A DNA stretch of 64,000 nt from Halomarina rubra (GCF_023699475.1 NZ_JALXFV010000008.1:62001-126000); one strand, 5' to 3'. Positions 1-64,000 are shown, numbered from the stretch's first letter. The notes: generated by a model not told the origin, from the letters alone. Made by a program: numbers and translations.

Positions 1-899
1 GCGAGGTCGGCGAACGTCCGCTCGCCGTCGCGGAGTTCGTCGAAGTGGCGAGTCACCACCGGGATGTAGACGATGCCCTCGAACTCTTCGAGGGAGTCGC
101 CGACGAGCGGGAACCGCGTGTGGGGGTTGTCTTCGAGGACCTCGAGGTTCGTCTCGACGTCCTTCGTCGTCGAGAGCGCCGCGATAGCGTCGCGCGGGAC
201 CATCTCGGTGCGGACGGTGAGACGGTCGATGTCGAGGGCGGCCTGGATCTCCTCCTGGCGTTCCTCGGGCATGTCGACGTCGTCGAGCATCTCGTCCAGG
301 TTCCGGCGCAGGTCCGCCCGCGACTCGATGACGTCGGCCTCGGCTTCGAGCCACGCGCCGGTCATCTCGACGCCCATCAGCTTGAGCGTCCCCTTCGCGA
401 CCCAGTCGCCGAGCGTGATGAGCGGCGAGATGAGGTAGTGGAACCAGTACAGCGGCGTCGCACCGTAGCGACACACCTGCCGCGAGCGCTCGACGCCGAG
501 GTACGTCGGCGTCTGCTCGCCGTGGGTGAGGTGGAGCAGGTTGATGATACCGAACGCGATGAGCGACCCGGCACCGACCGAGGCGAGCGCACTGTCCTCG
601 AACAGCGGTTCGAACAGCGCGGCGAGGGCGGGTTCGGCGACGATACCGACCGCGATGCTCGACGCGGTGATACCAACCTGACACGTCGTCAGGTAGATTT
701 CGAGTTCGTTCGTCATCTCCCAGGCGCGTTCGAGTTTGGGGTTCCCACCGACGAACTCCTCTTCGGAGAACTGACGCGCACGGGTCAGAGCGAACTCGAT
801 GGCGACGAAGAAGCCGTTGGCGAGGATGAGGAGGACCCCCGCGAACAGGCGGAGACCGACCTCCGCGCCGGACGCTTGCAAGGCTTGGGCTGCGGTCAT
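1..899 (-). CDS. CNNM/CorC-type membrane protein with CBS domain, 3' end beyond the window
   Basis: The reverse strand reads from an ATG at 899 to the window edge, about 299 codons, with no stop, so the C-terminus is missing. The N-terminal part has several hydrophobic segments (the first around residues 15-35) and the conserved stretch LTTCQVGITASSIAVG, typical of the DUF21/CNNM transmembrane domain. The later part (about residue 190 on) contains VRTEMVPRDAI, typical of the entry into a CBS-pair domain. Family members are integral membrane proteins linked to Mg2+ or other divalent cation transport; some carry a CorC_HlyC domain further on, which cannot be checked here. The substrate is not decided by sequence. 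A T-rich TATA-like box at 924-929 lies 27 bases before the ATG and supports this start. Confidence 0.85.
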   Translation of the reverse strand, partial: MTAAQALQASGAEVGLRLFAGVLLILANGFFVAIEFALTRARQFSEEEFVGGNPKLERAWEMTNELEIYLTTCQVGITASSIAVGIVAEPALAALFEPLFEDSALASVGAGSLIAFGIINLLHLTHGEQTPTYLGVERSRQVCRYGATPLYWFHYLISPLITLGDWVAKGTLKLMGVEMTGAWLEAEADVIESRADLRRNLDEMLDDVDMPEERQEEIQAALDIDRLTVRTEMVPRDAIAALSTTKDVETNLEVLEDNPHTRFPLVGDSLEEFEGIVYIPVVTRHFDELRDGERTFADL

Positions 900-923
900 C
901 CCGATGAACTACCCGGAGAGACT

Positions 924-929
924 CTAAAA
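924..929 (-). promoter_or_regulatory. TATA-like box of the CNNM gene
   Basis: Read on the minus strand the site is TTTTAG, centred about 27 bases before the ATG at 899. This is the spacing expected for a leaderless haloarchaeal transcript. Confidence 0.5.
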
Positions 930-996
930 AACTGGTGCCACCGGGACTCTCCGGACCGTTTCGGTCGGCCCCTCGACAGCTTCACTCGAAGGGGAA

Positions 997-2100
997 TCAG
1001 TCGCTCAACACGGCCCGGTAGCGCTCGCCCGCCGCCGTCGGTGCGTCGAGTTCCGCACGGACGCGCTCGGAGAGCCACGGGCGGTCGTTCGCCCCCGACC
1101 CGTCCAGGAAGCGTTCGTACACCGGCAGTCGTTCGCACAACGGGACCGCCGCGTCCTCGGCGATGGCCTCCAGTTCGCGCAGCGCGGGCCACGCGTAGTC
1201 CGGGTTGATGTGGTCGTCGGTCACCGGTGAGACGCCCCCGAGGTCGTCGACGCCGCAGTCGAGCACCTCGCGGACGGGCGCGAGGTTCGGTGGCACCTGT
1301 ACGCTCACCGCTTCGGGCAAGGCGACGCGGGCCATCGCCACCACGCGACGCAGCGTCTCGACGCCCGGCGTCTCCCCGCGCCAGCGCTCGTTGGTCGCGA
1401 CCGGTTGGACGATGACCTCCTGGACGTGGTCGTAGCGTTCGTGCAGTTCCCGTATCGCCAACAGCGACTCCGCCCGGTCGTGCCACGTCTCGCCGATGCC
1501 GACGAGGACGCCCGTCGTGAACGGGACGCCGAGCTCGCCGGCGGTGCGGATGGTCGCGAGGCGCTGGCCGGGGGACTTCGCGCGCGGACCGCCGTGGGCT
1601 TGGACGTCGGCGGTCGTCTCCAGCATCACGCCCATCGAGGCGTTCAGGTCCGCGACGTGCGCCATCTGTTCGCGGGTCTGGTCGCCGGGGTTCGAGTGGG
1701 GCAGTAGGCCCTCGTCCAGGGCTATCTCACAGGCCTCGCGCAGGTACTCGTGGATGGAGTCGTGGCCCCAGTCGGCCAACTGGTCGTGAACCGCCGTGTA
1801 GCGGTCGTCGGGGTCGTCCCCGAACGTGAACAGCGCCTCCGTACAACCGGCGTCCGAACCGCGTCGACAGACGTCCCGGACCTCCTCGGGCGACAACAAC
1901 GACGCCTGTCCGGGGACGTCGTAGTACGTGCAGTAGGTGCAGGTGTAGCGACACGCCGTCGTCAGCGGGACGAACACGTTCCGTGCGAACGTCAGTTCGG
2001 GAGCGGGTCCCACGTCGTCGGGCGTCACCGCCAGCAGTCGCTCGGTGTCCTCGGGGTCGATAGCGAGGTCCACGTCGTACTCGGCAGCGCCCGGAATCAC
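997..2100 (-). CDS. cofG: CofG subunit of FO synthase (7,8-didemethyl-8-hydroxy-5-deazariboflavin synthase)
   Basis: This is a radical SAM enzyme that, with CofH, forms the deazaflavin chromophore FO of coenzyme F420 from tyrosine and a ribityl-diaminouracil. The SAM-cluster motif is CRYTCTYC, with cysteines at residues 50, 54 and 57 counted from the GTG start. It is followed by the family stretches FTFGDDPDDRY, HSNPGDQTREQM and TTGVLVGIGETW. The length (367 aa) is normal for CofG. I chose GTG at 2100 (VIPGAAEYDVD) instead of an upstream TTG/ATG because a T-run centred at 2128 gives the leaderless spacing of 27. It is 85 bases downstream of cofC on the same strand. cofH is not in the window. 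Confidence 0.93.
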   Translation of the reverse strand: MIPGAAEYDVDLAIDPEDTERLLAVTPDDVGPAPELTFARNVFVPLTTACRYTCTYCTYYDVPGQASLLSPEEVRDVCRRGSDAGCTEALFTFGDDPDDRYTAVHDQLADWGHDSIHEYLREACEIALDEGLLPHSNPGDQTREQMAHVADLNASMGVMLETTADVQAHGGPRAKSPGQRLATIRTAGELGVPFTTGVLVGIGETWHDRAESLLAIRELHERYDHVQEVIVQPVATNERWRGETPGVETLRRVVAMARVALPEAVSVQVPPNLAPVREVLDCGVDDLGGVSPVTDDHINPDYAWPALRELEAIAEDAAVPLCERLPVYERFLDGSGANDRPWLSERVRAELDAPTAAGERYRAVLSD

Positions 2101-2125
2101 TGTCCGAGGTCGTCCCCCGCACAGC

Positions 2126-2132
2126 AAAAAAC
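2126..2132 (-). promoter_or_regulatory. T-rich TATA-like box of cofG
   Basis: The minus strand reads AGTTTTTTGC here, centred 27-28 bases before the GTG at 2100. It decides the start choice and suggests that cofG has its own leaderless promoter in addition to any readthrough from cofC. Confidence 0.5.
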
Positions 2133-2185
2133 TGTCTCATGGCGGCTCTCCACGGCCCGTCGAGAGTGGTCGTCGGGTCGACGGC

Positions 2186-2824
2186 TCACTCGCGGCGTTC
2201 GACGGTCACGCGCCCGTCGCCGGTCGCCAGCGAGAACCGTTCGGCGAGGAACCGCCGCGTCCGCCCGTTCTCGGAGGCGTGCAGCAGGACCTCCACGAGG
2301 TCCGCCGGGGCGTCGACGTCCGTCCCGAGTCGGTAGGAGTCGACCGTCCGTGGGGTCACGCCGACGTCCGCACAGATTCGCCGATGGTCCCGGTAGGACG
2401 CGCCGTGGTAGTCCGTTCGGAACTCGGGGTGACGAGCGACGAACGCGTTCGTCCCGCCGCCACGACCCGGGGCGAACACGACCGCTCCGTCGGTCGTGAA
2501 CAGGTCGGAGAGCGCCGCAGGCGTCGCCAGCGCGAGGTCGCCCATCACCACGGCGACGGGGCTGTCGCGCTCGACACGGTCGCAGAGGACGGCGTTCACC
2601 GCCACCGAGAGCGGACGGTCGTCGACCTCGACGCTCGCGCTCGCGCCGTCCGGGATGTCGAACGGTTCGGTCGCGAGGACGGTCGGGTCGTGGCCGGCCC
2701 CGGCGACGGCGTCGAGCACGTCCGCGAGCATCGCCCGCGAGAGCGTCTCGCGCTCCGCTGGCGAGCAGACGGGTGCGAGTCGCGTCTTCGGGTCGCTCAC
2801 GCGGTACGGGACGACGACGTGCAT
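2186..2824 (-). CDS. cofC: 2-phospho-L-lactate guanylyltransferase CofC
   Basis: CofC activates 2-phospholactate with GTP, the step before CofD transfers it to FO in coenzyme F420 synthesis. The 212-residue protein is a small nucleotidyltransferase. It begins MHVVVPYRVSDPKTRL, where the PKTRL region matches the phosphate-binding N-terminus of the family. VVMGDLALATP carries the acidic nucleotide-binding site, and FAPGRGGGTNAFV is a hallmark of CofC. The gene is followed by cofG on the same strand after 85 bases. The GNAT gene upstream ends 51 bases before the cofC ATG, so the three could share a transcript, although cofG shows its own promoter. Confidence 0.92.
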   Translation of the reverse strand: MHVVVPYRVSDPKTRLAPVCSPAERETLSRAMLADVLDAVAGAGHDPTVLATEPFDIPDGASASVEVDDRPLSVAVNAVLCDRVERDSPVAVVMGDLALATPAALSDLFTTDGAVVFAPGRGGGTNAFVARHPEFRTDYHGASYRDHRRICADVGVTPRTVDSYRLGTDVDAPADLVEVLLHASENGRTRRFLAERFSLATGDGRVTVERRE

Positions 2825-2875
2825 CTACCCGGAGTGTCGCGGCGAGCGGGTTCAGCGTGGCGGTTCGTCACCGAC

Positions 2876-3661
2876 TCACAGGTAGCCGTCGTCGTACTGC
2901 TCGCTCCCGTCGGGTCTGTGTTCGTTCCCGCAGTCCTGGCACGCGAGTCGTTCCATCCCGTCCATGGCCGTCTCGGTCCCGCCGCAGTTGCTACAGAAGA
3001 AGCCGTGCTGTTCGCCGGTGTCGTCGACGTAGGTCGCGAAGAACGGTGCTTTCGTCCCCGAGCGTCGCTCGTCTCGGTCGACGCGGACCTCGGTTCCGTC
3101 GTCGTTCGTCACGTCGTCGTCGGGGAACTCGACGGCCTCCTCGCTGCCGGGCGTGTCGTCGTCGCCGTCCACCACGTCACTCCGGTCCGCGTCCCGCGAG
3201 TAGACGTGTTCGGTCAGGTTCTCTCCGCCGTACTCGACTTCGCGTTCCTCGACACGCTCGAAGGAGAAGCGTTCGAAGAACGCCTCCCCCTCCTGGTTCG
3301 ACGCGAGTGCGAGCGCCCGCACCTGGGTGTCGTCGCGCTCCAGTTCCTCGATGGCCGCCTCCAGGAGTGCCGTCGCGTGGCCCTTCCCCCGGTGCTCGGG
3401 GTCGACGAACAGCCAGTCGACGTTGCCGTAGCCGTCGCGCCGCCCACCTTTGACCACGGCGACGACCGTTCCCTCGTCTTCACGGACGAACAGGACGCTG
3501 TCGGCGTCCTCGAGCCACGTGTCGAGACGCTCCGGTCCGAACTGGTCCTCGACGACGGCGTCGAGTTCCCGAGGACTCAGTGAGTACGACGCGGTCATCG
3601 CGCTCTCGGCGACCGTCCGGATGCGGTCGGTGTCCGCGGTCTCCGCTGGTCGTGGTGACAT
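2876..3661 (-). CDS. GNAT acetyltransferase fused to a C-terminal zinc ribbon
   Basis: The 261-residue protein starts at the ATG at 3661 (MSPRPAETADTD); the open frame upstream is only antisense shadow of the neighbouring gene. Residues about 1-165 form a GNAT acetyltransferase fold with the acetyl-CoA loop PEHRGKGHATALL near residue 95. An acidic linker follows, then a C-terminal domain with FFCSNCGG and LACQDCGNE, two CX2C pairs that would bind zinc; this resembles the haloarchaeal DUF5816 domain, though I am less sure of that name. The substrate is unknown. It lies between cetZ and cofC on the same strand, 85 bases after cetZ. The zinc ribbon could recruit a protein or nucleic-acid substrate (inference). 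Confidence 0.8.
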   Translation of the reverse strand: MSPRPAETADTDRIRTVAESAMTASYSLSPRELDAVVEDQFGPERLDTWLEDADSVLFVREDEGTVVAVVKGGRRDGYGNVDWLFVDPEHRGKGHATALLEAAIEELERDDTQVRALALASNQEGEAFFERFSFERVEEREVEYGGENLTEHVYSRDADRSDVVDGDDDTPGSEEAVEFPDDDVTNDDGTEVRVDRDERRSGTKAPFFATYVDDTGEQHGFFCSNCGGTETAMDGMERLACQDCGNEHRPDGSEQYDDGYL

Positions 3662-3746
3662 GACGCGACCCGCTACGGGCGCACGTCGCAAATGGAGAAA
3701 GCCTGCACAGTCAACCGCGTCGCCCGCCGCCCGCGCAGCACCGAAC

Positions 3747-4925
3747 TCAGAACAGCGGCTCGAGTTCGTCCTGCCCGTCGTTGACGAGGTTGTCGAGGTT
3801 GTGGTCGCTCTCGTCGCGGATCTCGTCGATGTTGTCCTGTGCCTCGATGGCGACCTGCTGGAGCTGTTTGATGCGCGCACAGTCGGTGACGCCCGACAGC
3901 AGGACGATGCTGGAGACCTCGCCCGCGCTCCGGAGCGGGTAGTCTCCACCGCGGACCTCCATGCTGCCGGTCTGCTCCTCCATCCACTTCCGGCCGCGCT
4001 CGATGCCCTTCCGGTTGAGGTACTTCGAGGGGCCGGCCATGACGAGCAGGCCGCGCTCCACACCGTTGACCTCACAGGGCAGGGTCAGGCGACCGAGCGT
4101 CGCCTTCCGGACCAGCGACGTGACGCGGTTGGTCGTCTGAGCGGCGTCGAGACTGTCGTCGCCGCCACCGTTGCCGCGGAACCGCGAGAGCAGGCCGGTG
4201 TCCTCGCGCTCGATGGTCTCGCTCGCGTAGCCGACCGTCGAGACGCCGCCACCCGAGAGCGTGTTGATTATCTCGGAGGAGTCGACGACGCTCTCTGCGA
4301 CCTCGCCGCCGTGTTCGACCTCGCCCGCACCGAACAGCAGGCCGAAGCGGTCGACGATCTCCTGATTGATGGCGTCGTAGCCGCCCTGCATCGACTCGCC
4401 GGCGTTGCGCCAGTTGTCGTTGTCGAACACGAGCAGGTTGTCCGTCTCGCGGACGAACGTCTGGAACGAGCGCGCGGCGTTGAGCGTGTAGATGCCACCC
4501 TCGTCGCTGCTCGGCAGGACGCCCAGCGCGTAGACGGGTTCGGTGTAGATGCGCTTGAGGTGACGCGCGACGACCGGGCCACCACCGGAGCCGGAGCCAC
4601 CGCCCATCCCGGCGATGATGAGGAACGCGTCGACTTCGTGGGCCGGCACGTCGTCCATCGCGCTCATGACCTCGTCGATGTCCTCCTCGGCGACCTCCGC
4701 GCCGAGTTCGTTGTCCGCGCCGACGCCGTGGCCCTTCACCCGGGATTGGCCCACGAGCACGCGGTTCTCCTCGGGGACGTGCTGTAGCCCCATCAGGTCC
4801 GCCTTCGCCGTGTTGACTGCGAGCGCAGCCCGAACGATGTTCGAGCCGTGACGCTGGTCGTACTCGAGGAACTTGTCGAGTATCTTCCCACCAGCTTGCC
4901 CGTAGCCTATCATTGCCAGCTTCAT
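3747..4925 (-). CDS. cetZ: CetZ-family tubulin-like GTPase
   Basis: CetZ proteins are archaeal tubulin/FtsZ superfamily GTPases that control cell shape. The 392-residue protein starts MKLAMIGYGQAGGK, the N-terminal nucleotide loop. The tubulin signature is at residues 106-115 as GMGGGSGSGG; the usual GGGTGSG threonine is a serine here. Other CetZ features are GQSRVKGHGVGADN, YTLNAARSFQTF and the C-terminal SWITCH-like stretch EQTGSMEVRGGDYP. The end DELEPLF resembles the short acidic-hydrophobic tail of CetZ1-type proteins. Length and these motifs fit the CetZ1 group best, but subgroup assignment needs a tree. The start is supported by a TATA box 28 bases upstream. No other division gene is nearby. 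Confidence 0.92.
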   Translation of the reverse strand: MKLAMIGYGQAGGKILDKFLEYDQRHGSNIVRAALAVNTAKADLMGLQHVPEENRVLVGQSRVKGHGVGADNELGAEVAEEDIDEVMSAMDDVPAHEVDAFLIIAGMGGGSGSGGGPVVARHLKRIYTEPVYALGVLPSSDEGGIYTLNAARSFQTFVRETDNLLVFDNDNWRNAGESMQGGYDAINQEIVDRFGLLFGAGEVEHGGEVAESVVDSSEIINTLSGGGVSTVGYASETIEREDTGLLSRFRGNGGGDDSLDAAQTTNRVTSLVRKATLGRLTLPCEVNGVERGLLVMAGPSKYLNRKGIERGRKWMEEQTGSMEVRGGDYPLRSAGEVSSIVLLSGVTDCARIKQLQQVAIEAQDNIDEIRDESDHNLDNLVNDGQDELEPLF

Positions 4926-4950
4926 TTTGCCGGAGAAAACGGGACTGCGG

Positions 4951-4956
4951 GTATAA
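4951..4956 (-). promoter_or_regulatory. TATA box of cetZ
   Basis: Minus strand TTATAC, centred 28 bases before the ATG at 4925. The site sits in a clearly AT-richer patch (4951-4980), consistent with a leaderless promoter. Confidence 0.6.
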
Positions 4957-5086
4957 CTCTTGTTACTAGAATAGTAGCGTGAGTAGACCTATTCGCGGAC
5001 TGTAACGACCGCCCTCCCCCGGTTTCGACGGGAGATAAGCGGTGGTTAACCAGGGGGGCGACTGGCTGCCAAGGTTCGACGGCCGG

Positions 5087-5992
5087 TCAGGGTTCGGCGG
5101 TCGCCTCGTCGGTCAGGCCGAGGTACTCCCCGAGGGTCGTCAGGTCGTCCTCGGCGTAGCCGAACGCCGCGACGTCGTTGTCGTCGACGGTGTTGTCGAT
5201 GCGTAGCGACCGCGCCTGGTCGCGACCCATCGGGCCGCCGACCGCACCGAGCATCCCGAGGCCGACGTCTGCGAGCGCCATCGGGATGGGGATGGCCCGG
5301 AACGAGTGGCCGTCGGCGCGGTGGGCCATCTCGGCGACCTCCGCGAGCGTCAGCACCTGCGGGCCGCCGACCTCGTAGACGTTCCCGACGTGGTCGTCGT
5401 CCTCGACACAGTCCGCGAGCATCGGCACGAAGTCGCCGAGCCAGATGGGCTGGAACCGCGTGTCGCCACCGCCCGGTAGCGGCGCGGCCGGCCGTGGCGC
5501 GAGTTTCTTCGTGAACGGGACGAACTCGCCGCCGTCGCCGAAGATGACCGACGGTCGCGTGATGACGTACTCCAGACCCGACTCCCGGACGACCCGCTCG
5601 GCCTGCCCCTTCGAGGCGATGTAGGCCGTGTCGCCGTCGGGGTCGGCCCCGAGCGCGCTCTGCTGGACGAGTTTCGGGACGTCGTGTTCCTGCGCGGCCT
5701 TCACGACGTTCTCGGTGCCGCCGAGGTGGACCTCGAAGTGGCGGTCGTACCCCCCGCTCGGTCGGAACAGCGGCGAGAGTGCGACGAGGTTGACGACGAC
5801 GTCCTGGTCCTCGAACGCCCCCTCGATGGAGTCGTACGCCTCGACGTTGCCCATCACGGACTCGACGCCGTCCGGGATGTCGTCGTCGTCCGGCGAGCGC
5901 GACATCGCCGTGACGTCGTGGCCGCGCTCGTTCAACTCCCGGCAGAGTGCCGTTCCGACGAAGCCCGTGCCGCCGACTACGAGGACTCGCAT
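5087..5992 (-). CDS. NAD(P)-binding atypical SDR, NDUFA9-like epimerase
   Basis: The 301-residue protein has an N-terminal Rossmann fold with GGTGFVGTAL (residues 7-16), the TGxxGxxG dinucleotide loop of extended/atypical SDRs. The usual catalytic YxxxK appears only as AYIASKGQAE, with YIASK near residue 128. PVIFGDGGEF-type and EVGGPQVLTLAEV stretches are typical of the group annotated as complex I NDUFA9 subunit-like proteins. A metabolic substrate cannot be assigned. The gene stands alone, with about 135 bases to the next gene on the same strand (6128-6334). The start is the first ATG of the Rossmann fold (MRVLVVGGTG). Confidence 0.8.
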   Translation of the reverse strand: MRVLVVGGTGFVGTALCRELNERGHDVTAMSRSPDDDDIPDGVESVMGNVEAYDSIEGAFEDQDVVVNLVALSPLFRPSGGYDRHFEVHLGGTENVVKAAQEHDVPKLVQQSALGADPDGDTAYIASKGQAERVVRESGLEYVITRPSVIFGDGGEFVPFTKKLAPRPAAPLPGGGDTRFQPIWLGDFVPMLADCVEDDDHVGNVYEVGGPQVLTLAEVAEMAHRADGHSFRAIPIPMALADVGLGMLGAVGGPMGRDQARSLRIDNTVDDNDVAAFGYAEDDLTTLGEYLGLTDEATAEP

Positions 5993-6127
5993 ACGCTAAC
6001 TTTCGTGCCACTGCACCGTAAACCTAGCTCGGCCGGCAGGATAGACCGTCACTGGACGCACCGGCGAACGCTTCGGCGTCCCACGGTCGCCGTCCCGTGG
6101 GGTCCCCGACCGTGTGAGTCGCCCGGT

Positions 6128-6334
6128 TCAGGCGCGTCGGCTGCCGGTCTCGTCGAGTCGCGGGAGGACGGTCCCCGCGGCCAGCATCGTCACGCCGACG
6201 AACGCGACGAACACCCCCGCCAGAATCGCCACGACGTCCACGCTCGCGAGGACGTAGCCGTAACTGCCGACGAGGACTCCACAGGCGATAGCGAGGACAC
6301 CGACGACCTGGAGCAGTCGTTCGAGTGTGGGCAT
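6128..6334 (-). CDS. Small two-helix membrane protein, function unknown
   Basis: The product has 68 residues with two hydrophobic segments (about residues 8-28 and 33-56) and a charged C-terminus ending TGSRRA. I do not recognise the family. Minus-strand TTTAC at 6357-6362 lies 26 bases before the ATG at 6334, so the start has promoter support. It lies in a run of minus-strand genes between the epimerase and another small membrane protein. Confidence 0.65.
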   Translation of the reverse strand: MPTLERLLQVVGVLAIACGVLVGSYGYVLASVDVVAILAGVFVAFVGVTMLAAGTVLPRLDETGSRRA

Positions 6335-6415
6335 ACACCCACGGAGTCGGAGAGGAGTAAACCACTTGCGGCCTCCCGTATCGTCGGCGACAGGAGTAAC
6401 GGGTGCCTAAGTCGC

Positions 6416-6871
6416 TCACTCGACGAACTGCTGGACCGAACCGGCGAGGAGGGCGAGAATCCCGACGGCCGACCCGGCGGCCCCGAGCAGCATCGGCACC
6501 GTGCCCGTATCCGAACAGTCGGAGGCGAACTGGGATACCTCGTAGCGCGTCCCCTCGTAGACGACGACACCACTCGCGAGTGTCCCGGGTCCGTCCTCGT
6601 ACACGTCGCTCGTGGCGGAGTCGCCACTGGAGCGACGGAGGTCCGCGAGCGTCTCGTCGAACCGTCGTTGCTGACGGTCCGTTAGCTCCTCGTACCGGCG
6701 GGTCTCGCCGAACTCGCTCGTCTCGTTCGCACCGAGTCGTTCGAGGGTGAACCCGACGCCGAACTCGCAGTCGTCGGTCTCGACGAGCACGAACCCGCTC
6801 GCGCCGACGAACAGGCCGACCACGAGGACGACCGCACCGAACCGTCTGACGACCGCGGCGATGGAGGGCAC
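6416..6871 (-). CDS. Hypothetical protein with N- and C-terminal membrane helices
   Basis: From the GTG at 6871 ([12 protein letters not shown]) the product has 151 residues. A hydrophobic segment covers roughly residues 12-29 and another lies near the C-terminus ([18 protein letters not shown]). The middle is a soluble stretch with [13 protein letters not shown], seen in haloarchaeal hypothetical membrane proteins. The start is uncertain: the frame is open to a GTG at 6946 and a TTG at 6952. I favour 6871 because TTATCG at 6892-6897 is a possible TATA box about 24 bases upstream and the extra N-terminus is low complexity. It is divergent from tmk. Confidence 0.6.
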
Positions 6872-6989
6872 GGCCGAACTGTCTCGTCTCACGATAAGTG
6901 CTTTCGGGAGCGGTGGCTCCCCGTCGGCGTCCGTCCCGTCGGGCACGACCAATCACCGAACTTACGTCGGCCGCCGGGAAAGCCGAGGT

Positions 6990-7583
6990 ATGCTCATTAC
7001 GCTGGAGGGCATCGACGGCTCCGGCAAGACCACCGCCTGGGAGGCGCTCCACGACGTCTACCCCGATGCGGTGTTCACGCACGAACCGACCGACTCCTGG
7101 TACGGCGAGGCCGTCCGGAAGTCGCTCGGCACCGACGACGCCGACCCCATCGCCGAACTGTTCCTCTACACCGCCGACCACGCCGACCACCTCTCGCGCG
7201 TGGTCGAACCCGCGCTCGACGACGGCGACCTCGTCGTCTCGGACCGCTACTCCGACTCGCGGTACGCCTACCAGGGCGCGAGTCTCGCGGGTGAGGTCAA
7301 ACGCCCGATGGAGTACGTCCGCGGCGTCCACCAGCCGTTCACGCGGCCGCCAGACGCGACGCTCTACTTCGACGTCTCGCCGCAGGTCGGCGCGGAGCGT
7401 GCCGGTGCGACCGACAAGTTCGAGACGGCGGGCTACCTCGCGGCCGTCCAGCAGAACTACGAGCAACTCGTCGAGTACCAGCCGGAGCGGTTCGTCCGTA
7501 TCGACGCCGAACAGTCGCCCGAAGCCGTCCTGACCGACGTCGAGGAGGCGTTCGAGCGCATCCTCGCGGCGGGCGAGCGGTAG
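6990..7583 (+). CDS. tmk: Thymidylate kinase
   Basis: Thymidylate kinase phosphorylates dTMP to dTDP for DNA synthesis. The 197-residue protein begins [15 protein letters not shown], the P-loop of the family. Residues 80-90 hold [14 protein letters not shown], which contains the DR(Y) motif for substrate binding. [10 protein letters not shown] matches the dTMP-binding EPT segment. LDDVSPQ-type and [11 protein letters not shown] stretches follow in the expected order. The real start is the ATG at 6990; the open frame extends further upstream but that part overlaps the divergent promoter area. A short stem-loop follows the stop. Confidence 0.93.
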
Positions 7584-7589
7584 TCGGAA

Positions 7590-7606
7590 CCGCCGTCGTT
7601 CGGCGG
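7590..7606. terminator. Inverted repeat between convergent genes
   Basis: CCGCCG and CGGCGG form a perfect 6-base stem with a 5-base loop. It starts 7 bases after the tmk stop and lies just before the stop of the convergent gene at 7612. No T-run is visible, so terminator function is inferred from position only. Confidence 0.4.
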
Positions 7607-7611
7607 GCGAC

Positions 7612-7950
7612 TCAGCGCCGCGGGGAGTTCTCGCGAGCGTAGTCGGTGGGCAGTTCGACCTCCTCGGGGCTGGGCATCCAGAGATAGTCGAACGCGATGC
7701 CGAACGTCATCGGCAGGAGGAACGCCACCGCGACGAACGCCGCTCGACTCTCCCCGAGAACCGGCGGCGTGACGGCTCCGAGGAGGAGCGCCGGGACGAA
7801 CAGCGCGACCGGCGTGAGCAACAGCGAGTAGACGACCGGTCCCCAGCGGGTGTCGAGGCGGACCCGGAAGAACCGCGTCAGCAGGGCGGCGATGGCGGTG
7901 TTGAGGCCGACGAGGACCAACAACAGCACGACGCCGACGAGCGAAGCCAT
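7612..7950 (-). CDS. Membrane protein of unknown function
   Basis: The 112-residue protein from the ATG at 7950 (MASLVGVVLLL) has three predicted membrane segments, near residues 3-24, 37-58 and 70-92, then a polar tail with PTDYAREN. I do not recognise the family. The open frame upstream of 7950 is polar and overlaps the divergent promoter region, so I left it out. It is convergent with tmk and divergent from the E1-alpha gene. Confidence 0.65.
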   Translation of the reverse strand: MASLVGVVLLLVLVGLNTAIAALLTRFFRVRLDTRWGPVVYSLLLTPVALFVPALLLGAVTPPVLGESRAAFVAVAFLLPMTFGIAFDYLWMPSPEEVELPTDYARENSPRR

Positions 7951-8087
7951 ACCGACACTACGGGTGCGGGGCACTTCGGGATGTCGCATCCGGGCGTCTC
8001 GGTGGTGGGTGGTGAGCGCCTCGGCCGGGGGGACTCGTGTCACGACCACACCGCAACCACTTTCGTATCCTCGCGTCACGTCGGCGT

Positions 8088-9104
8088 ATGCACCAGGTCA
8101 TCGGCGAGCGCCCGTTCTCGGAGACGGGCTTCGAGGAGGGCGAGGCGTGGGCGCTCCTGCGAGACATGGTCCGCGCCCGACGGTTCGACGAACGCGCACT
8201 CGCGCTCCAGCGTCGCGGTTGGATGTCCGGCTACCCACCGTTCGAGGGTCAGGAGGCCTCACAGGTCGGGGCGGCCCACGCCATGCGCGACGGCGACTGG
8301 CTGGTCCCGACGTACCGCTCGAACGCGATGCAACTCGCCCACGGCGTCCCGATGAGCGACATCCTCGCGTTCCGACGGGGCCACGCCGAGTACGCTTCGG
8401 ACCACGATTTGAACGTCCTCCCGCAGGCGGTTCCCATCGCCTCCCAGATACCCCACGCGGCGGGGCTGGGGATGGCCCGGAACTACCGCGAGGAGGAGTC
8501 GGCGACGCTCTGTTACTTCGGTGACGGCGCGACCAGCGAGGGGGACTTCCACGAGGGCGTCAACTTCGCGGGCGTGTTCGACGCCCCCGTCGTCTTCTTC
8601 TGTGAGAACAACCACTGGGCCATCTCGACCCCGCGGAACAAGCAGACCGCCAGCGAGTCCATCGCCGTCAAGGCCGAGGCGTACGGCATCGAGGGCGTGC
8701 AGGTCGACGGGATGGACCCGCTCGCGGTTCGGAAGGTCGTCTCGGCGGCGCTCGACGTCGCCCGCGACGGGACGCCCGTCCTCGTCGAGAGCCTCACCTA
8801 CCGCAAGGGCCCACACACGACCAGCGACGACCCCTCGCAGTACCGCGACGACGACTCCGACCTCCCCGAGTGGCGCACCGGCGACCCCATCGAACGCTAC
8901 GTCGAGTACCTCGCGGACGCGGGACTCGTCACCGACGAGGAACTCGATGACCTGCGCGAGCAGGCTACCGAGGAGGTCGGCGACGCCGTCGACCACGTCG
9001 AGGAGACCGAGACGAGCGACCCCGACGACGTGTTCGACCACGTCTACGAGGAGCTACCGCCCGAACTCGAACGTCAGCGCGAGTTCGTCCGCTCGCGCAA
9101 CTGA
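8088..9104 (+). CDS. Thiamine-diphosphate-dependent 2-oxoacid dehydrogenase E1 component, alpha subunit
   Basis: The 338-residue protein belongs to the PDH/BCKDH E1-alpha family, which decarboxylates a 2-oxoacid with thiamine diphosphate. The TPP motif runs from GDGATSEGDFHEG at residues 145-157 to CENN at 172-175. The family segments LVPTYRSNAM and KGPHTTSDDPSQYR (phosphorylation-loop equivalent) are present. The start is the ATG at 8088 (MHQVIGERPF), with TTTCGTATC about 24 bases upstream as a possible TATA box. Unusually there is no E1-beta, E2 or E3 gene beside it: the next genes are a convergent hypothetical and trkA. It must pair with a beta subunit encoded elsewhere. The substrate (pyruvate or branched-chain oxoacid) is not decided. 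Confidence 0.88.
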   Translation: MHQVIGERPFSETGFEEGEAWALLRDMVRARRFDERALALQRRGWMSGYPPFEGQEASQVGAAHAMRDGDWLVPTYRSNAMQLAHGVPMSDILAFRRGHAEYASDHDLNVLPQAVPIASQIPHAAGLGMARNYREEESATLCYFGDGATSEGDFHEGVNFAGVFDAPVVFFCENNHWAISTPRNKQTASESIAVKAEAYGIEGVQVDGMDPLAVRKVVSAALDVARDGTPVLVESLTYRKGPHTTSDDPSQYRDDDSDLPEWRTGDPIERYVEYLADAGLVTDEELDDLREQATEEVGDAVDHVEETETSDPDDVFDHVYEELPPELERQREFVRSRN

Positions 9105-9144
9105 CTCCACCCGAAGACGACGTCCTCGCCCACGGCGCCCTCCC

Positions 9145-9462
9145 TCAGATGGGGTCGTCGGGGTCGTGGCGCTCGCGCATTCGAGCGACCTCCCCGGCGT
9201 ACTGTTCGCGGGTCTCGGCGTCGGTGACCGTCCCGAGGTTCCCCGGGGAGACGTCGAGTGCCGCCGTCGTCTCCCGGTCGTCGCCCGTGAAACTCGTCAA
9301 CGCCCGTTCCTTCCGGAAGTCGCGCTCGCCGTCGGGCGTCGCGTAGGTGAGGACGATGAGGTTCTGTTCGTCGTCCGAGTACGTCCGTTCGACCAGCCAG
9401 ACCCGGACGGTGTCGGTGCTCGCGGTCCGATCTCGCTCCGTGGTCGCTCCCGAGTCACCCAT
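9145..9462 (-). CDS. Conserved-looking small soluble protein, unknown function
   Basis: The 105-residue product starts at the ATG at 9462 (MGDSGATTERD). It contains VERTYSDDEQNLIVLTYATP, which reads like a small beta-rich domain, then charged helices and a DPDDPI end. I recognise no named domain. The start is well supported: minus-strand TTTTAC at 9486-9491 is centred 26-27 bases upstream. Divergent from trkA with a 77-base shared promoter region. Confidence 0.65.
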   Translation of the reverse strand: MGDSGATTERDRTASTDTVRVWLVERTYSDDEQNLIVLTYATPDGERDFRKERALTSFTGDDRETTAALDVSPGNLGTVTDAETREQYAGEVARMRERHDPDDPI

Positions 9463-9485
9463 AGCGCTCGATAGGCGTGGCGAGG

Positions 9486-9517
9486 GTAAAATTTCGCCGG
9501 CGGGGATACAGTTATAG
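9486..9517. promoter_or_regulatory. Divergent promoter pair
   Basis: Two TATA-like boxes face away from each other in 77 bases. Minus-strand TTTTAC at 9486-9491 is 26-27 bases before the ATG at 9462. Plus-strand TTATAG at 9512-9517 is 25-26 bases before the ATG at 9540. Both genes are therefore probably leaderless, and a regulator bound between the boxes could affect both. Confidence 0.6.
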
Positions 9518-9539
9518 CGGGGGGACCGCATGAACAATC

Positions 9540-10217
9540 ATGCGCTTTGTTATCGTGGGTGCTGGACGCGTCGGTCGCCGGACGGCGCGCGTGTTGACGC
9601 AGGAGGGACACGACGTCACCGTCGTCGAACTCGACGAGGGGCGGTCAGAGCGCGCCCCGACCGAGGAGTTCGAGGTGGTCGAGGGCGACGGGTCGAGCGA
9701 GAGCGACCTGCTCGCGGTCGGCGTCGAGGACGCCGACGGCATCGCCGCCCTCTCGGGTGACGTGACGGTGAACCTCGTCGCGTGCATGATCGGAAAGGCG
9801 CACGACTGTCGGACCGTCCTCCGGGTCGACGACGACTACCGCGAGTACGTCCTGGCGAAGTACGCCAGCGACGTCGACGAGGTCATCTACCCCGAACGAC
9901 TCGGCGCGATAGCCGCGAAGAACGCGCTGATGGGCGGCACCGTCCGCGCCATCGCCGACGTCGCCCAGAACATCCAACTGGTCGAACTCACCGTCACCGA
10001 GGAGTCGCCGATGCGTGGCTACACGCTCTCGGAACTCGAACTCCCGGCGAACGCGAAACTGCTCGGCTTCGGCAAGGAGGGCGGGTCGGTCAGCCTCCCG
10101 AACGACGACGAGTCGCTCGAACTCGGCGACCGCGTGGTCGTCATCGCGGACTTCGAGGTGCTGTCGGACGTCCACCAGATCATCGTCGGCCAGTCGGCCA
10201 CGCCGGTGACCGCCTGA
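9540..10217 (+). CDS. trkA: TrkA-type NAD-binding K+ uptake regulatory protein
   Basis: The 225-residue protein has one RCK module. An N-terminal Rossmann domain begins MRFVIVGAGRVGRRTARVL (GxGxxG) and has the acidic VVELD at the end of strand 2. The C-terminal TrkA_C domain starts near residue 140 (VQLVELTVTEESPMRG) and ends with GDRVVVIADFEVL. Such proteins bind NAD(H) or nucleotides and gate Trk/Ktr K+ channels. No TrkH/KtrB membrane subunit is adjacent, so its partner lies elsewhere. An ATG at 9530 is out of frame. Confidence 0.88.
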   Translation: MRFVIVGAGRVGRRTARVLTQEGHDVTVVELDEGRSERAPTEEFEVVEGDGSSESDLLAVGVEDADGIAALSGDVTVNLVACMIGKAHDCRTVLRVDDDYREYVLAKYASDVDEVIYPERLGAIAAKNALMGGTVRAIADVAQNIQLVELTVTEESPMRGYTLSELELPANAKLLGFGKEGGSVSLPNDDESLELGDRVVVIADFEVLSDVHQIIVGQSATPVTA

Positions 10218-10271
10218 GTCGGCGTCGTCTCGTTCTCTCGACTCTTCTTCGGAGTCGCCATCAGTCGTTCG

Positions 10272-10481
10272 TCAGTCCCTGACTATCGAGGCGAACGTCG
10301 CGCCGACGAGCGAGACGACCCCGACACCGACCGCGAGCAGGCAGTACACTACCATATTCAGGGTCTCTCTCCGTCCGACGTCTGCGATAACGTCCGCGGC
10401 GACGACCACCAGAATGAGGAACAGCAGCAGGTCTCTCGGGAACTCGATACGTCTGCCGAAAGTCCGACACTCGTGAACGTT
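10272..10481 (-). other. Hydrophobic reading frame directly after the DUF5813-like stop, no usual start codon
   Basis: In the same frame as the gene at 10482-10991, the TGA is followed by 69 open codons. They encode two clearly membrane-like segments (LLLFLILVVVAADVIADV and, after a short charged link RRETLN, MVVYCLLAVGVGVVSLVG). No ATG, GTG or TTG occurs before the first hydrophobic segment; the only ATG (10355) would leave 27 residues. It may be a remnant, a gene with a rare start, a frameshifted small membrane protein, or a readthrough extension. Confidence 0.35.
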
Positions 10482-10991
10482 TCACAGCGGCATCGGCCCA
10501 CTGCCACCGTCCTCTCCCTGGCGCGCGCGCGAGAGCATCTCGGAGACGGGCGGTCGATAGGTGAACCCCGGGACGACGCCCTCCATGTACGTCCCCTCGA
10601 CGTACTCGGCCATCGCCTTCGCCACGTCGGGGGCACGCCCGGCGTTCCCGAACGTGAACGCGAACGTCGCGACGGCCTCCTCGCCGTCGGTCCGCACGTC
10701 GAGGTCCTCGACGTCGACGGAGTCGCGGACCGCACCCGGCGCGTCCTCCAGTCGGAGTTCGAACGTCTCGAACCATCCTTCCTGGAGGCTGGGGCCGACG
10801 TCCTCCTCGACGGCGGCGTCGAGGGTCGGCACCCGGACGGTCAGCGTGTACCGCAGCGCCCAGTCGTCGGTCTCGTTCGCGGTGACGCGACCGCCGAACG
10901 CCGTCATCTCCAGGTCGTAGCCCTCGTCGCTCGCGCTGAACGCGTCGTGGTCGTCGAACGCCCGCCGTGCTTTCTCCGGGAGGTCGCTCAT
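10482..10991 (-). CDS. DUF5813-like haloarchaeal protein
   Basis: The 169-residue soluble protein starts at the ATG at 10991 (MSDLPEKARRAFDDHD). It has the pattern FSASDEGYDLEMTAFGG, ADNETDDW-like and RYTLTVRVPTLDAAVE, then YRPPVSEMLSRAR near the end. This matches my recollection of the haloarchaeal DUF5813 family, whose function is unknown. The frame remains open upstream to 11048 but this part is unlikely to be coding. Immediately after its stop the frame continues with two hydrophobic segments (see 10272-10481). Confidence 0.7.
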   Translation of the reverse strand: MSDLPEKARRAFDDHDAFSASDEGYDLEMTAFGGRVTANETDDWALRYTLTVRVPTLDAAVEEDVGPSLQEGWFETFELRLEDAPGAVRDSVDVEDLDVRTDGEEAVATFAFTFGNAGRAPDVAKAMAEYVEGTYMEGVVPGFTYRPPVSEMLSRARQGEDGGSGPMPL

Positions 10992-11176
10992 CACCTCCGT
11001 GTAGGCCGCTGCGACGGAAAAGGACACCGCGACGAAGCGCACGGCCACTCCCCGACCGGTCGAGTTCCACGGTCGTCGTCGACTTCACCGAACTGTCGAA
11101 CTGCTGGGGACTCGTGAGGTCGGCACTTCGAAAGCACACGAGTTCGAGCATCGTGGCCGGACTCCTCGACGAAGTG

Positions 11177-11182
11177 CTTAAC
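11177..11182 (+). promoter_or_regulatory. TATA-like box of the membrane protein gene at 11207
   Basis: CTTAAC is centred 27 bases before the ATG at 11207, leaderless spacing. It decides the start against earlier in-frame codons. Confidence 0.55.
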
Positions 11183-11206
11183 TCCTCTCTTGTTCACTGG
11201 AATGAT

Positions 11207-12247
11207 ATGTCACTCGAAACGACCGACGCACAGTCGAACCGACTCGCTCCCGGACCGCTGGGCCTCGGTGGTCGCCGACTCGACTACGTGTCGCTCGCGC
11301 TGTCGTTCGTCGCGATGACGGGGCTGATACTCGACATCCGGAAGCACAGCGATGGGTTCAGCTTCGCCGAGGAGGGCTTCTTCACTCCCGAACACACCGT
11401 GTTCTACGGCGGGTTCCTCGCCGTCCTCGGTCTTATGCTCGTCGTCGTCTACGGTCGGCGGACCAGCGGCGGTCTCTCGTGGGTCGACGCGGTTCCACCG
11501 GGCTACGGCGTCGGTATCTTCGGACTGCTGCTGTTCGCGCTGGGCGGTCCCGGCGACTTCGTCTGGCACACGCTGTACGGGGTCGAGAACGGCGACGAGG
11601 CGCTCGTGAGTCCGACCCACCTCCTGCTCGTCTGTGGGGGCGCGCTGTTCGTCAGTTCGCCCATCCGTGCGGCGTGGCGCCGCGAGACCCCGGCCACCTG
11701 GGCGGCGACGCTCCCCGTCCTCGCCGCGACGGGGCTGTTCGCGACCGTCCCGCTGGCGTTCACGATGTACGCCAACCCCGCGTTCCTCGGGGCGGGGCTC
11801 CAGCCGGCGATCGGACAGGGTCTGGGCGGGTTCGTCGTCCACGCGACCATCCTCGCCGCACTCGTGGTCCCGCTCGCACGCCGCTTCACGTTCCCGCTCG
11901 GCGGGTACACCGTGACGTTCGCCCTCGTCGGCGTCGCCATCGGCTATCTGGCACAGCCGTCGGTCCTCGCCCCGTACCTCGCTGCGGGTGTCGTCGCCGA
12001 CGTCCTCACCGCTAGACTCGACGCGGGTCGGGACAGCCGAGGGCTTCGGCTGGTCGCCGTCGCCGTCCCGACCGTCTGGGCGCTCACGTACTTCCTCGTC
12101 GTCGAGGCGCTCGGTACCATCGTGTGGACGGTCCACGTCTGGACGGGTGCCATCGCGCTCTCGGCGCTCGCCGGTCTCTGTCTCTCGTTCGTCGTCGTCC
12201 CCTCTCCCCACGCCCCGCCGTCGACTCGCTCGGGTGACGAGGTGTGA
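11207..12247 (+). CDS. Polytopic membrane protein, unknown function
   Basis: The 346-residue protein (MSLETTDAQSNR) has about nine hydrophobic segments spread over its length. Between them are loops with HSDGFSFAEEGFFTPEHT, WHTLYGVENGDEALVSPTH and FTMYANPAFLGAG. The loops contain several His residues (TPEHT, WHTLYG, SPTH) that might bind a metal or haem (inference only). The gene overlaps the next one by 4 bases, so the two are translationally coupled. I cannot name the family. Confidence 0.75.
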   Translation: MSLETTDAQSNRLAPGPLGLGGRRLDYVSLALSFVAMTGLILDIRKHSDGFSFAEEGFFTPEHTVFYGGFLAVLGLMLVVVYGRRTSGGLSWVDAVPPGYGVGIFGLLLFALGGPGDFVWHTLYGVENGDEALVSPTHLLLVCGGALFVSSPIRAAWRRETPATWAATLPVLAATGLFATVPLAFTMYANPAFLGAGLQPAIGQGLGGFVVHATILAALVVPLARRFTFPLGGYTVTFALVGVAIGYLAQPSVLAPYLAAGVVADVLTARLDAGRDSRGLRLVAVAVPTVWALTYFLVVEALGTIVWTVHVWTGAIALSALAGLCLSFVVVPSPHAPPSTRSGDEV

Positions 12248-12522
12248 CCTCGCGGCCGTCTCGGGTGGCCGCGTCGGTCGTCCTCGCGGTCCTCGTGTGC
12301 TCGCTGGTCGCGTCGCCGGTGGCCGCCCACGGGTCGGCCGGCCACTCCCCCGCCGAACAGCTCCCGTACGTCCTCGCGACGCTCGGCGGTATCGGACTCG
12401 TCGTCGGAGGTGCCCTCGGCGACCACACCGCGGTCCTCGCCTCGGCGCGACGAGCCGACGTCGCGGTGTTCGGCGGTGTCGCACTCACGGTCGCCGGCGT
12501 CGTCGGCTACGCGACGCTCTGA
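12244..12522 (+). CDS. Small membrane protein coupled to the preceding gene
   Basis: The GTG at 12244 overlaps the stop of the upstream gene (GTGA). The 92-residue product has an N-terminal signal-like helix (VVLAVLVCSLVASPVAAHG), then two more membrane helices near residues 42-60 and 73-91. GSAGHSPAEQLP lies on the likely outer side after the signal helix; its His-containing start after cleavage at AHG recalls small metal-exposed N-termini, but that is inference. Probably works with the 346-residue membrane protein. Confidence 0.7.
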   Translation: MTSRPSRVAASVVLAVLVCSLVASPVAAHGSAGHSPAEQLPYVLATLGGIGLVVGGALGDHTAVLASARRADVAVFGGVALTVAGVVGYATL

Positions 12523-12739
12523 CCCCGACTGTTCCGACTCCTCGCTCCCGACTCCCCCGACCGCCGTCCGGTCGCCGTCCACGGAACTCTTTCCGTCGAA
12601 CACGTGACCGACCAACGACAGTTCTCGTCCGGTTCGACACCATGAGTTAGTGTCATGTCGCCCGAGAAACGACACGGGATTGGAGACGGGCCGCGGGTCG
12701 CCGGTCGCGCCCGTGCGGTCCGTACTTCGAGGAGAAACT

Positions 12740-13144
12740 ATGGTATCCAACGAGACCCAACGAGAGATCGAGGAGTATCTCGGCCAGGTTCCGAGTTGGC
12801 TCGACGCCCTCTCGGAACCCGCCGCCGACCACAGTTGGGGCGTCGTCCGCGACCTCGAACTCGGCGAGACCGACCTGCCGAACCGGGAGAAGGCGCTCGT
12901 CGCGGTCGGCGCGGCGGCCGCGATGAACTGCCCGTACTGCATCCACTTCCACGGCGAGGAGGCGAGACTCGAAGGCGTGTCCGACGAGGGCCTGTCCGAG
13001 GCCGCCAACGTCGCCGCCAACGTCCGATACTTCTCGACCATCCTCCACGGCGCGGAGGTCGACCTCGACGACTTCAGACGCGAGACCAGCGAAATCGTCC
13101 AGCACATCGAAGACCAGCAGGCCGCCGCCGCCGGTGACGACTGA
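12740..13144 (+). CDS. AhpD-like carboxymuconolactone decarboxylase family protein
   Basis: The 134-residue protein (MVSNETQREIEEYLG) has the AhpD core motif as CPYCIHFH (CX2CX3H) near residues 58-65, preceded by the helix REKALVAVGAAAAMN. Proteins with both cysteines usually act as disulfide-based peroxidase partners or alkylhydroperoxidases. GGAG-like bases (GGAGAAACTATG) precede the ATG at 12740. A longer frame upstream reads as low-complexity and was not used. It stands alone. Confidence 0.82.
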   Translation: MVSNETQREIEEYLGQVPSWLDALSEPAADHSWGVVRDLELGETDLPNREKALVAVGAAAAMNCPYCIHFHGEEARLEGVSDEGLSEAANVAANVRYFSTILHGAEVDLDDFRRETSEIVQHIEDQQAAAAGDD

Positions 13145-13324
13145 CCCGTCATCGCGGCCTCGATTTTTACACGACACAGCCGGTTCGACTGCCACGCCCG
13201 GTGCGGCCGGCCCCGTCCGGCCGAGCGCTTATGGACTCCCCGACTGTCCGAGACCGACACGGACGGCGGACGCTCACAGCCGACGGTACGACCCCGCCGA
13301 GCGTCCGTCGCGACCGGTGTTCCA

Positions 13325-13564
13325 ATGGCATGGCAAGACCTCGCGTTCGCGGTCGGTTCGATGATCGGTATCTTCGCACTCCTCCCCACGCTCCGCGACC
13401 AGACGGCGCTCGTCCCTCGCCGGACGTCGGTCGTGTCGGTCCTGCTGGGCGGTCTCTACACGGTGACGTTCGTCAGTCTCGGGATGTGGCTCTCGGCCGT
13501 CGGGTCGGTCGCGACCGCGACCGTCTGGTTCGCCATCGCCTCGTGGCGGAGCACCGAATCCTGA
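13325..13564 (+). CDS. Small three-helix membrane protein
   Basis: The 79-residue product MAWQDLAFAVGSM has three hydrophobic segments (about 5-21, 37-52 and 56-72) joined by RDQTALVPRRTS. I do not recognise a family. It resembles PQ-loop-like small proteins in having a mid-protein polar link, but no PQ pair is present. The stop falls 9 bases before the first tRNA-like repeat. Confidence 0.65.
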   Translation: MAWQDLAFAVGSMIGIFALLPTLRDQTALVPRRTSVVSVLLGGLYTVTFVSLGMWLSAVGSVATATVWFAIASWRSTES

Positions 13565-13573
13565 CGACGCGTG

Positions 13574-13697
13574 TGCGGGAGGAGAGATTCGAACCACGGT
13601 CGCTCACCCCGTTCGCTCCCTGCTTCGAATCTCATGGTGCCGATTCTCCACACTCACGTCCGTTCGTGTGGAAGAATGCGGGAGGAGGGATTCGAAC
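13574..13697. repeat. Two extra copies of the tRNA-Leu 3' end with inverted repeats
   Basis: TGCGGGAGGAGAGATTCGAA at 13574 and TGCGGGAGGAGGGATTCGAA at 13677 repeat the T-arm/acceptor end of the intact tRNA gene, whose copy begins at 13792. The copies are in the same orientation, 103 and 115 bases apart. Between them are a perfect 10-base inverted repeat (GAGATTCGAA at 13584-13593, TTCGAATCTC at 13624-13633) and CCACAC/GTGTGG at 13648 and 13666. Neither copy continues into a full tRNA. They may be att scars of integrative elements or decayed tandem tRNA genes. Confidence 0.65.
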
Positions 13698-13791
13698 TGA
13701 GGTCGAACGTGCTCGCGTCGCTGCGCGCGCCCTCCCGAGTTCGAACCCTCTCCGTCCACTGCCGTCGCTCACTGTCGTTCGCGACAGGTAG

Positions 13792-13876
13792 TGCGGGAGG
13801 AGGGATTCGAACCCACGAACACCTGAGTGAGCGGATCTTAAGTCCGCCGCCTTTGGCCAAACTCGGCCACTCCCGC
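13792..13876 (-). tRNA. tRNA-Leu (UAA)
   Basis: The reverse strand folds as an 85-nt class II tRNA. The acceptor arms are GCGGGAG and CTCCCGC with discriminator A. The anticodon loop is CTTAAGA, giving anticodon UAA. A long variable arm (around CGCTCACTCAGGTGTTCG) follows, as expected for leucine. The T-arm is GTGGGTTCGAATCCC-like. CCA is not encoded. No intron is seen. Confidence 0.93.
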
Positions 13877-13916
13877 CTACCCGAGCGTGCGAGAGCGAGC
13901 GAAAAGGCCGTTGCGA

Positions 13917-14267
13917 TTACCAGTCGACACTGAGTGTCCCGTCGCCCTCCGGGTTCGGTGCAATCTCCTCGTTCGTCCGGCGGTCGACGACGTGGATGAC
14001 GCCACGGTCCTTCTTCGCCGGACAGACCTCGGCGGCGCGGACGTTGTGGTCCAACTCGTCCTCGTCGAAGAAGTACGTCAACGGGCGGGCGATACCCGTC
14101 GAGATGTCCATCTCCCAGTTCGCGGAGACCTCGGCGCACTTCCCGGCGGCGATGCATTTGTTCGCCTCGAAGATGATCTTGTAGGGCTTCTCCTCGACGG
14201 GCGGAGCGTCGGCTTCCCCGATGGTACTCGGGTCGATGGGGGCGTCGGCGTCTTCCTCGACACTCAT
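13917..14267 (-). CDS. Single-cluster ferredoxin, probably [3Fe-4S]
   Basis: The 116-residue protein (MSVEEDADAPID) has an acidic N-terminal extension of about 30 residues, then KIIFEANKCIAAGKC. The motif CIAAGKC is CX5C with Ala at the position of the second cysteine of a 4Fe-4S site, and the last ligand is in EVCPAKK. Three cysteines in this arrangement fit a [3Fe-4S] cluster, as in P450-associated ferredoxins. The electron partner is unknown; no P450 or oxidoreductase is adjacent. Between tRNA-Leu and a divergent DUF4177-type gene. Confidence 0.85.
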   Translation of the reverse strand: MSVEEDADAPIDPSTIGEADAPPVEEKPYKIIFEANKCIAAGKCAEVSANWEMDISTGIARPLTYFFDEDELDHNVRAAEVCPAKKDRGVIHVVDRRTNEEIAPNPEGDGTLSVDW

Positions 14268-14348
14268 GGGCGAGGGTTCGTCAGCGGGCGGTTTGGGACT
14301 GTCGATACCCGCCCCAAAGCATACGTCGGGCGACGGTGAGCACCGGGT

Positions 14349-14555
14349 ATGCGATTCGAGTACAAGATAGTCGACACGTCCGGCGGTGGACTCCTCTCGC
14401 GCGGTGACGGCCTCCCGTCGGAGGTCGACCTGAACGACCTCGGCGAGCAGGGCTGGGAACTGACGACCTCGTTCGTCGGGTCGAAGCGGAGTCTCGGCGG
14501 TCGACCCAAGAGCACGACCGACGCGCTCGTCTTCAAACGACGAATCGAGGAGTAG
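14349..14555 (+). CDS. DUF4177-like small protein
   Basis: The 68-residue protein begins MRFEYKIVDTSGG and contains LNDLGEQGWELTTSF, the LNxLGxxGWEL pattern of the DUF4177 family, then a basic linker and VFKRRIEE. The function of the family is unknown. It is followed after 6 bases by the SRPBCC-like gene, so the two are probably one operon. Confidence 0.78.
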   Translation: MRFEYKIVDTSGGGLLSRGDGLPSEVDLNDLGEQGWELTTSFVGSKRSLGGRPKSTTDALVFKRRIEE

Positions 14556-14561
14556 CCGAGC

Positions 14562-15041
14562 GTGCCGACCATCGCCCTCCGAACCGTGGTGGACGCCCCG
14601 CCAGACCGTGTGTTCGACCTCGCACGCTCCGTCGAGATGCACACGGAGTCGATGGCCGCGAGCGACGAACGGGCAGTCGCGGGTGTCACCGAAGGTCTCC
14701 TCGACGCAGGCGACCGGGTCACGTGGCGCGCGCGGCACTTCGGCGTGCCGTTCGAGTTGACTGTCGAACTCACCGCGTTCGACCGCCCGCGACACTTCCG
14801 CGACGAGCAGGTCGCCGGGCCGTTCGAGGCGATGTGCCACGACCACTACTTCGAGGCCATCGAGTCCGATGGGGAGACACCTCGAACACGGATGCGCGAC
14901 GAGTTCTGCTTCCGGTCACCGCTGGGGCCGCTCGGTACGCTGGCAGACCGTGCCGTCCTCGAACGGTACGTGACACGACTGCTCACCGAGCGGAACGTCC
15001 TCCTCAAGCGTGTCGCAGAAAACGGAGATGTGAACGAGTAG
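14562..15041 (+). CDS. SRPBCC/START-like cyclase-dehydrase family protein
   Basis: The 159-residue protein starts with GTG at 14562 (MPTIALRTVVDAPPDRVFDLA). The opening strand with DAPPDRVFD is characteristic of SRPBCC ligand-binding folds. Later come VTWRARHFGVPFELTVEL and FDRPRHFRDEQVAGPF, typical of the polyketide-cyclase/dehydrase branch. It would bind a hydrophobic ligand in a deep cavity; the ligand is unknown. It is convergent with the cyclophilin gene, whose stop is 5 bases away. Confidence 0.78.
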   Translation: MPTIALRTVVDAPPDRVFDLARSVEMHTESMAASDERAVAGVTEGLLDAGDRVTWRARHFGVPFELTVELTAFDRPRHFRDEQVAGPFEAMCHDHYFEAIESDGETPRTRMRDEFCFRSPLGPLGTLADRAVLERYVTRLLTERNVLLKRVAENGDVNE

Positions 15042-15046
15042 CTTCG

Positions 15047-15565
15047 TTACCGGCGAATCTGGACGGACTCGACGACGACGTCCTCGGTCGGCTTGTCGTT
15101 GGCGTCGGTGTCCATCGAGCCGATCTCGCGGACGACCTCCATCCCGTCGACGACCTCGCCGAACACCGAGTGGCGACCGTCGAGGTGGGGCGTCGCGTCG
15201 AGCGTGATGAAGAACTGCGAGCCGTTGGTGTTCGGCCCGGCGTTCGCCATCGAGAGCGTCCCCTCGCTGTCGTGGGTCAGGTCGTCGTGGAACTCGTCGT
15301 CGAACTGGTAGCCGGGGCCGCCGCGACCGGTTCCCTCGGGGTCACCGCCCTGGATCATGAACCCCTCGATGACGCGGTGGAAGACGGTGCCCTCGTACAG
15401 CGAGTCGGTCCGGGTCTCGCCGGTCTCCGGGTCCTGCCACTCCTGTGCACCGGTTGCGAGGCCGGTGAAGTTCTCGACCGTTCGCGGCGCGCGGTCCTCG
15501 TACAGTTCGAGTTCGATGTCGCCCTTGTTCGTCTTCAGAATCGCGTGGGGGTTGTCGTCGGCCAT
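15047..15565 (-). CDS. Cyclophilin-type peptidyl-prolyl cis-trans isomerase
   Basis: The 172-residue protein ([18 protein letters not shown]) has the cyclophilin core: [20 protein letters not shown] with the catalytic Arg, [17 protein letters not shown], and [15 protein letters not shown]. It catalyses proline isomerisation during folding, in the cytoplasm since no signal is present. A T-run (CTTTTTTGTAC on the minus strand) about 27 bases before the ATG supports the start. The length is normal for a single-domain enzyme. Confidence 0.94.
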
Positions 15566-15626
15566 GGCCCTGCCACGAACGGGGTACAAAAAAGCGTGCC
15601 GATGGTCCGGTCGGCGTCCGCGACTC

Positions 15627-16010
15627 TCAGACGCCGGGGACGCCCAGTGCCTCGGCCGTGACGATGCCCAGCAGCGCCAGCAGGTAGACGACGACCACCG
15701 TCGCCGCCCACGCGACCAGCGCGATTGCGGCGGCAGACCCCCACCCGCCGGGGTACCGACTGTTGATGACCCACAGGTACGCGACGAACGCGAGTAGCGC
15801 ACCGAGGAACGGAATCCACCCGACCAACAGCGCCACGACGAACCACACCAGCGACCCGATGAGCGCCGTGATGATAGCGTACGTGTAGTCGCCGTAGTCG
15901 GTGACGACCCGTCCGGCGATGTAGATGCCGAGCGCTCCCACGACGAGGCTCACGAGGAACCCGATGATCGACCCGACGAACCCCTCCGCCTGGATGAGTA
16001 CGGCGTCCAT
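15627..16010 (-). CDS. Four-helix membrane protein, unknown function
   Basis: The 127-residue product ([15 protein letters not shown]) has hydrophobic segments near residues 10-33, 43-64, 66-84 and 94-118. Short loops hold [12 protein letters not shown] and NSRYPGG. I do not recognise the family. It is divergent from the deacylase gene; minus-strand GATAGC lies about 26 bases before the ATG. Confidence 0.65.
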
Positions 16011-16111
16011 GCCACGACTGACACGTCGCTATCACTTTGGTAAGCGCCGCTTGCAGGCTTGCACACGCCACCGCCCGCAGGTACAAGCCGACCGCGCCCG
16101 ACCGAGTCGAC

Positions 16112-17068
16112 ATGCACAGGAGCGACCGCGTCACGCTGGCGCGGCTTCCCTCTGGCGTCCGCGTCGAGACGACGGTCCACACCTACGGCGACGGTGACGG
16201 GCCGACGCTGTACGTTCAGGCCGCCCAGCACGGCCGCGAGGTCAACGGGAGCGCCGTCCTCCGACGGTTCCACGAGCGCGTCGACGCCGAGCGCCTCGCG
16301 GGGCGCATCGTGGCCGTCCCCGTCGCGGACCCGCTGACGTTCGACCACGTCTCGTACACGACGCCCGAGCGCCTGGACTCGGTCAACGCCAACATGAACC
16401 GCGTCTGGCCGGGCGACGAGGCGGGGTCGCTCCACGAGCGCATGGCCGCGACGCTCTGGGCGTACGCCAGCGAGGCCGACGCCGTCGTCGACCTCCACAC
16501 CGGCGGCCCGGACATGCTCACCCACGTCGTGTTCAAGGAGGGCGACGCCGCCTCTCGCGACCTGGCCGAGGCGTTCGGGACTGGACTGTTGCTGAGCGAA
16601 CCCGCCGGCGACGACGCCGAGGCCGCCTGGACCGACCGGAACTTCGACGGGAAGTTCCGGGTCGCCGCCAGCGACGCGGGCATCCCCGCCATCACGCCCG
16701 AACTCGCCCACAACAAGGAGTTGGTCGAGTCGGCCATCGAGACGGGCGTCGAGGGACTGTTCGACGTCTGTCGTTCGCTGGGGCTGCTGGCGGGTGAACC
16801 GACACCGACCGAGCAGACCGTGGCGCGCAACCACCTCGGGAGCGTCACCGCCGTCGACTCGGGGCTGTTCCGGCCGCACCCCGAACGCGCCGTCGGGCAG
16901 GCGGTCGGTGCGGGCGACCCGCTGGGGACGGTGTACGACCCGGCGAGCTACGAGGTGCTCCAGGAGGCGACGGTCGGGGACGACGGTATCCTCTACGCGC
17001 TGACCCGCGAGGCGACGGTCACGGCCGGCCAGGCGCTCGGGAACGTCGCGCTCGTTCGCGAGGAGTAG
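16112..17068 (+). CDS. Succinylglutamate desuccinylase/aspartoacylase family zinc hydrolase
   Basis: The 318-residue protein (MHRSDRVTLARLP) belongs to the AstE/AspA M14-like family, zinc-dependent amide deacylases. Zinc ligands are His40 and Glu43 in AQHGREVNG and His129 in DLHTGG; the substrate-binding NMNRVWPG is at residues 94-101. ITPELAHNK near residue 190 provides the expected catalytic glutamate. The C-terminal 90 residues form a beta domain ending in the VTAGQALGNV biotinyl-like fold seen in this family. The substrate is unknown. TACAAG about 29 bases before the ATG may be the promoter. Confidence 0.85.
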   Translation: MHRSDRVTLARLPSGVRVETTVHTYGDGDGPTLYVQAAQHGREVNGSAVLRRFHERVDAERLAGRIVAVPVADPLTFDHVSYTTPERLDSVNANMNRVWPGDEAGSLHERMAATLWAYASEADAVVDLHTGGPDMLTHVVFKEGDAASRDLAEAFGTGLLLSEPAGDDAEAAWTDRNFDGKFRVAASDAGIPAITPELAHNKELVESAIETGVEGLFDVCRSLGLLAGEPTPTEQTVARNHLGSVTAVDSGLFRPHPERAVGQAVGAGDPLGTVYDPASYEVLQEATVGDDGILYALTREATVTAGQALGNVALVREE

Positions 17069-17096
17069 GGGCGTCGGACCCCGCGCGACGCAGAAC

Positions 17097-18161
17097 TCAG
17101 AACCCGCGCAGGGCGTCGAGTGTCTCGGCGGCCGCGCCGGAGTCGACGACCTCGCGGGCGACGGCGAGTCCTTCGTCGAGGTCCGCACAGTCGCCGCGCG
17201 CGAAGATGCGGAACGCGCCGTTGAGCGCGATGGCGTCGGCGAAGTCGCCGTCGCGCTCGCCGGCCAGCACCTCCTCGGTGATGCGCGCGGAGTCGCGGGC
17301 CACGTCCTCGACACCCAGGTCCTCGCTCTCGAAGTCCATGCCGTACTCGGGGGTCTCGATTGTGAAGTCGTCCATCTCGCCGTCCTCGCCGACCGCCACC
17401 GTGGTCGACCCGGGCCGGATGTCGTCGTACCCCTCCATCCCCTGGAACATGACGACGCGGCCGATGTCGTAGCGCTCGCTCGCCGCGAACGTGTCGATGA
17501 TGCGTTTGGCGTACGGGAGGTGGTAGAAGCTGCCGAGGTGGACGTCGGCGTCGGCGGGGTTCGCCAGCGTCTCGATGGTGTTGACGAACGTGCGGACGCC
17601 CATCTGGTCGCGTCGGTCGGCGAGGTTCGCGACGGCCGCGTTGAAGTTCGGCTGGTAGTAGAAGCCGAAACCCACCTCGTCGGTCATCGCCGCGGACTGC
17701 TCGGGCGTGAGGTCCGTCCGGACGCCCAGTTCGTCGAGGACGTGTTTGTACGCGTCCTGCTTCTGCGTGGGCACGCGGTCGCCGGAGTGGGCGACGACGG
17801 GCGTGCCCGCCGCGGCGGCGACGAGGCCCGCGCCGACACCCAGAATCGCGGTCCGGCCCTTCCCGTCGTAGTTCGCTCCGCAGTCGACGGGGTCGCAGTC
17901 GGGGGCGGCGAACGCGACGGACTCCTCGGCCATCACGTCGACGAACGCCGCCAGTTCTTCGGGCGTGTTGCGCTTCCAGCGGTTTGCGAGCCAGAACGCC
18001 CCGAGCGTCGTCGGGTCGGGTTCACCCGCGAGGATGCGGCCGAACGCCTCCCGTGCCTGCTCGCGCGTCATGTCGTCGGCGGACTTGTGGCCCGTCCCGA
18101 CGACCTCCGTCATCAGCCGTTTCAGCGGCCACTCGCCGAACTCCGGGGTCGCTTTCGCCAT
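17097..18161 (-). CDS. Anthranilate phosphoribosyltransferase-like protein (TrpD2-type)
   Basis: The 354-residue protein (MAKATPEFGEWPLKRLMTEV) has the TrpD fold order: helical N-terminal domain with TREQAREAFGRILAGE, then the PRPP domain. The canonical GTGGD glycine loop is replaced by GANYDGKGRT, and the usual HGNRxxSSxxGxAD reads HSGDRVPTQKQDAY. QPNFNAAVANLADRR corresponds to the substrate-binding helix. These changes put it with TrpD-like proteins that are not proven tryptophan enzymes. No trp gene is nearby. A nucleotide or nucleic-acid related substrate is possible but not shown. The start is the first ATG that gives a TrpD-like N-terminus. Confidence 0.75.
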   Translation of the reverse strand: MAKATPEFGEWPLKRLMTEVVGTGHKSADDMTREQAREAFGRILAGEPDPTTLGAFWLANRWKRNTPEELAAFVDVMAEESVAFAAPDCDPVDCGANYDGKGRTAILGVGAGLVAAAAGTPVVAHSGDRVPTQKQDAYKHVLDELGVRTDLTPEQSAAMTDEVGFGFYYQPNFNAAVANLADRRDQMGVRTFVNTIETLANPADADVHLGSFYHLPYAKRIIDTFAASERYDIGRVVMFQGMEGYDDIRPGSTTVAVGEDGEMDDFTIETPEYGMDFESEDLGVEDVARDSARITEEVLAGERDGDFADAIALNGAFRIFARGDCADLDEGLAVAREVVDSGAAAETLDALRGF

Positions 18162-18281
18162 AGCCGACGCTCGGGTCGCCGGCGTCGAAAACGTTACCGT
18201 TCGCTCCGTCGGTCGCGCCTCGCCGACCCTTCCGTCGACGTCTCGACGCGGCACTCGCCTCTCACCTTCCACGCTCCGCTT

Positions 18282-18572
18282 TCAGGCGTCGAGGAACACC
18301 CGTTCGAGCGCGAGCACGCCCACCGCGACGGCGACGAGGCCGACGACGAGCAGACCCACCTGGACGCTCGGGTCGGGCGTGCTCGTCACACACCCGTCGT
18401 ACCCCGCGCCCTGCGAACAGAGTCGCGTCGGGACGGCGAGGCCGAGCAGCAGCGCGACGGCCCCAGCGAGGACGGCGGCCGTCGCGACGGCCAGTCGGTC
18501 GCCGGCCCGTCGTCGCCGTTCCAGCCGTCGCCACGCCGCCTCCAGTTCCCGGCGGTCGGTCCCCGGCTCCAT
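18282..18572 (-). CDS. Small membrane protein with two helices
   Basis: The 96-residue product (MEPGTDRRELEAAWRRLERR) begins with a charged helix likely to be cytoplasmic. Two membrane segments follow (about residues 27-47 and 72-92) with an intervening external loop containing LCSQGAGYDGCVT, two cysteines that could pair. The family is unknown. Confidence 0.6.
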   Translation of the reverse strand: MEPGTDRRELEAAWRRLERRRRAGDRLAVATAAVLAGAVALLLGLAVPTRLCSQGAGYDGCVTSTPDPSVQVGLLVVGLVAVAVGVLALERVFLDA

Positions 18573-18700
18573 GACACGTCACCGTGGTACGTGCTACCGT
18601 AAGTCGGTGTCGCAGCTCGGAACCCATCGCGTCGCGTCTCCGAACCGGGCGGGGTCGCCGCCTGCACAACGGTGATACGGCCGGCAGGCGTGCTAGCGGT

Positions 18701-19273
18701 ATGGAGCTCCTGTCGCTCGTTCCGAACACACCCGCCTTCGACGGGGCCGTCGACTGCTACCGGCGGATCTGGGACCGCGACGGGACGGTCGCGTTCCGCA
18801 AGCACGCGGAGTTCCCGGGCTACCGCGGGTTCGTCGCCGTCGAGGACGGTGCGGTCGTCGGCTACGTCTACGGCTACACGAGCGAACCGGGCCAGTACTA
18901 CCACGAGGCGCTTCGCGCGGTGCTCCCGCCCTCGACGTACGCCCGCTGGCTCGACGACTGCTTCGAACTCGTCGAACTCGGCGTCGCCCCGGAGGCGCGC
19001 GGCCGCGGTCTCGGCGGCCGCCTCCACGACTGCCTCTTGCAGGGACTCCCCCACGCCACGAGCGTGCTCACGACGGGCGTCGACAACGAGGCCGCCCGCG
19101 AACTCTACGAGCGTCGCGACTGGGAGGCGGTGTTCGAACCGTTCGACCCCGAGGGTGGCGAACCGATGGTCGTCTACGGGCGAGCGCTCGACGCCACCGA
19201 CGACGCTCTCGACGGTCCCGCCGTCGACCCGGGAGGCGCGGAGAAGCGCAGGGTCACCCGGACCGAGCGCTGA
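18701..19273 (+). CDS. GNAT family N-acetyltransferase
   Basis: The 190-residue protein (MELLSLVPNTPAFD) has the acetyl-CoA binding segment VAPEARGRGLGGRLHD near residue 95 and TTGVDNEAARELYERRDWE, the standard C-terminal part of GNAT folds. The substrate is not known. A perfect 7-base inverted repeat (CGCCTGC at 18659-18665, GCAGGCG at 18684-18690) sits 11 bases before the ATG and may be an operator. The start is the ATG at 18701. Confidence 0.8.
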   Translation: MELLSLVPNTPAFDGAVDCYRRIWDRDGTVAFRKHAEFPGYRGFVAVEDGAVVGYVYGYTSEPGQYYHEALRAVLPPSTYARWLDDCFELVELGVAPEARGRGLGGRLHDCLLQGLPHATSVLTTGVDNEAARELYERRDWEAVFEPFDPEGGEPMVVYGRALDATDDALDGPAVDPGGAEKRRVTRTER

Positions 19274-19354
19274 CGGCCACCTGTCGAGGGTCGTCGACAC
19301 GAAGTGAGTCGCCGCGAGACACCGTCTCGGCCATCAGAGACCAGCGAGCGCTGG

Positions 19355-19858
19355 TCAGCGGTGGCCGGCGGTTCGCGCCGACACCCGGTCGAGTTGCTCG
19401 GTGAGCAGACCGCTGACCTGCTGGGGGTTCGAGACGCCCTCGAAGGTGATCTCGGTCCCGCCGGTCCCGGCGGTGTCGACGTGGACGTCACCGAACGAGA
19501 GGACACGCTCGAACAGCGACTGCTCGAAGGAGGTGTTCTGGATGCGGTCGAGGCGGAGGCTCGTCACCTGTCGGGAGAACAGCCCCGTCTTGCGGTACAC
19601 CTCGTTGGTCGTGATGACGTAGCGCGTCGAGCGGTGCCGGAGGTAGGCGGCCGCCATCAACACCATCCCGATGGGGAGCAACAGCCACGCCAGGTCCCGG
19701 TAGACGAAGTCGGTCGGGAGCAACGCGTAGGCGGCGATACCGACGACGGCGACGACGAGACCTCCCACCAGCGACCCCGTCGCGAGCAGGAGGCTCGGAC
19801 TGCCCGACCAGACCACCTCCTCGCTCTCGCCGAGGGTCACCCACTCCGGAGCGGACAT
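19355..19858 (-). CDS. PH-domain (YdbS-like, bPH2) membrane protein
   Basis: The 167-residue protein (MSAPEWVTLGESEEVVWSG) has two membrane helices (about 25-45 and 54-70) followed by a bacterial PH domain. That domain starts at STRYVITTNEVYRKTGLF, continues with LRLDRIQNTSFEQSLFER and ends GGTEITFEGVSNP. This layout is typical of YdbS/YdbT-like proteins of unknown role. A much longer open frame upstream is antisense shadow of the SDR gene. GGAGG occurs just before the ATG at 19858. Confidence 0.8.
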   Translation of the reverse strand: MSAPEWVTLGESEEVVWSGSPSLLLATGSLVGGLVVAVVGIAAYALLPTDFVYRDLAWLLLPIGMVLMAAAYLRHRSTRYVITTNEVYRKTGLFSRQVTSLRLDRIQNTSFEQSLFERVLSFGDVHVDTAGTGGTEITFEGVSNPQQVSGLLTEQLDRVSARTAGHR

Positions 19859-19932
19859 GCCTCCGCGTACGACGCCCTCCGGTATGGCTCTTTCCGGGGT
19901 GGTCGCCGCGGTCGCCCGCGCCGACGAACCGC

Positions 19933-20808
19933 TCAGGACCAGTCGGGGTCGAGGTCGAGCAGGCGAGCGCTCTCGTCCCACAGACGGCGGCGGAGGGCGT
20001 CGTTGCCGACTCGCGAGTCGGGCGGTTCGACCTCGCGACCGACCAGGTACGCCCCGGACTCGGTCGTCAGTTCCGGTGCCCCCGCGGCGAAGACGAGGTC
20101 CTCGCCCGCCTGCTCGACCGACCGGCCGACCCCCACCAGTCCCGCCACGCGGACGGCGAGACCGAACGCGCCGCTCGTCTCGCGGTAGAGTCCGCTCGTC
20201 GGGACGAACCCCGGGTGGTACGCGAGGGTCGTCACGTCGTCGGGGAGCCGTGTCGCCAGTTCGGTGCTGAACAGCACGTTCGCCAGTTTCGAGCGGGCGT
20301 ACGCCCCGAGCGCGTCGTACTCCTCGGCGAGCGTCGGGTCGTCGAGACGCAACTCGCCCCGACGGTGGACTCGCGAGGAGGTGACGACGACCCGCGAGGG
20401 CACGCCGGCGTCGAGTAGCCCCGACAGTTCGTGGGTCAGTAGGTACGGCGAGAGGTGGTTGACGAGGAACACGCGTTCGACGGGACCGCCCGGTAGTTCG
20501 ACGACCTCGCGTTCGGGGAGCGACAGCGCGGCGTTGAGCGCCAGCACGTCCACCCGGTCGTAGCGGTCGGCCACCTCCCCGGCTAGCGCCCGGACGGCGT
20601 CGGGGTCGCCGAGGTCCGCCCGGACGAAGACGCCGTCGCCGCCACGCTCGCGGACCGTCTCCAGTGTCGCCACGCCGCGCTCGCGGTCCCGCCCGACGAG
20701 CACGACCTCCGCGCCCAGCTCGCCGAACCGCGCGGCCGCGGCCCGACCGACGCCACTCGTTCCACCGGTCAGCACGACGACGGCGTCGTCCAGCGTCTTC
20801 CACTCCAT
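19933..20808 (-). CDS. Short-chain dehydrogenase/reductase
   Basis: The 291-residue protein (MEWKTLDDAVVVLTGG) is an SDR of the retinol-dehydrogenase/WWOX-like branch. The cofactor loop is TGGTSGVGRAAA at residues 14-25. VLALNAALS is the NAG equivalent, with Ala in place of the usual Gly. The catalytic Ser is in VVVTSSRVHR and the YxxxK is AYARSKLAN near residue 175. R41-D42 after the second strand (VGRDRERG) suggests NADP(H) preference (inference). The substrate is unknown. It is divergent from ahbAB and lies 74 bases upstream of the PH-domain gene. Confidence 0.85.
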   Translation of the reverse strand: MEWKTLDDAVVVLTGGTSGVGRAAAARFGELGAEVVLVGRDRERGVATLETVRERGGDGVFVRADLGDPDAVRALAGEVADRYDRVDVLALNAALSLPEREVVELPGGPVERVFLVNHLSPYLLTHELSGLLDAGVPSRVVVTSSRVHRRGELRLDDPTLAEEYDALGAYARSKLANVLFSTELATRLPDDVTTLAYHPGFVPTSGLYRETSGAFGLAVRVAGLVGVGRSVEQAGEDLVFAAGAPELTTESGAYLVGREVEPPDSRVGNDALRRRLWDESARLLDLDPDWS

Positions 20809-20940
20809 GCCCCGACCGACGTGGCGGGAGAGGAAAGAACTAGCTCGTGACAGCTCACCGAGCCAGGGCGTCGTCACGGCCGCCGGGGCCGCCCAGACGG
20901 GACCGAAACCCCCACTTTCGCCTGCTCCCTAGCACACCCG

Positions 20941-21981
20941 ATGAACGCTCCCCGTGGTGACTGGCGCGCCGACCTCGACGACGTGGACGCGGCGCTCGTC
21001 GACGGCTACCAGAGCGGCTTCCCGGTCGAGCCACGACCGTTCCGGGCGGTGGCGGCCGACCTCGGTATCGAGGAGGACGAGGCGCTCGCACGAGTGAAGC
21101 GCCTCCGCGAACGCGGCGTCTTCCGGCGGTTCGGGGCGGTGCTCAACCCGCCGGTCATCGGGTCGTCGACGCTCGCGGCGGTCAACGCCCCCGACGAGCG
21201 CTTCGAGGCCGTCGCCGAGATAATCAACGGCTACCGGCAGGTCAACCACAACTACCGGCGCTCGCACCACTGGAACATGTGGTTCGTCGTCACCGCCGCC
21301 TCCCGCGAGACCCGCGACGCCATCCTCGCCGACATCGAGGAGCGCACCGGACTCGACGTACTGAACCTCCCGATGCTCACCGACTACTACATCGACCTGG
21401 AGTTCCCGGTCGTCAACGCCGACCGGTTCGCCCGGGAGTCCCTCGACGCGACCGAAGTCAGCGCTACCCGCATCTCCGAGTCCGCGACGGCGGACCTGAG
21501 CGCTCTGGACCGTCGACTGCTCCTGGAGATCCAGGACGGGTTCCCGCTCACGCGCACCCCGTACGCCGACGTCGCCGCGGCCGTCGACGCCACCACCGAG
21601 GAGGTCGTCGCCGCCATCGAGCGCCTCCGCGAGGACGGCTGTATCAAGCGAATCGGCTGTATCGTCAACCACGTCGTCACCGGCTTCGACGCCAACTGCA
21701 TGGTCGTCTGGAACGTCCCCGACGACGAACTCGACGTCCGCGGTGAGCGCGCCGGTCGCCTGCCGTACGTCACGCTCTGTTACCACCGCCCGCGACGCCC
21801 CGAGCAGGGCTGGGAGTACAACCTGTTCACGATGATCCACGGCCGCGAGCAGGACGCCGTCGACGAGAAGATCGACGAACTCGCCGGCGAGTACCTCCCG
21901 TTCGAGCACGAACGCCTCTACTCGACGGAGACGCTGAAACAGACGGGCGCACAGTACGAGGAACTGGTCGGCGAGGAGTGA
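20941..21981 (+). CDS. ahbAB: Siroheme decarboxylase, AhbA-AhbB type fusion
   Basis: The 346-residue protein contains two Lrp/AsnC-like modules in one chain, about residues 1-165 and 166-346. Each has a winged helix (RLRERGVFRRFGAVLN and RLREDGCIKRIGCIVN) and an effector-like fold. The AhbA/AhbB family residues are visible as YRRSHHWNMWFV in the first half and CYHRPRRPEQGWEYN in the second. AhbA and AhbB together decarboxylate siroheme to 12,18-didecarboxysiroheme in the alternative haem route of archaea. A regulator role is less likely because both modules keep these motifs. No other haem gene is adjacent. Confidence 0.85.
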   Translation: MNAPRGDWRADLDDVDAALVDGYQSGFPVEPRPFRAVAADLGIEEDEALARVKRLRERGVFRRFGAVLNPPVIGSSTLAAVNAPDERFEAVAEIINGYRQVNHNYRRSHHWNMWFVVTAASRETRDAILADIEERTGLDVLNLPMLTDYYIDLEFPVVNADRFARESLDATEVSATRISESATADLSALDRRLLLEIQDGFPLTRTPYADVAAAVDATTEEVVAAIERLREDGCIKRIGCIVNHVVTGFDANCMVVWNVPDDELDVRGERAGRLPYVTLCYHRPRRPEQGWEYNLFTMIHGREQDAVDEKIDELAGEYLPFEHERLYSTETLKQTGAQYEELVGEE

Positions 21982-22082
21982 GCCGAGTGGGTTAGGCGGA
22001 CGTGTGTCGGGGCGTTTCGTTCCGATGGCGGGCACAAAGAAATATCACGCTGGCGACACAGCGTTCGTCACGACCGACACAG

Positions 22083-22418
22083 ATGAACCTCAAGCCCCTC
22101 CTGAAACCGTTCCTCCTGTTCACGTGCCTCCTCGCACTCCTCACCGTCGGCGCAGTGTACGTCGCGACGCACTCCGGGCTGTACATGCTCGTTCTGGTCG
22201 GCTGTGGCGTGACGCTCGTCGCGCTCGGCAGCGGCGCAGCGGGACAGACGAACTCCGGGATACGCGCCGAAGAGACGGAGATGATGGCCGACGGCGGGGG
22301 GTTCTGGCCCGACGCCATCACGGCCGGCTCGCTCCGCCTCTCCCTCCTGTTCTACGGCCTCGGTGTCGTCCTGTGGAGCGTCGTCGTACTGGCCGCGTTG
22401 GGCGACACGCTCGTCTGA
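22083..22418 (+). CDS. Membrane protein of unknown function
   Basis: The 111-residue product (MNLKPLLKPFLLF) has three hydrophobic segments near residues 8-28, 34-52 and 83-106. The middle loop TNSGIRAEETEMMADGG is polar. I do not recognise the family. An AT-rich stretch (AAAGAAATATCAC) lies about 45 bases upstream. Confidence 0.65.
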   Translation: MNLKPLLKPFLLFTCLLALLTVGAVYVATHSGLYMLVLVGCGVTLVALGSGAAGQTNSGIRAEETEMMADGGGFWPDAITAGSLRLSLLFYGLGVVLWSVVVLAALGDTLV

Positions 22419-22656
22419 GCGGTCCGTCGCCCTCTCGCCCCTCCAACTGGACCGTTACTCGTCGTGGACTCGCCGAACGGGCCTCACGACACCAGCGAGT
22501 CGCTCGACGTGGGAGAGATCCGTGGCGCGAGAGAACGGACGGGACCGGTCTAGTGGCCCCCGGCGAGCGGTTCTCACGAGACCGTCGGTCGCTGAGAGGA
22601 TTGGACGCCGTCGGGAGTCGCTGGGCGACCCCGACACGCGGAGAAACGGTGGTACG

Positions 22657-22917
22657 TTAGCGACTCGCGACGACGAGCATCGGGCCGACGAACACCAGCG
22701 CGATACCCACGGCACGCCAGAGGAACTCGTTGTTCATCAGCGAGAGCGGTGTGAGGATGAACAGCAGACCGAACGCGGCGATGTGGGCACCGGTAATCGT
22801 CTTACTCTTCAACGGCAGCGTCGCCAGCAGTCCCAGGGCGAACAGCGCCAGGAACACCTGCCCCATGTGGTACTGACTCAGAAACGAGTCGATGACCTGG
22901 AGTGGGAGCGCGAACAT
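22657..22917 (-). CDS. Small membrane protein of unknown function
   Basis: The 86-residue product (MFALPLQVIDSFLS) has three hydrophobic segments (about 19-37, 44-60 and 68-84). Loop residues include PLKSKTITG and SLMNNEFLWR. Minus-strand ACTAATC about 26 bases before the ATG at 22917 supports the start. It follows the gene at 22948-23223 after 30 bases on the same strand, so the two may be one unit. Confidence 0.65.
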   Translation of the reverse strand: MFALPLQVIDSFLSQYHMGQVFLALFALGLLATLPLKSKTITGAHIAAFGLLFILTPLSLMNNEFLWRAVGIALVFVGPMLVVASR

Positions 22918-22947
22918 CGTTGGTACTCCATCGGATTAGTTCGGGTT

Positions 22948-23223
22948 TCAAGCTTCCGTCTCCGCCCCGAAGTCGATGGGGCGCAAGACGACGTACCAGA
23001 AGGCGACGACCGCCGACCCGAAGCCGAGTGCGAACACCAGCGCGCCGATGCCGGGCGCGCCCGCCTGCGTCAGGAGATTGTCCGCGAGACCGGGCACTGC
23101 GACGCCCAGTGCGGCGATGACGATACCCGCTTTCGCCCGTTCGGTGAACACCGTGCTGCCGTCGTCGGAGTCGGTGGCCTCCTCGGTCCGGGCACTCGCC
23201 GCGGTCTCGCCTCGCTCTGCCAT
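22948..23223 (-). CDS. Small membrane protein with acidic N-terminus
   Basis: The 91-residue protein (MAERGETAASARTEEATDSD) has a polar, acidic first 30 residues, then two membrane segments (AGIVIAALGVAVPGLA and IGALVFALGFGSAVVAFWYV) and a short tail RPIDFGAETEA. The family is unknown. The start is the ATG at 23223. Confidence 0.65.
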   Translation of the reverse strand: MAERGETAASARTEEATDSDDGSTVFTERAKAGIVIAALGVAVPGLADNLLTQAGAPGIGALVFALGFGSAVVAFWYVVLRPIDFGAETEA

Positions 23224-23348
23224 GGTCGAGTTAGTACCTCGGTGCTCCTGAACCCAACGGTCCGCCGTCGCCGTCGCGCTCCGTGTCAACCCCACACGAA
23301 CCCCGTGCGAACCGACCGACCTATCCGCGCTCGCCGCCGCCTTCGACC

Positions 23349-24212
23349 GTGAACGTCGGACTGCTCGCTGCGCTCGCCGCCGCCCTCCTCTACGGCTGTT
23401 ATCTCGCCGGCTACAAGCACTTCTTCGGCGACTACCCCGCGCTCGCGTACCTGTTGGTCGTGAACGGGGCGGCCGTCGTCTGGTACCTGCCGGTCGCCGC
23501 ACCCCACCTCCCGAAGCTGTCGAGCGTCGGTCTCGACGTGCTTGCAGCGTTGCTCGGGACCGCCGCGTTGACGGGTCTCGCCATCGCGGGGCTGTTCGAG
23601 GCGCTCCGTCGTGGCGACGTCTCGTACGTCACGCCGCTGAACAAGCTGGTTCCGCTGTTCGTGCTCCCACTCGAACTGGTGATCTTCTCGGCGGACCTCT
23701 CGGCGCTCCAGATGGGTGGCGTCGTCCTCGCGACGGCGGGCATCTACGCCGCCAACTACGAGTCCGGCAGTCTCGTCGACCCGTTCAGACGGGCGCTGTC
23801 GTACCGCCCCGCCCAACTGGCGCTGGCGAGCGCCCTCACCTTCGCCGTGGTCGACACCGGCAAGCGACTGCTCCTCCGGGAACTCGCGCTGCCGACGCCG
23901 CTGGTCGTCTGGGTGTCGCTCGTCGGCATCACCGTCGTCGTCGCGCCGCTCGGCCTCCGCCAGCGCGAGCAGCTACCGCGGCGAATCGCGCCAGCCCTCT
24001 TCGGCGTCGGGGCGTTCATCGCGCTCGGCAACCACCTCATCGCGCTCGGGTTCACCGAACTGCACGCGAGCGTCGCCTCCGCCATCGTCAACGCGCAGGC
24101 CGTCGTCGCCGTCCTGCTGGGCGGTCTCGTCCTCGAAGAGGGGGCGTTCGGCCAGCGACTCGGCGCGGGCCTCCTCACCGTCCTCGGCGTCGCGTTCGTC
24201 GCGCTGGGGTGA
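23349..24212 (+). CDS. EamA/DMT superfamily permease
   Basis: The 287-residue protein starts with GTG at 23349 (VNVGLLAALAAALLYG). It has ten hydrophobic segments arranged as two EamA repeats of five, with LFEALRRGDVSYVTPLNKL in the first and ELHASVASAIVNAQAVV in the second, both typical of drug/metabolite transporters. The exported or imported compound is unknown. It is convergent with the helicase gene, with stops one base apart. Confidence 0.82.
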   Translation: MNVGLLAALAAALLYGCYLAGYKHFFGDYPALAYLLVVNGAAVVWYLPVAAPHLPKLSSVGLDVLAALLGTAALTGLAIAGLFEALRRGDVSYVTPLNKLVPLFVLPLELVIFSADLSALQMGGVVLATAGIYAANYESGSLVDPFRRALSYRPAQLALASALTFAVVDTGKRLLLRELALPTPLVVWVSLVGITVVVAPLGLRQREQLPRRIAPALFGVGAFIALGNHLIALGFTELHASVASAIVNAQAVVAVLLGGLVLEEGAFGQRLGAGLLTVLGVAFVALG

Positions 24213-24213
24213 C

Positions 24214-26535
24214 TCAGTCGTCCGTTTCGGTCGGGTCGTCGACGGACTCGGCTCCGCTCAACACCGTCCCCAGCAGGTCCACCGCGCCGTCAGTGTGGAG
24301 CGGACTGTTGCCGGAACCACACTGCGAGTCCATCACACAGCCCGGACAGCCCTCGGTCCCCTCACAACCGCACGACTCGACGACGGTGCGGGTGTTCGCC
24401 GCGACGCGCTCGAACCGGTCGTACAGTTTGCGCGAGAAGCCCAGTCCGCCCTCGACGCCGTCGTAGACGAAGATGCCCGGCGAGTCGAGTTCGGGGTGGG
24501 TGAGCGCCGACAGGCCACCGAGGTTCGACTTGTCGAGCGTACACTCCAGCGGCGCGAGTTTGATGATGCCGTGTTCGGCGGCGTGCTGCGCGCCCTGGAA
24601 CGCGACGTCCGGCGAGTCGACGCCGTGGCGCTGGCCGAGACGGGCGCGTTCGGACTCGGGCACCGCGAGCCAGAGCGCCTGCGTCCGCATCGACAGCGGC
24701 GAGAGACCGGTCGGCTGTGGCGCGCCCAGACTCTCGCCGGTCGCGATGGACTTGCGGGTGTAGGTGTCGTAGTGGACGGTCACGTCCGCGCTCCCCCAGT
24801 GGAGCGTGTAGTCGCCGAACGCGCGCGAGCGCTCCGAATCGAGGTTCCCGATGCGCGTCGCGTGGTTCGTCTGAGTGTAGTAGTCCACGTCGACGGGTTC
24901 GAGGTCGATTCGTGGCTGGTGGCCCTCCTCCTCGAAGCCGACGACCTCGAACTGCTGGCCGCGATGCAGCGTCACCGCGCCGGGGTGATACTCGCGGTAC
25001 GCCCGCGCCCGTCCGACGGGTTCCAGCGCGGCGTCGACGTCGTCGGGCGTCCGAATCACGAACTCGTCGCCGCCGCTGGCGTACATCGACACGCTCGATT
25101 GGGGGCGGTCCCGTCGGTCGTAGATGACACCGGTGTCGAGGGTCCCCGTCAGATACCCCGCCTTGCGCCACATCTCGACCGCCGGTGCGAGGCGCTCGCC
25201 GAACCAGCGCTCGTCGTCGTGGGTCAGGGGCAACTCGTGGGCCGCACAGAGCAGGTGGCGAGCGAAGACGGCGTTGTTCGAGCGGTCGACGACCGCATCT
25301 TCGACCACGTCCTCGCCCAGCACGTAGCCCGGGTTGGCGAACACGTAGTTGTCGATGGCGTCCGCGCGCCCGACGAGCACCGACAGCGCGTCGCCCGTCC
25401 CCCGCCCCGAGCGGCCGAGTTGCTGCCAGAACGACTGGCGACTCCCAGGGTAGCCAGAGAGGAGCGTCGCCTCGACGCTCCCGATGTCGATGCCGAGTTC
25501 CAGCGCGGAGGTCGTGACCACGCCGTCGAGCGAGCCGTCCTTGAGACCCCGTTCGGTCGCCCTCCGGTCGCGTTTCGTGTGGCCCGCGTTGTACGACTCG
25601 ATACGCAGGCGACCCATGTTGTGGCGCGTCGCCGCCCGCTTCGCCCGCTCGCGGTTCAACTCGGTCATCCGTCGGGAGCCGACGAACGCGAGCGTCTGGG
25701 TGCCGTTCGTTCCGAGGTGGGCGAGCAGGTCGGCGGCTTCGGCGCTCGCAGACCGGCGCGCCTCGCCCTCGCCGGGCGGTCGCCAGAACGCGATTTCGCG
25801 TCGTCCCCGGGGGGAGCCGTCGTCGTCGACGACCGTCACGTCGCCGTCGACGAGGGTCTTCGCGTGTTCGGCGGGGTTGCCGATGGTCGCCGACGTCAGG
25901 ACGAGCGAGGGGTCGGCGTCGTAGTGCTCCAGCACGCGCCGGAGTCGCCTGACGACCCACGAGACGTGCATCCCGTGGACGCCGGAGTAGGCGTGTGCCT
26001 CGTCGATGGCGAGCGTCGCGCAGTCGCCGAACACGCGCGCCCACTGGCTGTGCTGGGGGAGGTAGGCGTTCACCCCCGAGAAGTTCGTGACGACCACGTC
26101 CGCGGTCCGGCGGACGTCGCGCTTCGCCTCGCTCGCGGTGTCGCCGTCGTAGACGCGCACCGAGATGTCGAGACCGAGCGTGTCGTACAACTCGGAGAGC
26201 GCGCGTCGCTGGTCACGCGAGAGCGCCTTCGTCGGGCAGAGCAGGAGCGCGGTCGAGTCGGGGTCCCGGAGGTGCTGTCGGGCGATTTCCAGGGCGTAGA
26301 CGAGCGTCTTCCCGCTGGCGGTGCTCGTCGTCACGCAGACGTCCTCGCCGCGAGCGAGCGCGTCCAGCGCGGTCGCCTGGTGGCTGTAGAGGTCGTGGGG
26401 CATCGACGCGGCGAGGTCCGGTCCGAGCACGTCGCTCGCGGGGACGGTCACCGCGTCACGAGCCTCCTGGACGAACACGTCCCGGAGCTGGCCGCCGTAG
26501 TCGGGGAACGTCGCGCGGAGGCGGTCGGCGTTCAT
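24214..26535 (-). CDS. MrfA/YprA-type DEAD/DEAH helicase with C-terminal four-cysteine (DUF1998) domain
   Basis: The 773-residue protein is a superfamily 2 helicase. Walker A is TTSTASGKT (residues 69-77), motif II is IDEAH (177-181), motif III TSATIGNP and motif VI QQLGRSGRG. The C-terminal region ends in FVYDGVEGGLGFSRKLYDR and a cysteine cluster (CGCEG, CPGC, CGSGN), the DUF1998/MZB zinc domain of the MrfA (YprA) and Hrq1 helicases. In Bacillus MrfA works with the exonuclease MrfB in excision of mitomycin-type DNA damage. Here the gene directly follows an MrfB-like exonuclease gene, with 21 bases between. The role in DNA repair is inferred from that pairing. Confidence 0.9.
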   Translation of the reverse strand: MNADRLRATFPDYGGQLRDVFVQEARDAVTVPASDVLGPDLAASMPHDLYSHQATALDALARGEDVCVTTSTASGKTLVYALEIARQHLRDPDSTALLLCPTKALSRDQRRALSELYDTLGLDISVRVYDGDTASEAKRDVRRTADVVVTNFSGVNAYLPQHSQWARVFGDCATLAIDEAHAYSGVHGMHVSWVVRRLRRVLEHYDADPSLVLTSATIGNPAEHAKTLVDGDVTVVDDDGSPRGRREIAFWRPPGEGEARRSASAEAADLLAHLGTNGTQTLAFVGSRRMTELNRERAKRAATRHNMGRLRIESYNAGHTKRDRRATERGLKDGSLDGVVTTSALELGIDIGSVEATLLSGYPGSRQSFWQQLGRSGRGTGDALSVLVGRADAIDNYVFANPGYVLGEDVVEDAVVDRSNNAVFARHLLCAAHELPLTHDDERWFGERLAPAVEMWRKAGYLTGTLDTGVIYDRRDRPQSSVSMYASGGDEFVIRTPDDVDAALEPVGRARAYREYHPGAVTLHRGQQFEVVGFEEEGHQPRIDLEPVDVDYYTQTNHATRIGNLDSERSRAFGDYTLHWGSADVTVHYDTYTRKSIATGESLGAPQPTGLSPLSMRTQALWLAVPESERARLGQRHGVDSPDVAFQGAQHAAEHGIIKLAPLECTLDKSNLGGLSALTHPELDSPGIFVYDGVEGGLGFSRKLYDRFERVAANTRTVVESCGCEGTEGCPGCVMDSQCGSGNSPLHTDGAVDLLGTVLSGAESVDDPTETDD

Positions 26536-26556
26536 CGTGGTGGCTCCGTCATCGGT

Positions 26557-27942
26557 TCAGAACTCCGAGAGCGACCCCTGTCGGGTGTCGCCGGTCTCGT
26601 CGGTGGTCCGGTCGGCGATGCTCGACGCTACGCGGTCGGTCGCCGCGACGGCGTCGAACACGTGGGCGAGCATCCGCACGTCGTCCTCGCAGTACGCCCG
26701 GTGGCGCTCCCAGTCGGGTTCGGGGCCGCCGTCCATCCACGCCCGGTAGCGACGAGCCGTCTCCGCGCCCGTGAGGCCGGTGTCGTGGCCCTCGTAGCCG
26801 AGCGCGCTCGCGACCGCCTCCAGCTTGTTCGTCCGGCCCGGTAGGACGGCGTTCTCCTCGTCGCGCGCCCAGGCGAGCAGGTCGCACTTCGTGTTCTGTC
26901 GCCACACCTCCTGCCGGTCGGGGTGGGTGGCGGCGACGTGGTCGTCGAGGACGGGGAAGTCGAACCCCCACCCGTTCCACGCGACGAGCGTCCCGTCGAC
27001 GCCCGCCAGCCAGTCGAGGAACGCGCCGAGCATCCCACTCGCCTCCTCGGGGTCGCGCGCGAGGAACGACCGGTAGTCGCCGCGGAACAGCACGCCGACC
27101 TGCCAGACGACGCTCGGTCGGAGCCCGTCGGTCTCGATGTCCAGAAAGACGGGGTCGGCCGGGAGCGGTGCGTCGCCCGTTCGCAGCACCTCGCCGCGTT
27201 CGAGCGCCTGCGCCGAGCGAACGACGGTCCGTGCGCTCGCGCGACCGAACCCTTCCAGCGTCGCGAGTTCGTGGGGTGGCGTCGCCGCCAGCGACGCGCG
27301 GTCGTACCCTGCACGTGCAAGGGTCGTCGCTCGACTGTCACCGACGCCGGACAGTGCGCGCAGTCCGAGTCTGTCGGTCCGAATCTCCTCGACGGCGACG
27401 GTGCCGTCGGCGTGGAGCGAGAGCACGGGGGCGGCCGGCGCACCCTGCGTCTCGACCGGTGCGAGTCCCTGGACGTCGAGGCCGCCCCACTCGCGGCGGT
27501 AGTCCGCGGGGACGCTCGCGGCGAGGTGGACGAACGCGGCGTCGCCGTCTGTCCCCGTCGTTCCGAGCGCCTCCCGGTAGGCCGTCGCGCCGTCGAGTCG
27601 GGTGTCGAGTTCCATCGGGTCCGTCTCGACGGCGAGCAGCTCGGTGGCGAGGTAGGCGGTCGACTCGCCCGCCTCCTCGCGGGCGACGTCGGCGACCCGC
27701 CGGACCTCGTCGAGCGTCGCGCAGGTGCCGAGCGTCACGTCGCCGAACGCGTGGATTTCGCCCTCGGGTGTGAGGATGGGCACCTCGCTCTCGGGCGGGC
27801 GAAATCGGCCCGGAGCGTACACTCGCTCGGGGACTAGGACGGCGTCGGGGGCGGCCGCGGCGTGGAGGTCGGCGAGTTCGCTCGGAGAGAGACGGCCCGC
27901 GAGTCGCGAGGGCAACGCGAGCACCGTCGCCGGTCGAGGCAT
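26557..27942 (-). CDS. RNase H-like (DEDDy) exonuclease with helix-hairpin-helix motifs, MrfB/YprB-like
   Basis: The 461-residue protein has an N-terminal region of unknown fold (about 1-180), two helix-hairpin-helix motifs (LSGVGDSRATTLARAG and LEGFGRASARTVV, about 195-250), and a YprB-type exonuclease domain. Acidic catalytic residues are seen in FLDIETDG, in WNGWGFDFPVLDDH and in YCEDDV, where Tyr four residues before Asp marks the DEDDy type. MrfB of Bacillus is the nuclease partner of MrfA. Its own neighbour downstream is the MrfA-like helicase. The HhH region replaces the TPR part of bacterial MrfB and would add DNA binding (inference). Confidence 0.85.
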   Translation of the reverse strand: MPRPATVLALPSRLAGRLSPSELADLHAAAAPDAVLVPERVYAPGRFRPPESEVPILTPEGEIHAFGDVTLGTCATLDEVRRVADVAREEAGESTAYLATELLAVETDPMELDTRLDGATAYREALGTTGTDGDAAFVHLAASVPADYRREWGGLDVQGLAPVETQGAPAAPVLSLHADGTVAVEEIRTDRLGLRALSGVGDSRATTLARAGYDRASLAATPPHELATLEGFGRASARTVVRSAQALERGEVLRTGDAPLPADPVFLDIETDGLRPSVVWQVGVLFRGDYRSFLARDPEEASGMLGAFLDWLAGVDGTLVAWNGWGFDFPVLDDHVAATHPDRQEVWRQNTKCDLLAWARDEENAVLPGRTNKLEAVASALGYEGHDTGLTGAETARRYRAWMDGGPEPDWERHRAYCEDDVRMLAHVFDAVAATDRVASSIADRTTDETGDTRQGSLSEF

Positions 27943-28033
27943 CGACCGAGAGGAGGGGACGGACGCACAAGAAACGCGCGACCGGGTGGGGCTCCAGTCG
28001 CGATACGGCGGGGCGTGCTGCTACCGGCCGTTG

Positions 28034-29104
28034 CTACACCGCGGCGGTACCGGTCTGGTTGCCCGCGCTCTCCCCACCCGCCTGCTGTCGGGCCGCCGGG
28101 AGCCAGTCGGGGGCCTCGACACTCGTCTCGCCGACGTCCCGGACCTCGTAGCTCCGCGCGAGCGTCGTCGTCCGGCCGCCGATGTCGACGGTCAGCGTGT
28201 AGGCGAAGCGCTCGACGACGCCGGACTCGCTCACGACGAGCGTCGCCTCGTACGCCGAGACGTTCGGGTCGAACGCCGGCGAGTCCGTGGCGTCGCTCGC
28301 GTTCTCGCCGGGGGCGGCACCGCCCGCCTCGCTCCCGTTCTGTCGGAACAGGGCGTCGGTGTCGAGCGCCTCCGGACCGCTCGCGGTGTAGGTCGTCGCG
28401 CCCTCGGTGTCGGTGGCCGACTCGGTCCACGTCGTCGCGTCGACGACGTCGAACGCGCCCTGGAGGGTGACGAACTGGTCGGCCGAGGCGGCGAACGCCG
28501 CACCGCCCTGCGAACCGTTCAGCACCTCGTACTGCGGGTCACCGCCGGGGCCGGCGACCCGGAGATAGGTGGTGTCGTCGGCGGTGTACAGTTCGACGGA
28601 CTGCTCCGTCGAGTCGTCCGCCGCGGAGGCGTTCGCGCTCGCCGTCGCGTTCGAAGCGTTCCCGACGAGCGAGCGTTCGGAGTCGCTCCGCTGGTAGTTG
28701 GTGTCGTTCGCGAGGTCGAGTCGCGCCGTGGTCGTCACGGACGACCGGACCTGGTCGGTCTCGGTCGTCGCGTCGACGACGACCGTCACCGACCCCGCCT
28801 CGCGGATGGTCCGCTCGTGTCGGGCCGCGAGTGCGGTAGCGTCGACCGTCCCGTTCTCCGTGGTCCCGTTCTCCGTGGACCCGTTCGCGCCGACGCTCGC
28901 CTCGGTCGTCCCGGTCGCGTCGCCACCGTCCACGGTGTCGTTCTGTCCGGTCGTGGCCGATCCACCGCTCGTGCCCCCGGTCACGGTGCCGGCTCCGTCG
29001 ACCGTCTCCCCGTCGGTCGTCGCGTTCGACCCCGGCCCCGCGCCGCAGCCGGCGAGCACCAGCGTGAGACACAGCAGTACCGTCGCAGGTCGTGACAGCG
29101 CCAT
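28034..29104 (-). CDS. Haloarchaeal lipoprotein, DUF7537-like
   Basis: The 356-residue protein (MALSRPATVLLCLTLV) has a signal peptide ending in the lipobox LAGC, so it is likely a lipid-anchored surface protein. A Thr/Gly/Ser/Asn-rich linker of about 60 residues follows, with repeated NGT sequons that could be N-glycosylated. The folded part has TIREAGSVTVVVDATT, ELYTADDTTYLRV and DVVDATTWTESAT, and ends EVRDVGETSVEAPDWLP. The same layout (sensor-like beta domain) is seen in the next gene, so the two are paralogues. The function is unknown. Confidence 0.75.
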   Translation of the reverse strand: MALSRPATVLLCLTLVLAGCGAGPGSNATTDGETVDGAGTVTGGTSGGSATTGQNDTVDGGDATGTTEASVGANGSTENGTTENGTVDATALAARHERTIREAGSVTVVVDATTETDQVRSSVTTTARLDLANDTNYQRSDSERSLVGNASNATASANASAADDSTEQSVELYTADDTTYLRVAGPGGDPQYEVLNGSQGGAAFAASADQFVTLQGAFDVVDATTWTESATDTEGATTYTASGPEALDTDALFRQNGSEAGGAAPGENASDATDSPAFDPNVSAYEATLVVSESGVVERFAYTLTVDIGGRTTTLARSYEVRDVGETSVEAPDWLPAARQQAGGESAGNQTGTAAV

Positions 29105-29280
29105 ACTGCCGACGGCTTCACACATCAGAACGTTGTCACTGCGGGTTGCCAGGGGCAAGGTCGAGAACGTCGCCGAACGCGGACCAGTCGTCTCTCGTGA
29201 CGCTCGACCACCTCGTCGAATGAAAACTGGCGAGAACCGATACAAAGTCGCTCCGGTCGGACAGTCGGTGGTCCGCCCGC

Positions 29281-30093
29281 TCAGGCGCTCGACGCGTTTC
29301 GCGCGCGGTCGAGCCAGTCCGGTCGCTCGACGCTGGTGTCGTCGAGGTCGCTCACGCCGACGCTCGACCGACTCTTCACCGAGCGACCGGCGAGGTCGAT
29401 GGTGGTCTCGGTGGTGAACGAGCGGACGGTCCCGTCGCTCGTGACGAGCAGGACCGCGTCGAAGTCGGCGACGTTGGCCGCGGACTCCGGCGCGCCGGAG
29501 CGAGCGAGGAGCGCCGAGTGCTCGACGGCCGCCGAACCGTTGGCGACGTACCGCGTGAGGGTCTCGCCGTCGACCGTCTCGGTCCCGTCCTGTGTCCAGT
29601 TCGTCGCGTCGACGACGGCCCACTGTTGCGCCAGGGTCGCGCTGGCGACGATGTCGCTCGACAGGTTCGTCGGCCGGGAGTCGTACTGCGTCTCGCCGCC
29701 CGCCTGTTGCTGGGCGTACGCGGTGCCGTCGGTGATGAAGACAGAGACGTTCGACCGACTCGGCGTCCCGAGCACGGACCCGTTGGTCCGCGAGACGTAG
29801 CGGTACTCGTCGTCGGTGACGTCGACCCACGCGGTCAGCGTCGTGTCGACGGTGTACGACCCGTTCGACTCTTGGCCCAGGTTCGTCGTCCCGGAGGAGT
29901 TCGCGTGGTAGGTGAACGAGTCGGCCGCCTCGACGTTCTCGGTGTGGTCTGCCTGGAGCGCGCTCGCGTTCAACGGTTCGTCGGGGGAGGTGTACGCCTC
30001 GCTACTGCCGCCGCCGAGTCCGGGGACGGCCGAACAGCCGGCGAGCACCAGCGTGGCACACAGTAAGAGGGCGAGTGTCGGGGACTTCCTCAT
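29281..30093 (-). CDS. Haloarchaeal lipoprotein, paralogue of the neighbour
   Basis: The 270-residue protein (MRKSPTLALLLCATLV) has a lipobox LAGC, then ALQADHTENVEAADSFTYH, YRYVSRTNGSVLG and AVVDATNWTQDGTETV, which correspond to the segments of the preceding lipoprotein. It ends SDLDDTSVERPDWLD, like EVRDVGETSVEAPDWL of the paralogue. Seven or more N-x-S/T sequons are visible. It lies 176 bases upstream of the paralogue on the same strand. A perfect inverted repeat sits between its probable promoter and the ATG. Confidence 0.77.
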   Translation of the reverse strand: MRKSPTLALLLCATLVLAGCSAVPGLGGGSSEAYTSPDEPLNASALQADHTENVEAADSFTYHANSSGTTNLGQESNGSYTVDTTLTAWVDVTDDEYRYVSRTNGSVLGTPSRSNVSVFITDGTAYAQQQAGGETQYDSRPTNLSSDIVASATLAQQWAVVDATNWTQDGTETVDGETLTRYVANGSAAVEHSALLARSGAPESAANVADFDAVLLVTSDGTVRSFTTETTIDLAGRSVKSRSSVGVSDLDDTSVERPDWLDRARNASSA

Positions 30094-30095
30094 GC

Positions 30096-30115
30096 GCCTC
30101 CCGGTCTGGGGAGGC
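30096..30115. promoter_or_regulatory. Perfect inverted repeat at the promoter of the lipoprotein gene
   Basis: GCCTCCC, 6-base loop GGTCTG, GGGAGGC: a perfect 7-base stem ending 2 bases before the ATG at 30093. A T-rich TATA-like box (minus strand GTTTTTCC, about 30116-30124) is centred roughly 27 bases before the ATG, so the repeat covers the probable start of transcription. It could be an operator or an RNA hairpin over the start. Confidence 0.45.
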
Positions 30116-30162
30116 GAGGAAAAACGGTTGCGGTCGGTCGATTCCTCGTGGGTGGTCTCGGC

Positions 30163-31719
30163 TCAGAACCGCCGGCGGAGTTTCACCACCGCCGACAGCG
30201 CCGTGGTGTACCACTCCCCGGGCACCCACGACGGCGGCGCGACGGGGCCGACTCGCGAGACGGCGACGGTCTGCTGGTCGGTGTACTTCCGGATGCCCTC
30301 CGGCCCGTGGCGACGACCGAGACCGGACTGCTTCATCCCGCCCATCGGCGCGTCGGTCGCACCCAGCGTCGTGATATACGGGTCGTTGACGCTCACCGTC
30401 CCGGCGTCGAGGCGCTCGGCGACCGCCCGGCCGCGGTCGTGGCTCTCGGTGAACACGCAGGCGTTGAGACCGTAGTCGGTGTCGTTGGCGCGCTCGATGG
30501 CCTCGCGGGTCGAGCCGACGGGGTAGACGGCGACGACCGGGCCGAACGTCTCCTCGCGGAAGCAGTCCATCTCGGGGGTGACGTCGGTGAGGACGGTCGG
30601 CTCGAAGGCGTAGGGGCCGACGTCGGGGCGGTGTTGCCCGCCGGTGCGGACGGTCGCACCCTTCTCGCGGGCGTCCTCGACGTGTGCCCGAACGCGCTCC
30701 AGTTGCTCGCCGGAGGCGAGCGAGCCGACGTCCGTGTCGAGGTCACTGCCGCTCCCGAGCGTGAGCGCCTCGGTGGCGACGACGAGGCGGTCGACGAACG
30801 TCTCGTACAACGAGTCGTGGACGTAGGTGCGCTCGGGGGCGACGCACAGCTGCCCGGCGTTCGGGAAACAGCCAGCGATGGCCCCGCGAACGGCCGTCCC
30901 GAGGTCGGCGTCCTCGAGCACCAGCATCGGGTTCTTCCCGCCGAGTTCGAGCGAGCACGGGACGAGGTTGCGCCCGGCCTGCTCGGCGACGAGGCGACCG
31001 GTCTCGACGCTGCCGGTGAACCCGACGTAGTCACTGCCCGCGACGAGCGACTCGCCCAGCTCCGCCCCGTCGCCGGTGACGACCTGACAGACGTCCGGTG
31101 GGAGGCCGGCCTCCCGCAGCAGTTCGACCGCGCGGAGCGCGACGAACGGTGTGTGCTCGTCGGGTTTGAGGACGACGCCGTTGCCCGCGAGCAGCGCGGG
31201 GATGGCGTCGGAGACGGAGAGCGTGAGCGGGTAGTTCCAGGGGGAGACGATGGTGACGACCCCGCGCGGGTGGTAGTTCACGCGAGTCGGCGAGAGGAGA
31301 CCGAACGCCCCTTCGCGTCTCTCGGGGGCGAGCAGGTCGCCGGCGTCGCCGTAGTACTCGCAGTGGGAGACGACGTCGAGCAGTTCCTCGAAGCCGGTCC
31401 GGCGGGCCTTCCCGCCTTCGAGTTGGAGCAGGTCGAGGAACTCCTCGCGGGCGTCCCAGAGCAGGTCGCCGAAGCGCTCGACGACGGCGGCGCGCTCCTC
31501 GAAGGACCGGTCGGCCCACTCGTGGTGGGCAGTGCGGGCGCGACGCACCGCGAGGTCGGCGTCCGCGGCGGTGCACGCCGGGACCGTGCCGAGGGGGTCG
31601 CCGGTGAACGGTGCCTCCACGACGAGACGGTCCCGGTCGCCGTCGCCACGGGTGGCGACCGTCGCGAGTCGGTCGAGTCGCTCGTCGTCCGCCCGGGGTT
31701 CGGTGTCGGGTCGAGCCAT
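30163..31719 (-). CDS. Aldehyde dehydrogenase, succinate-semialdehyde dehydrogenase-like
   Basis: The 518-residue protein is an NAD(P)-dependent aldehyde dehydrogenase. The general-base Glu258 is in SLELGGKNPM and the nucleophile Cys292 is in NAGQLCVAPER. The N-terminal SPWNYPLTL, the cofactor segment GFTGSVETGR, and the C-terminal DAPMGGMKQSGLGRRHG are all present. The fold class resembles the succinic semialdehyde dehydrogenases of actinobacteria (GabD2-like), but the substrate is not proven. The start is the ATG at 31719. It is divergent from the cyclase gene. Confidence 0.88.
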   Translation of the reverse strand: MARPDTEPRADDERLDRLATVATRGDGDRDRLVVEAPFTGDPLGTVPACTAADADLAVRRARTAHHEWADRSFEERAAVVERFGDLLWDAREEFLDLLQLEGGKARRTGFEELLDVVSHCEYYGDAGDLLAPERREGAFGLLSPTRVNYHPRGVVTIVSPWNYPLTLSVSDAIPALLAGNGVVLKPDEHTPFVALRAVELLREAGLPPDVCQVVTGDGAELGESLVAGSDYVGFTGSVETGRLVAEQAGRNLVPCSLELGGKNPMLVLEDADLGTAVRGAIAGCFPNAGQLCVAPERTYVHDSLYETFVDRLVVATEALTLGSGSDLDTDVGSLASGEQLERVRAHVEDAREKGATVRTGGQHRPDVGPYAFEPTVLTDVTPEMDCFREETFGPVVAVYPVGSTREAIERANDTDYGLNACVFTESHDRGRAVAERLDAGTVSVNDPYITTLGATDAPMGGMKQSGLGRRHGPEGIRKYTDQQTVAVSRVGPVAPPSWVPGEWYTTALSAVVKLRRRF

Positions 31720-31892
31720 ACCGAGACAGCGGGCGCGACCCGCATACCACTGCCGCCCGGAGCCGTCGGCCGTCGCCTAGTTTCTTGTAGCTGGACATTC
31801 ATTGATACCTCAACGTCGGACGACTCCGTCGTCGGTCGGGGGCCAGTGGCGACTCCGTCCGACCCGTCTCACCGCTTCGCCACCAGTTCACC

Positions 31893-32510
31893 ATGACCCT
31901 CTACGACCTCTCGCACCCTATCGGACCGGGGATGCCGACGTATCCTGGCGACCCGGTCGTCGAGACGTACCCGAACGCGACCCACGAAGAGGAGGGGTTC
32001 AGCCTCACCGCGTTCGGTCTCAGCACCCACACGGGGACACACATCGACGCGCCCGTTCACGTCGAACCCGACGGGAAGGCGCTCGACGAGTTCCCCATCG
32101 AACGGTTCCACTACGACGCGCGACTCGTCCCGTGTGACGCCGAGTCGAACGAACAGATCACGCCCGAGGACCTCCCCGACGCCTCCGACGACGCCGACCT
32201 CTACGTGTTCGCGACGGGGTGGAGCGAGCGCTGGGGCGACATCTCGTACTTCGAGCACCCGCACCTCAGCCCCGACTGTGCGAAGGTCTGTGCCGAACGT
32301 GGCGTCGACGTCGCCGTCGACTGCCCGAGCGTCGACCCCATCGGCGGCGACCTGCTCGCCCACCACGAACTGTTCCGCGAGAGTCGCCTCGTCGTCGAGA
32401 ACGTTCGGAACCTCGCCCCACTCCCCGAACGGTTCACGGTCCACGCCTACCCGCTCCCGCTAGCCGACGCCGACGGCGCGCCCGCCCGCGTCGTCGCCGA
32501 AGTGGAGTGA
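31893..32510 (+). CDS. Cyclase family protein (kynurenine formamidase-like metal hydrolase)
   Basis: The 205-residue protein (MTLYDLSHPIGPGMPTYPGDP) has the metal-binding hallmark HTGTHIDAPVH near residues 46-56 and the later VAVDCPSVDPIGGD with HHELF. This is the cyclase/kynurenine formamidase-like fold, which hydrolyses amide or lactone bonds with Zn or Mn. The true substrate is unknown, as no tryptophan-degradation gene is adjacent. A compact hairpin follows the stop. Confidence 0.85.
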   Translation: MTLYDLSHPIGPGMPTYPGDPVVETYPNATHEEEGFSLTAFGLSTHTGTHIDAPVHVEPDGKALDEFPIERFHYDARLVPCDAESNEQITPEDLPDASDDADLYVFATGWSERWGDISYFEHPHLSPDCAKVCAERGVDVAVDCPSVDPIGGDLLAHHELFRESRLVVENVRNLAPLPERFTVHAYPLPLADADGAPARVVAEVE

Positions 32511-32513
32511 CGC

Positions 32514-32530
32514 GCGTCCGGTTCGGACGC
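32514..32530 (+). terminator. Hairpin after the cyclase gene
   Basis: GCGTCCG, loop GTT, CGGACGC: a perfect 7-base stem starting 4 bases after the TGA at 32508-32510. It lies between convergent genes. No T-run follows directly, so it is a probable, not certain, terminator. Confidence 0.5.
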
Positions 32531-32582
32531 TCGAGGGTTACGCCTCGCTCTCACCGTCACCTCCACGCTCGCCGCCGCCTCC

Positions 32583-33026
32583 TCACGCCTCCAGCGGGAG
32601 GTCGACGCCGAGTTGCCGCAGGAACTCGCCCATCTCGACCATCGAGACGGCCTCGACGATTTTCCCGTCGCGGACCCGTCGCTGGTGGAACCCGTCGACG
32701 CTGATACGGTTGCCCGTCGGTTCGATACCCCGAAACTCGCCGTCGTGGGTGCCGTACAGCGTGACGTGGGCGGTGACGGTGTCGTCGTCGACGACCTCGC
32801 TGTTGATGTCGACGTTCAGGTCGGGGAACGCCGTGCTCCACTCCTCGTAGATGTCCTTGATGTCCCGTCGGCTGGCGACCGGTTCGTCCGACCCCGTTCG
32901 TCGAATGCCGACGACCACGTCCTCGGCGTAGAGGTCGTCGACCACGTCGACGTTCCCACGCTCGAACAGTTCGGTAATCTCGTAACGGACCAGTTCCTTG
33001 GTGCTGAAGCCCTCTGTCGATGTCAT
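32583..33026 (-). CDS. SnoaL-like ester cyclase family protein
   Basis: The 147-residue protein (MTSTEGFSTKELVRYEI) has the SnoaL-like alpha+beta barrel pattern: VDVVDDLYAEDVVVGI, then SRRDIKDIYEEWSTAFPDL, then GTHDGEFRGIEPTGNRISVDGFHQRRVRDGKIVEAVSM read in pieces along residues 92-130. FRGIEPTG and GKIVEAVSM are typical of ester cyclases. The substrate is unknown. It is convergent with the cyclase-family gene and followed upstream by a long non-coding stretch. Confidence 0.82.
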   Translation of the reverse strand: MTSTEGFSTKELVRYEITELFERGNVDVVDDLYAEDVVVGIRRTGSDEPVASRRDIKDIYEEWSTAFPDLNVDINSEVVDDDTVTAHVTLYGTHDGEFRGIEPTGNRISVDGFHQRRVRDGKIVEAVSMVEMGEFLRQLGVDLPLEA

Positions 33027-33130
33027 CGTGTCCTCCCGGTACGTGTCGTTGGTCAGGGGACGAAATAGCTACTCGGGTCGACGAGATGGGGGGTTCGGAG
33101 AAGTGGTGGCTCGATGTCCAGTATCGACAC

Positions 33131-33148
33131 ACGAAACGTTCGTTTCGT
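33131..33148. repeat. Perfect inverted repeat in a gene-free stretch
   Basis: ACGAAAC, loop GTTC, GTTTCGT: a perfect 7-base stem. It lies in the 293-base gap between the SnoaL-like gene (start 33026) and the serine hydrolase (start 33320). The gap is clearly less GC-rich than the window. It holds no gene I can support. Confidence 0.45.
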
Positions 33149-33290
33149 CGTCTCCACTGCTGATTCAGCTGTTAGACAGAGAGCGAGGGTCTACCAGAGG
33201 AAGGCCCAAGCTCCCACATTTTTCCGGTTTGACCGTGCTGCATACAGGGCGCGAGTCGGTCAATCGCCCAGACGATTGTCGACTCCACGG

Positions 33291-33296
33291 TTATGC
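33291..33296 (+). promoter_or_regulatory. TATA-like box of the serine hydrolase gene
   Basis: TTATGC is centred 26-27 bases before the ATG at 33320. It overlaps the alternative ATG at 33293, so the start at 33293 is unlikely and 33320 is preferred. Confidence 0.55.
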
Positions 33297-33319
33297 TTTC
33301 AGAGGACGTCTCTGATGGT

Positions 33320-34579
33320 ATGGCAAACGTTAGCGTGCCATCCGCGGGCGCCGTGACAATCCACGGCACTGTCGAGTCTGGGTTCGAGCCTGTCCGTGAA
33401 GTGTTCGCTGAGAACTTTCACGACCGCAACGAGTTGGGGGCGGCGGTTGCCGTCTACTCTCGTGGCGAACTCGTCGTCGACCTCTGGGGTGGCTACCGGG
33501 ACACCGACCACGAGCATCCGTGGCAGGCCGACACGATGGTCCTCGTGGCCTCGGGGACGAAGGGGATGACGGCGGCGGCCGTCGCTGTCGCGCTCTCGCG
33601 GGGGTTGTTCGCACTCGACGACCGCATCGCCGACCACTGGCCAGCGTTCGCCCAGCACGGGAAGGGTGCGGTCACGGTCCGACAGTTGCTGAGTCACCAG
33701 GCAGGGCTCGCGACGCTCGACGGGCGCCTTTCGCCGGAGCAGATCGCCGACACGGAGTTCCTCTCGGACCTGCTCGCGAGCGAGAAACTCGACTGGGTGC
33801 CCGGCACCCGCCACGGCTACCACGCGTTCACACTGGGCTGGTACGCGAGCGAACTGCTCCGACACACCGACGGACGGACGCTGGGCCAGTTCTTCGCCGA
33901 GGAGGTGGCCGAGCCGCTCGGCCTGGAGTTCTACATCGGGCTTCCCGAGAGGATTCCACCCGACCGCGTGGCGGACCTCGACGCGTTCGGGTATCTGGAT
34001 ATGCTCTTGAACCTCCGGACACTGTCGCCGCGGTTCGTCCTGTCGTTCTTCAACCCGTGGTCGGTGACGAGTCGGGCGCTGAACGTGCTCGATACCCGGC
34101 GTCCGGCCGACCTGAACAGTCCGGCGTTCCGTGCGGTGGAGATTCCCTCGGGCAACGGCATCGGGACCGCCCGCGCGATGGCACGGCTGTACGGTGAACT
34201 CGCGACGGGCGGCGAGGCGCTGGGTCTCGACCAGGACGTGTTCGCGGAACTGACCGCCACCCCGTCGCCGCCGTCAGGTGACCGGCGGGACGTCGTCATC
34301 CGCATGGAGACGGCGTACGCGATGGGGTATTCGAAACCGTCGCCCGACTTCCGGTTCGGGACTTCAGATGCCTCGTTCGGTACTCCCGGCGCCGGCGGCT
34401 CGTTCGGGTTCGCGGACCCCGACGTGGAACTGGGCTTTGCCTACACACCCAACCGATTGGGCCTCCACCTGAAGGACGACCCTCGGGAGGTGGCACTCAG
34501 GGAAGCCGTCTACGAGTGCATCGAACGCCGGAGTTCGGAGACGGATTCACCTCGTACCCGACTCTATCGTCCCGAATAG
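33320..34579 (+). CDS. Serine hydrolase of the class C beta-lactamase/esterase family
   Basis: The 419-residue protein (MANVSVPSAGAVTIHG) has the SxxK motif as SGTK at residues 78-81, a tyrosine motif in GYHAFTLGWY, and a C-terminal GTPGAGGSFGFADP in place of the KTG/HxG box. Family members (EstB-like, LACTB-like) act as carboxylesterases or peptidases more than as antibiotic hydrolases. DLWGGYRDTDHEHPW is typical of this group. There is no signal peptide, so it is probably cytoplasmic. Both flanks are less GC-rich than the surroundings, which may mean later arrival. Confidence 0.85.
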   Translation: MANVSVPSAGAVTIHGTVESGFEPVREVFAENFHDRNELGAAVAVYSRGELVVDLWGGYRDTDHEHPWQADTMVLVASGTKGMTAAAVAVALSRGLFALDDRIADHWPAFAQHGKGAVTVRQLLSHQAGLATLDGRLSPEQIADTEFLSDLLASEKLDWVPGTRHGYHAFTLGWYASELLRHTDGRTLGQFFAEEVAEPLGLEFYIGLPERIPPDRVADLDAFGYLDMLLNLRTLSPRFVLSFFNPWSVTSRALNVLDTRRPADLNSPAFRAVEIPSGNGIGTARAMARLYGELATGGEALGLDQDVFAELTATPSPPSGDRRDVVIRMETAYAMGYSKPSPDFRFGTSDASFGTPGAGGSFGFADPDVELGFAYTPNRLGLHLKDDPREVALREAVYECIERRSSETDSPRTRLYRPE

Positions 34580-34904
34580 TTCGATAACGCCGCGAATACA
34601 GGGTTCCGACAGATTGCCGTCGCCTACCTGGCTCTTGCGTTACTCGTGATGGTCGCGGCCGGGGTGCGAAGTGTATACCCTGTGTGCAGCAGGCCGGTAA
34701 GTGGTATGCACCCAATCTGGCAGAAGTCGTGTCGTTAGACTCGCGGCACGTGTCTAACAGTTCCGGCAATCGGTGTACTAGCGATCTGCCGCGGGGGAAT
34801 CGTCCTCACTCTCACCAGACTCACGGACCGTGGGTGTCGGTCGAACGGCACCCAGACCGACCGGGTTCCGACGGTTTATCACCCAGGAGGGGCCACTCCG
34901 TGAC
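34580..34904. other. Gene-free stretch with a possible gene remnant
   Basis: This 325-base gap is less GC-rich than the window. On the plus strand, directly after the hydrolase stop, an open frame encodes one membrane-like segment (IAVAYLALALLVMVAAG) but has no start codon at its beginning. It may be a broken gene end. The promoter of the helicase lies at its right end. I see nothing else that can be supported. Confidence 0.4.
34875..34880 (+). promoter_or_regulatory. TATA box of the XPD-like helicase gene
   Basis: TTTATC is centred 27-28 bases before the GTG at 34905 and decides that start against an upstream ATG-like extension at 34830. Confidence 0.6.
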
Positions 34905-37469
34905 GTGACCGACACCCCCCGAACCGTCGCCCGCGACTCGCTCGATTCGGCGTGGAGCGACTGGTTCCCGTTCGACCCGTACCCGCAGCAAGCCGACGGG
35001 GTCGAACGCGCGCTGGACGCGATGCGCGACGGGGGCTTTCTCGCCCTCGAAGGGGCCTGTGGGACCGGCAAGACGCTCATCGCGCTCGCCGCCGGTCTAC
35101 AGGCCATCGACGAGGACGTCGCCGAACGGGTGTTCGCCGTCACGCCCGTCAAACAGCAACTCAAGCAGTTCCTCGCGGAGGTCCGGGCCATCAACGCGGG
35201 TCGGGACGGCGACCCCCCCGTCGACGGACTGGTCGTCGTCGGCAAGCGCGACCTGCTCCCGTACGCCCGGACCGACGCCCTCCCCGGCGAGAAGGGGACA
35301 CACGACGCCGCCAGCGACCTCCGGGAGGCGACGGTGAGTCTCGTCCACCGCGAGTCGACGCAGGCGCTCGACGTCTCGCCCGGTGCCCTCGACGGCCGTA
35401 TCAACGTCTGTGCGGCGAGCGACTGCGACACCCTGTCGTACTCCGAGCCGCGATGTCCGGACCACCGCGAGGAGCGCGACGAGGAGGCCCCGTGGTACGA
35501 CCCCGTCCGCGCCGAGGCGCTCTGCTCGCTCGTCGAGTCGATGGGTGGCGACCCACTGGAGACGGCGGGCGTCACCGCGCCGTACCCCGCGAAACCGCCG
35601 CACACCCGGGACGTCCTCGACATCTACGACTCGGAGGAGCTACCGGCTGGCGAGGCGGGCTACTTCGACCCGTTCTTCGCCCGCTTCCTCGCCGACGAGG
35701 GCTGGCCCGGCGTCGACTTCTCGGCGGGCGAGCACAACGTCCTCGACCCGGAGGCGCTCGTCGCCGCCGCCGTCCGTCGCGGGACCTGCCCCCACGAGTG
35801 CCTCGCGGCGCTGATGCCCGAGGCGGACGTGCTCGTGGGCAACTACAACCACGCGTTCGACCCCATCACGCGCCAGTTGACCGCCGAGAAGGCGGGCGTC
35901 CTCGACGGCGACACCCTCCTCGTCGTCGACGAGGCCCACATGCTCGAAGAGCGCGTGCGAGACTTACTGTCCGAGACCTGTTCGCTCCACGCGCTGCGGA
36001 CGGCCCACCGCGACCTGGCGCTGGCCCGCGAGTACCTCTCGGGCAACGGCGGCGAACCGGGTGCTGACTCGGGTGCTCACCAGCGCCACGCCCGCCAGAC
36101 GCTCGCGGAGTTCGACAGCGTCGACGAGCGCGACCTGGCGTTCACCCAGTCGGTCCTGGAGTGGGCCGCGGCGACCGTCGACGACGAGGTGAGCGCGTTC
36201 CTCGACGAGGAGTTCGCCGACTGGTCCCGGCAGTTCGCCGAGGGGTCGCTGCCCGACGAGGACCACGAGATACCGCTCCGTGACCCCGAAGCCGTCGAGA
36301 CCGACCGGTTCACCGACCGGGCGCTGTCGGAGTTCCCCGACGACGTCTGGACCCGCGTGCGGGACGCCTGCTACGTCGCGGGGCAGGTCCACGAGAACGA
36401 CGGCCAGACCGACCGAACGCCGACGGCCCCGACCGTCGGACGGTTCTTCCACCAGTGGGGGCTCCTCGACCACGGGACGTACTTCCGGGAACTCGAACTC
36501 GAGTACTCAGAGAAGGCAGTCACCGACACGACGCTTCCGGAGTGGGCGGGTGCGTTCAACGCCTCGCTCGTACTGTTCAACTGCATCCCCCGGGACCCGC
36601 TGGCCCGCGTGCTCGACGACCTCGCCGGTGGCGTGCTGATGAGCGCGACGCTCGAACCGTTCGACGTGTTCGAACGCGTCAGCGGCCTCGAACTGCTCGA
36701 CGAGGGCGACGAGGACGCCGACCGACCGCCGAGGCGGGTCGAGGACGCCACCTACGGCCTCGCGTTCCCGCCGGAGAACCGCGCGTCGTGGGTGCTCGAC
36801 CTCCCGGCGTTCACCTACCGGAACCGCGGCCCGCCGGTGACGGAGTACGAGGAGATGACCCGCACCCGACAGGGCTACGCGAGCGCACTCGTCACCGCGG
36901 CGCGCTCTCACGGCAACACGCTGGTGTGTATGCCCTCCTACCGCGAGGCGGAGTGGGCCGTCGAGTACCTCCGCGAGCGCATCGACGACCCCGTGCTCCG
37001 GGACCGCTCCTCCGAGTCCTCGGAGACCGACGCGATGCTCGGGCGGTTCTTCCAGGGCGACGACACCGACCGCGTGCTCGTGACGAGCGCTCGCGGCACC
37101 GTCACGGAGGGCGTCGACTACCACGGCGAACGACTCCACTGTGTCGTCGTCGTGGGCGTCCCGTACGCCAACACCTCGACCCCGCGGATGGGCGCGGTGA
37201 TGAACGCCTACGACCGCGAGTTCGAGCAGGGGAGCGGGTTCGACACCGCCGTCCAGGTGCCCGCCGTCCGCAAGTCGAGACAGGCGTTCGGGCGCGTCAT
37301 CCGCGGTCCCGACGAGGTCGGGGTCCGACTGCTGTTCGACCGCCGGTACCTCCGGGACGCTCCACGGTCGGTCAACCACGTCCTCGGAGAGACCGAACGC
37401 GAGGAGTTCAGCGCGGTGAGTCCGGACATGCTGGACCTCGCGCTCCAGCAGTTCTGGACGAGCAGGTAG
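34905..37469 (+). CDS. XPD/Rad3-like (DinG family) DNA helicase
   Basis: The 854-residue protein starts with GTG at 34905 (VTDTPRTVARD). It is a superfamily 2 5'-3' helicase of the XPD/DinG type. Walker A is GACGTGKT at residues 50-57, motif II is VDEAH, then GGVLMSATLEPFD and the C-terminal SARGTVTEGVDYHG and QAFGRVIRGPDEVG. Cysteines in NVCAASDC, RCPDH and TCPHEC lie between motifs I and II, where XPD carries its 4Fe-4S cluster; the spacing is wider than in classical XPD. It is probably a repair helicase. The long insert between Walker A and B holds most of the extra length. Confidence 0.9.
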   Translation: MTDTPRTVARDSLDSAWSDWFPFDPYPQQADGVERALDAMRDGGFLALEGACGTGKTLIALAAGLQAIDEDVAERVFAVTPVKQQLKQFLAEVRAINAGRDGDPPVDGLVVVGKRDLLPYARTDALPGEKGTHDAASDLREATVSLVHRESTQALDVSPGALDGRINVCAASDCDTLSYSEPRCPDHREERDEEAPWYDPVRAEALCSLVESMGGDPLETAGVTAPYPAKPPHTRDVLDIYDSEELPAGEAGYFDPFFARFLADEGWPGVDFSAGEHNVLDPEALVAAAVRRGTCPHECLAALMPEADVLVGNYNHAFDPITRQLTAEKAGVLDGDTLLVVDEAHMLEERVRDLLSETCSLHALRTAHRDLALAREYLSGNGGEPGADSGAHQRHARQTLAEFDSVDERDLAFTQSVLEWAAATVDDEVSAFLDEEFADWSRQFAEGSLPDEDHEIPLRDPEAVETDRFTDRALSEFPDDVWTRVRDACYVAGQVHENDGQTDRTPTAPTVGRFFHQWGLLDHGTYFRELELEYSEKAVTDTTLPEWAGAFNASLVLFNCIPRDPLARVLDDLAGGVLMSATLEPFDVFERVSGLELLDEGDEDADRPPRRVEDATYGLAFPPENRASWVLDLPAFTYRNRGPPVTEYEEMTRTRQGYASALVTAARSHGNTLVCMPSYREAEWAVEYLRERIDDPVLRDRSSESSETDAMLGRFFQGDDTDRVLVTSARGTVTEGVDYHGERLHCVVVVGVPYANTSTPRMGAVMNAYDREFEQGSGFDTAVQVPAVRKSRQAFGRVIRGPDEVGVRLLFDRRYLRDAPRSVNHVLGETEREEFSAVSPDMLDLALQQFWTSR

Positions 37470-37520
37470 GCGGGTGACGTGTCGGTGCGCGCCGGCGACG
37501 AGCGCGGACACCGACGCGTC

Positions 37521-37931
37521 TCAGTTCTCGGCCTCGAACGCTTCGATAGCCTCGCGCCACGAGTCCGGGAGCGGCCGGGACGACCCGTCCTCGTCCACGG
37601 AGACGATGATGCAGGTCCCCTCGGCGGCGACCCGGTCGCCGACCGTGATTCGGTGCTCGAAGGTGAGACTCGACCCGCCGAGGTCGGTGACGCTCGTGCC
37701 GACGGTGACCTCGCCGTCCTCGTGGAGGATGGGTGCCCGGTAGTCGATCTCGATGCGGGCGATGACCATCTCGCCGTCGCCGATGCCGACGCCGACGTCG
37801 GCGAGACCGTCGAAGTACTCCGAGCGCGCCTGTTCGAGGTACGAGGCGTAGACGGCGTTGTTGACGTGGTTGAGCGTGTCGAGGTCGCGATACCGGACCG
37901 TGATGGTCGTTTCGACCGCGTAGTCGCGCAT
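37521..37931 (-). CDS. Acyl-CoA thioesterase, hotdog fold (4HBT type)
   Basis: The 136-residue protein (MRDYAVETTITVRYRDLD) has the hotdog-fold signature RYRDLDTLNHVNNAVYASYLEQAR, cited here in two parts: RYRDLD and NHVNNAVYASYLEQARS. The Asp of RDLD and the NHVNN helix are those of 4-hydroxybenzoyl-CoA thioesterase-type enzymes. It would hydrolyse an acyl-CoA in the cytoplasm; the acyl group is unknown. It is convergent with the helicase and divergent from the ABC transporter. Confidence 0.87.
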   Translation of the reverse strand: MRDYAVETTITVRYRDLDTLNHVNNAVYASYLEQARSEYFDGLADVGVGIGDGEMVIARIEIDYRAPILHEDGEVTVGTSVTDLGGSSLTFEHRITVGDRVAAEGTCIIVSVDEDGSSRPLPDSWREAIEAFEAEN

Positions 37932-38077
37932 GGTTGGTCGGCGCGGGCGACGAGCAAGGCGGTTGTGGTGTGCGCTCGTCGCGTGTGGTCTGTCGGCCCG
38001 CCCGACAGACTCGCCCGCTCGTCGGGCAGCACCGCCGCCGAGCGCGTGTTCCGCGTCGGAGAAGACTCGCGCAGTAT

Positions 38078-38083
38078 TTTATA
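38078..38083 (+). promoter_or_regulatory. TATA box of the ABC transporter operon
   Basis: TTTATA within TATTTTATACG is centred 25-26 bases before the ATG at 38106, in an AT-rich patch of otherwise GC-rich DNA. Confidence 0.65.
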
Positions 38084-38105
38084 CGTGGACCCGCAGTCTC
38101 CACCC

Positions 38106-38885
38106 ATGACGTCCCCGTTCGCCATCGAATCGACCGACCTCTCGAAGCGCTACGACGACGAGATAGCCGTCGAGGGGCTGGACCTCGCGGTCCGTCACGG
38201 TAGCGTCTACGGCTTTCTCGGCCCGAACGGTGCCGGGAAGACCACGACCATCCGGATGCTGACCACCCTCCTCAGACCGACCGGTGGCGAGGCGAAGATC
38301 GACGGCGTCTCCATCGCCGACCGGGACGCCGTCCGCGAGCGCATCGGCTACCTCCCCGAGACGCCGCCGCTGTACCCCGAACTCACCGGTCGCGAACAGC
38401 TCCAGTACGTCGCGGGACTGCGCGACCTCCCGGACGCCGAGGCGACCGAGCGTATCGAGTCGCTCCTCGACCGATTCGACCTCGACGAGGACGCCGACAA
38501 ACGCGTCTCGACGTACTCGAAGGGGATGAAACAGAAGACGGGCATCATCCAGGCCATCCTCCACCGGCCGAAGGTCGTCTTCCTCGACGAACCGACCTCG
38601 GGGCTGGACCCGCGGGCCGCCCGCACCGTCCGCGAGGTCATCGCCGACCTCGCCGCCGAGGACACGACGGTGTTCCTCTCGACGCACATCCTCCCGGTCG
38701 TCGACGAACTCGCCGACACCGTCGGCGTGCTGTTCGACGGCGACCTCGTCGCCGAAGGACCGCCCCAGAAGCTGAAACAGCGCGCCGAGACGGGCGACGA
38801 GCGCTCGCTGGAGGACGTGTTCCTCGAAGTGACCCAGGAGGCCGACCTCCCGTCGAACGGGGCGACACGGACCGAGGCCCGATGA
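38106..38885 (+). CDS. ABC transporter ATP-binding protein (ABC-2 type exporter)
   Basis: The 259-residue ATPase (MTSPFAIESTDLSKRY) has Walker A GPNGAGKT, the Q-loop region GYLPETPPLYPEL (where the E before T replaces the usual Q), the signature TYSKGMKQKTG, Walker B VVFLDEPTSGLDP and the switch His in STHILPV. It belongs to the CcmA/NatA-like group with ABC-2 permeases. The stop overlaps the permease start by 4 bases. The exported compound is unknown. Confidence 0.92.
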   Translation: MTSPFAIESTDLSKRYDDEIAVEGLDLAVRHGSVYGFLGPNGAGKTTTIRMLTTLLRPTGGEAKIDGVSIADRDAVRERIGYLPETPPLYPELTGREQLQYVAGLRDLPDAEATERIESLLDRFDLDEDADKRVSTYSKGMKQKTGIIQAILHRPKVVFLDEPTSGLDPRAARTVREVIADLAAEDTTVFLSTHILPVVDELADTVGVLFDGDLVAEGPPQKLKQRAETGDERSLEDVFLEVTQEADLPSNGATRTEAR

Positions 38886-40477
38886 GCGTCGGTCACGCCG
38901 TCCTCGTCGCGCGGATGGAGTTGACCCACCGCTGGCGCAAGACGACCGGCCGCACGTCGCAGGTACTCGCCATCGGCGTCGGCGTCCTGTTCGGTGCGCT
39001 GATGGTGTTCGGCGTCTCGACGGCCGCGTTCTACATCGGCGAAGGCATCGCCAGCGGCGAGATTACGGGTGCCGTCGACACCGCCAGGCTCGCCGCCGCG
39101 GTCGTCCCGTTGTTCGTCACGCTGATGACCGCCCTCCGGGTCGTCCAGACCTCCGGGTCGCTCACGGCCGCCGACGGGATGTTGACGACGGTGTCCCACC
39201 GCGAGGCGGTCGGCGGCGTCGTCCTCACCGAACTCGCGGTCATCGGGAGCATCGCGACCCTCCCGGTGCTCGCCGTCTCGGGAACCTTCGCACTCGGCGT
39301 CGGCGACCCGCTGACGTTCCCGTTCGTCCTCACCGCGCTCGCCCTGCTCGTCTTGCTCGGGGCGCTGCTCGGGTTCGCCGTCGGTCTCGGCGTCCGGAAC
39401 CTCATCGCGCGCTCGGAGTGGCTGGCCCGCTACAAGACGGCCATCGGCGTGCTGTTGTTCCTGCTGTACTTCGTCGCCGTCAGCAGCGCGGAGACCGGGT
39501 CGGCCGTCCTCCCGCTCGTCGACGCCATCGGGGCGTCACCGCTGGGGTGGTTCGCCGACCTCGCGCTGTACCGGACCGACGCGAACGCCGCGACGCTGCC
39601 CGCGGTCGGCGCGGTCGTCATCGCCGTCGTCGCCGTCCCCGCGGTCGCCACCCTCGCCAGTCGTCTCGCCGCCGCGCTCTGGTACTCCTCGCCGGTCCAA
39701 CCCGAGGAGGCCGCCCGCGAGGCCTCCCAGATGGACGCCGTCGCCGGCGTCCCCCGACCGATGGCCCGCATCGCTCGCAAGTCGTGGATTCGCGCCCGCC
39801 GCGGCCCGATTCGACTCGTCTACGTCGCCTACCCGCTGTTCTTGCTGTTCCCGTTCCTGCAGGCGGCGTTCGTCTCCGGGTCCGTCCCGACCGCACTGCC
39901 GCCGCTGTTGGTGTTCTACGGCGCGTGGGCCTCCGGTGCGGCGTTCTCGCTCAACCCAATCGGCGACGAGGGGCCGGTGTTGCCGGTGACGCTCGCGACG
40001 CCCGTCTCCGGGCGGATGTTCGTCGGCGGTCTCTGTCTCGCCGGCCTCGTCATCGGCGTCCCCGTCACGCTCGCTCTCGCCCTCGTGACCGGCGTGCTCA
40101 GCGGTCTCGGCGAGTTGGCGCTGGTAACGGTGGCCCTGACGGCCGTCGCACTCCCGGTCGCCGCCGCGGGCATCGCCGTCGGCGCTGGCGTGCTGTTCCC
40201 ACGGATGGAGGAGGTCGAGGTGATGCGCGGCGTCGAGACGACCGCCCCCAGTCTGTTCGCGTTCGGCCTCTACTCGCTCGTGCTCGCGGTCACCGGCATC
40301 CCGGCGACCGTCGTCGCCGACCCGACGGTCCGCGGGTTCGCCGTCGACGTCCTCGGCTACAGCGAGAGCGTGACCATCGCCAGCGGTCTGGCGGTGACGC
40401 TCCTGCTCGCCGGTGTCGCGGCCACGGTGGGGTACACCTTCGCCGTCCGGTCGTTCGACGACTACTACCTGGGGTAG
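38882..40477 (+). CDS. ABC-2 type transporter permease
   Basis: The 531-residue membrane protein (MSVGHAVLVARMELTHRW) starts inside the stop of the ATPase gene (ATGA overlap), so it is translationally coupled. It has about twelve hydrophobic segments in two halves, joined by a polar stretch with EEAAREASQMDAV and KSWIRARRGPIR. That long duplicated layout fits an ABC-2 permease of unusual size encoded as one chain, which could work as a single permease with one ATPase. The substrate is unknown. Confidence 0.85.
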   Translation: MSVGHAVLVARMELTHRWRKTTGRTSQVLAIGVGVLFGALMVFGVSTAAFYIGEGIASGEITGAVDTARLAAAVVPLFVTLMTALRVVQTSGSLTAADGMLTTVSHREAVGGVVLTELAVIGSIATLPVLAVSGTFALGVGDPLTFPFVLTALALLVLLGALLGFAVGLGVRNLIARSEWLARYKTAIGVLLFLLYFVAVSSAETGSAVLPLVDAIGASPLGWFADLALYRTDANAATLPAVGAVVIAVVAVPAVATLASRLAAALWYSSPVQPEEAAREASQMDAVAGVPRPMARIARKSWIRARRGPIRLVYVAYPLFLLFPFLQAAFVSGSVPTALPPLLVFYGAWASGAAFSLNPIGDEGPVLPVTLATPVSGRMFVGGLCLAGLVIGVPVTLALALVTGVLSGLGELALVTVALTAVALPVAAAGIAVGAGVLFPRMEEVEVMRGVETTAPSLFAFGLYSLVLAVTGIPATVVADPTVRGFAVDVLGYSESVTIASGLAVTLLLAGVAATVGYTFAVRSFDDYYLG

Positions 40478-40498
40478 AACGAGGGGGCCGCGGTCGCT

Positions 40499-41059
40499 TC
40501 AGACGAGGCGCTCGACGAACCCGTCCCACGTCTCGACGACGAGCGCGCCGTCACAGGCCGCGGGGTCGCTGTACGGTTGTCGGAACAGCGCGCCCGCCTT
40601 CCCGGCGTCGAGCGCGTTCCCGACGTTTCGGTGGTAGTCGTCGACGAGCGCGTGGCCCGGCAGGTCGCCCTTGTTCCGGGGGACGTCGTCCTCGTAGCCG
40701 TCGTAGGGGATGTCGTGGTCGGCCAGCCACTCGCGGGTTACGTCGTGGGTCTCGGCGGGGCGGTGAGTCGCGATGTGGACCTCGTAGCCCGCCGCCTGCA
40801 GACGTTCCATCCCGCGGGCAGCGCCGGGCAGCGGGTCCATCCCGAGCAGGAACCACTCGGGGTGGTCGGCCATCGCGGCGTCGATGAGTTCGCCGACGTG
40901 CATCCCCACCTCGGGGACGTGGTACTGCCACTCGGTGACGCGTTCGGGGTCGAGCGTCACGTCGTGTTCGCGCTCGACGTACTCGACGAGTCGCGGCATG
41001 TTGTCACAGAGCGTCCCGTCGACGTCGACGAGGATGCGCGCTCCGTCGGGGAGGTTCAT
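40499..41059 (-). CDS. HAD superfamily phosphatase, 5'(3')-deoxyribonucleotidase-like
   Basis: The 186-residue protein (MNLPDGARILVDVDGTL) has the HAD motif DVDGT with Asp12 and Asp14, then HIATHRPAETHDVT (motif II Thr), and HALVDDYHRNV with the acidic motif IV. The helical cap with WQYHVPEVGMH resembles the NT5C/5'(3')-deoxyribonucleotidase group, which dephosphorylates nucleoside monophosphates. The substrate is inferred. It is convergent with the ABC permease (21 bases apart). Confidence 0.82.
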   Translation of the reverse strand: MNLPDGARILVDVDGTLCDNMPRLVEYVEREHDVTLDPERVTEWQYHVPEVGMHVGELIDAAMADHPEWFLLGMDPLPGAARGMERLQAAGYEVHIATHRPAETHDVTREWLADHDIPYDGYEDDVPRNKGDLPGHALVDDYHRNVGNALDAGKAGALFRQPYSDPAACDGALVVETWDGFVERLV

Positions 41060-41135
41060 ACCCCCGAGCAGGTCCAGAGCGAAAAGTACCCGTCGTTGTC
41101 GGGACAGGGTGTCGGACCACGCCGTCGAGGCCGCC

Positions 41136-42017
41136 TCAGAACCGGGGGACGACCTCGCTCAGACAGCCGTCGTCCTCGTAGTAGTACGAGTAGTGGTCGG
41201 GGACGTAGTCGACGTTGACGTCCTCGTAGTTCGACGGTGGGGTGCCCTCACAGCCCTCCTCACCCACTGCGGAGTCGAACTCGGCGGTGGTGTAGAGGCC
41301 GTTCAACACGCTGTCGTCGGACTTCCAGAAGTTCGCGACCGACCCGACCGACCGTTCGAGGGCGGGGCCGTACTCGCCGTCGGTGGCGACGCTGTCGTTG
41401 TCGGCCGCGCCACCGAGCAGGCTCACGGAGGCGAGCGCGTCCGACAGCCCCCACGCGTCGAGGGTCTTGACCGCCTCCAGGACGACGCGCGCGCCCAGCG
41501 AGTGGGCGACGAACCGGACGGCGGTGTCGGGGTACTGCTGGCGGACGTTGTAGACGAACGCCGCGAGTTTGTGCCCGTTGCGTTCGGCGATCTCGGTGGC
41601 GTTCCACCACTGGGTCACGCCCGTGTCGGCGTCGTAGAGGTAGCCGACGCCCGGGGAGTCGTAGCCCTCGATACCGAGGTTCGTCACGCCGGTGTAACAG
41701 GTGTCGAGACCGCCCTGCTCGTCGTTGAGCCAGCCGTGGACGAACACGAGCAGTTCGTCCCCCCCGAACACGCCCGAGAAGTCGCCGGCGGTGTCGTAGT
41801 CGGTCGCCGAGTAGCCGTCTTCGAGTCGGACCGAGCCGTACCAGGTGATGTCGAAGTGTCCCCGCGTGGTGACTCGCGGGAAGTCACTCGGGGCGGTCTT
41901 CCCGCCGTCGCCACCCTTCCCGCCGGCGAGCGCGGTGCCGCTGAGACCGGCGACCCCGAGGCCGGCCACCGCCGTCGTCGTCAGGTACCGTCGTCGTGAC
42001 CATTCGTTGTCAGACAT
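41136..42017 (-). CDS. Tat-exported alpha/beta hydrolase (lipase-like)
   Basis: The 293-residue protein starts at 42017 (MSDNEWSRRRYLTTTAVAG). SRRRYL and the following hydrophobic run form a Tat signal, so it is probably folded before export. LLVFVHGWLND has the oxyanion HG, and VRFVAHSLGARVV holds the nucleophile Ser in a GxSxG-like AHSLG. DVNVDYVPDHYSYY near the end likely carries the catalytic His. It resembles haloarchaeal lipase/esterase-like proteins of unknown substrate. A TATA box is at 42041-42046. Confidence 0.83.
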   Translation of the reverse strand: MSDNEWSRRRYLTTTAVAGLGVAGLSGTALAGGKGGDGGKTAPSDFPRVTTRGHFDITWYGSVRLEDGYSATDYDTAGDFSGVFGGDELLVFVHGWLNDEQGGLDTCYTGVTNLGIEGYDSPGVGYLYDADTGVTQWWNATEIAERNGHKLAAFVYNVRQQYPDTAVRFVAHSLGARVVLEAVKTLDAWGLSDALASVSLLGGAADNDSVATDGEYGPALERSVGSVANFWKSDDSVLNGLYTTAEFDSAVGEEGCEGTPPSNYEDVNVDYVPDHYSYYYEDDGCLSEVVPRF

Positions 42018-42040
42018 TGACTCACCCACTCCGGTCCGGG

Positions 42041-42046
42041 AGATAA
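42041..42046 (-). promoter_or_regulatory. TATA box of the Tat-exported hydrolase gene
   Basis: Minus strand TTATCT is centred 26-27 bases before the ATG at 42017 and supports this start. Confidence 0.6.
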
Positions 42047-42106
42047 GTGTTTCCAACGTTCGTGATACACCACTACTCCGTTAACGATAGTTCTCTCGAA
42101 GCCCGC

Positions 42107-43738
42107 TCACAGCAACGCTCCGGGGTTCATGATACCCTCGGGGTCGAGCGTGCGTTTCATCGAGCGCAGCGCGTCGAGGTACGAGTCGGGAATCTCGCGG
42201 TGGTAGTGCTCGCGGTGGACCCGACCGACGGCGTGGTGGTGGGTGCTGGTCGCGCCGAACGCGTCGAGCGTGTCCGAGGCCGTCTGCTTGATGCGTCGCC
42301 ACTGTTCGACCTCGTTGCCGGGGTCGGCGGGGGCGAGCAGGGTGTAGTACGGCGCGGGGCCGTCGGGGTAGACGTGGGTGAACCGACAGGAGAGGAAGCC
42401 AGCGCCGCACTCCTCGCGCATCGCCTCGGTCACACGCCGCCGGACGGTCTCGTGGAGGTCGGGGAACCGGTCCCACGTCACCGCCGTCTCGAACGTGTCC
42501 ACGAGGACGCCGACGCTCACCAGCGTGTTGAACCGGTAGGGGGCCTCGAAGAACGAGTTGCGCCACTCGCCCGCGGCGTCCGAGCGGTCGGCCGCGTCGC
42601 CCTCGTCGTCCGCGCCTCCCCCGTCTTCGCCGCCGGTGGCGGTGTCGGGTCCCTCGTGAGTCGGGTCGTCCCACTCCCCGCCGTGGTCGCCGCAGATGGC
42701 CAGTGCGCGCTCTAACTGCTCGTCGGTCGGGCCGTCGAGCGACTCGAAGCCGAGCAACAGCAGCGAGGACCCGTCGTCGGCCAGTTCGTTCAACATCGCC
42801 TCGTAGGGGCCGAGCAACCGGCAGTTCGCCGGCGAGTGCCGTGCCTGCACGACCTCGCGGGTCGCCTCGACGCCGTCCCAGAAGTCGTCGAAGCGCACCG
42901 TCGCCTTCGAGCGGTGCTCGGGCCGGGGTTGAACGCGCACCCACCCCTCCGTGATGACGCCGAACGCGCCCTCGCTCCCGAGGAGGAAGCGATTCGGGTC
43001 CGGTCCCGCCCCCGACGCCGGGAGGCGTCGGGTCTCCAGCGGACCGACGGGCGTCTCCGCCCGGACGGACTCGACGAAGTCGTCGATGTGGGTGTAGCGG
43101 GTCGCGAAGTGCCCGCCGGCGCGGGTCGCCACCCACCCGCCGAACGTCGAGAACTCGTAGGACTGGGGGTAGTGGCGCAGTTGGAGGCCCTCCTCGGCGA
43201 GTTGAGCGTTCAGGTCGGGGCCGGTGATGCCCGCCTGGACACGCGCCGCCCGCGAGGTGTGGTCGACGTCGAGTACCCGGTCCAACTCACGCGTGTCGAG
43301 CGAGACGACGCCGGCGTAACCCGGCCCGTGACACTCGACGCCACCGACGACGCTCGTCCCCCCGCCGAACGGGACGACGGCGACCCGTTCGTCGCTCGCC
43401 CACAGCAGGAGGTCGGGAATCTGTGACGCCTCCTCGGGCCGAGCGACGGCGTCCGGTGCGGGGTCGTACTCGCCGTAGAACCCCCGTACGAGGTCGGGGT
43501 ACCCCTTCCCGTAGGTGTGGCGGGCGCGCACCTCCGGGTCGGTCGTGCAGAAGTGGAACGGCGGGTCGACCCGCGGGTCGGGGAGGTCGAGGTCGTCGTC
43601 GGGCATCGGGAGGAGGGGTCGTTCGGGGAACCCCAGCATCGTCTCGACGCGGGCCTTCGTCTCGCGGCGCTCCGCGTCGGTCGGTTCCCGGTCGGCGTGG
43701 CCCCACCCCCAGCGACTCAGGTCGGCATCCGGTGACAT
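42107..43738 (-). CDS. FAD-binding oxidase, alkyldihydroxyacetonephosphate synthase-like
   Basis: The 543-residue flavoprotein (MSPDADLSRWGWGHADRE) has the FAD_binding_4 (PP-loop) segment VVPFGGGTSVVGGVE, then TFGGWVATRAGGHFATRYTHIDD and LLGSEGAFGVIT. Near the C-terminus is TSTHHHAVGRVH, the triple His of alkyldihydroxyacetonephosphate synthases. It ends MKRTLDPEGIMNPGALL, as in this family. A run of about 35 acidic and glycine residues near residues 375-410 is an insert not expected in the family. AGPS itself forms ether lipids in bacteria and eukaryotes; archaea use another route, so this is more likely a related oxidase. Confidence 0.85.
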   Translation of the reverse strand: MSPDADLSRWGWGHADREPTDAERRETKARVETMLGFPERPLLPMPDDDLDLPDPRVDPPFHFCTTDPEVRARHTYGKGYPDLVRGFYGEYDPAPDAVARPEEASQIPDLLLWASDERVAVVPFGGGTSVVGGVECHGPGYAGVVSLDTRELDRVLDVDHTSRAARVQAGITGPDLNAQLAEEGLQLRHYPQSYEFSTFGGWVATRAGGHFATRYTHIDDFVESVRAETPVGPLETRRLPASGAGPDPNRFLLGSEGAFGVITEGWVRVQPRPEHRSKATVRFDDFWDGVEATREVVQARHSPANCRLLGPYEAMLNELADDGSSLLLLGFESLDGPTDEQLERALAICGDHGGEWDDPTHEGPDTATGGEDGGGADDEGDAADRSDAAGEWRNSFFEAPYRFNTLVSVGVLVDTFETAVTWDRFPDLHETVRRRVTEAMREECGAGFLSCRFTHVYPDGPAPYYTLLAPADPGNEVEQWRRIKQTASDTLDAFGATSTHHHAVGRVHREHYHREIPDSYLDALRSMKRTLDPEGIMNPGALL

Positions 43739-43793
43739 GGCCCACCCTGTGTGGCCGACGACAAAACACTGTGGGCGCAGCGGGCGGGTCGTC

Positions 43794-44219
43794 TCAGCTC
43801 TCGCGAACCGCTCCGTGGGCGGTCTCGACGCATCGCCGAAGCGACTCACCGTCGGCCGGCCCGAACAGGTGTGTCCGGCAGTCACAGTCCGACGCGCCGA
43901 GACCCGGTACCGACGGGACCTGCTCGTCGAGCGTCGCCGCGACGGCGCACTCGGCGTCGACGTCGGCGCTCGTCACGACGGACGCGACGGTGCTCGCCGG
44001 GTGACCGAGCAGGTAGTCGACGTGCCAGTGACGGGTCCCGCGCTCGCCACGCGCCAGTTCGCGGTGGCGCTCGACGCGCGAGAACCCCCCCGGTCCGAAC
44101 GCCGTGCCGACGTAGGCGTAGGTACCGGCGGGTAGCGAGCGCTCGCCCGCTGCACCGAACGTCACGGTCGCGTCCGCTCCCAGCGAGACGACGAGCGTGT
44201 AGGTCCCTTCCCCGTCCAT
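43794..44219 (-). CDS. DUF123 (GIY-YIG-like) protein
   Basis: The 141-residue protein (MDGEGTYTLVVSLG) has the DUF123 pattern: LPAGTYAYVGTAFGPGG, ERHRELARGERGTRHWHVDYLLGH in pieces, and CAVAATLDEQVPSVPGLGASDC with DCRTHLFG at the end. The TYAYVGTAF segment resembles the GIY-YIG nuclease core. Some archaeal homologues are fused to endonuclease III. The activity is unproven. The start is the ATG at 44219; a GTG/TTG extension to 44270 is less likely. Confidence 0.82.
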   Translation of the reverse strand: MDGEGTYTLVVSLGADATVTFGAAGERSLPAGTYAYVGTAFGPGGFSRVERHRELARGERGTRHWHVDYLLGHPASTVASVVTSADVDAECAVAATLDEQVPSVPGLGASDCDCRTHLFGPADGESLRRCVETAHGAVRES

Positions 44220-44299
44220 GTCCCGCGATTCGACCGCCGACGCGAAAAGCGTCGTGACCGTCGCCCTCACGTGACGGCGAAACGACTTTGTCTGCGCGG

Positions 44300-44306
44300 T
44301 ATGTTA
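44300..44306 (+). promoter_or_regulatory. TATA-like box of the 40-residue gene
   Basis: TATGTTA is centred 26 bases before the ATG at 44329, giving leaderless spacing for the tiny gene. Confidence 0.5.
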
Positions 44307-44328
44307 CCCTCGAACGAGGTGGCAAACC

Positions 44329-44451
44329 ATGCCGGTACCCGTCTACCCATCGGACGAACCGGAGGAGGAGGAGGAAGTCCCCGACGGCGAACTCCCGACG
44401 TTCCCGTTGTGGTGTCCGAACGGCCGCTTCGTGGTCGTTCCGGGCCACTGA
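44329..44451 (+). CDS. Tiny acidic protein, 40 residues
   Basis: The 40-residue product begins MPVPVYPSDEPEEEEE and has GELPTFPLWCPNGRF before a VVPGH end. It is strongly acidic in the first half, and has one cysteine. It is too short for most gene callers. Support for the gene is a TATA-like box at the leaderless distance, the typical haloarchaeal acidic composition, and no overlap with another gene. The function is unknown. Confidence 0.55.
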   Translation: MPVPVYPSDEPEEEEEVPDGELPTFPLWCPNGRFVVVPGH

Positions 44452-44498
44452 CTCCGCCGGGCGAGCGCGGTGACGCGACCCCGCGGGAGCCCCCGCTG

Positions 44499-44504
44499 TT
44501 TACG
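44499..44504 (+). promoter_or_regulatory. TATA box of the 50-residue gene
   Basis: TTTACG is centred 27-28 bases before the ATG at 44529. Confidence 0.55.
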
Positions 44505-44528
44505 TACGTCCGAGCGCTACGGTAGCCC

Positions 44529-44681
44529 ATGCCACAGATAGCACTCAGCGAGGAGACGGTCCGACGACTCGACGGCCTCCGCACGGAGGGCGAGAGCTAC
44601 GACGACGTCGTCTCGGAACTGGTCAGCATCTACGAGGCCGAAGAACGGTCGATGGCGACCGGTCCCGACGAGTCGGGGTGA
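44529..44681 (+). CDS. Small ribbon-helix-helix/antitoxin-like protein (DUF7557-like)
   Basis: The 50-residue protein begins MPQIALSEETVRRLDGLR, with one beta strand and a helix as in VapB/RelB-type antitoxins. It continues GESYDDVVSELVSIYEAEE. This resembles the haloarchaeal DUF7557 family, from memory. No toxin gene (PIN or RelE-like) follows: the next gene is the convergent msrB. A leaderless TATA box supports the start. Confidence 0.65.
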   Translation: MPQIALSEETVRRLDGLRTEGESYDDVVSELVSIYEAEERSMATGPDESG

Positions 44682-44741
44682 GCCGTCGGCGGTTCGCCGT
44701 CGGCCGTCGTCGAAGACGTGACGGACCCGCCGCGTCGACCA

Positions 44742-45152
44742 TCACTCGTCTTCGTCGAAGTCGAGTGCGACGGAGTTGATGCAGAAGCGCTTGCCCGTCG
44801 GGTTCGGCCCGTCGTCGAAGACGTGGCCGAGGTGGCCGCCGCAGTTCGCACAGACGACCTCGGTCCGGACCATCCCGTGAGACGTGTCCTGCCGGAGTTC
44901 GACGCTGCCCTCGGCGGCGTCGTAGAAGCTCGGCCAGCCGGAGCCCTCGCCGTCGAACTTCGTCCCGGAGTCGAACAGTTCGGTTCCACAGCCAGCACAG
45001 ACGTAGGTGCCCTCGTCGTCCTTCCCGATGAACTCGCCGGTGAACTTCGCCTCGGTGCCCTGCTCGCGGAGGACGCGGTACTCCTCCTCGGTGAGCACCT
45101 CGCGCCACTCCTCGTCGGTCTCGGGCAGGTCGTAGGTCTCTGTGTCGCTCAT
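44742..45152 (-). CDS. msrB: Peptide-methionine (R)-S-oxide reductase
   Basis: MsrB repairs methionine-R-sulfoxide in proteins. The 136-residue protein (MSDTETYDLPETDEEW) has both zinc CX2C pairs (CAGCGTELFD and CANCGGHLGH), GWPSFYDA, and the catalytic cysteine in RFCINSVALDF near the C-terminus. The length is normal. The start is the ATG at 45152. It is a separate unit, 70 bases from rtcB. Confidence 0.94.
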   Translation of the reverse strand: MSDTETYDLPETDEEWREVLTEEEYRVLREQGTEAKFTGEFIGKDDEGTYVCAGCGTELFDSGTKFDGEGSGWPSFYDAAEGSVELRQDTSHGMVRTEVVCANCGGHLGHVFDDGPNPTGKRFCINSVALDFDEDE

Positions 45153-45222
45153 ACTACCGGTAGGCGTTCGAGGCGTATCAATCCGTGGCGGGCGTGGCGG
45201 GGGTCGACCCCGCATCTACGGT

Positions 45223-46644
45223 TTATCCCTTGACGTTGCAGACCGGCCGCATCCGCGCGACCTTCGTCCCGATACCGAGTGCGTCGCTCACCCGAACCAC
45301 CTCGTCGACGTCCTTGTACGCGCCGGGCGCTTCCTCGGCGACGGTCGCACCTGAACGAGCCTTGACGTAGACGCCCTCGGAGCGCAAGCGCTGTTGGAGG
45401 TCTCCCGCGGTGTACTCTCTCTTCGCCTGTGTCCGCGATTTGAGTCGCCCCGCGCCGTGGGCCGTCGACCCGAACGTGAGTTCCATCGAGCGCTCGCCAC
45501 CGGCGAGCACGTACGAGTGGGTGCCCATGCTCCCCGGCAGGAGGACGGGTTGACCGACGTCGCGGTACGCTTCGGGGACGTCGGGGTGGCCCGCCGGGAA
45601 CGCGCGGGTCGCACCCTTGCGGTGGACGAGCACCTCGACGTCCTCCCCGTCGACGGTGTGGGTCTCCTCCTTGGCGACGTTGTGGCAGACGTCGTAGACG
45701 AGGTCGACGGCGTCGGTGTCGAACAGGTCGGCGACCGCCTCACGGACCGCTTGGGTCATCGCCTGCCGGTTCGCCCACGCGAAGTTCGCGGCGGCGTACA
45801 TCGCCCCGAGGTAGTCCTCGGCGACGGGGTCGCCAAGCGGTGCGTAGACGAGTTGCCGGTCCGGAAGCGAGTCGACGAGGTCCGGGTACGTCCGCTCGAA
45901 CCGGCGGATGTACTCCTGACACACCTGGTGGCCCAGTCCGCGGGACCCGGAGTGGATCATGACGACGACCTGCCCCTCCCGAAGACCGAACGCGTCGGCG
46001 GTGGCGGCGTCGTACAGGTCGGTGACGCGCTGGACCTCGAGGAAGTGGTTGCCCGACCCGAGCGACCCGACCTGGTTCACGCCACGCCGTTTCGCGTCCT
46101 CGGGGACCGCGTCGGGGTCGCCCGGGAGTCGGCCGCTCTCCTCGCAGTGGTCGAGGTCGGCCTGCCGGGCGTGGCCCGCGTCGCGCATCCACTCCATCCC
46201 GACGGCGAGGATGCCCTCCAGGTCGTCGCGGTCGGTCCGGACGTACCCTCCTCTCCCGAGGCCACACGGCACGAGGTCGTAGAGGCGGTCGACGAGCGCC
46301 TGTTCGTGGCCCCGCACGTCGTCGTAGTCGAGGTCGGTTCGGAGGACCCGGACGCCGCAGTTGATGTCGAACCCGATGCCGCCCGGCGAGACGACGCCGC
46401 CGTCCATCGCCACCGCCGCGACGCCGCCGATGGGGAAGCCGTAACCGAGGTGACCGTCGGGGAGGACGACGCTGTACTTCTGGATGCCCGGGAGCGTCGC
46501 GACGTTGCTGCCCTGCTCCAGCGTTCGCCCCTCCTCGCGCATCTTCTCCAGGAGGGGTTCGCTGGCGAACACCCGGGTGGGGACACGCATCTCGCCCTCG
46601 CGAGCGATCTCGTGGACGTTCTCGGTGAGTTCGGTGAGGTGCAT
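45223..46644 (-). CDS. rtcB: RNA-splicing ligase RtcB
   Basis: RtcB joins RNA 2',3'-cyclic phosphate or 3'-phosphate ends to 5'-OH ends, mainly in tRNA splicing. The 473-residue protein (MHLTELTENVHEIARE) has the metal-site motifs PDGHLGYGFPIGGVAA and GIGFDINCGVR, then GSLGSGNHFLEV, HSGSRGLGH and HNVAKEE. The guanylated His lies in TFGSTAHGAGRLKSR. The gene lies 77 bases downstream of archease; a T-rich box before the ATG suggests a promoter of its own as well. Confidence 0.95.
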   Translation of the reverse strand: MHLTELTENVHEIAREGEMRVPTRVFASEPLLEKMREEGRTLEQGSNVATLPGIQKYSVVLPDGHLGYGFPIGGVAAVAMDGGVVSPGGIGFDINCGVRVLRTDLDYDDVRGHEQALVDRLYDLVPCGLGRGGYVRTDRDDLEGILAVGMEWMRDAGHARQADLDHCEESGRLPGDPDAVPEDAKRRGVNQVGSLGSGNHFLEVQRVTDLYDAATADAFGLREGQVVVMIHSGSRGLGHQVCQEYIRRFERTYPDLVDSLPDRQLVYAPLGDPVAEDYLGAMYAAANFAWANRQAMTQAVREAVADLFDTDAVDLVYDVCHNVAKEETHTVDGEDVEVLVHRKGATRAFPAGHPDVPEAYRDVGQPVLLPGSMGTHSYVLAGGERSMELTFGSTAHGAGRLKSRTQAKREYTAGDLQQRLRSEGVYVKARSGATVAEEAPGAYKDVDEVVRVSDALGIGTKVARMRPVCNVKG

Positions 46645-46721
46645 ACGCGACCGTTTCCCGCCGACCGAGAAAAGCGAGCGCACCCGTCGGGTCGTGGGGA
46701 TGTCGGTCGGGGTCGTCGCTC

Positions 46722-47129
46722 TCAGACGTCGAGGGTCGCTTCGAGCACCCACCCGTCGTCACCCTCCTCGACACGCATCTCGCTGTACGTCGGGCTCTTG
46801 ACGTCGAACAACGGTTCCTCGATGGGGGCGACGAGCAACGTCGCGTCGAGCGCGTAGCCGTCGGCGGTCGTCGAGACGGTGCAGTCGGCGGCGTCGACGA
46901 CCGCGACCCCCTCCAGTTCCTGGAGCAAGACGAGGTCGGCGAGGAAGTCGAACAGGAGCGCCTCGCGGTCCTCGCTCTCGACGTGGACTTCGCGGCGAGA
47001 GTCGGCGGCCTCACCTCCCTCGGCGATGGCAGCGAACGCGCGTACCGCTTCGACGAACGCGTCGTCCAGCGATGGCCCCCTCGCTCGGAACCGAGCGTCC
47101 GCGGGGTGTGAGAGGAGTTCGTACCCCAT
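46722..47129 (-). CDS. Archease
   Basis: Archease accelerates RtcB guanylylation and turnover. The 135-residue protein (MGYELLSHPADARFRA) has the family's opening HPADARFRARG and the segments LFDFLADLVLLQELEG and ATLLVAPIEEPL. The ATG shares a base with the stop of the gene upstream (TGATG), so it is translationally coupled to the PNPOx gene. It is followed by rtcB, which fits its role. Confidence 0.92.
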   Translation of the reverse strand: MGYELLSHPADARFRARGPSLDDAFVEAVRAFAAIAEGGEAADSRREVHVESEDREALLFDFLADLVLLQELEGVAVVDAADCTVSTTADGYALDATLLVAPIEEPLFDVKSPTYSEMRVEEGDDGWVLEATLDV

Positions 47130-47575
47130 CAGACGTGCTCGCCGGTCCGCCGCCCCGTCACTCGCTCGGCGACGAGTTCGTACACCACGACCGTCACGTC
47201 TTGAATCGCCTCGTCGAACACGCGGAGGTCGCTGAACGCCCCGCCGACGGCCGTCGCGTCGAACGCCTCCCGTTCGTCCGGGGAGAGTCTGCGAAGGGAC
47301 CCCTCGACGACGATGCTCCACGAGTCGCCGTCGTCGACGTCGTAGCAGAGGAAACACGCCTCGTCGGTCGCTTCGAGGAACGCCATTTTCTTCGAGTGGC
47401 CGTCGTCGCTCAACCGGAGATAGAACGCACCGTCGTCGTACGCGTACGACACCGGGAGCGCGTAGGCGTCGCCGCCGTCGGCGAGCGCGAGGACCCCGGC
47501 AGTCCCCGCCTGGAGCCGTTCTGTGACTTCCTCGTCGCTCATCCCGATGGTGTAGGTGTACCCGATGTGCTCCAT
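47129..47575 (-). CDS. Pyridoxamine 5'-phosphate oxidase-like flavoprotein
   Basis: The 148-residue protein (MEHIGYTYTIGMSDEEV) has the split-barrel pattern of PNPOx-like proteins: GVLALADGGDAYALPVSYAYDDGAFYLRL in pieces and SIVVEGSLRRL. It would bind FMN or F420; the substrate is unknown. It is the first gene of a unit with archease (overlapping by one base) and rtcB. The start is the ATG at 47575, supported by a box near 47604. Confidence 0.8.
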   Translation of the reverse strand: MEHIGYTYTIGMSDEEVTERLQAGTAGVLALADGGDAYALPVSYAYDDGAFYLRLSDDGHSKKMAFLEATDEACFLCYDVDDGDSWSIVVEGSLRRLSPDEREAFDATAVGGAFSDLRVFDEAIQDVTVVVYELVAERVTGRRTGEHV

Positions 47576-47861
47576 GCTCTGCGTTGGACGCGCGACGACA
47601 TAGAACGTGCATCCGTTCGGCACCGTCGGGCGGGCGACGTGAGTTCTCTATCTGTGTAAGAATAGTGGTACGATGGCGTGGAACGCTCGGTGCGTAGGTA
47701 GTGTCTATGTGGGGTATGTCGTGGATATGGCGCTTGAGGATGGAATATCAGGGTGTCGAACACCGCGAACAATATCGCCTTCGGATTTTCGGTAAGTCTC
47801 TGCTTAGAGAACCGTCGGAACCGGATAACGAAGGGGGACAGCGTGGTCGAGCGAACTGAAG

Positions 47862-49043
47862 ATGAACACAACCACGAACCGAACACTCGCAGCCGTGTTC
47901 GCCGTCTTGCTGGTCTGCTCGGCCGGTGTCGGCGCGGCGGCCGTCGTCGCACCGGCCGGGACGGCCGCGGGTGCCGACTACCAACTCGAACTGCCCACCG
48001 ACCCGCACTGGAACACCTCCGTCGACGACGCACCCACCTCGTTCCCGGTCACCGTCACCAACGAGGGTGACACACCGGGCAACCAGACCGTCGAGGTCAC
48101 GTTCGACATGGACCGCGACGGCGAGTACGAGACGACGCTCGTCTCCGAGACCGTCGAACTCGCGCCCGGCGAGTCGACGGTGGTTTTCTTCAGCCACGAG
48201 TTCGAGCACGAGAGCCTCGGCGAGTACCACTTCCAGGTCACCTCCGAGGACGACACCGTCGCGAGCTCCGTCGTCAACTACTGCGCCATCGGTCTGCACG
48301 ACGTCACGGCCGTCGACGACGCCGTGAGCGCCGAGCGCGGCGAGACGGTCACGGTCAACGCGACGGTCGACCGCACCGCGTCGTTCGCCTCGAACCAGAC
48401 GGTCGCGTTCATGCTCGACAGCGACGACGACGGCCGACTCGAACAGTTCGACGCGACGAGCGTCGCCCTCGACGGCCAACTCGGCGAGAACGACACCGTC
48501 GACAGCGAGACGGTCGCCTTCGACGTCGACACCTCCGGTCTCGACCCCGGCGTCTACGAGTACACCGTGCTCGTCGGCGACGAGGGGATGACCGGAACGC
48601 TGACCGTCGAGACCGTCCACTACCAGGTCGACCTCGTCGTCGGCCAGCCCGAAGAGACGCTCGGCGAGACGACCGAGGACTTCTACAGTCCCGACGGTCG
48701 TCTCGTCAGCTACCTCCACGGCACCCCCGGCGTGGGGGCGACGAACTCGACGACCGCCGGGTCGCTGAACGCGACGTACGGCGACGCCTTCGAGTCGAGC
48801 GCCATCGTCGTCGCCGACGACGGCGAGACCGCGAACGTGACCGTCACGGTCGCCGAGAACGAGTCGCTCACCCTCTCGCTGGTCAGCTACGAGGTGCTCG
48901 ACGTCGACGCCGGCTTCGAGTGGACGACGCTGCAGACGTTGGCCGACGCCGAGACGCGGACCCTCGACGGCGGCACCTACACGTTCACCGTCGACCTGCC
49001 GACCGACGCCGAGACGACCGACTCGACGACCGCTACGAACTGA
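47862..49043 (+). CDS. Secreted surface protein with CARDB-like domains
   Basis: The 393-residue protein has a Sec signal (NRTLAAVFAVLLVCSAGVGAAA). Then come beta domains with FPVTVTNEGDTPGNQTVEVTF and VTVNATVDRTASFASNQTVAF, typical of CARDB adhesion-like modules, and VYEYTVLVGDEG. There are many N-x-T sequons (NQT, NAT, NVT, NST) for N-glycosylation. The C-terminus is Thr- and Asp-rich with no LPxTG or PGF signal visible. It is probably a cell-surface or secreted protein of unknown role. The 286 bases upstream hold no gene I can support. Confidence 0.77.
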   Translation: MNTTTNRTLAAVFAVLLVCSAGVGAAAVVAPAGTAAGADYQLELPTDPHWNTSVDDAPTSFPVTVTNEGDTPGNQTVEVTFDMDRDGEYETTLVSETVELAPGESTVVFFSHEFEHESLGEYHFQVTSEDDTVASSVVNYCAIGLHDVTAVDDAVSAERGETVTVNATVDRTASFASNQTVAFMLDSDDDGRLEQFDATSVALDGQLGENDTVDSETVAFDVDTSGLDPGVYEYTVLVGDEGMTGTLTVETVHYQVDLVVGQPEETLGETTEDFYSPDGRLVSYLHGTPGVGATNSTTAGSLNATYGDAFESSAIVVADDGETANVTVTVAENESLTLSLVSYEVLDVDAGFEWTTLQTLADAETRTLDGGTYTFTVDLPTDAETTDSTTATN

Positions 49044-49467
49044 GATTCGTCTCGTCCGTCGACTGGACTGGCCGCTCCATCGTGGGGTTCGAAAAAAATT
49101 CGTGCTCGTGTCGGGCCGTGCAGCCACGACGCGCGAACTCAGGGGAACGGGCGCTCACGCGTGGGCCACACGTCGTGACACGAGCACGGGCCGAATGCTG
49201 ACTCGAACGACCCGGAGCATGAACGGGACCGTTCGCCGTCTTCCACCTGCATCGACCGGGGTCAGAGCGTGCCCCATCGACCTGCTACGACCGCACCTCT
49301 ATTAAATTCGTTGACACTTCTAGCGCGCTGGCACACTCACCGACTTCACAACACAAGGCTCGACGCCACGCGACGGGTGCGAGCGGGGACGGTGTCGTCG
49401 CTACGAACGGCGAGTCGGGGACGGCCGTGGCGCGAGACTCGAAACGCTGAGTCGTTCACACCGGCGC
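49044..49467. other. Gene-free stretch
   Basis: In these 424 bases I see no gene. An AT-rich patch at about 49305-49325 (CTATTAAATTCG) could be a promoter, but no start codon with a convincing frame follows. The right end is the 3' side of the minus-strand 45-residue gene. Confidence 0.5.
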
Positions 49468-49605
49468 TCAGTGGACCACCGGGTCGCGATACCGTCCGAG
49501 GAACCGCTTGCAGTCGGGACAGTGGACGACGACGAACCCGTGGCGCTCGTGGCGGACCAGCGCCGCGGTCTCGTGGTCGACCTCGCATGTCGGACAGAAC
49601 GGCAT
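49468..49605 (-). CDS. 45-residue zinc-ribbon protein
   Basis: The product begins MPFCPTCEVDHE and has HCPDCKRFLGR, i.e. two CX2C pairs 20 residues apart in a short beta frame (VVVHCPDC). This is a minimal zinc ribbon, likely a nucleic-acid or protein binder. The start is supported by a TATA box at 49629-49634 with leaderless spacing. The overlapping frame at 49346-49609 is out-of-frame shadow. No homologue is recognised. Confidence 0.65.
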   Translation of the reverse strand: MPFCPTCEVDHETAALVRHERHGFVVVHCPDCKRFLGRYRDPVVH

Positions 49606-49628
49606 ACATAGTTAAATGGTAGCACGCG

Positions 49629-49634
49629 ACAATA
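49629..49634 (-). promoter_or_regulatory. TATA box of the zinc-ribbon gene
   Basis: Minus strand TATTGT is centred 26-27 bases before the ATG at 49605. Confidence 0.55.
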
Positions 49635-49847
49635 CAGGTTGCGGGTAGTGGTCACTGATTCGACGTCGACGGTCGACTTCCCATGCCGGTGGCCGCTCTC
49701 CGTCCTCTTCGAGACGGTCGACCGGCGAGCGCCGCCGCCGTGCGCCCGGCCGTTAAGAGACTGCTACCACCGATTACCGACCCGTTCAGCCGGACAAACG
49801 ACGGTTATCTCACATGTTACTACGCCGAACTGTCTCGAACGAGACGT

Positions 49848-50747
49848 ATGGACGCTCGTCGGCCCCCGAACGCTCGTCGGTCTCCCGTCCGGTCCGACCG
49901 GGACGCGTGGTCACTAGTCGCCGTCGCCGCCGCGACGGCGCTCCTCGGAACTGTCGTCGGCGCGCTCGTCGGGGTGCCCTCCTTCCCGACGGCGCTCGCG
50001 CCGACGCTCGGCATCGCCCTCGGGCCGGTCGGCGTCTGGGGCGTCCTCGCCGGGAGCCTCCTGCGGACGCTCGCTGCGGGCACACCGACCGTCGCCGGGC
50101 TGTTGGCTCCGCTCACCGACGGCCTCGTCGCGTACCTCGCGTTCCGTGCGTGGGGTCGGCGGCGGATGGTGACGAGTACCGACTGGCCCGGACTGGGTGA
50201 CGTCGCGACGCTCGCGCTCGTCGGTGGTACGACCGTCGCCTTCGGTACTGCCCTCAGAACGTGGCTGGGGACGCTCCTCGCCGGCCAGTCGGCGACGGCG
50301 CTCGTCCCGGTCGCACTGTCGTGGCAGGTCCTCCCCGCGACCCTCCTCGCGCTACCAGCGGCACTCGTCCTCGCTCGCTCCGAGGGCGTCGGCTTCGTGC
50401 GAGCGTCGCGACCGGTCGGCGTGGGGACCCCTCGACTCCTCGCGGCGTCGGTCCTCTCGGGTGGTTGGCTCGGTGCGATGTTCACCCAGGCCGTGCTGTG
50501 GCGGGACGTCGTCTCGCTACCCCACGCCGGCGAGCAACTGGCGGCCAGACTTCCCACAGCCGTCGCCGGGCCGGTCTCGCTCGCGGTCGGTCCTCGTGCG
50601 GCGCTCGTCCACGTCGCCGTGGGCGTCGCGACGCTCGCCGTGCTCGCGGCCATCGTCCGGGGTGGGCGTGCGCCAACCCCGCGTGGCTGGGGTATAAGTG
50701 AGTCCAGCGCCGAACATGTCTTCGAAGATGAAATTATCGAGACGTGA
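49848..50747 (+). CDS. Polytopic membrane protein, unknown function
   Basis: The 299-residue protein (MDARRPPNARRSPVRSDRD) has an arginine-rich start followed by about seven membrane segments, with short loops such as GRRRMVTSTDWPG and LPHAGEQLAARL. The end EHVFEDEIIET is acidic. The tail overlaps the start of the next gene by 32 bases in another frame. It could be the membrane partner of the dehydrogenase pair downstream (inference). I do not recognise the family. Confidence 0.65.
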   Translation: MDARRPPNARRSPVRSDRDAWSLVAVAAATALLGTVVGALVGVPSFPTALAPTLGIALGPVGVWGVLAGSLLRTLAAGTPTVAGLLAPLTDGLVAYLAFRAWGRRRMVTSTDWPGLGDVATLALVGGTTVAFGTALRTWLGTLLAGQSATALVPVALSWQVLPATLLALPAALVLARSEGVGFVRASRPVGVGTPRLLAASVLSGGWLGAMFTQAVLWRDVVSLPHAGEQLAARLPTAVAGPVSLAVGPRAALVHVAVGVATLAVLAAIVRGGRAPTPRGWGISESSAEHVFEDEIIET

Positions 50748-51240
50748 TGCACTCGTCGCGCTCGGCGCGATGGGTGTGGGGGCGGGGGGTGTCGGGGTGC
50801 TCCGGGAGCGGGCCGCCGAGAGCGAGGAGGCGATGACCGACGTCCTCCTCGCGGCCGCGGAGGTGGTCTACCCCAGCGCAGTCACGCCGACTCGGGAGTT
50901 CGTCTCCGCGTACGCCGTCGGCCGCCGCCGGTTCGACGCCGACGCGGAACGGTTCGAACGCGCGGTCGCCGACCTCGACCGTCGGGCACGCCACGACACC
51001 GGCCAGTCGTTCGCCTCGTTGTCACTGGCCCGCCGTCGCGACGTGTTCCGGTCGCTGGGGGCGGACCGCGCCCACGCCAACCACGGGGGGACGACCGCCG
51101 AGCGGGTCCGCTACTACGTCGTCGACGACCTGCTGTACGCGCTGTTCGCGAGTCCGACCGGCGGCGAACTCGTCGGCTGTGAGAACCCACCCGGACATCC
51201 CGGCGGGACCGACGCCTACCAGCGAGGACCGGAGGCGTGA
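50716..51240 (+). CDS. Gluconate 2-dehydrogenase subunit 3-like protein with Tat signal
   Basis: The product (174 residues from ATG 50716, MSSKMKLSRRDALVALG) starts with a Tat-like signal SRRDALVALGAMGVGAGG. The mature part has VVYPSAVTPTREFVSAY and a helical layout, as in the gamma subunit of GMC-type gluconate/glucose dehydrogenases. A TATAAG at 50693-50698 lies close upstream. A GTG at 50698 and the ATG at 50728 are alternative starts. Its stop overlaps the GMC gene start, so the catalytic subunit is probably co-exported by this signal. Confidence 0.75.
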   Translation: MSSKMKLSRRDALVALGAMGVGAGGVGVLRERAAESEEAMTDVLLAAAEVVYPSAVTPTREFVSAYAVGRRRFDADAERFERAVADLDRRARHDTGQSFASLSLARRRDVFRSLGADRAHANHGGTTAERVRYYVVDDLLYALFASPTGGELVGCENPPGHPGGTDAYQRGPEA

Positions 51241-52883
51241 GCGACCACACCGAGGTGTGTGTCGTCGGGGCCGGCCCCGCCGGGTCGCTGCTGGCCGCCC
51301 GACTCGCGGCACGCGGTCGGGACGTGGTGGTGCTCGACGCCGGCCCACGGTTCGACCGCGCCGAGGACCTCCAGCGCGTCGAGCGGGAGTTGCGCCCCTC
51401 CCACAGTCGCCCGGACGTGTGGGAGATGGACCAGGACCCGTCGCGAGACGGCGTCCGCGACAGCTACAGCACCACCGGGGAGATCGACTACAAACTCAAC
51501 CGGGCGCGCGTGAAGGGCGTCGGTGGGACCACGCTCCACTGGGGGGCGATGACGCCACGACTCCACGAACAGGACTTCGAGATGGCCTCGCGTCACGGCA
51601 TCGGCGTCGACTGGCCCATCGACTACGGGACCCTCGAACCGTTCTACTGCGACGCCGAACGCGAGATGAGCGTTTCGGGTGCGCCCAACCCCTACGCCGG
51701 TCCGCGCAGCGAACCGTACCCGCTCCCCGCGTTCGACCCGAGTCACTCCGACGGCATCGTCCGCGAGGCGTTCGCCGAGCACGGCGCACCGCTCCACGCC
51801 TGCCCACGGGCCATCAACTCCGAGCAGAACGACGGGCGGAGCGCCTGCATGGGCTACGGCACCTGCCAGCCGGTCTGTCCCTCGGGCGCGAAGTACAGTG
51901 CCGACGTCCACGCCGACCGTGCCGAGAAAGTGGGCGCTCGCATCGTCGACCGCGCGCCCGTCGTCCGTCTCGACCACGACGAGTCGGGCGACCGCGTCGT
52001 CGCCGCCGTCTACGAACGCGACGGTGAACGGCGACGCGTCAGCGCCGACGTGTTCGTCCTCGCGGCGGGTGCCGTCGAGATTCCTCGCCTCCTCCTGCTC
52101 TCTACCTCCCAACGCTACCCCGACGGTCTCGCGAACACCTCCGGGGCGGTCGGGCGGTACTTCATGGAACACCCCGGTATCAAGGTGGTCGGCGAGTTCG
52201 ACGAACCGACACGTCAGCACCTCGTCGGCTACGAGACATCCGTCTCCGAGGCGTTCTACGACCACGACGACGGGCCGGCGGGGACGATGATCGTCCAGCC
52301 GTACAACGACGCCGGCGAGTACCCCGTCGCGGCGGCGCTCTCCTCGCGGCCGCTGTCCGGTCGCCTCGCCGACGGCGACGTGACCGCCCCGTTCGCGAGC
52401 GACGAGTGGGGCGACGCCCTGCTCGACGACGTCCGTGAGCGCACCGAGGGGTTCATCGCGCTCAAAGCGTGGGTCGAACAGCTTCCCGAGTGGGAGAACC
52501 GCGTCGCGCTCGACCGCTCGCGGACCGACGACCGGGGCCACCCGGTGCCGGACCTCCAGTTCTCGGTCGGCGAGCACGCGAGCGCGTCGCTCCGCCGCGC
52601 CGAGTCGTTCCTCTACGACGTGCTGGAGTCCGCTGGCGCGACCGAGGTGAAGACGGTCGTCGGCCCCGACGAACCGTGGTTCGCGTTCCACCACCTCGGG
52701 ACGACCCGGATGGGGACCGACCCCGAGTCGAGCGTCGTGAACGCGCAGTTGCGGACTCACGACCTCGACAACTGCTACGTCGCCTCCTCGTCGGTGTTCC
52801 CGACGGGCGGCGCGGCGAACCCGACGCTCACCATCGCCGCGCTGTCGCTACGTCTCGCCGACCACCTCGACGGGACGCTGTAG
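51237..52883 (+). CDS. GMC-type oxidoreductase with a probable [3Fe-4S] site
   Basis: The 548-residue flavoprotein starts with GTG at 51237, overlapping the upstream stop by 4 bases. FAD binding is VVGAGPAGSLLAARL; GVGGTTLHWGAM and VLAAGAVEIPRLL are GMC features; the active-site His lies in FHHLGTTRMGTDP, with NPTLTIAALS near the end. CMGYGTCQPVC (Cys204, 210, 214) is CX5CX3C, which matches the 3Fe-4S ligands of FAD-dependent glucose dehydrogenases. It has no signal of its own; the small subunit would supply Tat export. The substrate (sugar, gluconate or other alcohol) is open. A cytochrome subunit is not visible nearby. Confidence 0.87.
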   Translation: MSDHTEVCVVGAGPAGSLLAARLAARGRDVVVLDAGPRFDRAEDLQRVERELRPSHSRPDVWEMDQDPSRDGVRDSYSTTGEIDYKLNRARVKGVGGTTLHWGAMTPRLHEQDFEMASRHGIGVDWPIDYGTLEPFYCDAEREMSVSGAPNPYAGPRSEPYPLPAFDPSHSDGIVREAFAEHGAPLHACPRAINSEQNDGRSACMGYGTCQPVCPSGAKYSADVHADRAEKVGARIVDRAPVVRLDHDESGDRVVAAVYERDGERRRVSADVFVLAAGAVEIPRLLLLSTSQRYPDGLANTSGAVGRYFMEHPGIKVVGEFDEPTRQHLVGYETSVSEAFYDHDDGPAGTMIVQPYNDAGEYPVAAALSSRPLSGRLADGDVTAPFASDEWGDALLDDVRERTEGFIALKAWVEQLPEWENRVALDRSRTDDRGHPVPDLQFSVGEHASASLRRAESFLYDVLESAGATEVKTVVGPDEPWFAFHHLGTTRMGTDPESSVVNAQLRTHDLDNCYVASSSVFPTGGAANPTLTIAALSLRLADHLDGTL

Positions 52884-52915
52884 AGACCGACGGACGCACG
52901 CTGTGCTCCGGTCTC
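52883..52915. terminator. Inverted repeat after the GMC gene
   Basis: GAGACCG (52883-52889) and CGGTCTC (52909-52915) are perfect complements with a 19-base loop, beginning on the last base of the TAG stop and lying between convergent genes. A weak terminator candidate. Confidence 0.3.
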
Positions 52916-52928
52916 CGGCCCGCTCGAC

Positions 52929-54035
52929 TCACCCCTCCAGTCGCTCGTACGCCGCCGCCACGAGCAACGGGAGGAACACCGTCGCGTCGCCCTGAACGGT
53001 GACGTTGCGGGCGTCCTTCTCCAGTTTCCCCCACGAGCGCGCCTCGTCGAGCGTCGCCCCCGAGAGGCCGCCGGTCGACGGCGAGTCCATCGTTATCTGG
53101 ACGGCGTAGTCGTACGACCCCGGCGTGACGAGCATCGTCTGGAGGGTGAAGTTCTTCGGGACGCCCCCGCCGACGAGCAGACAGCCCGCGCGCTCGGCGT
53201 CGAACGCGAGGTCCGTCAGCGGCGTCATGTCCGTCAGCGCATCCAGCGTGAACGCCGAGGTCTGGGAGTACATCCACGCCTGCAGACCCAGTACCGAGTC
53301 CTGGACGGCGGGGCAGTAGATGGGGACGTCACACTCGTAGGCCGCCGCCGCGACGCCGGCGTCCTCCTCGACACCCTCGCGCTCGTTGACCTCGCTGTTG
53401 GCGCGGCCGAGTTCGTGACAGAGCCGTTCGATGCCGACGGTCCCCTCCTCTTCGAGCACGGGGAACACCTCTTCGCGTAGGTGACCCTCGAACGCCGCGA
53501 AGTGCTCCTGTGGGAGGTAGACGTTGTAGATGCGGTCGACCTCCTCGTCGCGGAGCTGTTCGTCGTGGTCGCGGGCGGTCTTGCCCTCCTGGTGCTCGTT
53601 TCCGTGGTGGTGCTTCCCGCCGATGGCCTCGATGGCGTCGTGGGTGAGGTTCGCGCCCGTCGTCACCAACGCGTCGACGTGGCCGTCGCGAATCAGGTCC
53701 GAGACGACCCGTCGCATCCCCGTCGGGACCATCGCGCCGGCGAGCGAGAGGAAGACCGTGCAGTCGTCGTCGGCCAGCATCTCGGCGTAGACGTCCGCGG
53801 CGTCGTGGACCGCCGCCGCGCCGATGCCCGCGTGGCCGTACTGCTCGACCAGGTCGCCGACGCTCATCCCCGCGTGGACCTGCGCGTGGCCGATGGGGTC
53901 GTGGGAGAACTCCTCGCGCTCCGGGTCGGGGTGGTGGTGTGCGTGGTCCGTGTCGTCGTCCCCGGCGTCCTCGCGCTCGTGGCCGTGGCCCTCGTCGTGA
54001 CCGTGGCCCGTCTCGTCGTCGTGGCCGTCGCTCAT
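52929..54035 (-). CDS. dhs: Deoxyhypusine synthase with a His/Asp-rich N-terminal extension
   Basis: Deoxyhypusine synthase transfers an aminobutyl group to one lysine of aIF5A. The 368-residue protein has the NAD-binding segments FLSLAGAMVPTGM and VTTGANLTHDAIEA, then CPAVQDSVLG and the active site RSWGKLEKDA with catalytic Lys337 and GDATVFLPLLVA. Its first 45 residues are rich in His, Asp and Glu (GHGHDEGHGHE, HAHHHPDP), and a second cluster GGKHHHGNEHQEG sits near residue 140. These His clusters are absent from typical family members as I know them and may bind metal. The gene is 2.4 kb from aIF5A. A tRNA-like 20-base segment lies 11 bases before the ATG. Confidence 0.9.
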   Translation of the reverse strand: MSDGHDDETGHGHDEGHGHEREDAGDDDTDHAHHHPDPEREEFSHDPIGHAQVHAGMSVGDLVEQYGHAGIGAAAVHDAADVYAEMLADDDCTVFLSLAGAMVPTGMRRVVSDLIRDGHVDALVTTGANLTHDAIEAIGGKHHHGNEHQEGKTARDHDEQLRDEEVDRIYNVYLPQEHFAAFEGHLREEVFPVLEEEGTVGIERLCHELGRANSEVNEREGVEEDAGVAAAAYECDVPIYCPAVQDSVLGLQAWMYSQTSAFTLDALTDMTPLTDLAFDAERAGCLLVGGGVPKNFTLQTMLVTPGSYDYAVQITMDSPSTGGLSGATLDEARSWGKLEKDARNVTVQGDATVFLPLLVAAAYERLEG

Positions 54036-54045
54036 ACGCGGAGTG

Positions 54046-54065
54046 TGCGGGAGGAGGACTTGAAC
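54046..54065. repeat. tRNA 3'-end-like segment upstream of dhs
   Basis: TGCGGGAGGAGGACTTGAAC matches the tRNA-Leu 3' repeat (TGCGGGAGGAGGGATTCGAAC) over the first 12 bases and most of the rest. It lies 11 bases before the dhs ATG, in the same orientation relative to dhs as a tRNA 3' end. There is no T-stem or full tRNA with it. Confidence 0.5.
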
Positions 54066-54088
54066 GCTGGGAACCGCGGTCGTCCGGG

Positions 54089-54475
54089 TTACTTCAGCCG
54101 GTCGACCCGGATGATGGTGCCGTCGTGGTCGAAGTAGTACGCGCCCCCGTCACGGTAGTAGGGGAACTCGCCCATCGCCGTGGTGAGGTTTCCCGCGCTC
54201 CCGCCGCGGACCGTCAGACTGGCGTACCCCTTGTCGCTCTCGAGCGCTTTCGTGAACAGCGGTTCGAGCGCGCTGGCGTTCCCGAGGTCGTCGGTGTCGA
54301 TGACCGTCGCGCTCTCGGGGGCCTCCGAGACGACGTTGGCGTTGTACGTGACCTCCTCGGCGCGGTTGATGTTGAGTGCGCTCCCCAGGTCCCCGATTCC
54401 CATACAGCCCGACGTGACCGTCAGACACGCGAGTACGACCCCGACGGCGAGCCGGGTGTTCCTACTGGTCGACAT
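54089..54475 (-). CDS. Small lipoprotein, unknown function
   Basis: The 128-residue protein (MSTSRNTRLAVGVVL) has a lipobox TSGC at about residues 21-24, so it is lipid-anchored. The rest has SVEEVTYNA-type NRAEEVTYNANVVSEA and EFPYYRDGGAYYFDHDG, with no named domain. It lies between dhs and the Nif3-like gene on the same strand. A TATA box at 54501-54506 supports the start. Confidence 0.72.
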   Translation of the reverse strand: MSTSRNTRLAVGVVLACLTVTSGCMGIGDLGSALNINRAEEVTYNANVVSEAPESATVIDTDDLGNASALEPLFTKALESDKGYASLTVRGGSAGNLTTAMGEFPYYRDGGAYYFDHDGTIIRVDRLK

Positions 54476-54500
54476 GAGCGTTGCTGACGGCGGACTGCCG

Positions 54501-54506
54501 TATATC
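54501..54506 (-). promoter_or_regulatory. TATA box of the lipoprotein gene
   Basis: The site TATATC (minus strand GATATA) is centred 28 bases before the ATG at 54475, in an AT-rich patch (TATATCTAAG). Confidence 0.6.
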
Positions 54507-54534
54507 TAAGCACCCGTTACAACGGAGGTAGCGG

Positions 54535-55290
54535 CTACAGCCCGGTCGGATGGTCGACGAAAGCGGTGGCTAACCCCCACGAATCGCAGAGGTCCGCCAG
54601 CGAGCGGACCCCGAACGTCTCCGTCGCGTAGTGGCCCGCCAGGAAGACGTGGATGCCCGCCTCCCGGGCCTCGTGGTACACCTGCTGTTTGCCCTCGCCG
54701 GTGACGAGCGCGTCGACGCCCTTCTCGCGGGCCTCGCCGAGCCAGTCCGCGCCGCTGCCGGTGACGACGGCGACGTCCTCGATGCGGTCGGGTCCGAAGT
54801 CCAGGTGCTGCACGCCGTCGTTGTCGAGGGCGGTGAGCGAGTCGCGCAGTCGTCGGGGACTAATGGGTTTGCGCTCGCCACGAACCCCGATGTGTTCGCC
54901 GCCCAGTTCACCGAACGGTTCGCGGTTACGCAGGTCGAGGTTGGTCGCGAGGCCCGCTGCGTTGCCGAGTTCGGGGTGGGCGTCGAGCGGGAGGTGCGAG
55001 ACGTACAGCGCGCAGTCCCCGCGAATCAGCGGCGCGATGCGGTCGTAGTCCATCCCGGTGACGCGGTCGAGACCGCCCCAGACGAGACCGTGGTGGGCGA
55101 GCAGTACGTCCGCGTCCAGTGCGACGGCCTCCTCGATTGTCGCGACGGCGGCGTCGACGGCGACGGCGACGCGCTCGACGGCCGCGTCGTCCGGCCCCAC
55201 CTGCAACCCGTTGGGACTGGCGTCGAGGTCGGCGAACGCGTCGGTTCGTAGTTCGTCGTCGAGTCGCCGGCAGAGCGTCGCGAGTTTCAT
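54535..55290 (-). CDS. Nif3-like dinuclear metal centre protein
   Basis: The 251-residue protein (MKLATLCRRLDDELRTDAFADL) has the NIF3 pattern: DASPNGLQVG, then DVLLAHHGLVWGG (two metal His), YVSHLPLDAHPELGN and GEGKQQVYHEAREAG with AGHYATETFGV near the end. The family is a ring-shaped hexamer with a two-metal site; its reaction is not established. The ATG at 55290 has TATA-like TCATAA at 55314-55319 on the minus strand, at leaderless spacing. The short 34-residue frame diverges from it. Confidence 0.88.
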   Translation of the reverse strand: MKLATLCRRLDDELRTDAFADLDASPNGLQVGPDDAAVERVAVAVDAAVATIEEAVALDADVLLAHHGLVWGGLDRVTGMDYDRIAPLIRGDCALYVSHLPLDAHPELGNAAGLATNLDLRNREPFGELGGEHIGVRGERKPISPRRLRDSLTALDNDGVQHLDFGPDRIEDVAVVTGSGADWLGEAREKGVDALVTGEGKQQVYHEAREAGIHVFLAGHYATETFGVRSLADLCDSWGLATAFVDHPTGL

Positions 55291-55379
55291 GCAGGCACGT
55301 GCGGCCCACACGGTTATGAAGGTCGCCGGAGTACCGGGTGACTGCCTGCAAAGGCGCGAGCGACACGAGGTGACACCTG

Positions 55380-55484
55380 ATGGGAAAACTCTCTAAGGCG
55401 TTCCGAGTGTGGCGACGACTACCACGCCGAACGAAACGGCGCATCACGCGCAAAGCACGGCGAATCGTCAGCCGGGGCCGGTAG
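55380..55484 (+). CDS. Possible tiny, very basic peptide gene (34 residues)
   Basis: The open frame from the ATG at 55380 reads MGKLSKAFRVWRRLPRR onward to a TAG. About half the residues are Arg or Lys and none is acidic, which is extreme for a haloarchaeon. GAGGTGA lies 7-13 bases before the ATG and matches the haloarchaeal anti-Shine-Dalgarno sequence; the palindrome AGGTGACACCT covers it. A box TTATGA at 55314-55319 (shared with the Nif3-like promoter, opposite strand) could start transcription with a leader of about 38 bases. It may bind nucleic acid if real. It could also be chance. Confidence 0.4.
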   Translation: MGKLSKAFRVWRRLPRRTKRRITRKARRIVSRGR

Positions 55485-55526
55485 GCCCAGACGCTCGTTT
55501 CTCGTCCCTCGACCGCCGAGCGACGG

Positions 55527-56399
55527 CTACGGTTCTCGCTCAGCGTCGACCGACTCGTCCTCTGCATCGGCCGTGCCGTCCCCGGCAGCGGCGTGTGCGA
55601 ACACGAACGCGCGCAGGAGTTTGCCTGCCAGCGTCGCGGCCTGCCCGTCGTCGCGGTCGTTGACCTCCACGACGTCGAAACCGAGCGCGCGGGGAGCGAC
55701 CGCACGGACGACGCGGTGCATCTCGCGACTCGTCAGGCCGAACGGCTCCATCGTCCCCGTCCCGGGCGCGAACGCGGGGTCCGCACCGTCGATGTCGACG
55801 CTCAGGTACGCCTGCCCGTCGAAGTCGGGCGTCCAGTCGGCCACCTCGCTCGGCGGCACGACGGTCACGTCGGGCTCGCTCGCGCGCTCCCACTCGGCCT
55901 CGCTACCGGTCCGTGCGCCGAGAATCACGGCGCGGTCGGCGTGGTCCAGCACGTGCCGCGTGACCGTCGCGTGGCTCAACGGGTTGCCGTCGTACTCCTC
56001 GCGCAGGTCGAGGTGGGCGTCGAGACAGACGAACGTGAGGTCGTCGGGAGAGTCGTCTCGCTCGGTCACCGCCTCGACGCCCGCACGGGTGACGGTGTGC
56101 TCGCCGCCGACGAGCAGCGGCGTCGCCCCGTCGGCGAGGACGTCCGTGAGGGTGCCACGGAGGAACTGGAGGTAGTCGCCCGCGTCGTCCCACGCGTGGA
56201 CGTCGCCGGCGTCGTGGACCGACAGGTCGGTGAAGCGACTGTCGGTGTGGTGGTCGTAGTCGTCGAAGGTCCGTGAGAAGCGTCGGACGCGGTCCGGACC
56301 GAACCGCGTGCCGGGTTGGAACGTCGTCGAGACGTCGAGGGGAGCGCCGACGACGACGTACCGGGCGGCGGTACGGTCGGCACGGGCCCCTGGAAACAT
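55527..56399 (-). CDS. Agmatinase/ureohydrolase family enzyme
   Basis: The 290-residue protein (MFPGARADRTAARYVVVG) has the three manganese motifs of ureohydrolases: GGEHTVTR, CLDAHLDLREEY and SVDIDGADPAFAPG. In Haloferax an agmatinase-like enzyme encoded next to aIF5A is linked to hypusine synthesis via agmatine (established literature, from memory). It lies 5 bases downstream of aIF5A on the same strand, so the two are one operon. The C-terminus is acidic. The start is the ATG at 56399. Confidence 0.88.
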   Translation of the reverse strand: MFPGARADRTAARYVVVGAPLDVSTTFQPGTRFGPDRVRRFSRTFDDYDHHTDSRFTDLSVHDAGDVHAWDDAGDYLQFLRGTLTDVLADGATPLLVGGEHTVTRAGVEAVTERDDSPDDLTFVCLDAHLDLREEYDGNPLSHATVTRHVLDHADRAVILGARTGSEAEWERASEPDVTVVPPSEVADWTPDFDGQAYLSVDIDGADPAFAPGTGTMEPFGLTSREMHRVVRAVAPRALGFDVVEVNDRDDGQAATLAGKLLRAFVFAHAAAGDGTADAEDESVDAEREP

Positions 56400-56404
56400 C
56401 GACC

Positions 56405-56779
56405 TCAGACGACCTTCCGCTGGTCTTCGTACTGCAGGTACTCCAGCTCGTCGTCCGAGGACGGGTCGAAGTCGTCGGGGACGCGCATCGTGATGGTCTC
56501 GTACGTCTCGAGGTCCATCACCTGCATGTCGTTGCCGTCGACGCTGATGACCTGACCCTGCTTCCGGTCGATGATGGGGACCCAGATCTTCGCGTCGACA
56601 GGCTGGGTGAAGTTGCGCTTCTTCGAGTCGAAGACGCCCTTCCCCTCGACGCGAGCCTTCGCGCTGCCGTGTTTCCCCGGCTTGGCGGTGCTGTAGGAGT
56701 TGATGACACACGGCGTGTCCTCGATCATGACGTAGCTGCCCTCCTGAAGGTCGCGGACCTCGTTCTGCTGTTTCGCCAT
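56405..56779 (-). CDS. eif5A: Translation initiation factor aIF5A
   Basis: The 124-residue protein ([18 protein letters not shown]) is the archaeal homologue of eIF5A/EF-P, helping the ribosome through difficult peptide bonds. Hypusination is expected on Lys36 in [14 protein letters not shown]. The second domain runs [16 protein letters not shown] to MRVPDDFD. Normal length. Followed after 5 bases by the agmatinase-like gene, with deoxyhypusine synthase 2.4 kb further. A TATA box lies 26-27 bases before the ATG. Confidence 0.95.
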
Positions 56780-56802
56780 ACTCGGCGTATCAACCCCGGC
56801 TT

Positions 56803-56808
56803 GATAAA
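56803..56808 (-). promoter_or_regulatory. TATA box of the aIF5A-agmatinase unit
   Basis: Minus strand TTTATC is centred 26-27 bases before the ATG at 56779, in an AT-rich patch. Confidence 0.65.
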
Positions 56809-56935
56809 CAATTTGAACCGCCGCGCACGTCGGTTCCCGGTCACGGGGCGTCGGTCGGGGTGCGGTCGTAGTATCGGTCTGCCGTCGGCGCTCGGTCGAG
56901 GTGGTCGTCGTCGCGCGGCGGTCACCGCGCAGCGG

Positions 56936-57316
56936 TCACTGCAACTCGACGCCCGTCACCGAGAGGAGTTCCCGGACGAACGGGGCGTCCTCGGCGAGTT
57001 TCGCCGTCCCCTCCTCGCGGTCGTAGGTGACGACGCCCGCGTCGGCGAGCGTCGGGAGGTGGACGTGGCGGAGCGCGACGGCCGTGGAGGTCAGGTCGTC
57101 GGCGTCGGGGTGGCCCCCGGCTTTCGTCGCGGCGACGAACCGCGCGAGTTCGTCGACGCCGATCTGGCCCTCGCGGTCGAGGTAGTAACAGATGTACCGT
57201 CGTTCGTGGTCGGCGAGCACGCGAAGCGTCTCGTCGATGGACTCCTCACGGACGTTCGTGGTGAGTATCTCGTCGTTCGGTGCGGCCTCTGGGCCGCCTG
57301 GTGGTGAGTCGGACAT
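56936..57316 (-). CDS. Haloarchaeal winged-helix protein (DUF7344-like)
   Basis: The 126-residue protein (MSDSPPGGPEAAPNDE) has a helix-turn-helix domain with VLADHERRYICYYLDREG, VDELARFVAATKAGG and RHVHLPTLADAGVVTYD, the DUF7344-type winged HTH common in haloarchaea. It is probably a DNA-binding regulator; the target is unknown. A large imperfect palindrome lies 90-136 bases upstream (57405-57452) and could be its own operator. The start is the ATG at 57316. Confidence 0.78.
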   Translation of the reverse strand: MSDSPPGGPEAAPNDEILTTNVREESIDETLRVLADHERRYICYYLDREGQIGVDELARFVAATKAGGHPDADDLTSTAVALRHVHLPTLADAGVVTYDREEGTAKLAEDAPFVRELLSVTGVELQ

Positions 57317-57404
57317 CCTCTCGTGTGACGGGGCTGGTTCGACGACCCGCGTCGGTCGTGACTGCCGCCGGAGTCGTCTGGAGGCGACACTACCGACGGG
57401 TATA

Positions 57405-57452
57405 GTTACGCTTGACATAGGGCCTCTAAGGCCAAACCCTTTGTGTCGTAAC
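57405..57452. promoter_or_regulatory. Nested co-centred inverted repeat
   Basis: GTTACG (57405-57410) pairs with CGTAAC (57447-57452), and inside it GGCCT (57421-57425) pairs with AGGCC (57429-57433) around CTA. Both repeats share almost the same centre (about 57427-57428). Between them ACATAGGG and CCCTTTGTGT also pair imperfectly. It lies between the aminotransferase stop and the HTH gene. It could be a terminator hairpin or an operator. Confidence 0.5.
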
Positions 57453-57469
57453 GCCCGCTTGCAGCCGAC

Positions 57470-58528
57470 CTACGCGAGGACCGAATCCACGCGTTCCAGA
57501 CCGTCTCGAAGCCGTTCCGTCGGGAGACCGAACCCGATGCGGAACCGGTCGGGGTGACCGAACGTCTCGCCGGGAGCCAGCACGACCCCGGCCTCCTCCA
57601 CGACGCGCGCGCAGAACTGCTCGCCCGAGTCGAACCCGTCGGGGACGGTGACGAACCCGTTGACGCCGACGGGGTCGTACCACGAGAGGTCGTGGCGTTC
57701 GACCCACTCGCGGGTGACGTCGCGGTTCTCGGCCGCGACGGCGCGGTTCTCCGCGAGGATTGCCTCGCGGTCGGCGAGCGCCTGCGCCGCGAGGTGCTGG
57801 CCGAACTGCCCCGGCGAGATTGTGGTGTAGTCCTTCCAGTTCCAGGCCGCGTCGACCACCTCGGGGGGGCCGGCGAGCCAACCGAACCGCAGGCCGGCGA
57901 GGCCGTAGGCTTTCGTCACGCTGGAGGTCGAGACGCCGTACTCGCCCATGCTCGCCACGGGGGGCAGGGGGTCCTCGGCGAGCAGGCGATACACCTCGTC
58001 ACACAGCAGGTAGGCGTCGGCGTCGGCCGCGAGGTCGTACACCGCCCGGACGGTCTCCTCGGGCAGGTACCGACCCGTCGGGTTGTTCGGGTTGTTGAGG
58101 ACGACCAGCGACGTCTCGGGTCGGATGGCGTCGGCGACGGCGTCCACGTCGAGGTCCCACGTCGGCGGTTCGAGGTCGACGGTCGTCACCTCGCCGAACG
58201 CCTCGGGGACCGACCGAAGCGACTGGTAGGTCGGCGTCACGACGACCGCGTGGTCCTCGGGACCGACGAGACCGAGGAAGACGAGCAGGTTCGCCTCCTG
58301 GGCCCCGCAGGTACAACACACCTCGTCGGGCGAGCGGTCGTACTGCTCGGCGACGGTCGCGCGGAGGTCGGGGTCGCCGTTCGTCGGGATGACGTAGCCC
58401 AGTTCGCCGACGTCCGTGTCGAAGCGGTCGGCGTCGAGACTCCGGATGCCGCTCTCGGCGAGCATGACCTCGGCGTCGTGTTCGTACCGGGCGAACCACC
58501 GCTCCAGCGAGAACGGTTCGATGTCCAT
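57470..58528 (-). CDS. PLP-dependent aminotransferase class I/II
   Basis: The 352-residue protein (MDIEPFSLERWFARYEH) has fold type I motifs: VLNNPNNPTGRYLP, CDEVYRLL and the PLP lysine Lys206 in SSVTKAYGLAGLR; the phosphate-binding Arg is in FRIGFG. The substrate is unknown; it resembles aspartate/alanine-type aminotransferases. A TATA box at 58552-58557 supports the start. No biosynthetic partner is adjacent. Confidence 0.87.
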   Translation of the reverse strand: MDIEPFSLERWFARYEHDAEVMLAESGIRSLDADRFDTDVGELGYVIPTNGDPDLRATVAEQYDRSPDEVCCTCGAQEANLLVFLGLVGPEDHAVVVTPTYQSLRSVPEAFGEVTTVDLEPPTWDLDVDAVADAIRPETSLVVLNNPNNPTGRYLPEETVRAVYDLAADADAYLLCDEVYRLLAEDPLPPVASMGEYGVSTSSVTKAYGLAGLRFGWLAGPPEVVDAAWNWKDYTTISPGQFGQHLAAQALADREAILAENRAVAAENRDVTREWVERHDLSWYDPVGVNGFVTVPDGFDSGEQFCARVVEEAGVVLAPGETFGHPDRFRIGFGLPTERLRDGLERVDSVLA

Positions 58529-58551
58529 ACCCAGCGAACCCGTGGGGTCGG

Positions 58552-58557
58552 CATAAG
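58552..58557 (-). promoter_or_regulatory. TATA box of the aminotransferase gene
   Basis: Minus strand CTTATG is centred 26-27 bases before the ATG at 58528. Confidence 0.55.
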
Positions 58558-58642
58558 GGTAGTCGCCGGTGCAATCGACGCACCGCCCTTCGTGTCGGCG
58601 AGCGGATAAAACGTCTTGTCTCGTGGGGGTGAACACGCTCTC

Positions 58643-59509
58643 ATGCACATCCCGACCCCCGAGGACTTCCACGCGCTCGACCGGTGGGGGCTCGTCGCGG
58701 ACCCGATGGCCGCGATAGCGGACTACTCCGAGGCACGCGCCGAGCGCCGCGAGCAGAACGAACGCCACCGTCGCGCCCGCGACGCTCACGCGGAGAACAC
58801 GGCCGAGGAACTCCTCGCCGACCCACAGGCGTACCTTCGCTTGCTGTCGCGGCCCATCGACCGGACGAAGTGGGCGTACCTCAAGCGCCGGAAGGCGTGG
58901 TTCCACCCGCCAATCGGGTGGGGACGGTTCGCCGCCCCCGGCACCGCCCGCGTCCTCGACCTCGGCTGTGGCGACGGCGACCAGACCCAGCGCGTCGCCG
59001 AGTTCGTCGCCGGGCGTTGGCTCGAAACCGACTTCGACGGGTTCCCGATGGAGATAGTGGGCGTCGACTGTAACGAGTCGCGCGTCGAGAACGCCCGCCG
59101 ACACGCGACCTCGCCACACCCGAAGATAACGCTCCGGTTCGAACATGGCGACGCGGTCGACGGTCTCGACTACGGCGACGACTTCTTCGACTACACGCTG
59201 GCGACGGGGCTGTTCGAAGTGCTCGGTGACGACGACGCGAGCGCCGTCCTCGACGAGACCGGCCGTCTCACCGCCGCGGGGGTGTACGTCCGGGACCTCC
59301 TCGACGAGTACCCCGGTCTCCACCCGCGGCCGGACCTCCCGGAGCGCCTCGCCGCACGGGGGTTCGACGCCGTCGAGCGCCACCGCGTCTTCGAGGAACC
59401 GTTTGTCGAGGAGGGGACGACCGACCCGCTCGCGGTCTGGCCGATGAACCGCCACCAGGTCGTGTTCGCCGAGACGAGCGACCCGACGCCGCCCGAGGCG
59501 CGCTACTGA
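58643..59509 (+). CDS. SAM-dependent methyltransferase
   Basis: The 288-residue protein (MHIPTPEDFHALDRWG) has an N-terminal helical region of about 100 residues with many Arg and Glu, then a class I methyltransferase core: VLDLGCGDGDQTQRVAEF (motif I), GVDCNESRVENAR (motif II), GDAVDGLDY and FFDYTLATGLFEVLGDD. The substrate is unknown. GATAAAACG about 36 bases before the ATG may be its promoter with a short leader. A TTG start at 58616 is possible but less likely. Confidence 0.83.
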   Translation: MHIPTPEDFHALDRWGLVADPMAAIADYSEARAERREQNERHRRARDAHAENTAEELLADPQAYLRLLSRPIDRTKWAYLKRRKAWFHPPIGWGRFAAPGTARVLDLGCGDGDQTQRVAEFVAGRWLETDFDGFPMEIVGVDCNESRVENARRHATSPHPKITLRFEHGDAVDGLDYGDDFFDYTLATGLFEVLGDDDASAVLDETGRLTAAGVYVRDLLDEYPGLHPRPDLPERLAARGFDAVERHRVFEEPFVEEGTTDPLAVWPMNRHQVVFAETSDPTPPEARY

Positions 59510-59537
59510 GCGGTCGAGACGGCTTCAGGGGGCAGAC

Positions 59538-61355
59538 TCACTCTCGTCCCGTCGTGGTCGAGTCGCTCGTCCGCTCCGTGTCGCTCTCGTTCGCCGCGCT
59601 GCCCGGCCCACCGAACATCCCGCCCGCTCCGCCCGCGCCACCCGCCGTACCCGTCTCGCCGCTGGAGGGGCCCATCGCGCCGTCGAGACCGCCGCGGGCG
59701 TCGGCGTCGCGTTCGCGCATGCTCTGGCGGGTGAACTGCGGTCGCGCCCGGATTCCGCTGTCGTCGCGGAACGAGAGGTAGAGGACCACGAGCGCACCGG
59801 CCGCGAACAGTCCGGAGACCGCGGCGGCCTCGACGGTCGAGAACGCGTACAGCAGCCCCGTCGTCAGCGTCGTCGCCGTCAGAAACAGGCCGACGATGAG
59901 TCGTCTCGCCAACTGCTCCATCACGCGGTCGGAGTCGTCGAGTCGGGTCTGCACCGAGAGGTTCTCGCGGTTGACCGCGTCGAGCGCGGACTCCAGTTTC
60001 GGCGGCACCCGGACACTCGACTGGACGGCCTGGTTGACGTCGTCGAGACGGTCTTCGAGGAACTGCTGGACGCCGGCCTCGATGTACCCCTCGGACTGCA
60101 GGTAGTCGGTCGCCACGTCGATGAAGTCGAAGTTCGGGTCGAGCGTCACGCAGACGCCCTCGACGACCGTCGCCACCCGGAGGACGAGCGCCAGGTTCGG
60201 CGGCAGGCGCAACGGGAACTCGTAGATGGTGTCCTCGACCTGCTCGATGATCTGCTGGACGCGGTACTGCTCGATGTCCTCGCCGCGGGCGTCGGCGATG
60301 GCGAGTTCCATCACGTCGGCCATCGTCTCGCGGTCGGCCTCCGGCGAGAGCGTCCCCATCTCGATGAGCGCGTCGAGGATGGCGTCGATGTTCTGCTGGG
60401 CGATGGCCCCGTAGAACTCGACGATCTTGTCCTGGATGTACGGGTCGACACGGCCGCTCATCCCGAAGTCGTAGAACACGAGCGTGCCGTCCGCCTGGAC
60501 CGCGAGGTTGCCGGGGTGGGGGTCGGCGTGGAACACGCCGTCGTCGACGATCATCTGGAGGTAGACGCGCTGGAGGGTCTCCGCGAGACGGGTCCGGTCG
60601 ACGCCCAACTCGTCGAGGTCGTCGACGTTCGAAATCTTCGTCCCGTCGACGAACTCCATCGTCAGCACCCGGCCGGTCGAGCGCTCGTCGACGACGGCGG
60701 GAATCTTGATGGCCGACTGGTCGGCGAAGTTCGCCTTGATCTCCTTCAGCATCGTCGCCTCCCGTTCGTAGTCCATCTCCTGGCGGATGACCGTCGCGAA
60801 CTCGTCGGCGAGCGTCTCCAGGGAGAACGACTGGGCGGTGTCGACGAACCGCATCAGGATGGGCAGGGAGAACTTGATGACGCGCAGGTCGGCGTTGACG
60901 AGGTCCTCGACGTCCGGTCGGCGGACCTTGACGGCGACGCGCCGGCCCTCGTACTCCGCGAGGTACACCTGGCCGAGACTCGCACCGCTGATGGCCTTGG
61001 GGTCGAACGCCTCGAACGCGTCGTCGACGGGGCCGAGTTCCTCGGTGACGACGGTCCGGGCCTCCTCCCAGGGTGCTGCGGGAACCTCGTCCTGGAGGGT
61101 GGAGAACTCCTCGATGTACTCCGGTGGGAGGACGTCCGGGCGCGTCGAGAGCAGTTGTCCGAGTTTGATGAACGTCGGGCCGAGCGTGAGCATCGACTCC
61201 AGCAGGCGTTTCGCGCGCCGACGACGCGTCTCGCTCGACACCTGCCGTGGGCTGCCGACGACGAAGAACCGTTTGCGGTCGCGGGCGTACGCCAGCAACA
61301 GCGGGAGGAACTGGTAGGCGACGACGAAGAACCGGCGGTAGGCGGAGACCGCCAT
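59538..61355 (-). CDS. ABC1/UbiB atypical kinase
   Basis: The 605-residue protein (MAVSAYRRFFVVAYQFL) is an ABC1 (UbiB/ADCK) family kinase. It has the KxGQ motif FIKLGQLLSTRPD, the Ala-rich loop ASLGQVY, VDDGVFHADPHPGN and the DFG-like YDFGMSG. Two membrane helices follow near residues 500-545. The C-terminal 60 residues are Gly- and Ser-rich with GGAGGAGG. Family members support quinone synthesis or lipid homeostasis as atypical kinases/ATPases; the target here is unknown. The Hsp20 gene is upstream, 104 bases away. Confidence 0.9.
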   Translation of the reverse strand: MAVSAYRRFFVVAYQFLPLLLAYARDRKRFFVVGSPRQVSSETRRRRAKRLLESMLTLGPTFIKLGQLLSTRPDVLPPEYIEEFSTLQDEVPAAPWEEARTVVTEELGPVDDAFEAFDPKAISGASLGQVYLAEYEGRRVAVKVRRPDVEDLVNADLRVIKFSLPILMRFVDTAQSFSLETLADEFATVIRQEMDYEREATMLKEIKANFADQSAIKIPAVVDERSTGRVLTMEFVDGTKISNVDDLDELGVDRTRLAETLQRVYLQMIVDDGVFHADPHPGNLAVQADGTLVFYDFGMSGRVDPYIQDKIVEFYGAIAQQNIDAILDALIEMGTLSPEADRETMADVMELAIADARGEDIEQYRVQQIIEQVEDTIYEFPLRLPPNLALVLRVATVVEGVCVTLDPNFDFIDVATDYLQSEGYIEAGVQQFLEDRLDDVNQAVQSSVRVPPKLESALDAVNRENLSVQTRLDDSDRVMEQLARRLIVGLFLTATTLTTGLLYAFSTVEAAAVSGLFAAGALVVLYLSFRDDSGIRARPQFTRQSMRERDADARGGLDGAMGPSSGETGTAGGAGGAGGMFGGPGSAANESDTERTSDSTTTGRE

Positions 61356-61459
61356 CTACGGCCTCCGGCGGGTGACGGTGCGTGGCGGCCCGGTCCGGTG
61401 GGTGGCGACTGACAGTCCCCGACCGGGTGGGGTGGGCCGCACGGCGTGGCGACGGCCGG

Positions 61460-61816
61460 TCACTTCTCGGTGATGGGAACGGTCTCGTCCGTGGTCGTCT
61501 CGCGTTTGGGGAGGCGCAGTTCGAGGACGCCGCGGTCCATCGACCCCTCCGCACCCTGGCCGGTCGCGTCCGGCGGCAGGAGCAGCGTCGCGTCGAGGAA
61601 CAGCGAGCGCTCCTCGCTGACGTAGCGGAACGCCTCGGGGAGGTCCTTCTCGCGCTGGGCCTCGATGCGGAGGCGACCGTTCTCGACACGTGCCTCGACC
61701 GTCTCGGCGCTCGCGCCCGGCAGGTCGACGACGACGAGGTACGCGTCGTCCGACTCCAGCATGTCGGCGAACACCGCGTCGGGGAGGTCCCGCAACGCGT
61801 CACGCAGGGCAGACAT
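61460..61816 (-). CDS. Hsp20/alpha-crystallin family small heat-shock protein
   Basis: The 118-residue protein (MSALRDALRDLPDAVFAD) has the alpha-crystallin domain with YLVVVDLPGASAETVEARVENGRLRIEAQ in parts, then RSLFLDATLLLPPDA and GVLELRLPKRE, equivalent to the conserved GVL and IxI parts. It would hold unfolded proteins. It is shorter than typical members at the N-terminus (about 20 residues before the domain). The start is the ATG at 61816, with a T-run about 29 bases upstream. Confidence 0.88.
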   Translation of the reverse strand: MSALRDALRDLPDAVFADMLESDDAYLVVVDLPGASAETVEARVENGRLRIEAQREKDLPEAFRYVSEERSLFLDATLLLPPDATGQGAEGSMDRGVLELRLPKRETTTDETVPITEK

Positions 61817-61931
61817 ACCAGAAGGTACTCCCGCCGGAGCGAAAAAGCCCCCGGTGAGAGGGGTTCGCACGGTGGCTCCGTGGCGGTCGCTCGCCCGGCG
61901 AGCGCGAAAAATCGGAGCGGTCGCGTCGTCG

Positions 61932-63854
61932 TTACGCTGCCGCCTGCCCGTTCGACTGAGCGCGGTCGAACGTCCAGACCGTCACGTCGGCGTTGAGGCG
62001 GGCGTACTCGAAGTAGACGAACTCGTCGGTCGTCGAGTCGTAGCCACCGTAGAGCTGGAGTTCGGTGGTACGCCCCGAGGTCAGCGAGCGTACGTCGCCG
62101 TCGTCGAAGCGGACGACGACCGCGTCGTCAGTCGAGACGACGTGTTCGGCTGCGACGGACTCGCCCTGCCCGTTGACGAGCGTGTACGTCCCGTTCACAC
62201 CGTCGAAGCCGTCGGGCGCGTCGAGTCGGAAGACGGCCTTCCCGTTGCCGTCGCTGACCATCAACTCGGTGCCGACATGTGCGTCGACGCGCTGCATCCG
62301 GCCTTCGACCTGCGGGTCGAGGGTGCCCTGCTCGCTCATGTAGTCGACGACGGTCGTCGCGACGAGCTTCCCGGTGTCGTTCAGGACGGGTTCGTCGGCG
62401 AGCGGGTAGCTGCTGCCCCCGGCGGCCATGTAGTCGTTCACCGCGAGGCTGTACGTCGCGTCCTCGTCGAGACGCTCACCGCCGACGTAGACGTCGGTGA
62501 TGCGCTCGTGGGCGTCCTCGTGGGGGACCCACTCGAACTGGACACCGGAGACCTGCTGGCTGATCTCCTCGCCGTACTGCTGGCCGGTCTCACTCTCGAG
62601 CGTGACGATCTGGCTGGCGAGCGTCGCCTTCAACTCCGCGCCGGTGACCTCGACCGTCGTCACCGTGTTCGGGAACGGTAGCGTGTTGAACACGTCACCG
62701 CCCGTGATGGGTCCGGGACCGTACACCGAGTTCGAGCGGATGCCGCCGGCGTTCGTGATGGCGACGTCCGCGCCCGTCTCCCAGCGCATCGCGTCGGTGA
62801 CGAGGTTGCCGTAGTTCGACTCCTCGTGGTAGTTCGTCGCGAAGCGAGCGTCGAGGGCGACCTCGCTCTCGGCGACGACCGAGTCGAGGCTGACCTCGCC
62901 GCGATACTCCTCGATGATACGGGCGGCCTCCTCGTCGCTCTCGACGGAGGCGTTCTGCACGTCGATGAGGCGACCGTTCCACGCCGTCACGTCGTTGGCG
63001 TCGGTGTCGACCGTGAGGTTGAGTTCGCCGAGGTACTCGGCGCGAGCCTCACCCTCCGTGATGATGGTGCCGGAGGTCACGTTCGGCGGGTAGTGTATCT
63101 CGTCGTCACCGACCGCGATGACGTCGATGGCACCGTCGTCGGCCTCTGCGAGCTTCTTCGCGTCCGGGACGCCCGTGTGAGCGAGCGCGACGACCACGTC
63201 GACACCCTTCTCCTCTTTGAGCATCTCGGCGGTTCGCGGGCCGTCCACGGTGTAGTCTTCGAGCGTGATGCCCTCGGCGGCGAAGTCGACGTTCGTCTTG
63301 CCGTAGGTCGCGCCGTAGTCGAGCAGGCCGATGAAGCCGACCGTCACGTCACCGCGCTCGACTATCTCGTAGTCCTTCGTGCCGTCGAACGCCTTGCCCG
63401 TCTCGTTGTCGACGAGGTTCGTCGCGAGCCACGGGAACTCGGAGTCGTTCGTCACGTTCGAAATCGCGTCGAGACCGAAGTCGAACTCGTGGTTCCCGAT
63501 GACGTCGGCGGCGGGGTCGACGCGGTTGAGCACCTCGGTCGGTGCGCGCCACTGGCTCACCGGCGAGAGCGCGTGGGGGCTGACCTGGTCGCCCGCGCCG
63601 GCTACCACGACGGGGTTGCCGTGGGCGGCGCGACGCTGTTCGACGAGCGTCACCATCTTGGGGAGCGTGGAGTTCTCCGCGCCCGCCGTCTGGATGTCGT
63701 TGTACGTCAGCAGCGTCAGCGTCGTCGAGTTGTTCTCGGCGGCCGTCACCGGGCCGTCGGCTGTCGTGTCGGCTATCGTCCCTGCCGTCGCTCCCGCGGG
63801 CACCCCAGCGAGAACGAGACAACACACCATCGCGAACGTCAGTACACGTCGCAT
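61932..63854 (-). CDS. Exported 5'-nucleotidase/metallophosphatase family protein with altered metal sites
   Basis: The 640-residue protein starts at the ATG at 63854 (MRRVLTFAMVCCLVLAG) with a Sec signal. A calcineurin-like phosphoesterase domain follows, with GNHEFDFG and LAHTGVPD. The first site is YNDIQ (Asp53, Gln55) instead of DxH, and the GHxH end is VGDDEIH (Asp250, His254), so some metal ligands are changed. The 5'-nucleotidase C-terminal domain covers about 330-510 with NLVTDAMRWETGADVAITNAGGIR in parts and NDYMAAGG. Beyond residue 510 an extra beta domain runs to the end. A nucleotide substrate is likely but altered metal use is possible. Confidence 0.87.
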   Translation of the reverse strand: MRRVLTFAMVCCLVLAGVPAGATAGTIADTTADGPVTAAENNSTTLTLLTYNDIQTAGAENSTLPKMVTLVEQRRAAHGNPVVVAGAGDQVSPHALSPVSQWRAPTEVLNRVDPAADVIGNHEFDFGLDAISNVTNDSEFPWLATNLVDNETGKAFDGTKDYEIVERGDVTVGFIGLLDYGATYGKTNVDFAAEGITLEDYTVDGPRTAEMLKEEKGVDVVVALAHTGVPDAKKLAEADDGAIDVIAVGDDEIHYPPNVTSGTIITEGEARAEYLGELNLTVDTDANDVTAWNGRLIDVQNASVESDEEAARIIEEYRGEVSLDSVVAESEVALDARFATNYHEESNYGNLVTDAMRWETGADVAITNAGGIRSNSVYGPGPITGGDVFNTLPFPNTVTTVEVTGAELKATLASQIVTLESETGQQYGEEISQQVSGVQFEWVPHEDAHERITDVYVGGERLDEDATYSLAVNDYMAAGGSSYPLADEPVLNDTGKLVATTVVDYMSEQGTLDPQVEGRMQRVDAHVGTELMVSDGNGKAVFRLDAPDGFDGVNGTYTLVNGQGESVAAEHVVSTDDAVVVRFDDGDVRSLTSGRTTELQLYGGYDSTTDEFVYFEYARLNADVTVWTFDRAQSNGQAAA

Positions 63855-63862
63855 CACTTGAA

Positions 63863-63886
63863 CGCGCCGCGTGGCGCGATTTATGC
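63863..63886. promoter_or_regulatory. Promoter and perfect inverted repeat of the 5'-nucleotidase gene
   Basis: CGCGCC, loop GCGT, GGCGCG (63863-63878) form a perfect 6-base repeat. TATA-like GCATAAA (minus strand, 63880-63886) lies directly upstream, centred 29 bases before the ATG at 63854. The repeat fills the space between TATA box and start codon, a typical operator position. Confidence 0.5.
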
Positions 63887-64000
63887 TTAACTAAATGAAA
63901 ATTGTGTGGGAATGTAAGCCACAGGAGACCCCGGGACGCCGCCATGACGAGGTGGCCGGCGGGTGTCGTAGAGCGCGTGCCGGTCACGGGTGCTTTTGCC

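Follow-up and report, generated by a model that had tools for sequence, protein, structure and literature searches.

Two adjoining genes of Halomarina rubra raise the question of whether a bacterial DNA-repair pair was taken over unchanged in haloarchaea or was rebuilt there from other parts. In the window, the whole 64,000-nucleotide stretch of DNA that was analysed, a nuclease gene lies upstream of a helicase gene on the minus strand. The initial annotation read the two as the same pair as MrfA and MrfB of Bacillus, nuclease first and 21 bases apart, and the open reading frames and the gap were recovered as follows:

26557..27942, minus strand: DEDDy exonuclease, 461 aa (RNase_H_2, E 1.1e-26; structure model, pLDDT 90.5)
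26536..26556, no strand: intergenic gap, 21 bp (in relatives mostly -4 to +8 bp)
24214..26535, minus strand: YprA-family SF2 helicase, 773 aa (Pfam DEAD, Helicase_C, WHD_HRQ1 and MZB; PDB 6znp; trees)

Among 41 regions (the window and 40 fetched ones), the pair was called in 36, always on the same strand and with the nuclease first, which shows that the linkage is not due to chance and that the nuclease does not stand alone in relatives; its acting alone there had been named beforehand as fatal to the first reading. In four of the remaining five regions, the nuclease and helicase matches adjoin by search coordinates; these pairs were missed by the simple gene caller and so fall outside the count. 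No third conserved gene was found beside the pair in the 41 regions, except in close relatives. Compared with a congener, dN/dS is 0.12 for the helicase and 0.22 for the nuclease, and both genes are under purifying selection.

The helicase is the conventional member of the pair. Its SF2 core is followed by a winged-helix domain and an MZB zinc domain, the order that defines the YprA/MrfA family, and DEAD/Helicase_C, WHD_HRQ1 and MZB all exceed the Pfam cut-offs. The best PDB match is YprA/MrfA of Bacillus subtilis (6znp, E 3.6e-116), with which the SF2 family and the domain order are shared over residues 25-734. The C-terminal cysteine domain noted earlier was found as MZB, and the ATPase motifs are intact:

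26305..26328, minus strand: Walker A TSTASGKT, helicase residues 70-77 (T70, T72, S74, G75, K76 and T77 invariant in 34 homologues)
25993..26004, minus strand: DEAH box, helicase residues 178-181, reading DEAH in the window protein (D178, E179 and H181 invariant in 34 homologues)
24334..24579, minus strand: MZB (MrfA Zn-binding) domain, helicase residues 653-734 (PF09369, E 1e-17)
24319..24372, minus strand: five cysteines, C722, C724, C730, C733 and C739 (invariant in 34/34 homologues)

In trees, the paired helicases group with YprA helicases and away from Lhr/BrxH-like SF2 proteins, the placement on which the initial annotation had staked its helicase assignment. They form a single, fully supported clade (100/100), which lies apart from the standalone haloarchaeal YprA and the methanogen-type YprA of Halobacteriota, and is not inside the Bacillota MrfA clade. 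Quick trees conflict on the branching order of these four YprA clades. The standalone haloarchaeal YprA came out as sister in one quick tree only (support 96), and the methanogen-type YprA in a second one only (91); neither the careful tree nor the AU tests decide between them. A preprint on the whole family divides YprA helicases into a repair branch, with YprA-only and MrfAB systems, and a defence branch (PMC12458937); it was the sole directly relevant item in the literature searched for archaeal MrfAB homologues. The paired helicases fall outside the defence-type YprA clade, in a tree that sampled only three large defence-type sequences, and within these sampling limits the window helicase fits the repair branch.

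The nuclease is of a different kind. Its model consists of an N-terminal domain (residues 1-188), an HHH segment (193-249), an exonuclease domain (262-434) and a disordered tail. Behind the N-terminal domain lie the following features:

27196..27366, minus strand: tandem helix-hairpin-helix (HHH), nuclease residues about 193-249 (HHH_5; helices in the model; match to the RadA/RAD51/eL32 HHH profile)
26641..27159, minus strand: DEDDy exonuclease domain, nuclease residues 262-434
27133..27141, minus strand: catalytic D268 and E270 in DIETDG (invariant in 31 homologues)
26959..26961, minus strand: catalytic D328 in NGxxFD (invariant in 31 homologues)
26680..26694, minus strand: motif III YCEDD, from Y417 through CED to D421 (Y and D invariant in 31 homologues; H in MrfB and in methanogen-type YprB)

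The structures nearest to the modelled exonuclease domain are the proofreading domains of family-B polymerases (VIA Z 16.6), and a PDB search with the single nuclease sequence found no exonuclease relative. HHH_5 scored 26.8 bits at residues 194-245 of the window protein, against a cut-off of 27, and was matched at E <= 0.01 in 31/31 homologues. The model TIGR03491 (TM0106-type) also matched 31/31 homologues, with its HHH and exonuclease part only and below its curated cut-off (41.2 bits against 97.45 for the window protein); its N-terminal part was unmatched by the paired nucleases.

Motif III reads YCxxD in all paired haloarchaeal nucleases (31 homologues), so the DEDDy assignment made earlier holds, with Y417 and D421 invariant, while the label "YprB-type" does not, since MrfB and YprB are DEDDh enzymes. 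The B. subtilis MrfB (8un9) is likewise an RNase_H_2 exonuclease adjoining a YprA helicase, but it is DEDDh with C-terminal TPR (PMC11194089) and is encoded downstream, whereas the window nuclease is DEDDy, is encoded upstream and combines a phosphoesterase-like N-terminal domain, HHH and a PIP-box tail. Among 80 Bacillota loci fetched, 72 have a same-strand exonuclease ORF near mrfA, downstream in every case listed, and motif III, where recovered, reads HNxxD. TPR was seen in a Bacillota MrfB; at that place the window nuclease has a disordered tail and no TPR. The tandem HHH proposed earlier is present, yet it precedes the exonuclease domain, as in the nuclease's relatives, and does not substitute for the TPR.

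The methanogen-type YprB-YprA systems of Halobacteriota (L205-L211) resemble the window in that the exonuclease lies directly upstream of YprA, carries an HHH-like segment (below Pfam thresholds) before the exonuclease domain and has no TPR. Unlike the window nuclease, these proteins are DEDDh, with one HNxxD variant per sequence, and in an exonuclease-domain tree built on 178 columns they form one clade with MrfB (100/96). The paired nucleases group instead with metallophosphoesterase-HHH-RNase_H_2 proteins of haloarchaeal plasmids (L195-L198; 100/99), and forcing them together with MrfB/YprB was rejected (AU p = 0.0015). Profile comparisons agree with this order, the paired nuclease matching the phosphoesterase-HHH-exonuclease group at E 1e-28, methanogen-type YprB at 1e-18 and MrfB at 4e-10, while MrfB and methanogen-type YprB match each other at E 5e-42. 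The profile check suggested at the outset was strong for the helicase and weak for the nuclease, which matched MrfB (8un9) at E 0.009. A second RNase_H_2 protein, L001 (260 aa), has counterparts in 19/19 Halobacteria genomes sampled and represents a third, standalone lineage in the exonuclease tree.

A true archaeal MrfAB orthologue in which the DNA-targeting module alone had changed would agree with the helicase family and the kind of domain in its partner, and the two exonucleases are also alike in that each has a fold similar to PolB proofreading domains (PMC11194089). Such orthologues would nevertheless have to combine DEDDy in place of DEDDh, loss of TPR, reversed gene order, a separate exonuclease lineage and a profile match far closer to the phosphoesterase-HHH-exonuclease group than to MrfB, and we regard this as quite unlikely. 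Of the first reading, the YprA/MrfA family assignment of the helicase and its linkage to an RNase_H_2 exonuclease are retained. Exchange of a module is too narrow a description, because the nuclease as a whole appears to be of different descent and because the DEDDh methanogen-type YprB has an HHH-like segment as well. Given the tree, the AU test and the profile comparisons, the nuclease seems to be a substitute for the original partner, drawn from the DEDDy phosphoesterase-HHH-exonuclease lineage, and not an MrfB orthologue; the pair is probably a rebuilt look-alike of the bacterial repair pair rather than a straight copy.

The N-terminal part of the nuclease is a domain of its own:

27379..27942, minus strand: N-terminal domain, nuclease residues 1-188 (predicted calcineurin-phosphoesterase-like fold; pLDDT 91.4)

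When the domain was predicted alone, the VIA list was headed by calcineurin-like phosphoesterases (Z 8-10.5), among them Rv0805 (Z 10.5, rmsd 3.8, 172 aligned), GpdQ (Z 10.0) and SbcD/Mre11 (Z about 9). The fold is only probable because the best Foldseek E is 2.4e-3 and no significant match to phosphoesterases was obtained at the sequence level; hhalign of the nuclease with its phosphoesterase-HHH-exonuclease relatives aligned only HHH and exonuclease. MrfB itself is absent among the VIA and Foldseek matches listed, which has no bearing on a difference in fold. The reading is supported by the L195-L198 proteins, which are the nearest exonuclease relatives, are also DEDDy and share the three-part layout, with a phosphoesterase recognised by Pfam at the same position. 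None of the phosphoesterase metal motifs DxH, GD, GNHD and GHxH is conserved in the domain of the paired nucleases, which seems to be without a metal centre. We know of no pairing of the L195-L198 proteins with a helicase, and no PIP box was present in those sequences read.

At its other end, the paired nuclease carries a short motif:

26560..26580, minus strand: PIP-box-like QGSLSEF, nuclease residues 455-461 (end of the disordered tail; 34/36 homologues)

A terminal Qxx[ILM]xx[FWY] occurs in 34/36 nuclease homologues and in 3/522 other proteins called in those regions; one of the two homologues without it is a split gene. In-frame TAG codons in some homologues were considered and turned out to belong to a second family, whose genes simply end with them. 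In archaea, PIP boxes are mostly found at the very end of the protein chain, and some haloarchaeal clients have another residue in place of the second aromatic one (PMC3504372, PMC2737543). As positive controls, FEN1 and RNase HII of the window genome end in QTGLDDWL and QSRLDGF. The nuclease tail is therefore predicted to bind PCNA.

A clear nuclease homologue (E < 1e-40) is present in 93/242 Halobacteria genomes, where the pair forms a self-contained two-gene unit on chromosomes and plasmids. Matches occur in 46 plasmid records, of which all those listed are haloarchaeal and some belong to the second family. Phage records gave no match to the pair, and the matches in IMG/VR were all weak and incomplete, most of them covering the first exonuclease motifs. 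In Halomarina, the pair is found in two species, while a third (G237) has syntenic flanks without it: the segment from about 24215 to 31900 of the window, with the pair, two DUF7537 genes and an aldehyde dehydrogenase, is replaced by about 1 kb.

Such patchy, often plasmid-borne spread is more like that of an accessory trait than of core repair, and it counts against a repair function. Together with presence and absence at a syntenic site within one genus, it would suit an anti-virus or anti-plasmid defence module, in which the YprA helicase and the nuclease would destroy incoming DNA, like the YprA relatives of DISARM, Dpd, Druantia and ARMADA, the helicase family having been used repeatedly in defence (PMC12458937). 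But the paired helicase does not group with the defence YprAs sampled and is far shorter than these, the pair has no conserved defence partner such as a methylase, and the genes flanking the pair are mostly metabolic, with only scattered PADLOC matches (e.g., one pAgo and three mad2). The PIP box, moreover, suits replication-linked repair.

The pair is also distributed in relation to another helicase. Across the 242 genomes, 15 have both the pair and a standalone haloarchaeal YprA, 78 only the pair, 123 only the standalone gene and 26 neither, so that the two are nearly complementary. The complementarity has a Fisher p of 2e-25 (7.6e-6 in family f1 and 9.2e-6 in family f4), values that ignore phylogeny, and a p of 0.022 when shuffled within genera. 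The window genome itself is without a standalone YprA. No RNase_H_2 relative was found within roughly 3 kb flanking the standalone haloarchaeal YprA. The flanks that are not rich in defence genes and the near-complementarity favour DNA repair over defence, which we hold to be unlikely; the 15 genomes with both genes show that replacement is not strict.

Near-complementarity likewise bears on a function in plasmid or replicon maintenance, by which the pair, acting through PCNA, would serve large plasmids by restarting their replication or by resection, and not general lesion repair. The pair is frequent on haloarchaeal megaplasmids, on some plasmids a second YprA adjoins it, and the PIP box would fit this role too. 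Many copies, however, lie on chromosome-size contigs, the window's own contig being at least 0.88 Mb, and the complementarity with standalone YprA also speaks against it; we consider this role very improbable.

We therefore think it probable that the pair is a PCNA-tethered helicase-3′-exonuclease module for DNA repair with a replaced nuclease partner, a reading for which the invariance of the catalytic motifs in both proteins also counts. Assuming that the two genes would be co-expressed, the YprA-type helicase would unwind DNA at a lesion or a stalled fork, presumably with the 3'-5' polarity of MrfA and SftH, and the DEDDy enzyme would digest the released strand, starting at the 3' end. The tandem HHH would keep the nuclease on DNA, the C-terminal PIP box would tether it to the PCNA clamp, and the phosphoesterase-like domain may act as a scaffold to which, for instance, the helicase could bind. 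In most lineages the pair would substitute for the standalone haloarchaeal YprA. The polarity, the physical complex and the target lesion are here suggested by analogy with the respective families, and PCNA binding and the repair role are predictions as well; to our knowledge, no activity, complex or damage phenotype has been described for archaeal members of the pair.

More tentatively, the haloarchaeal machine may have arisen when a DEDDy enzyme from the phosphoesterase-HHH-exonuclease lineage took over from the usual MrfB/YprB nuclease; the phosphoesterase at the N-terminus of this enzyme would have given up its metal centre and become a scaffold. In many lineages the unit would afterwards have ousted the standalone YprA. 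If this is true, YprA helicases came to be paired with 3′-5′ exonucleases at least twice, each time with a different nuclease lineage, and selection would keep the combination itself. The PIP box would be a physical handle on the route of the pair to damage, in a host whose replication is eukaryote-like, and the near-complementary distribution makes the replacement of a standalone helicase by the pair directly testable in haloarchaeal genetics.

In the window, two tandem DUF7537 genes lie immediately upstream of the helicase–nuclease pair, and an XPD/DinG-like helicase is found about 7 kb away from it.

28034-30048, minus strand: two tandem DUF7537 genes
34905-37469, plus strand: XPD/DinG-like helicase (Helicase_C_2, DEAD_2)

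At the syntenic site of G237, a species of the same genus, both DUF7537 genes are missing along with the pair. On related plasmids (G019, G046, G100, G113, G175, G181), the pair is adjoined by a second YprA of ~832 aa, which is closer to the standalone haloarchaeal type.

L253 4305-6800, plus strand: second YprA, adjoining the pair
L254 224-2719, minus strand: second YprA, adjoining the pair

Among the paired helicases, a long subtype of ~890-930 aa (L064, L066, L068, L073-L077, L080, L082) has its MZB region interrupted by an insert and conserves an RRPxLFY[SA]-like motif at the terminus, and the nuclease of Natronobeatus (G212) is broken into two ORFs.

L081 7521-8465, plasmid NZ_CP101457, plus strand: split paired nuclease

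A possible DISARM-like locus in the window's genome encodes a DrmB-like protein with an MZB domain and, after it, one of PLD type. The congener G158 carries two giant YprA-type helicases side by side, resembling Druantia/BRIGADE-type defence.

L004 492-3255, minus strand: DrmB-like (MZB) and PLD-type genes
L251 4059-15140, minus strand: YprA-type helicases of 1825 and 1868 aa (G158)

Among other RNase_H_2 exonucleases, a standalone 260-aa DEDDy protein has a counterpart in all 19 sampled Halobacteria genomes.

L001 1459-2241, minus strand: HHH-like and RNase_H_2 exonuclease

The Metallophosphoesterase-HHH-RNase_H_2 proteins L195-L198 share 94-98% identity across genomes of different haloarchaeal genera and are plasmid-borne in most cases, which together suggests that their spread has been recent.
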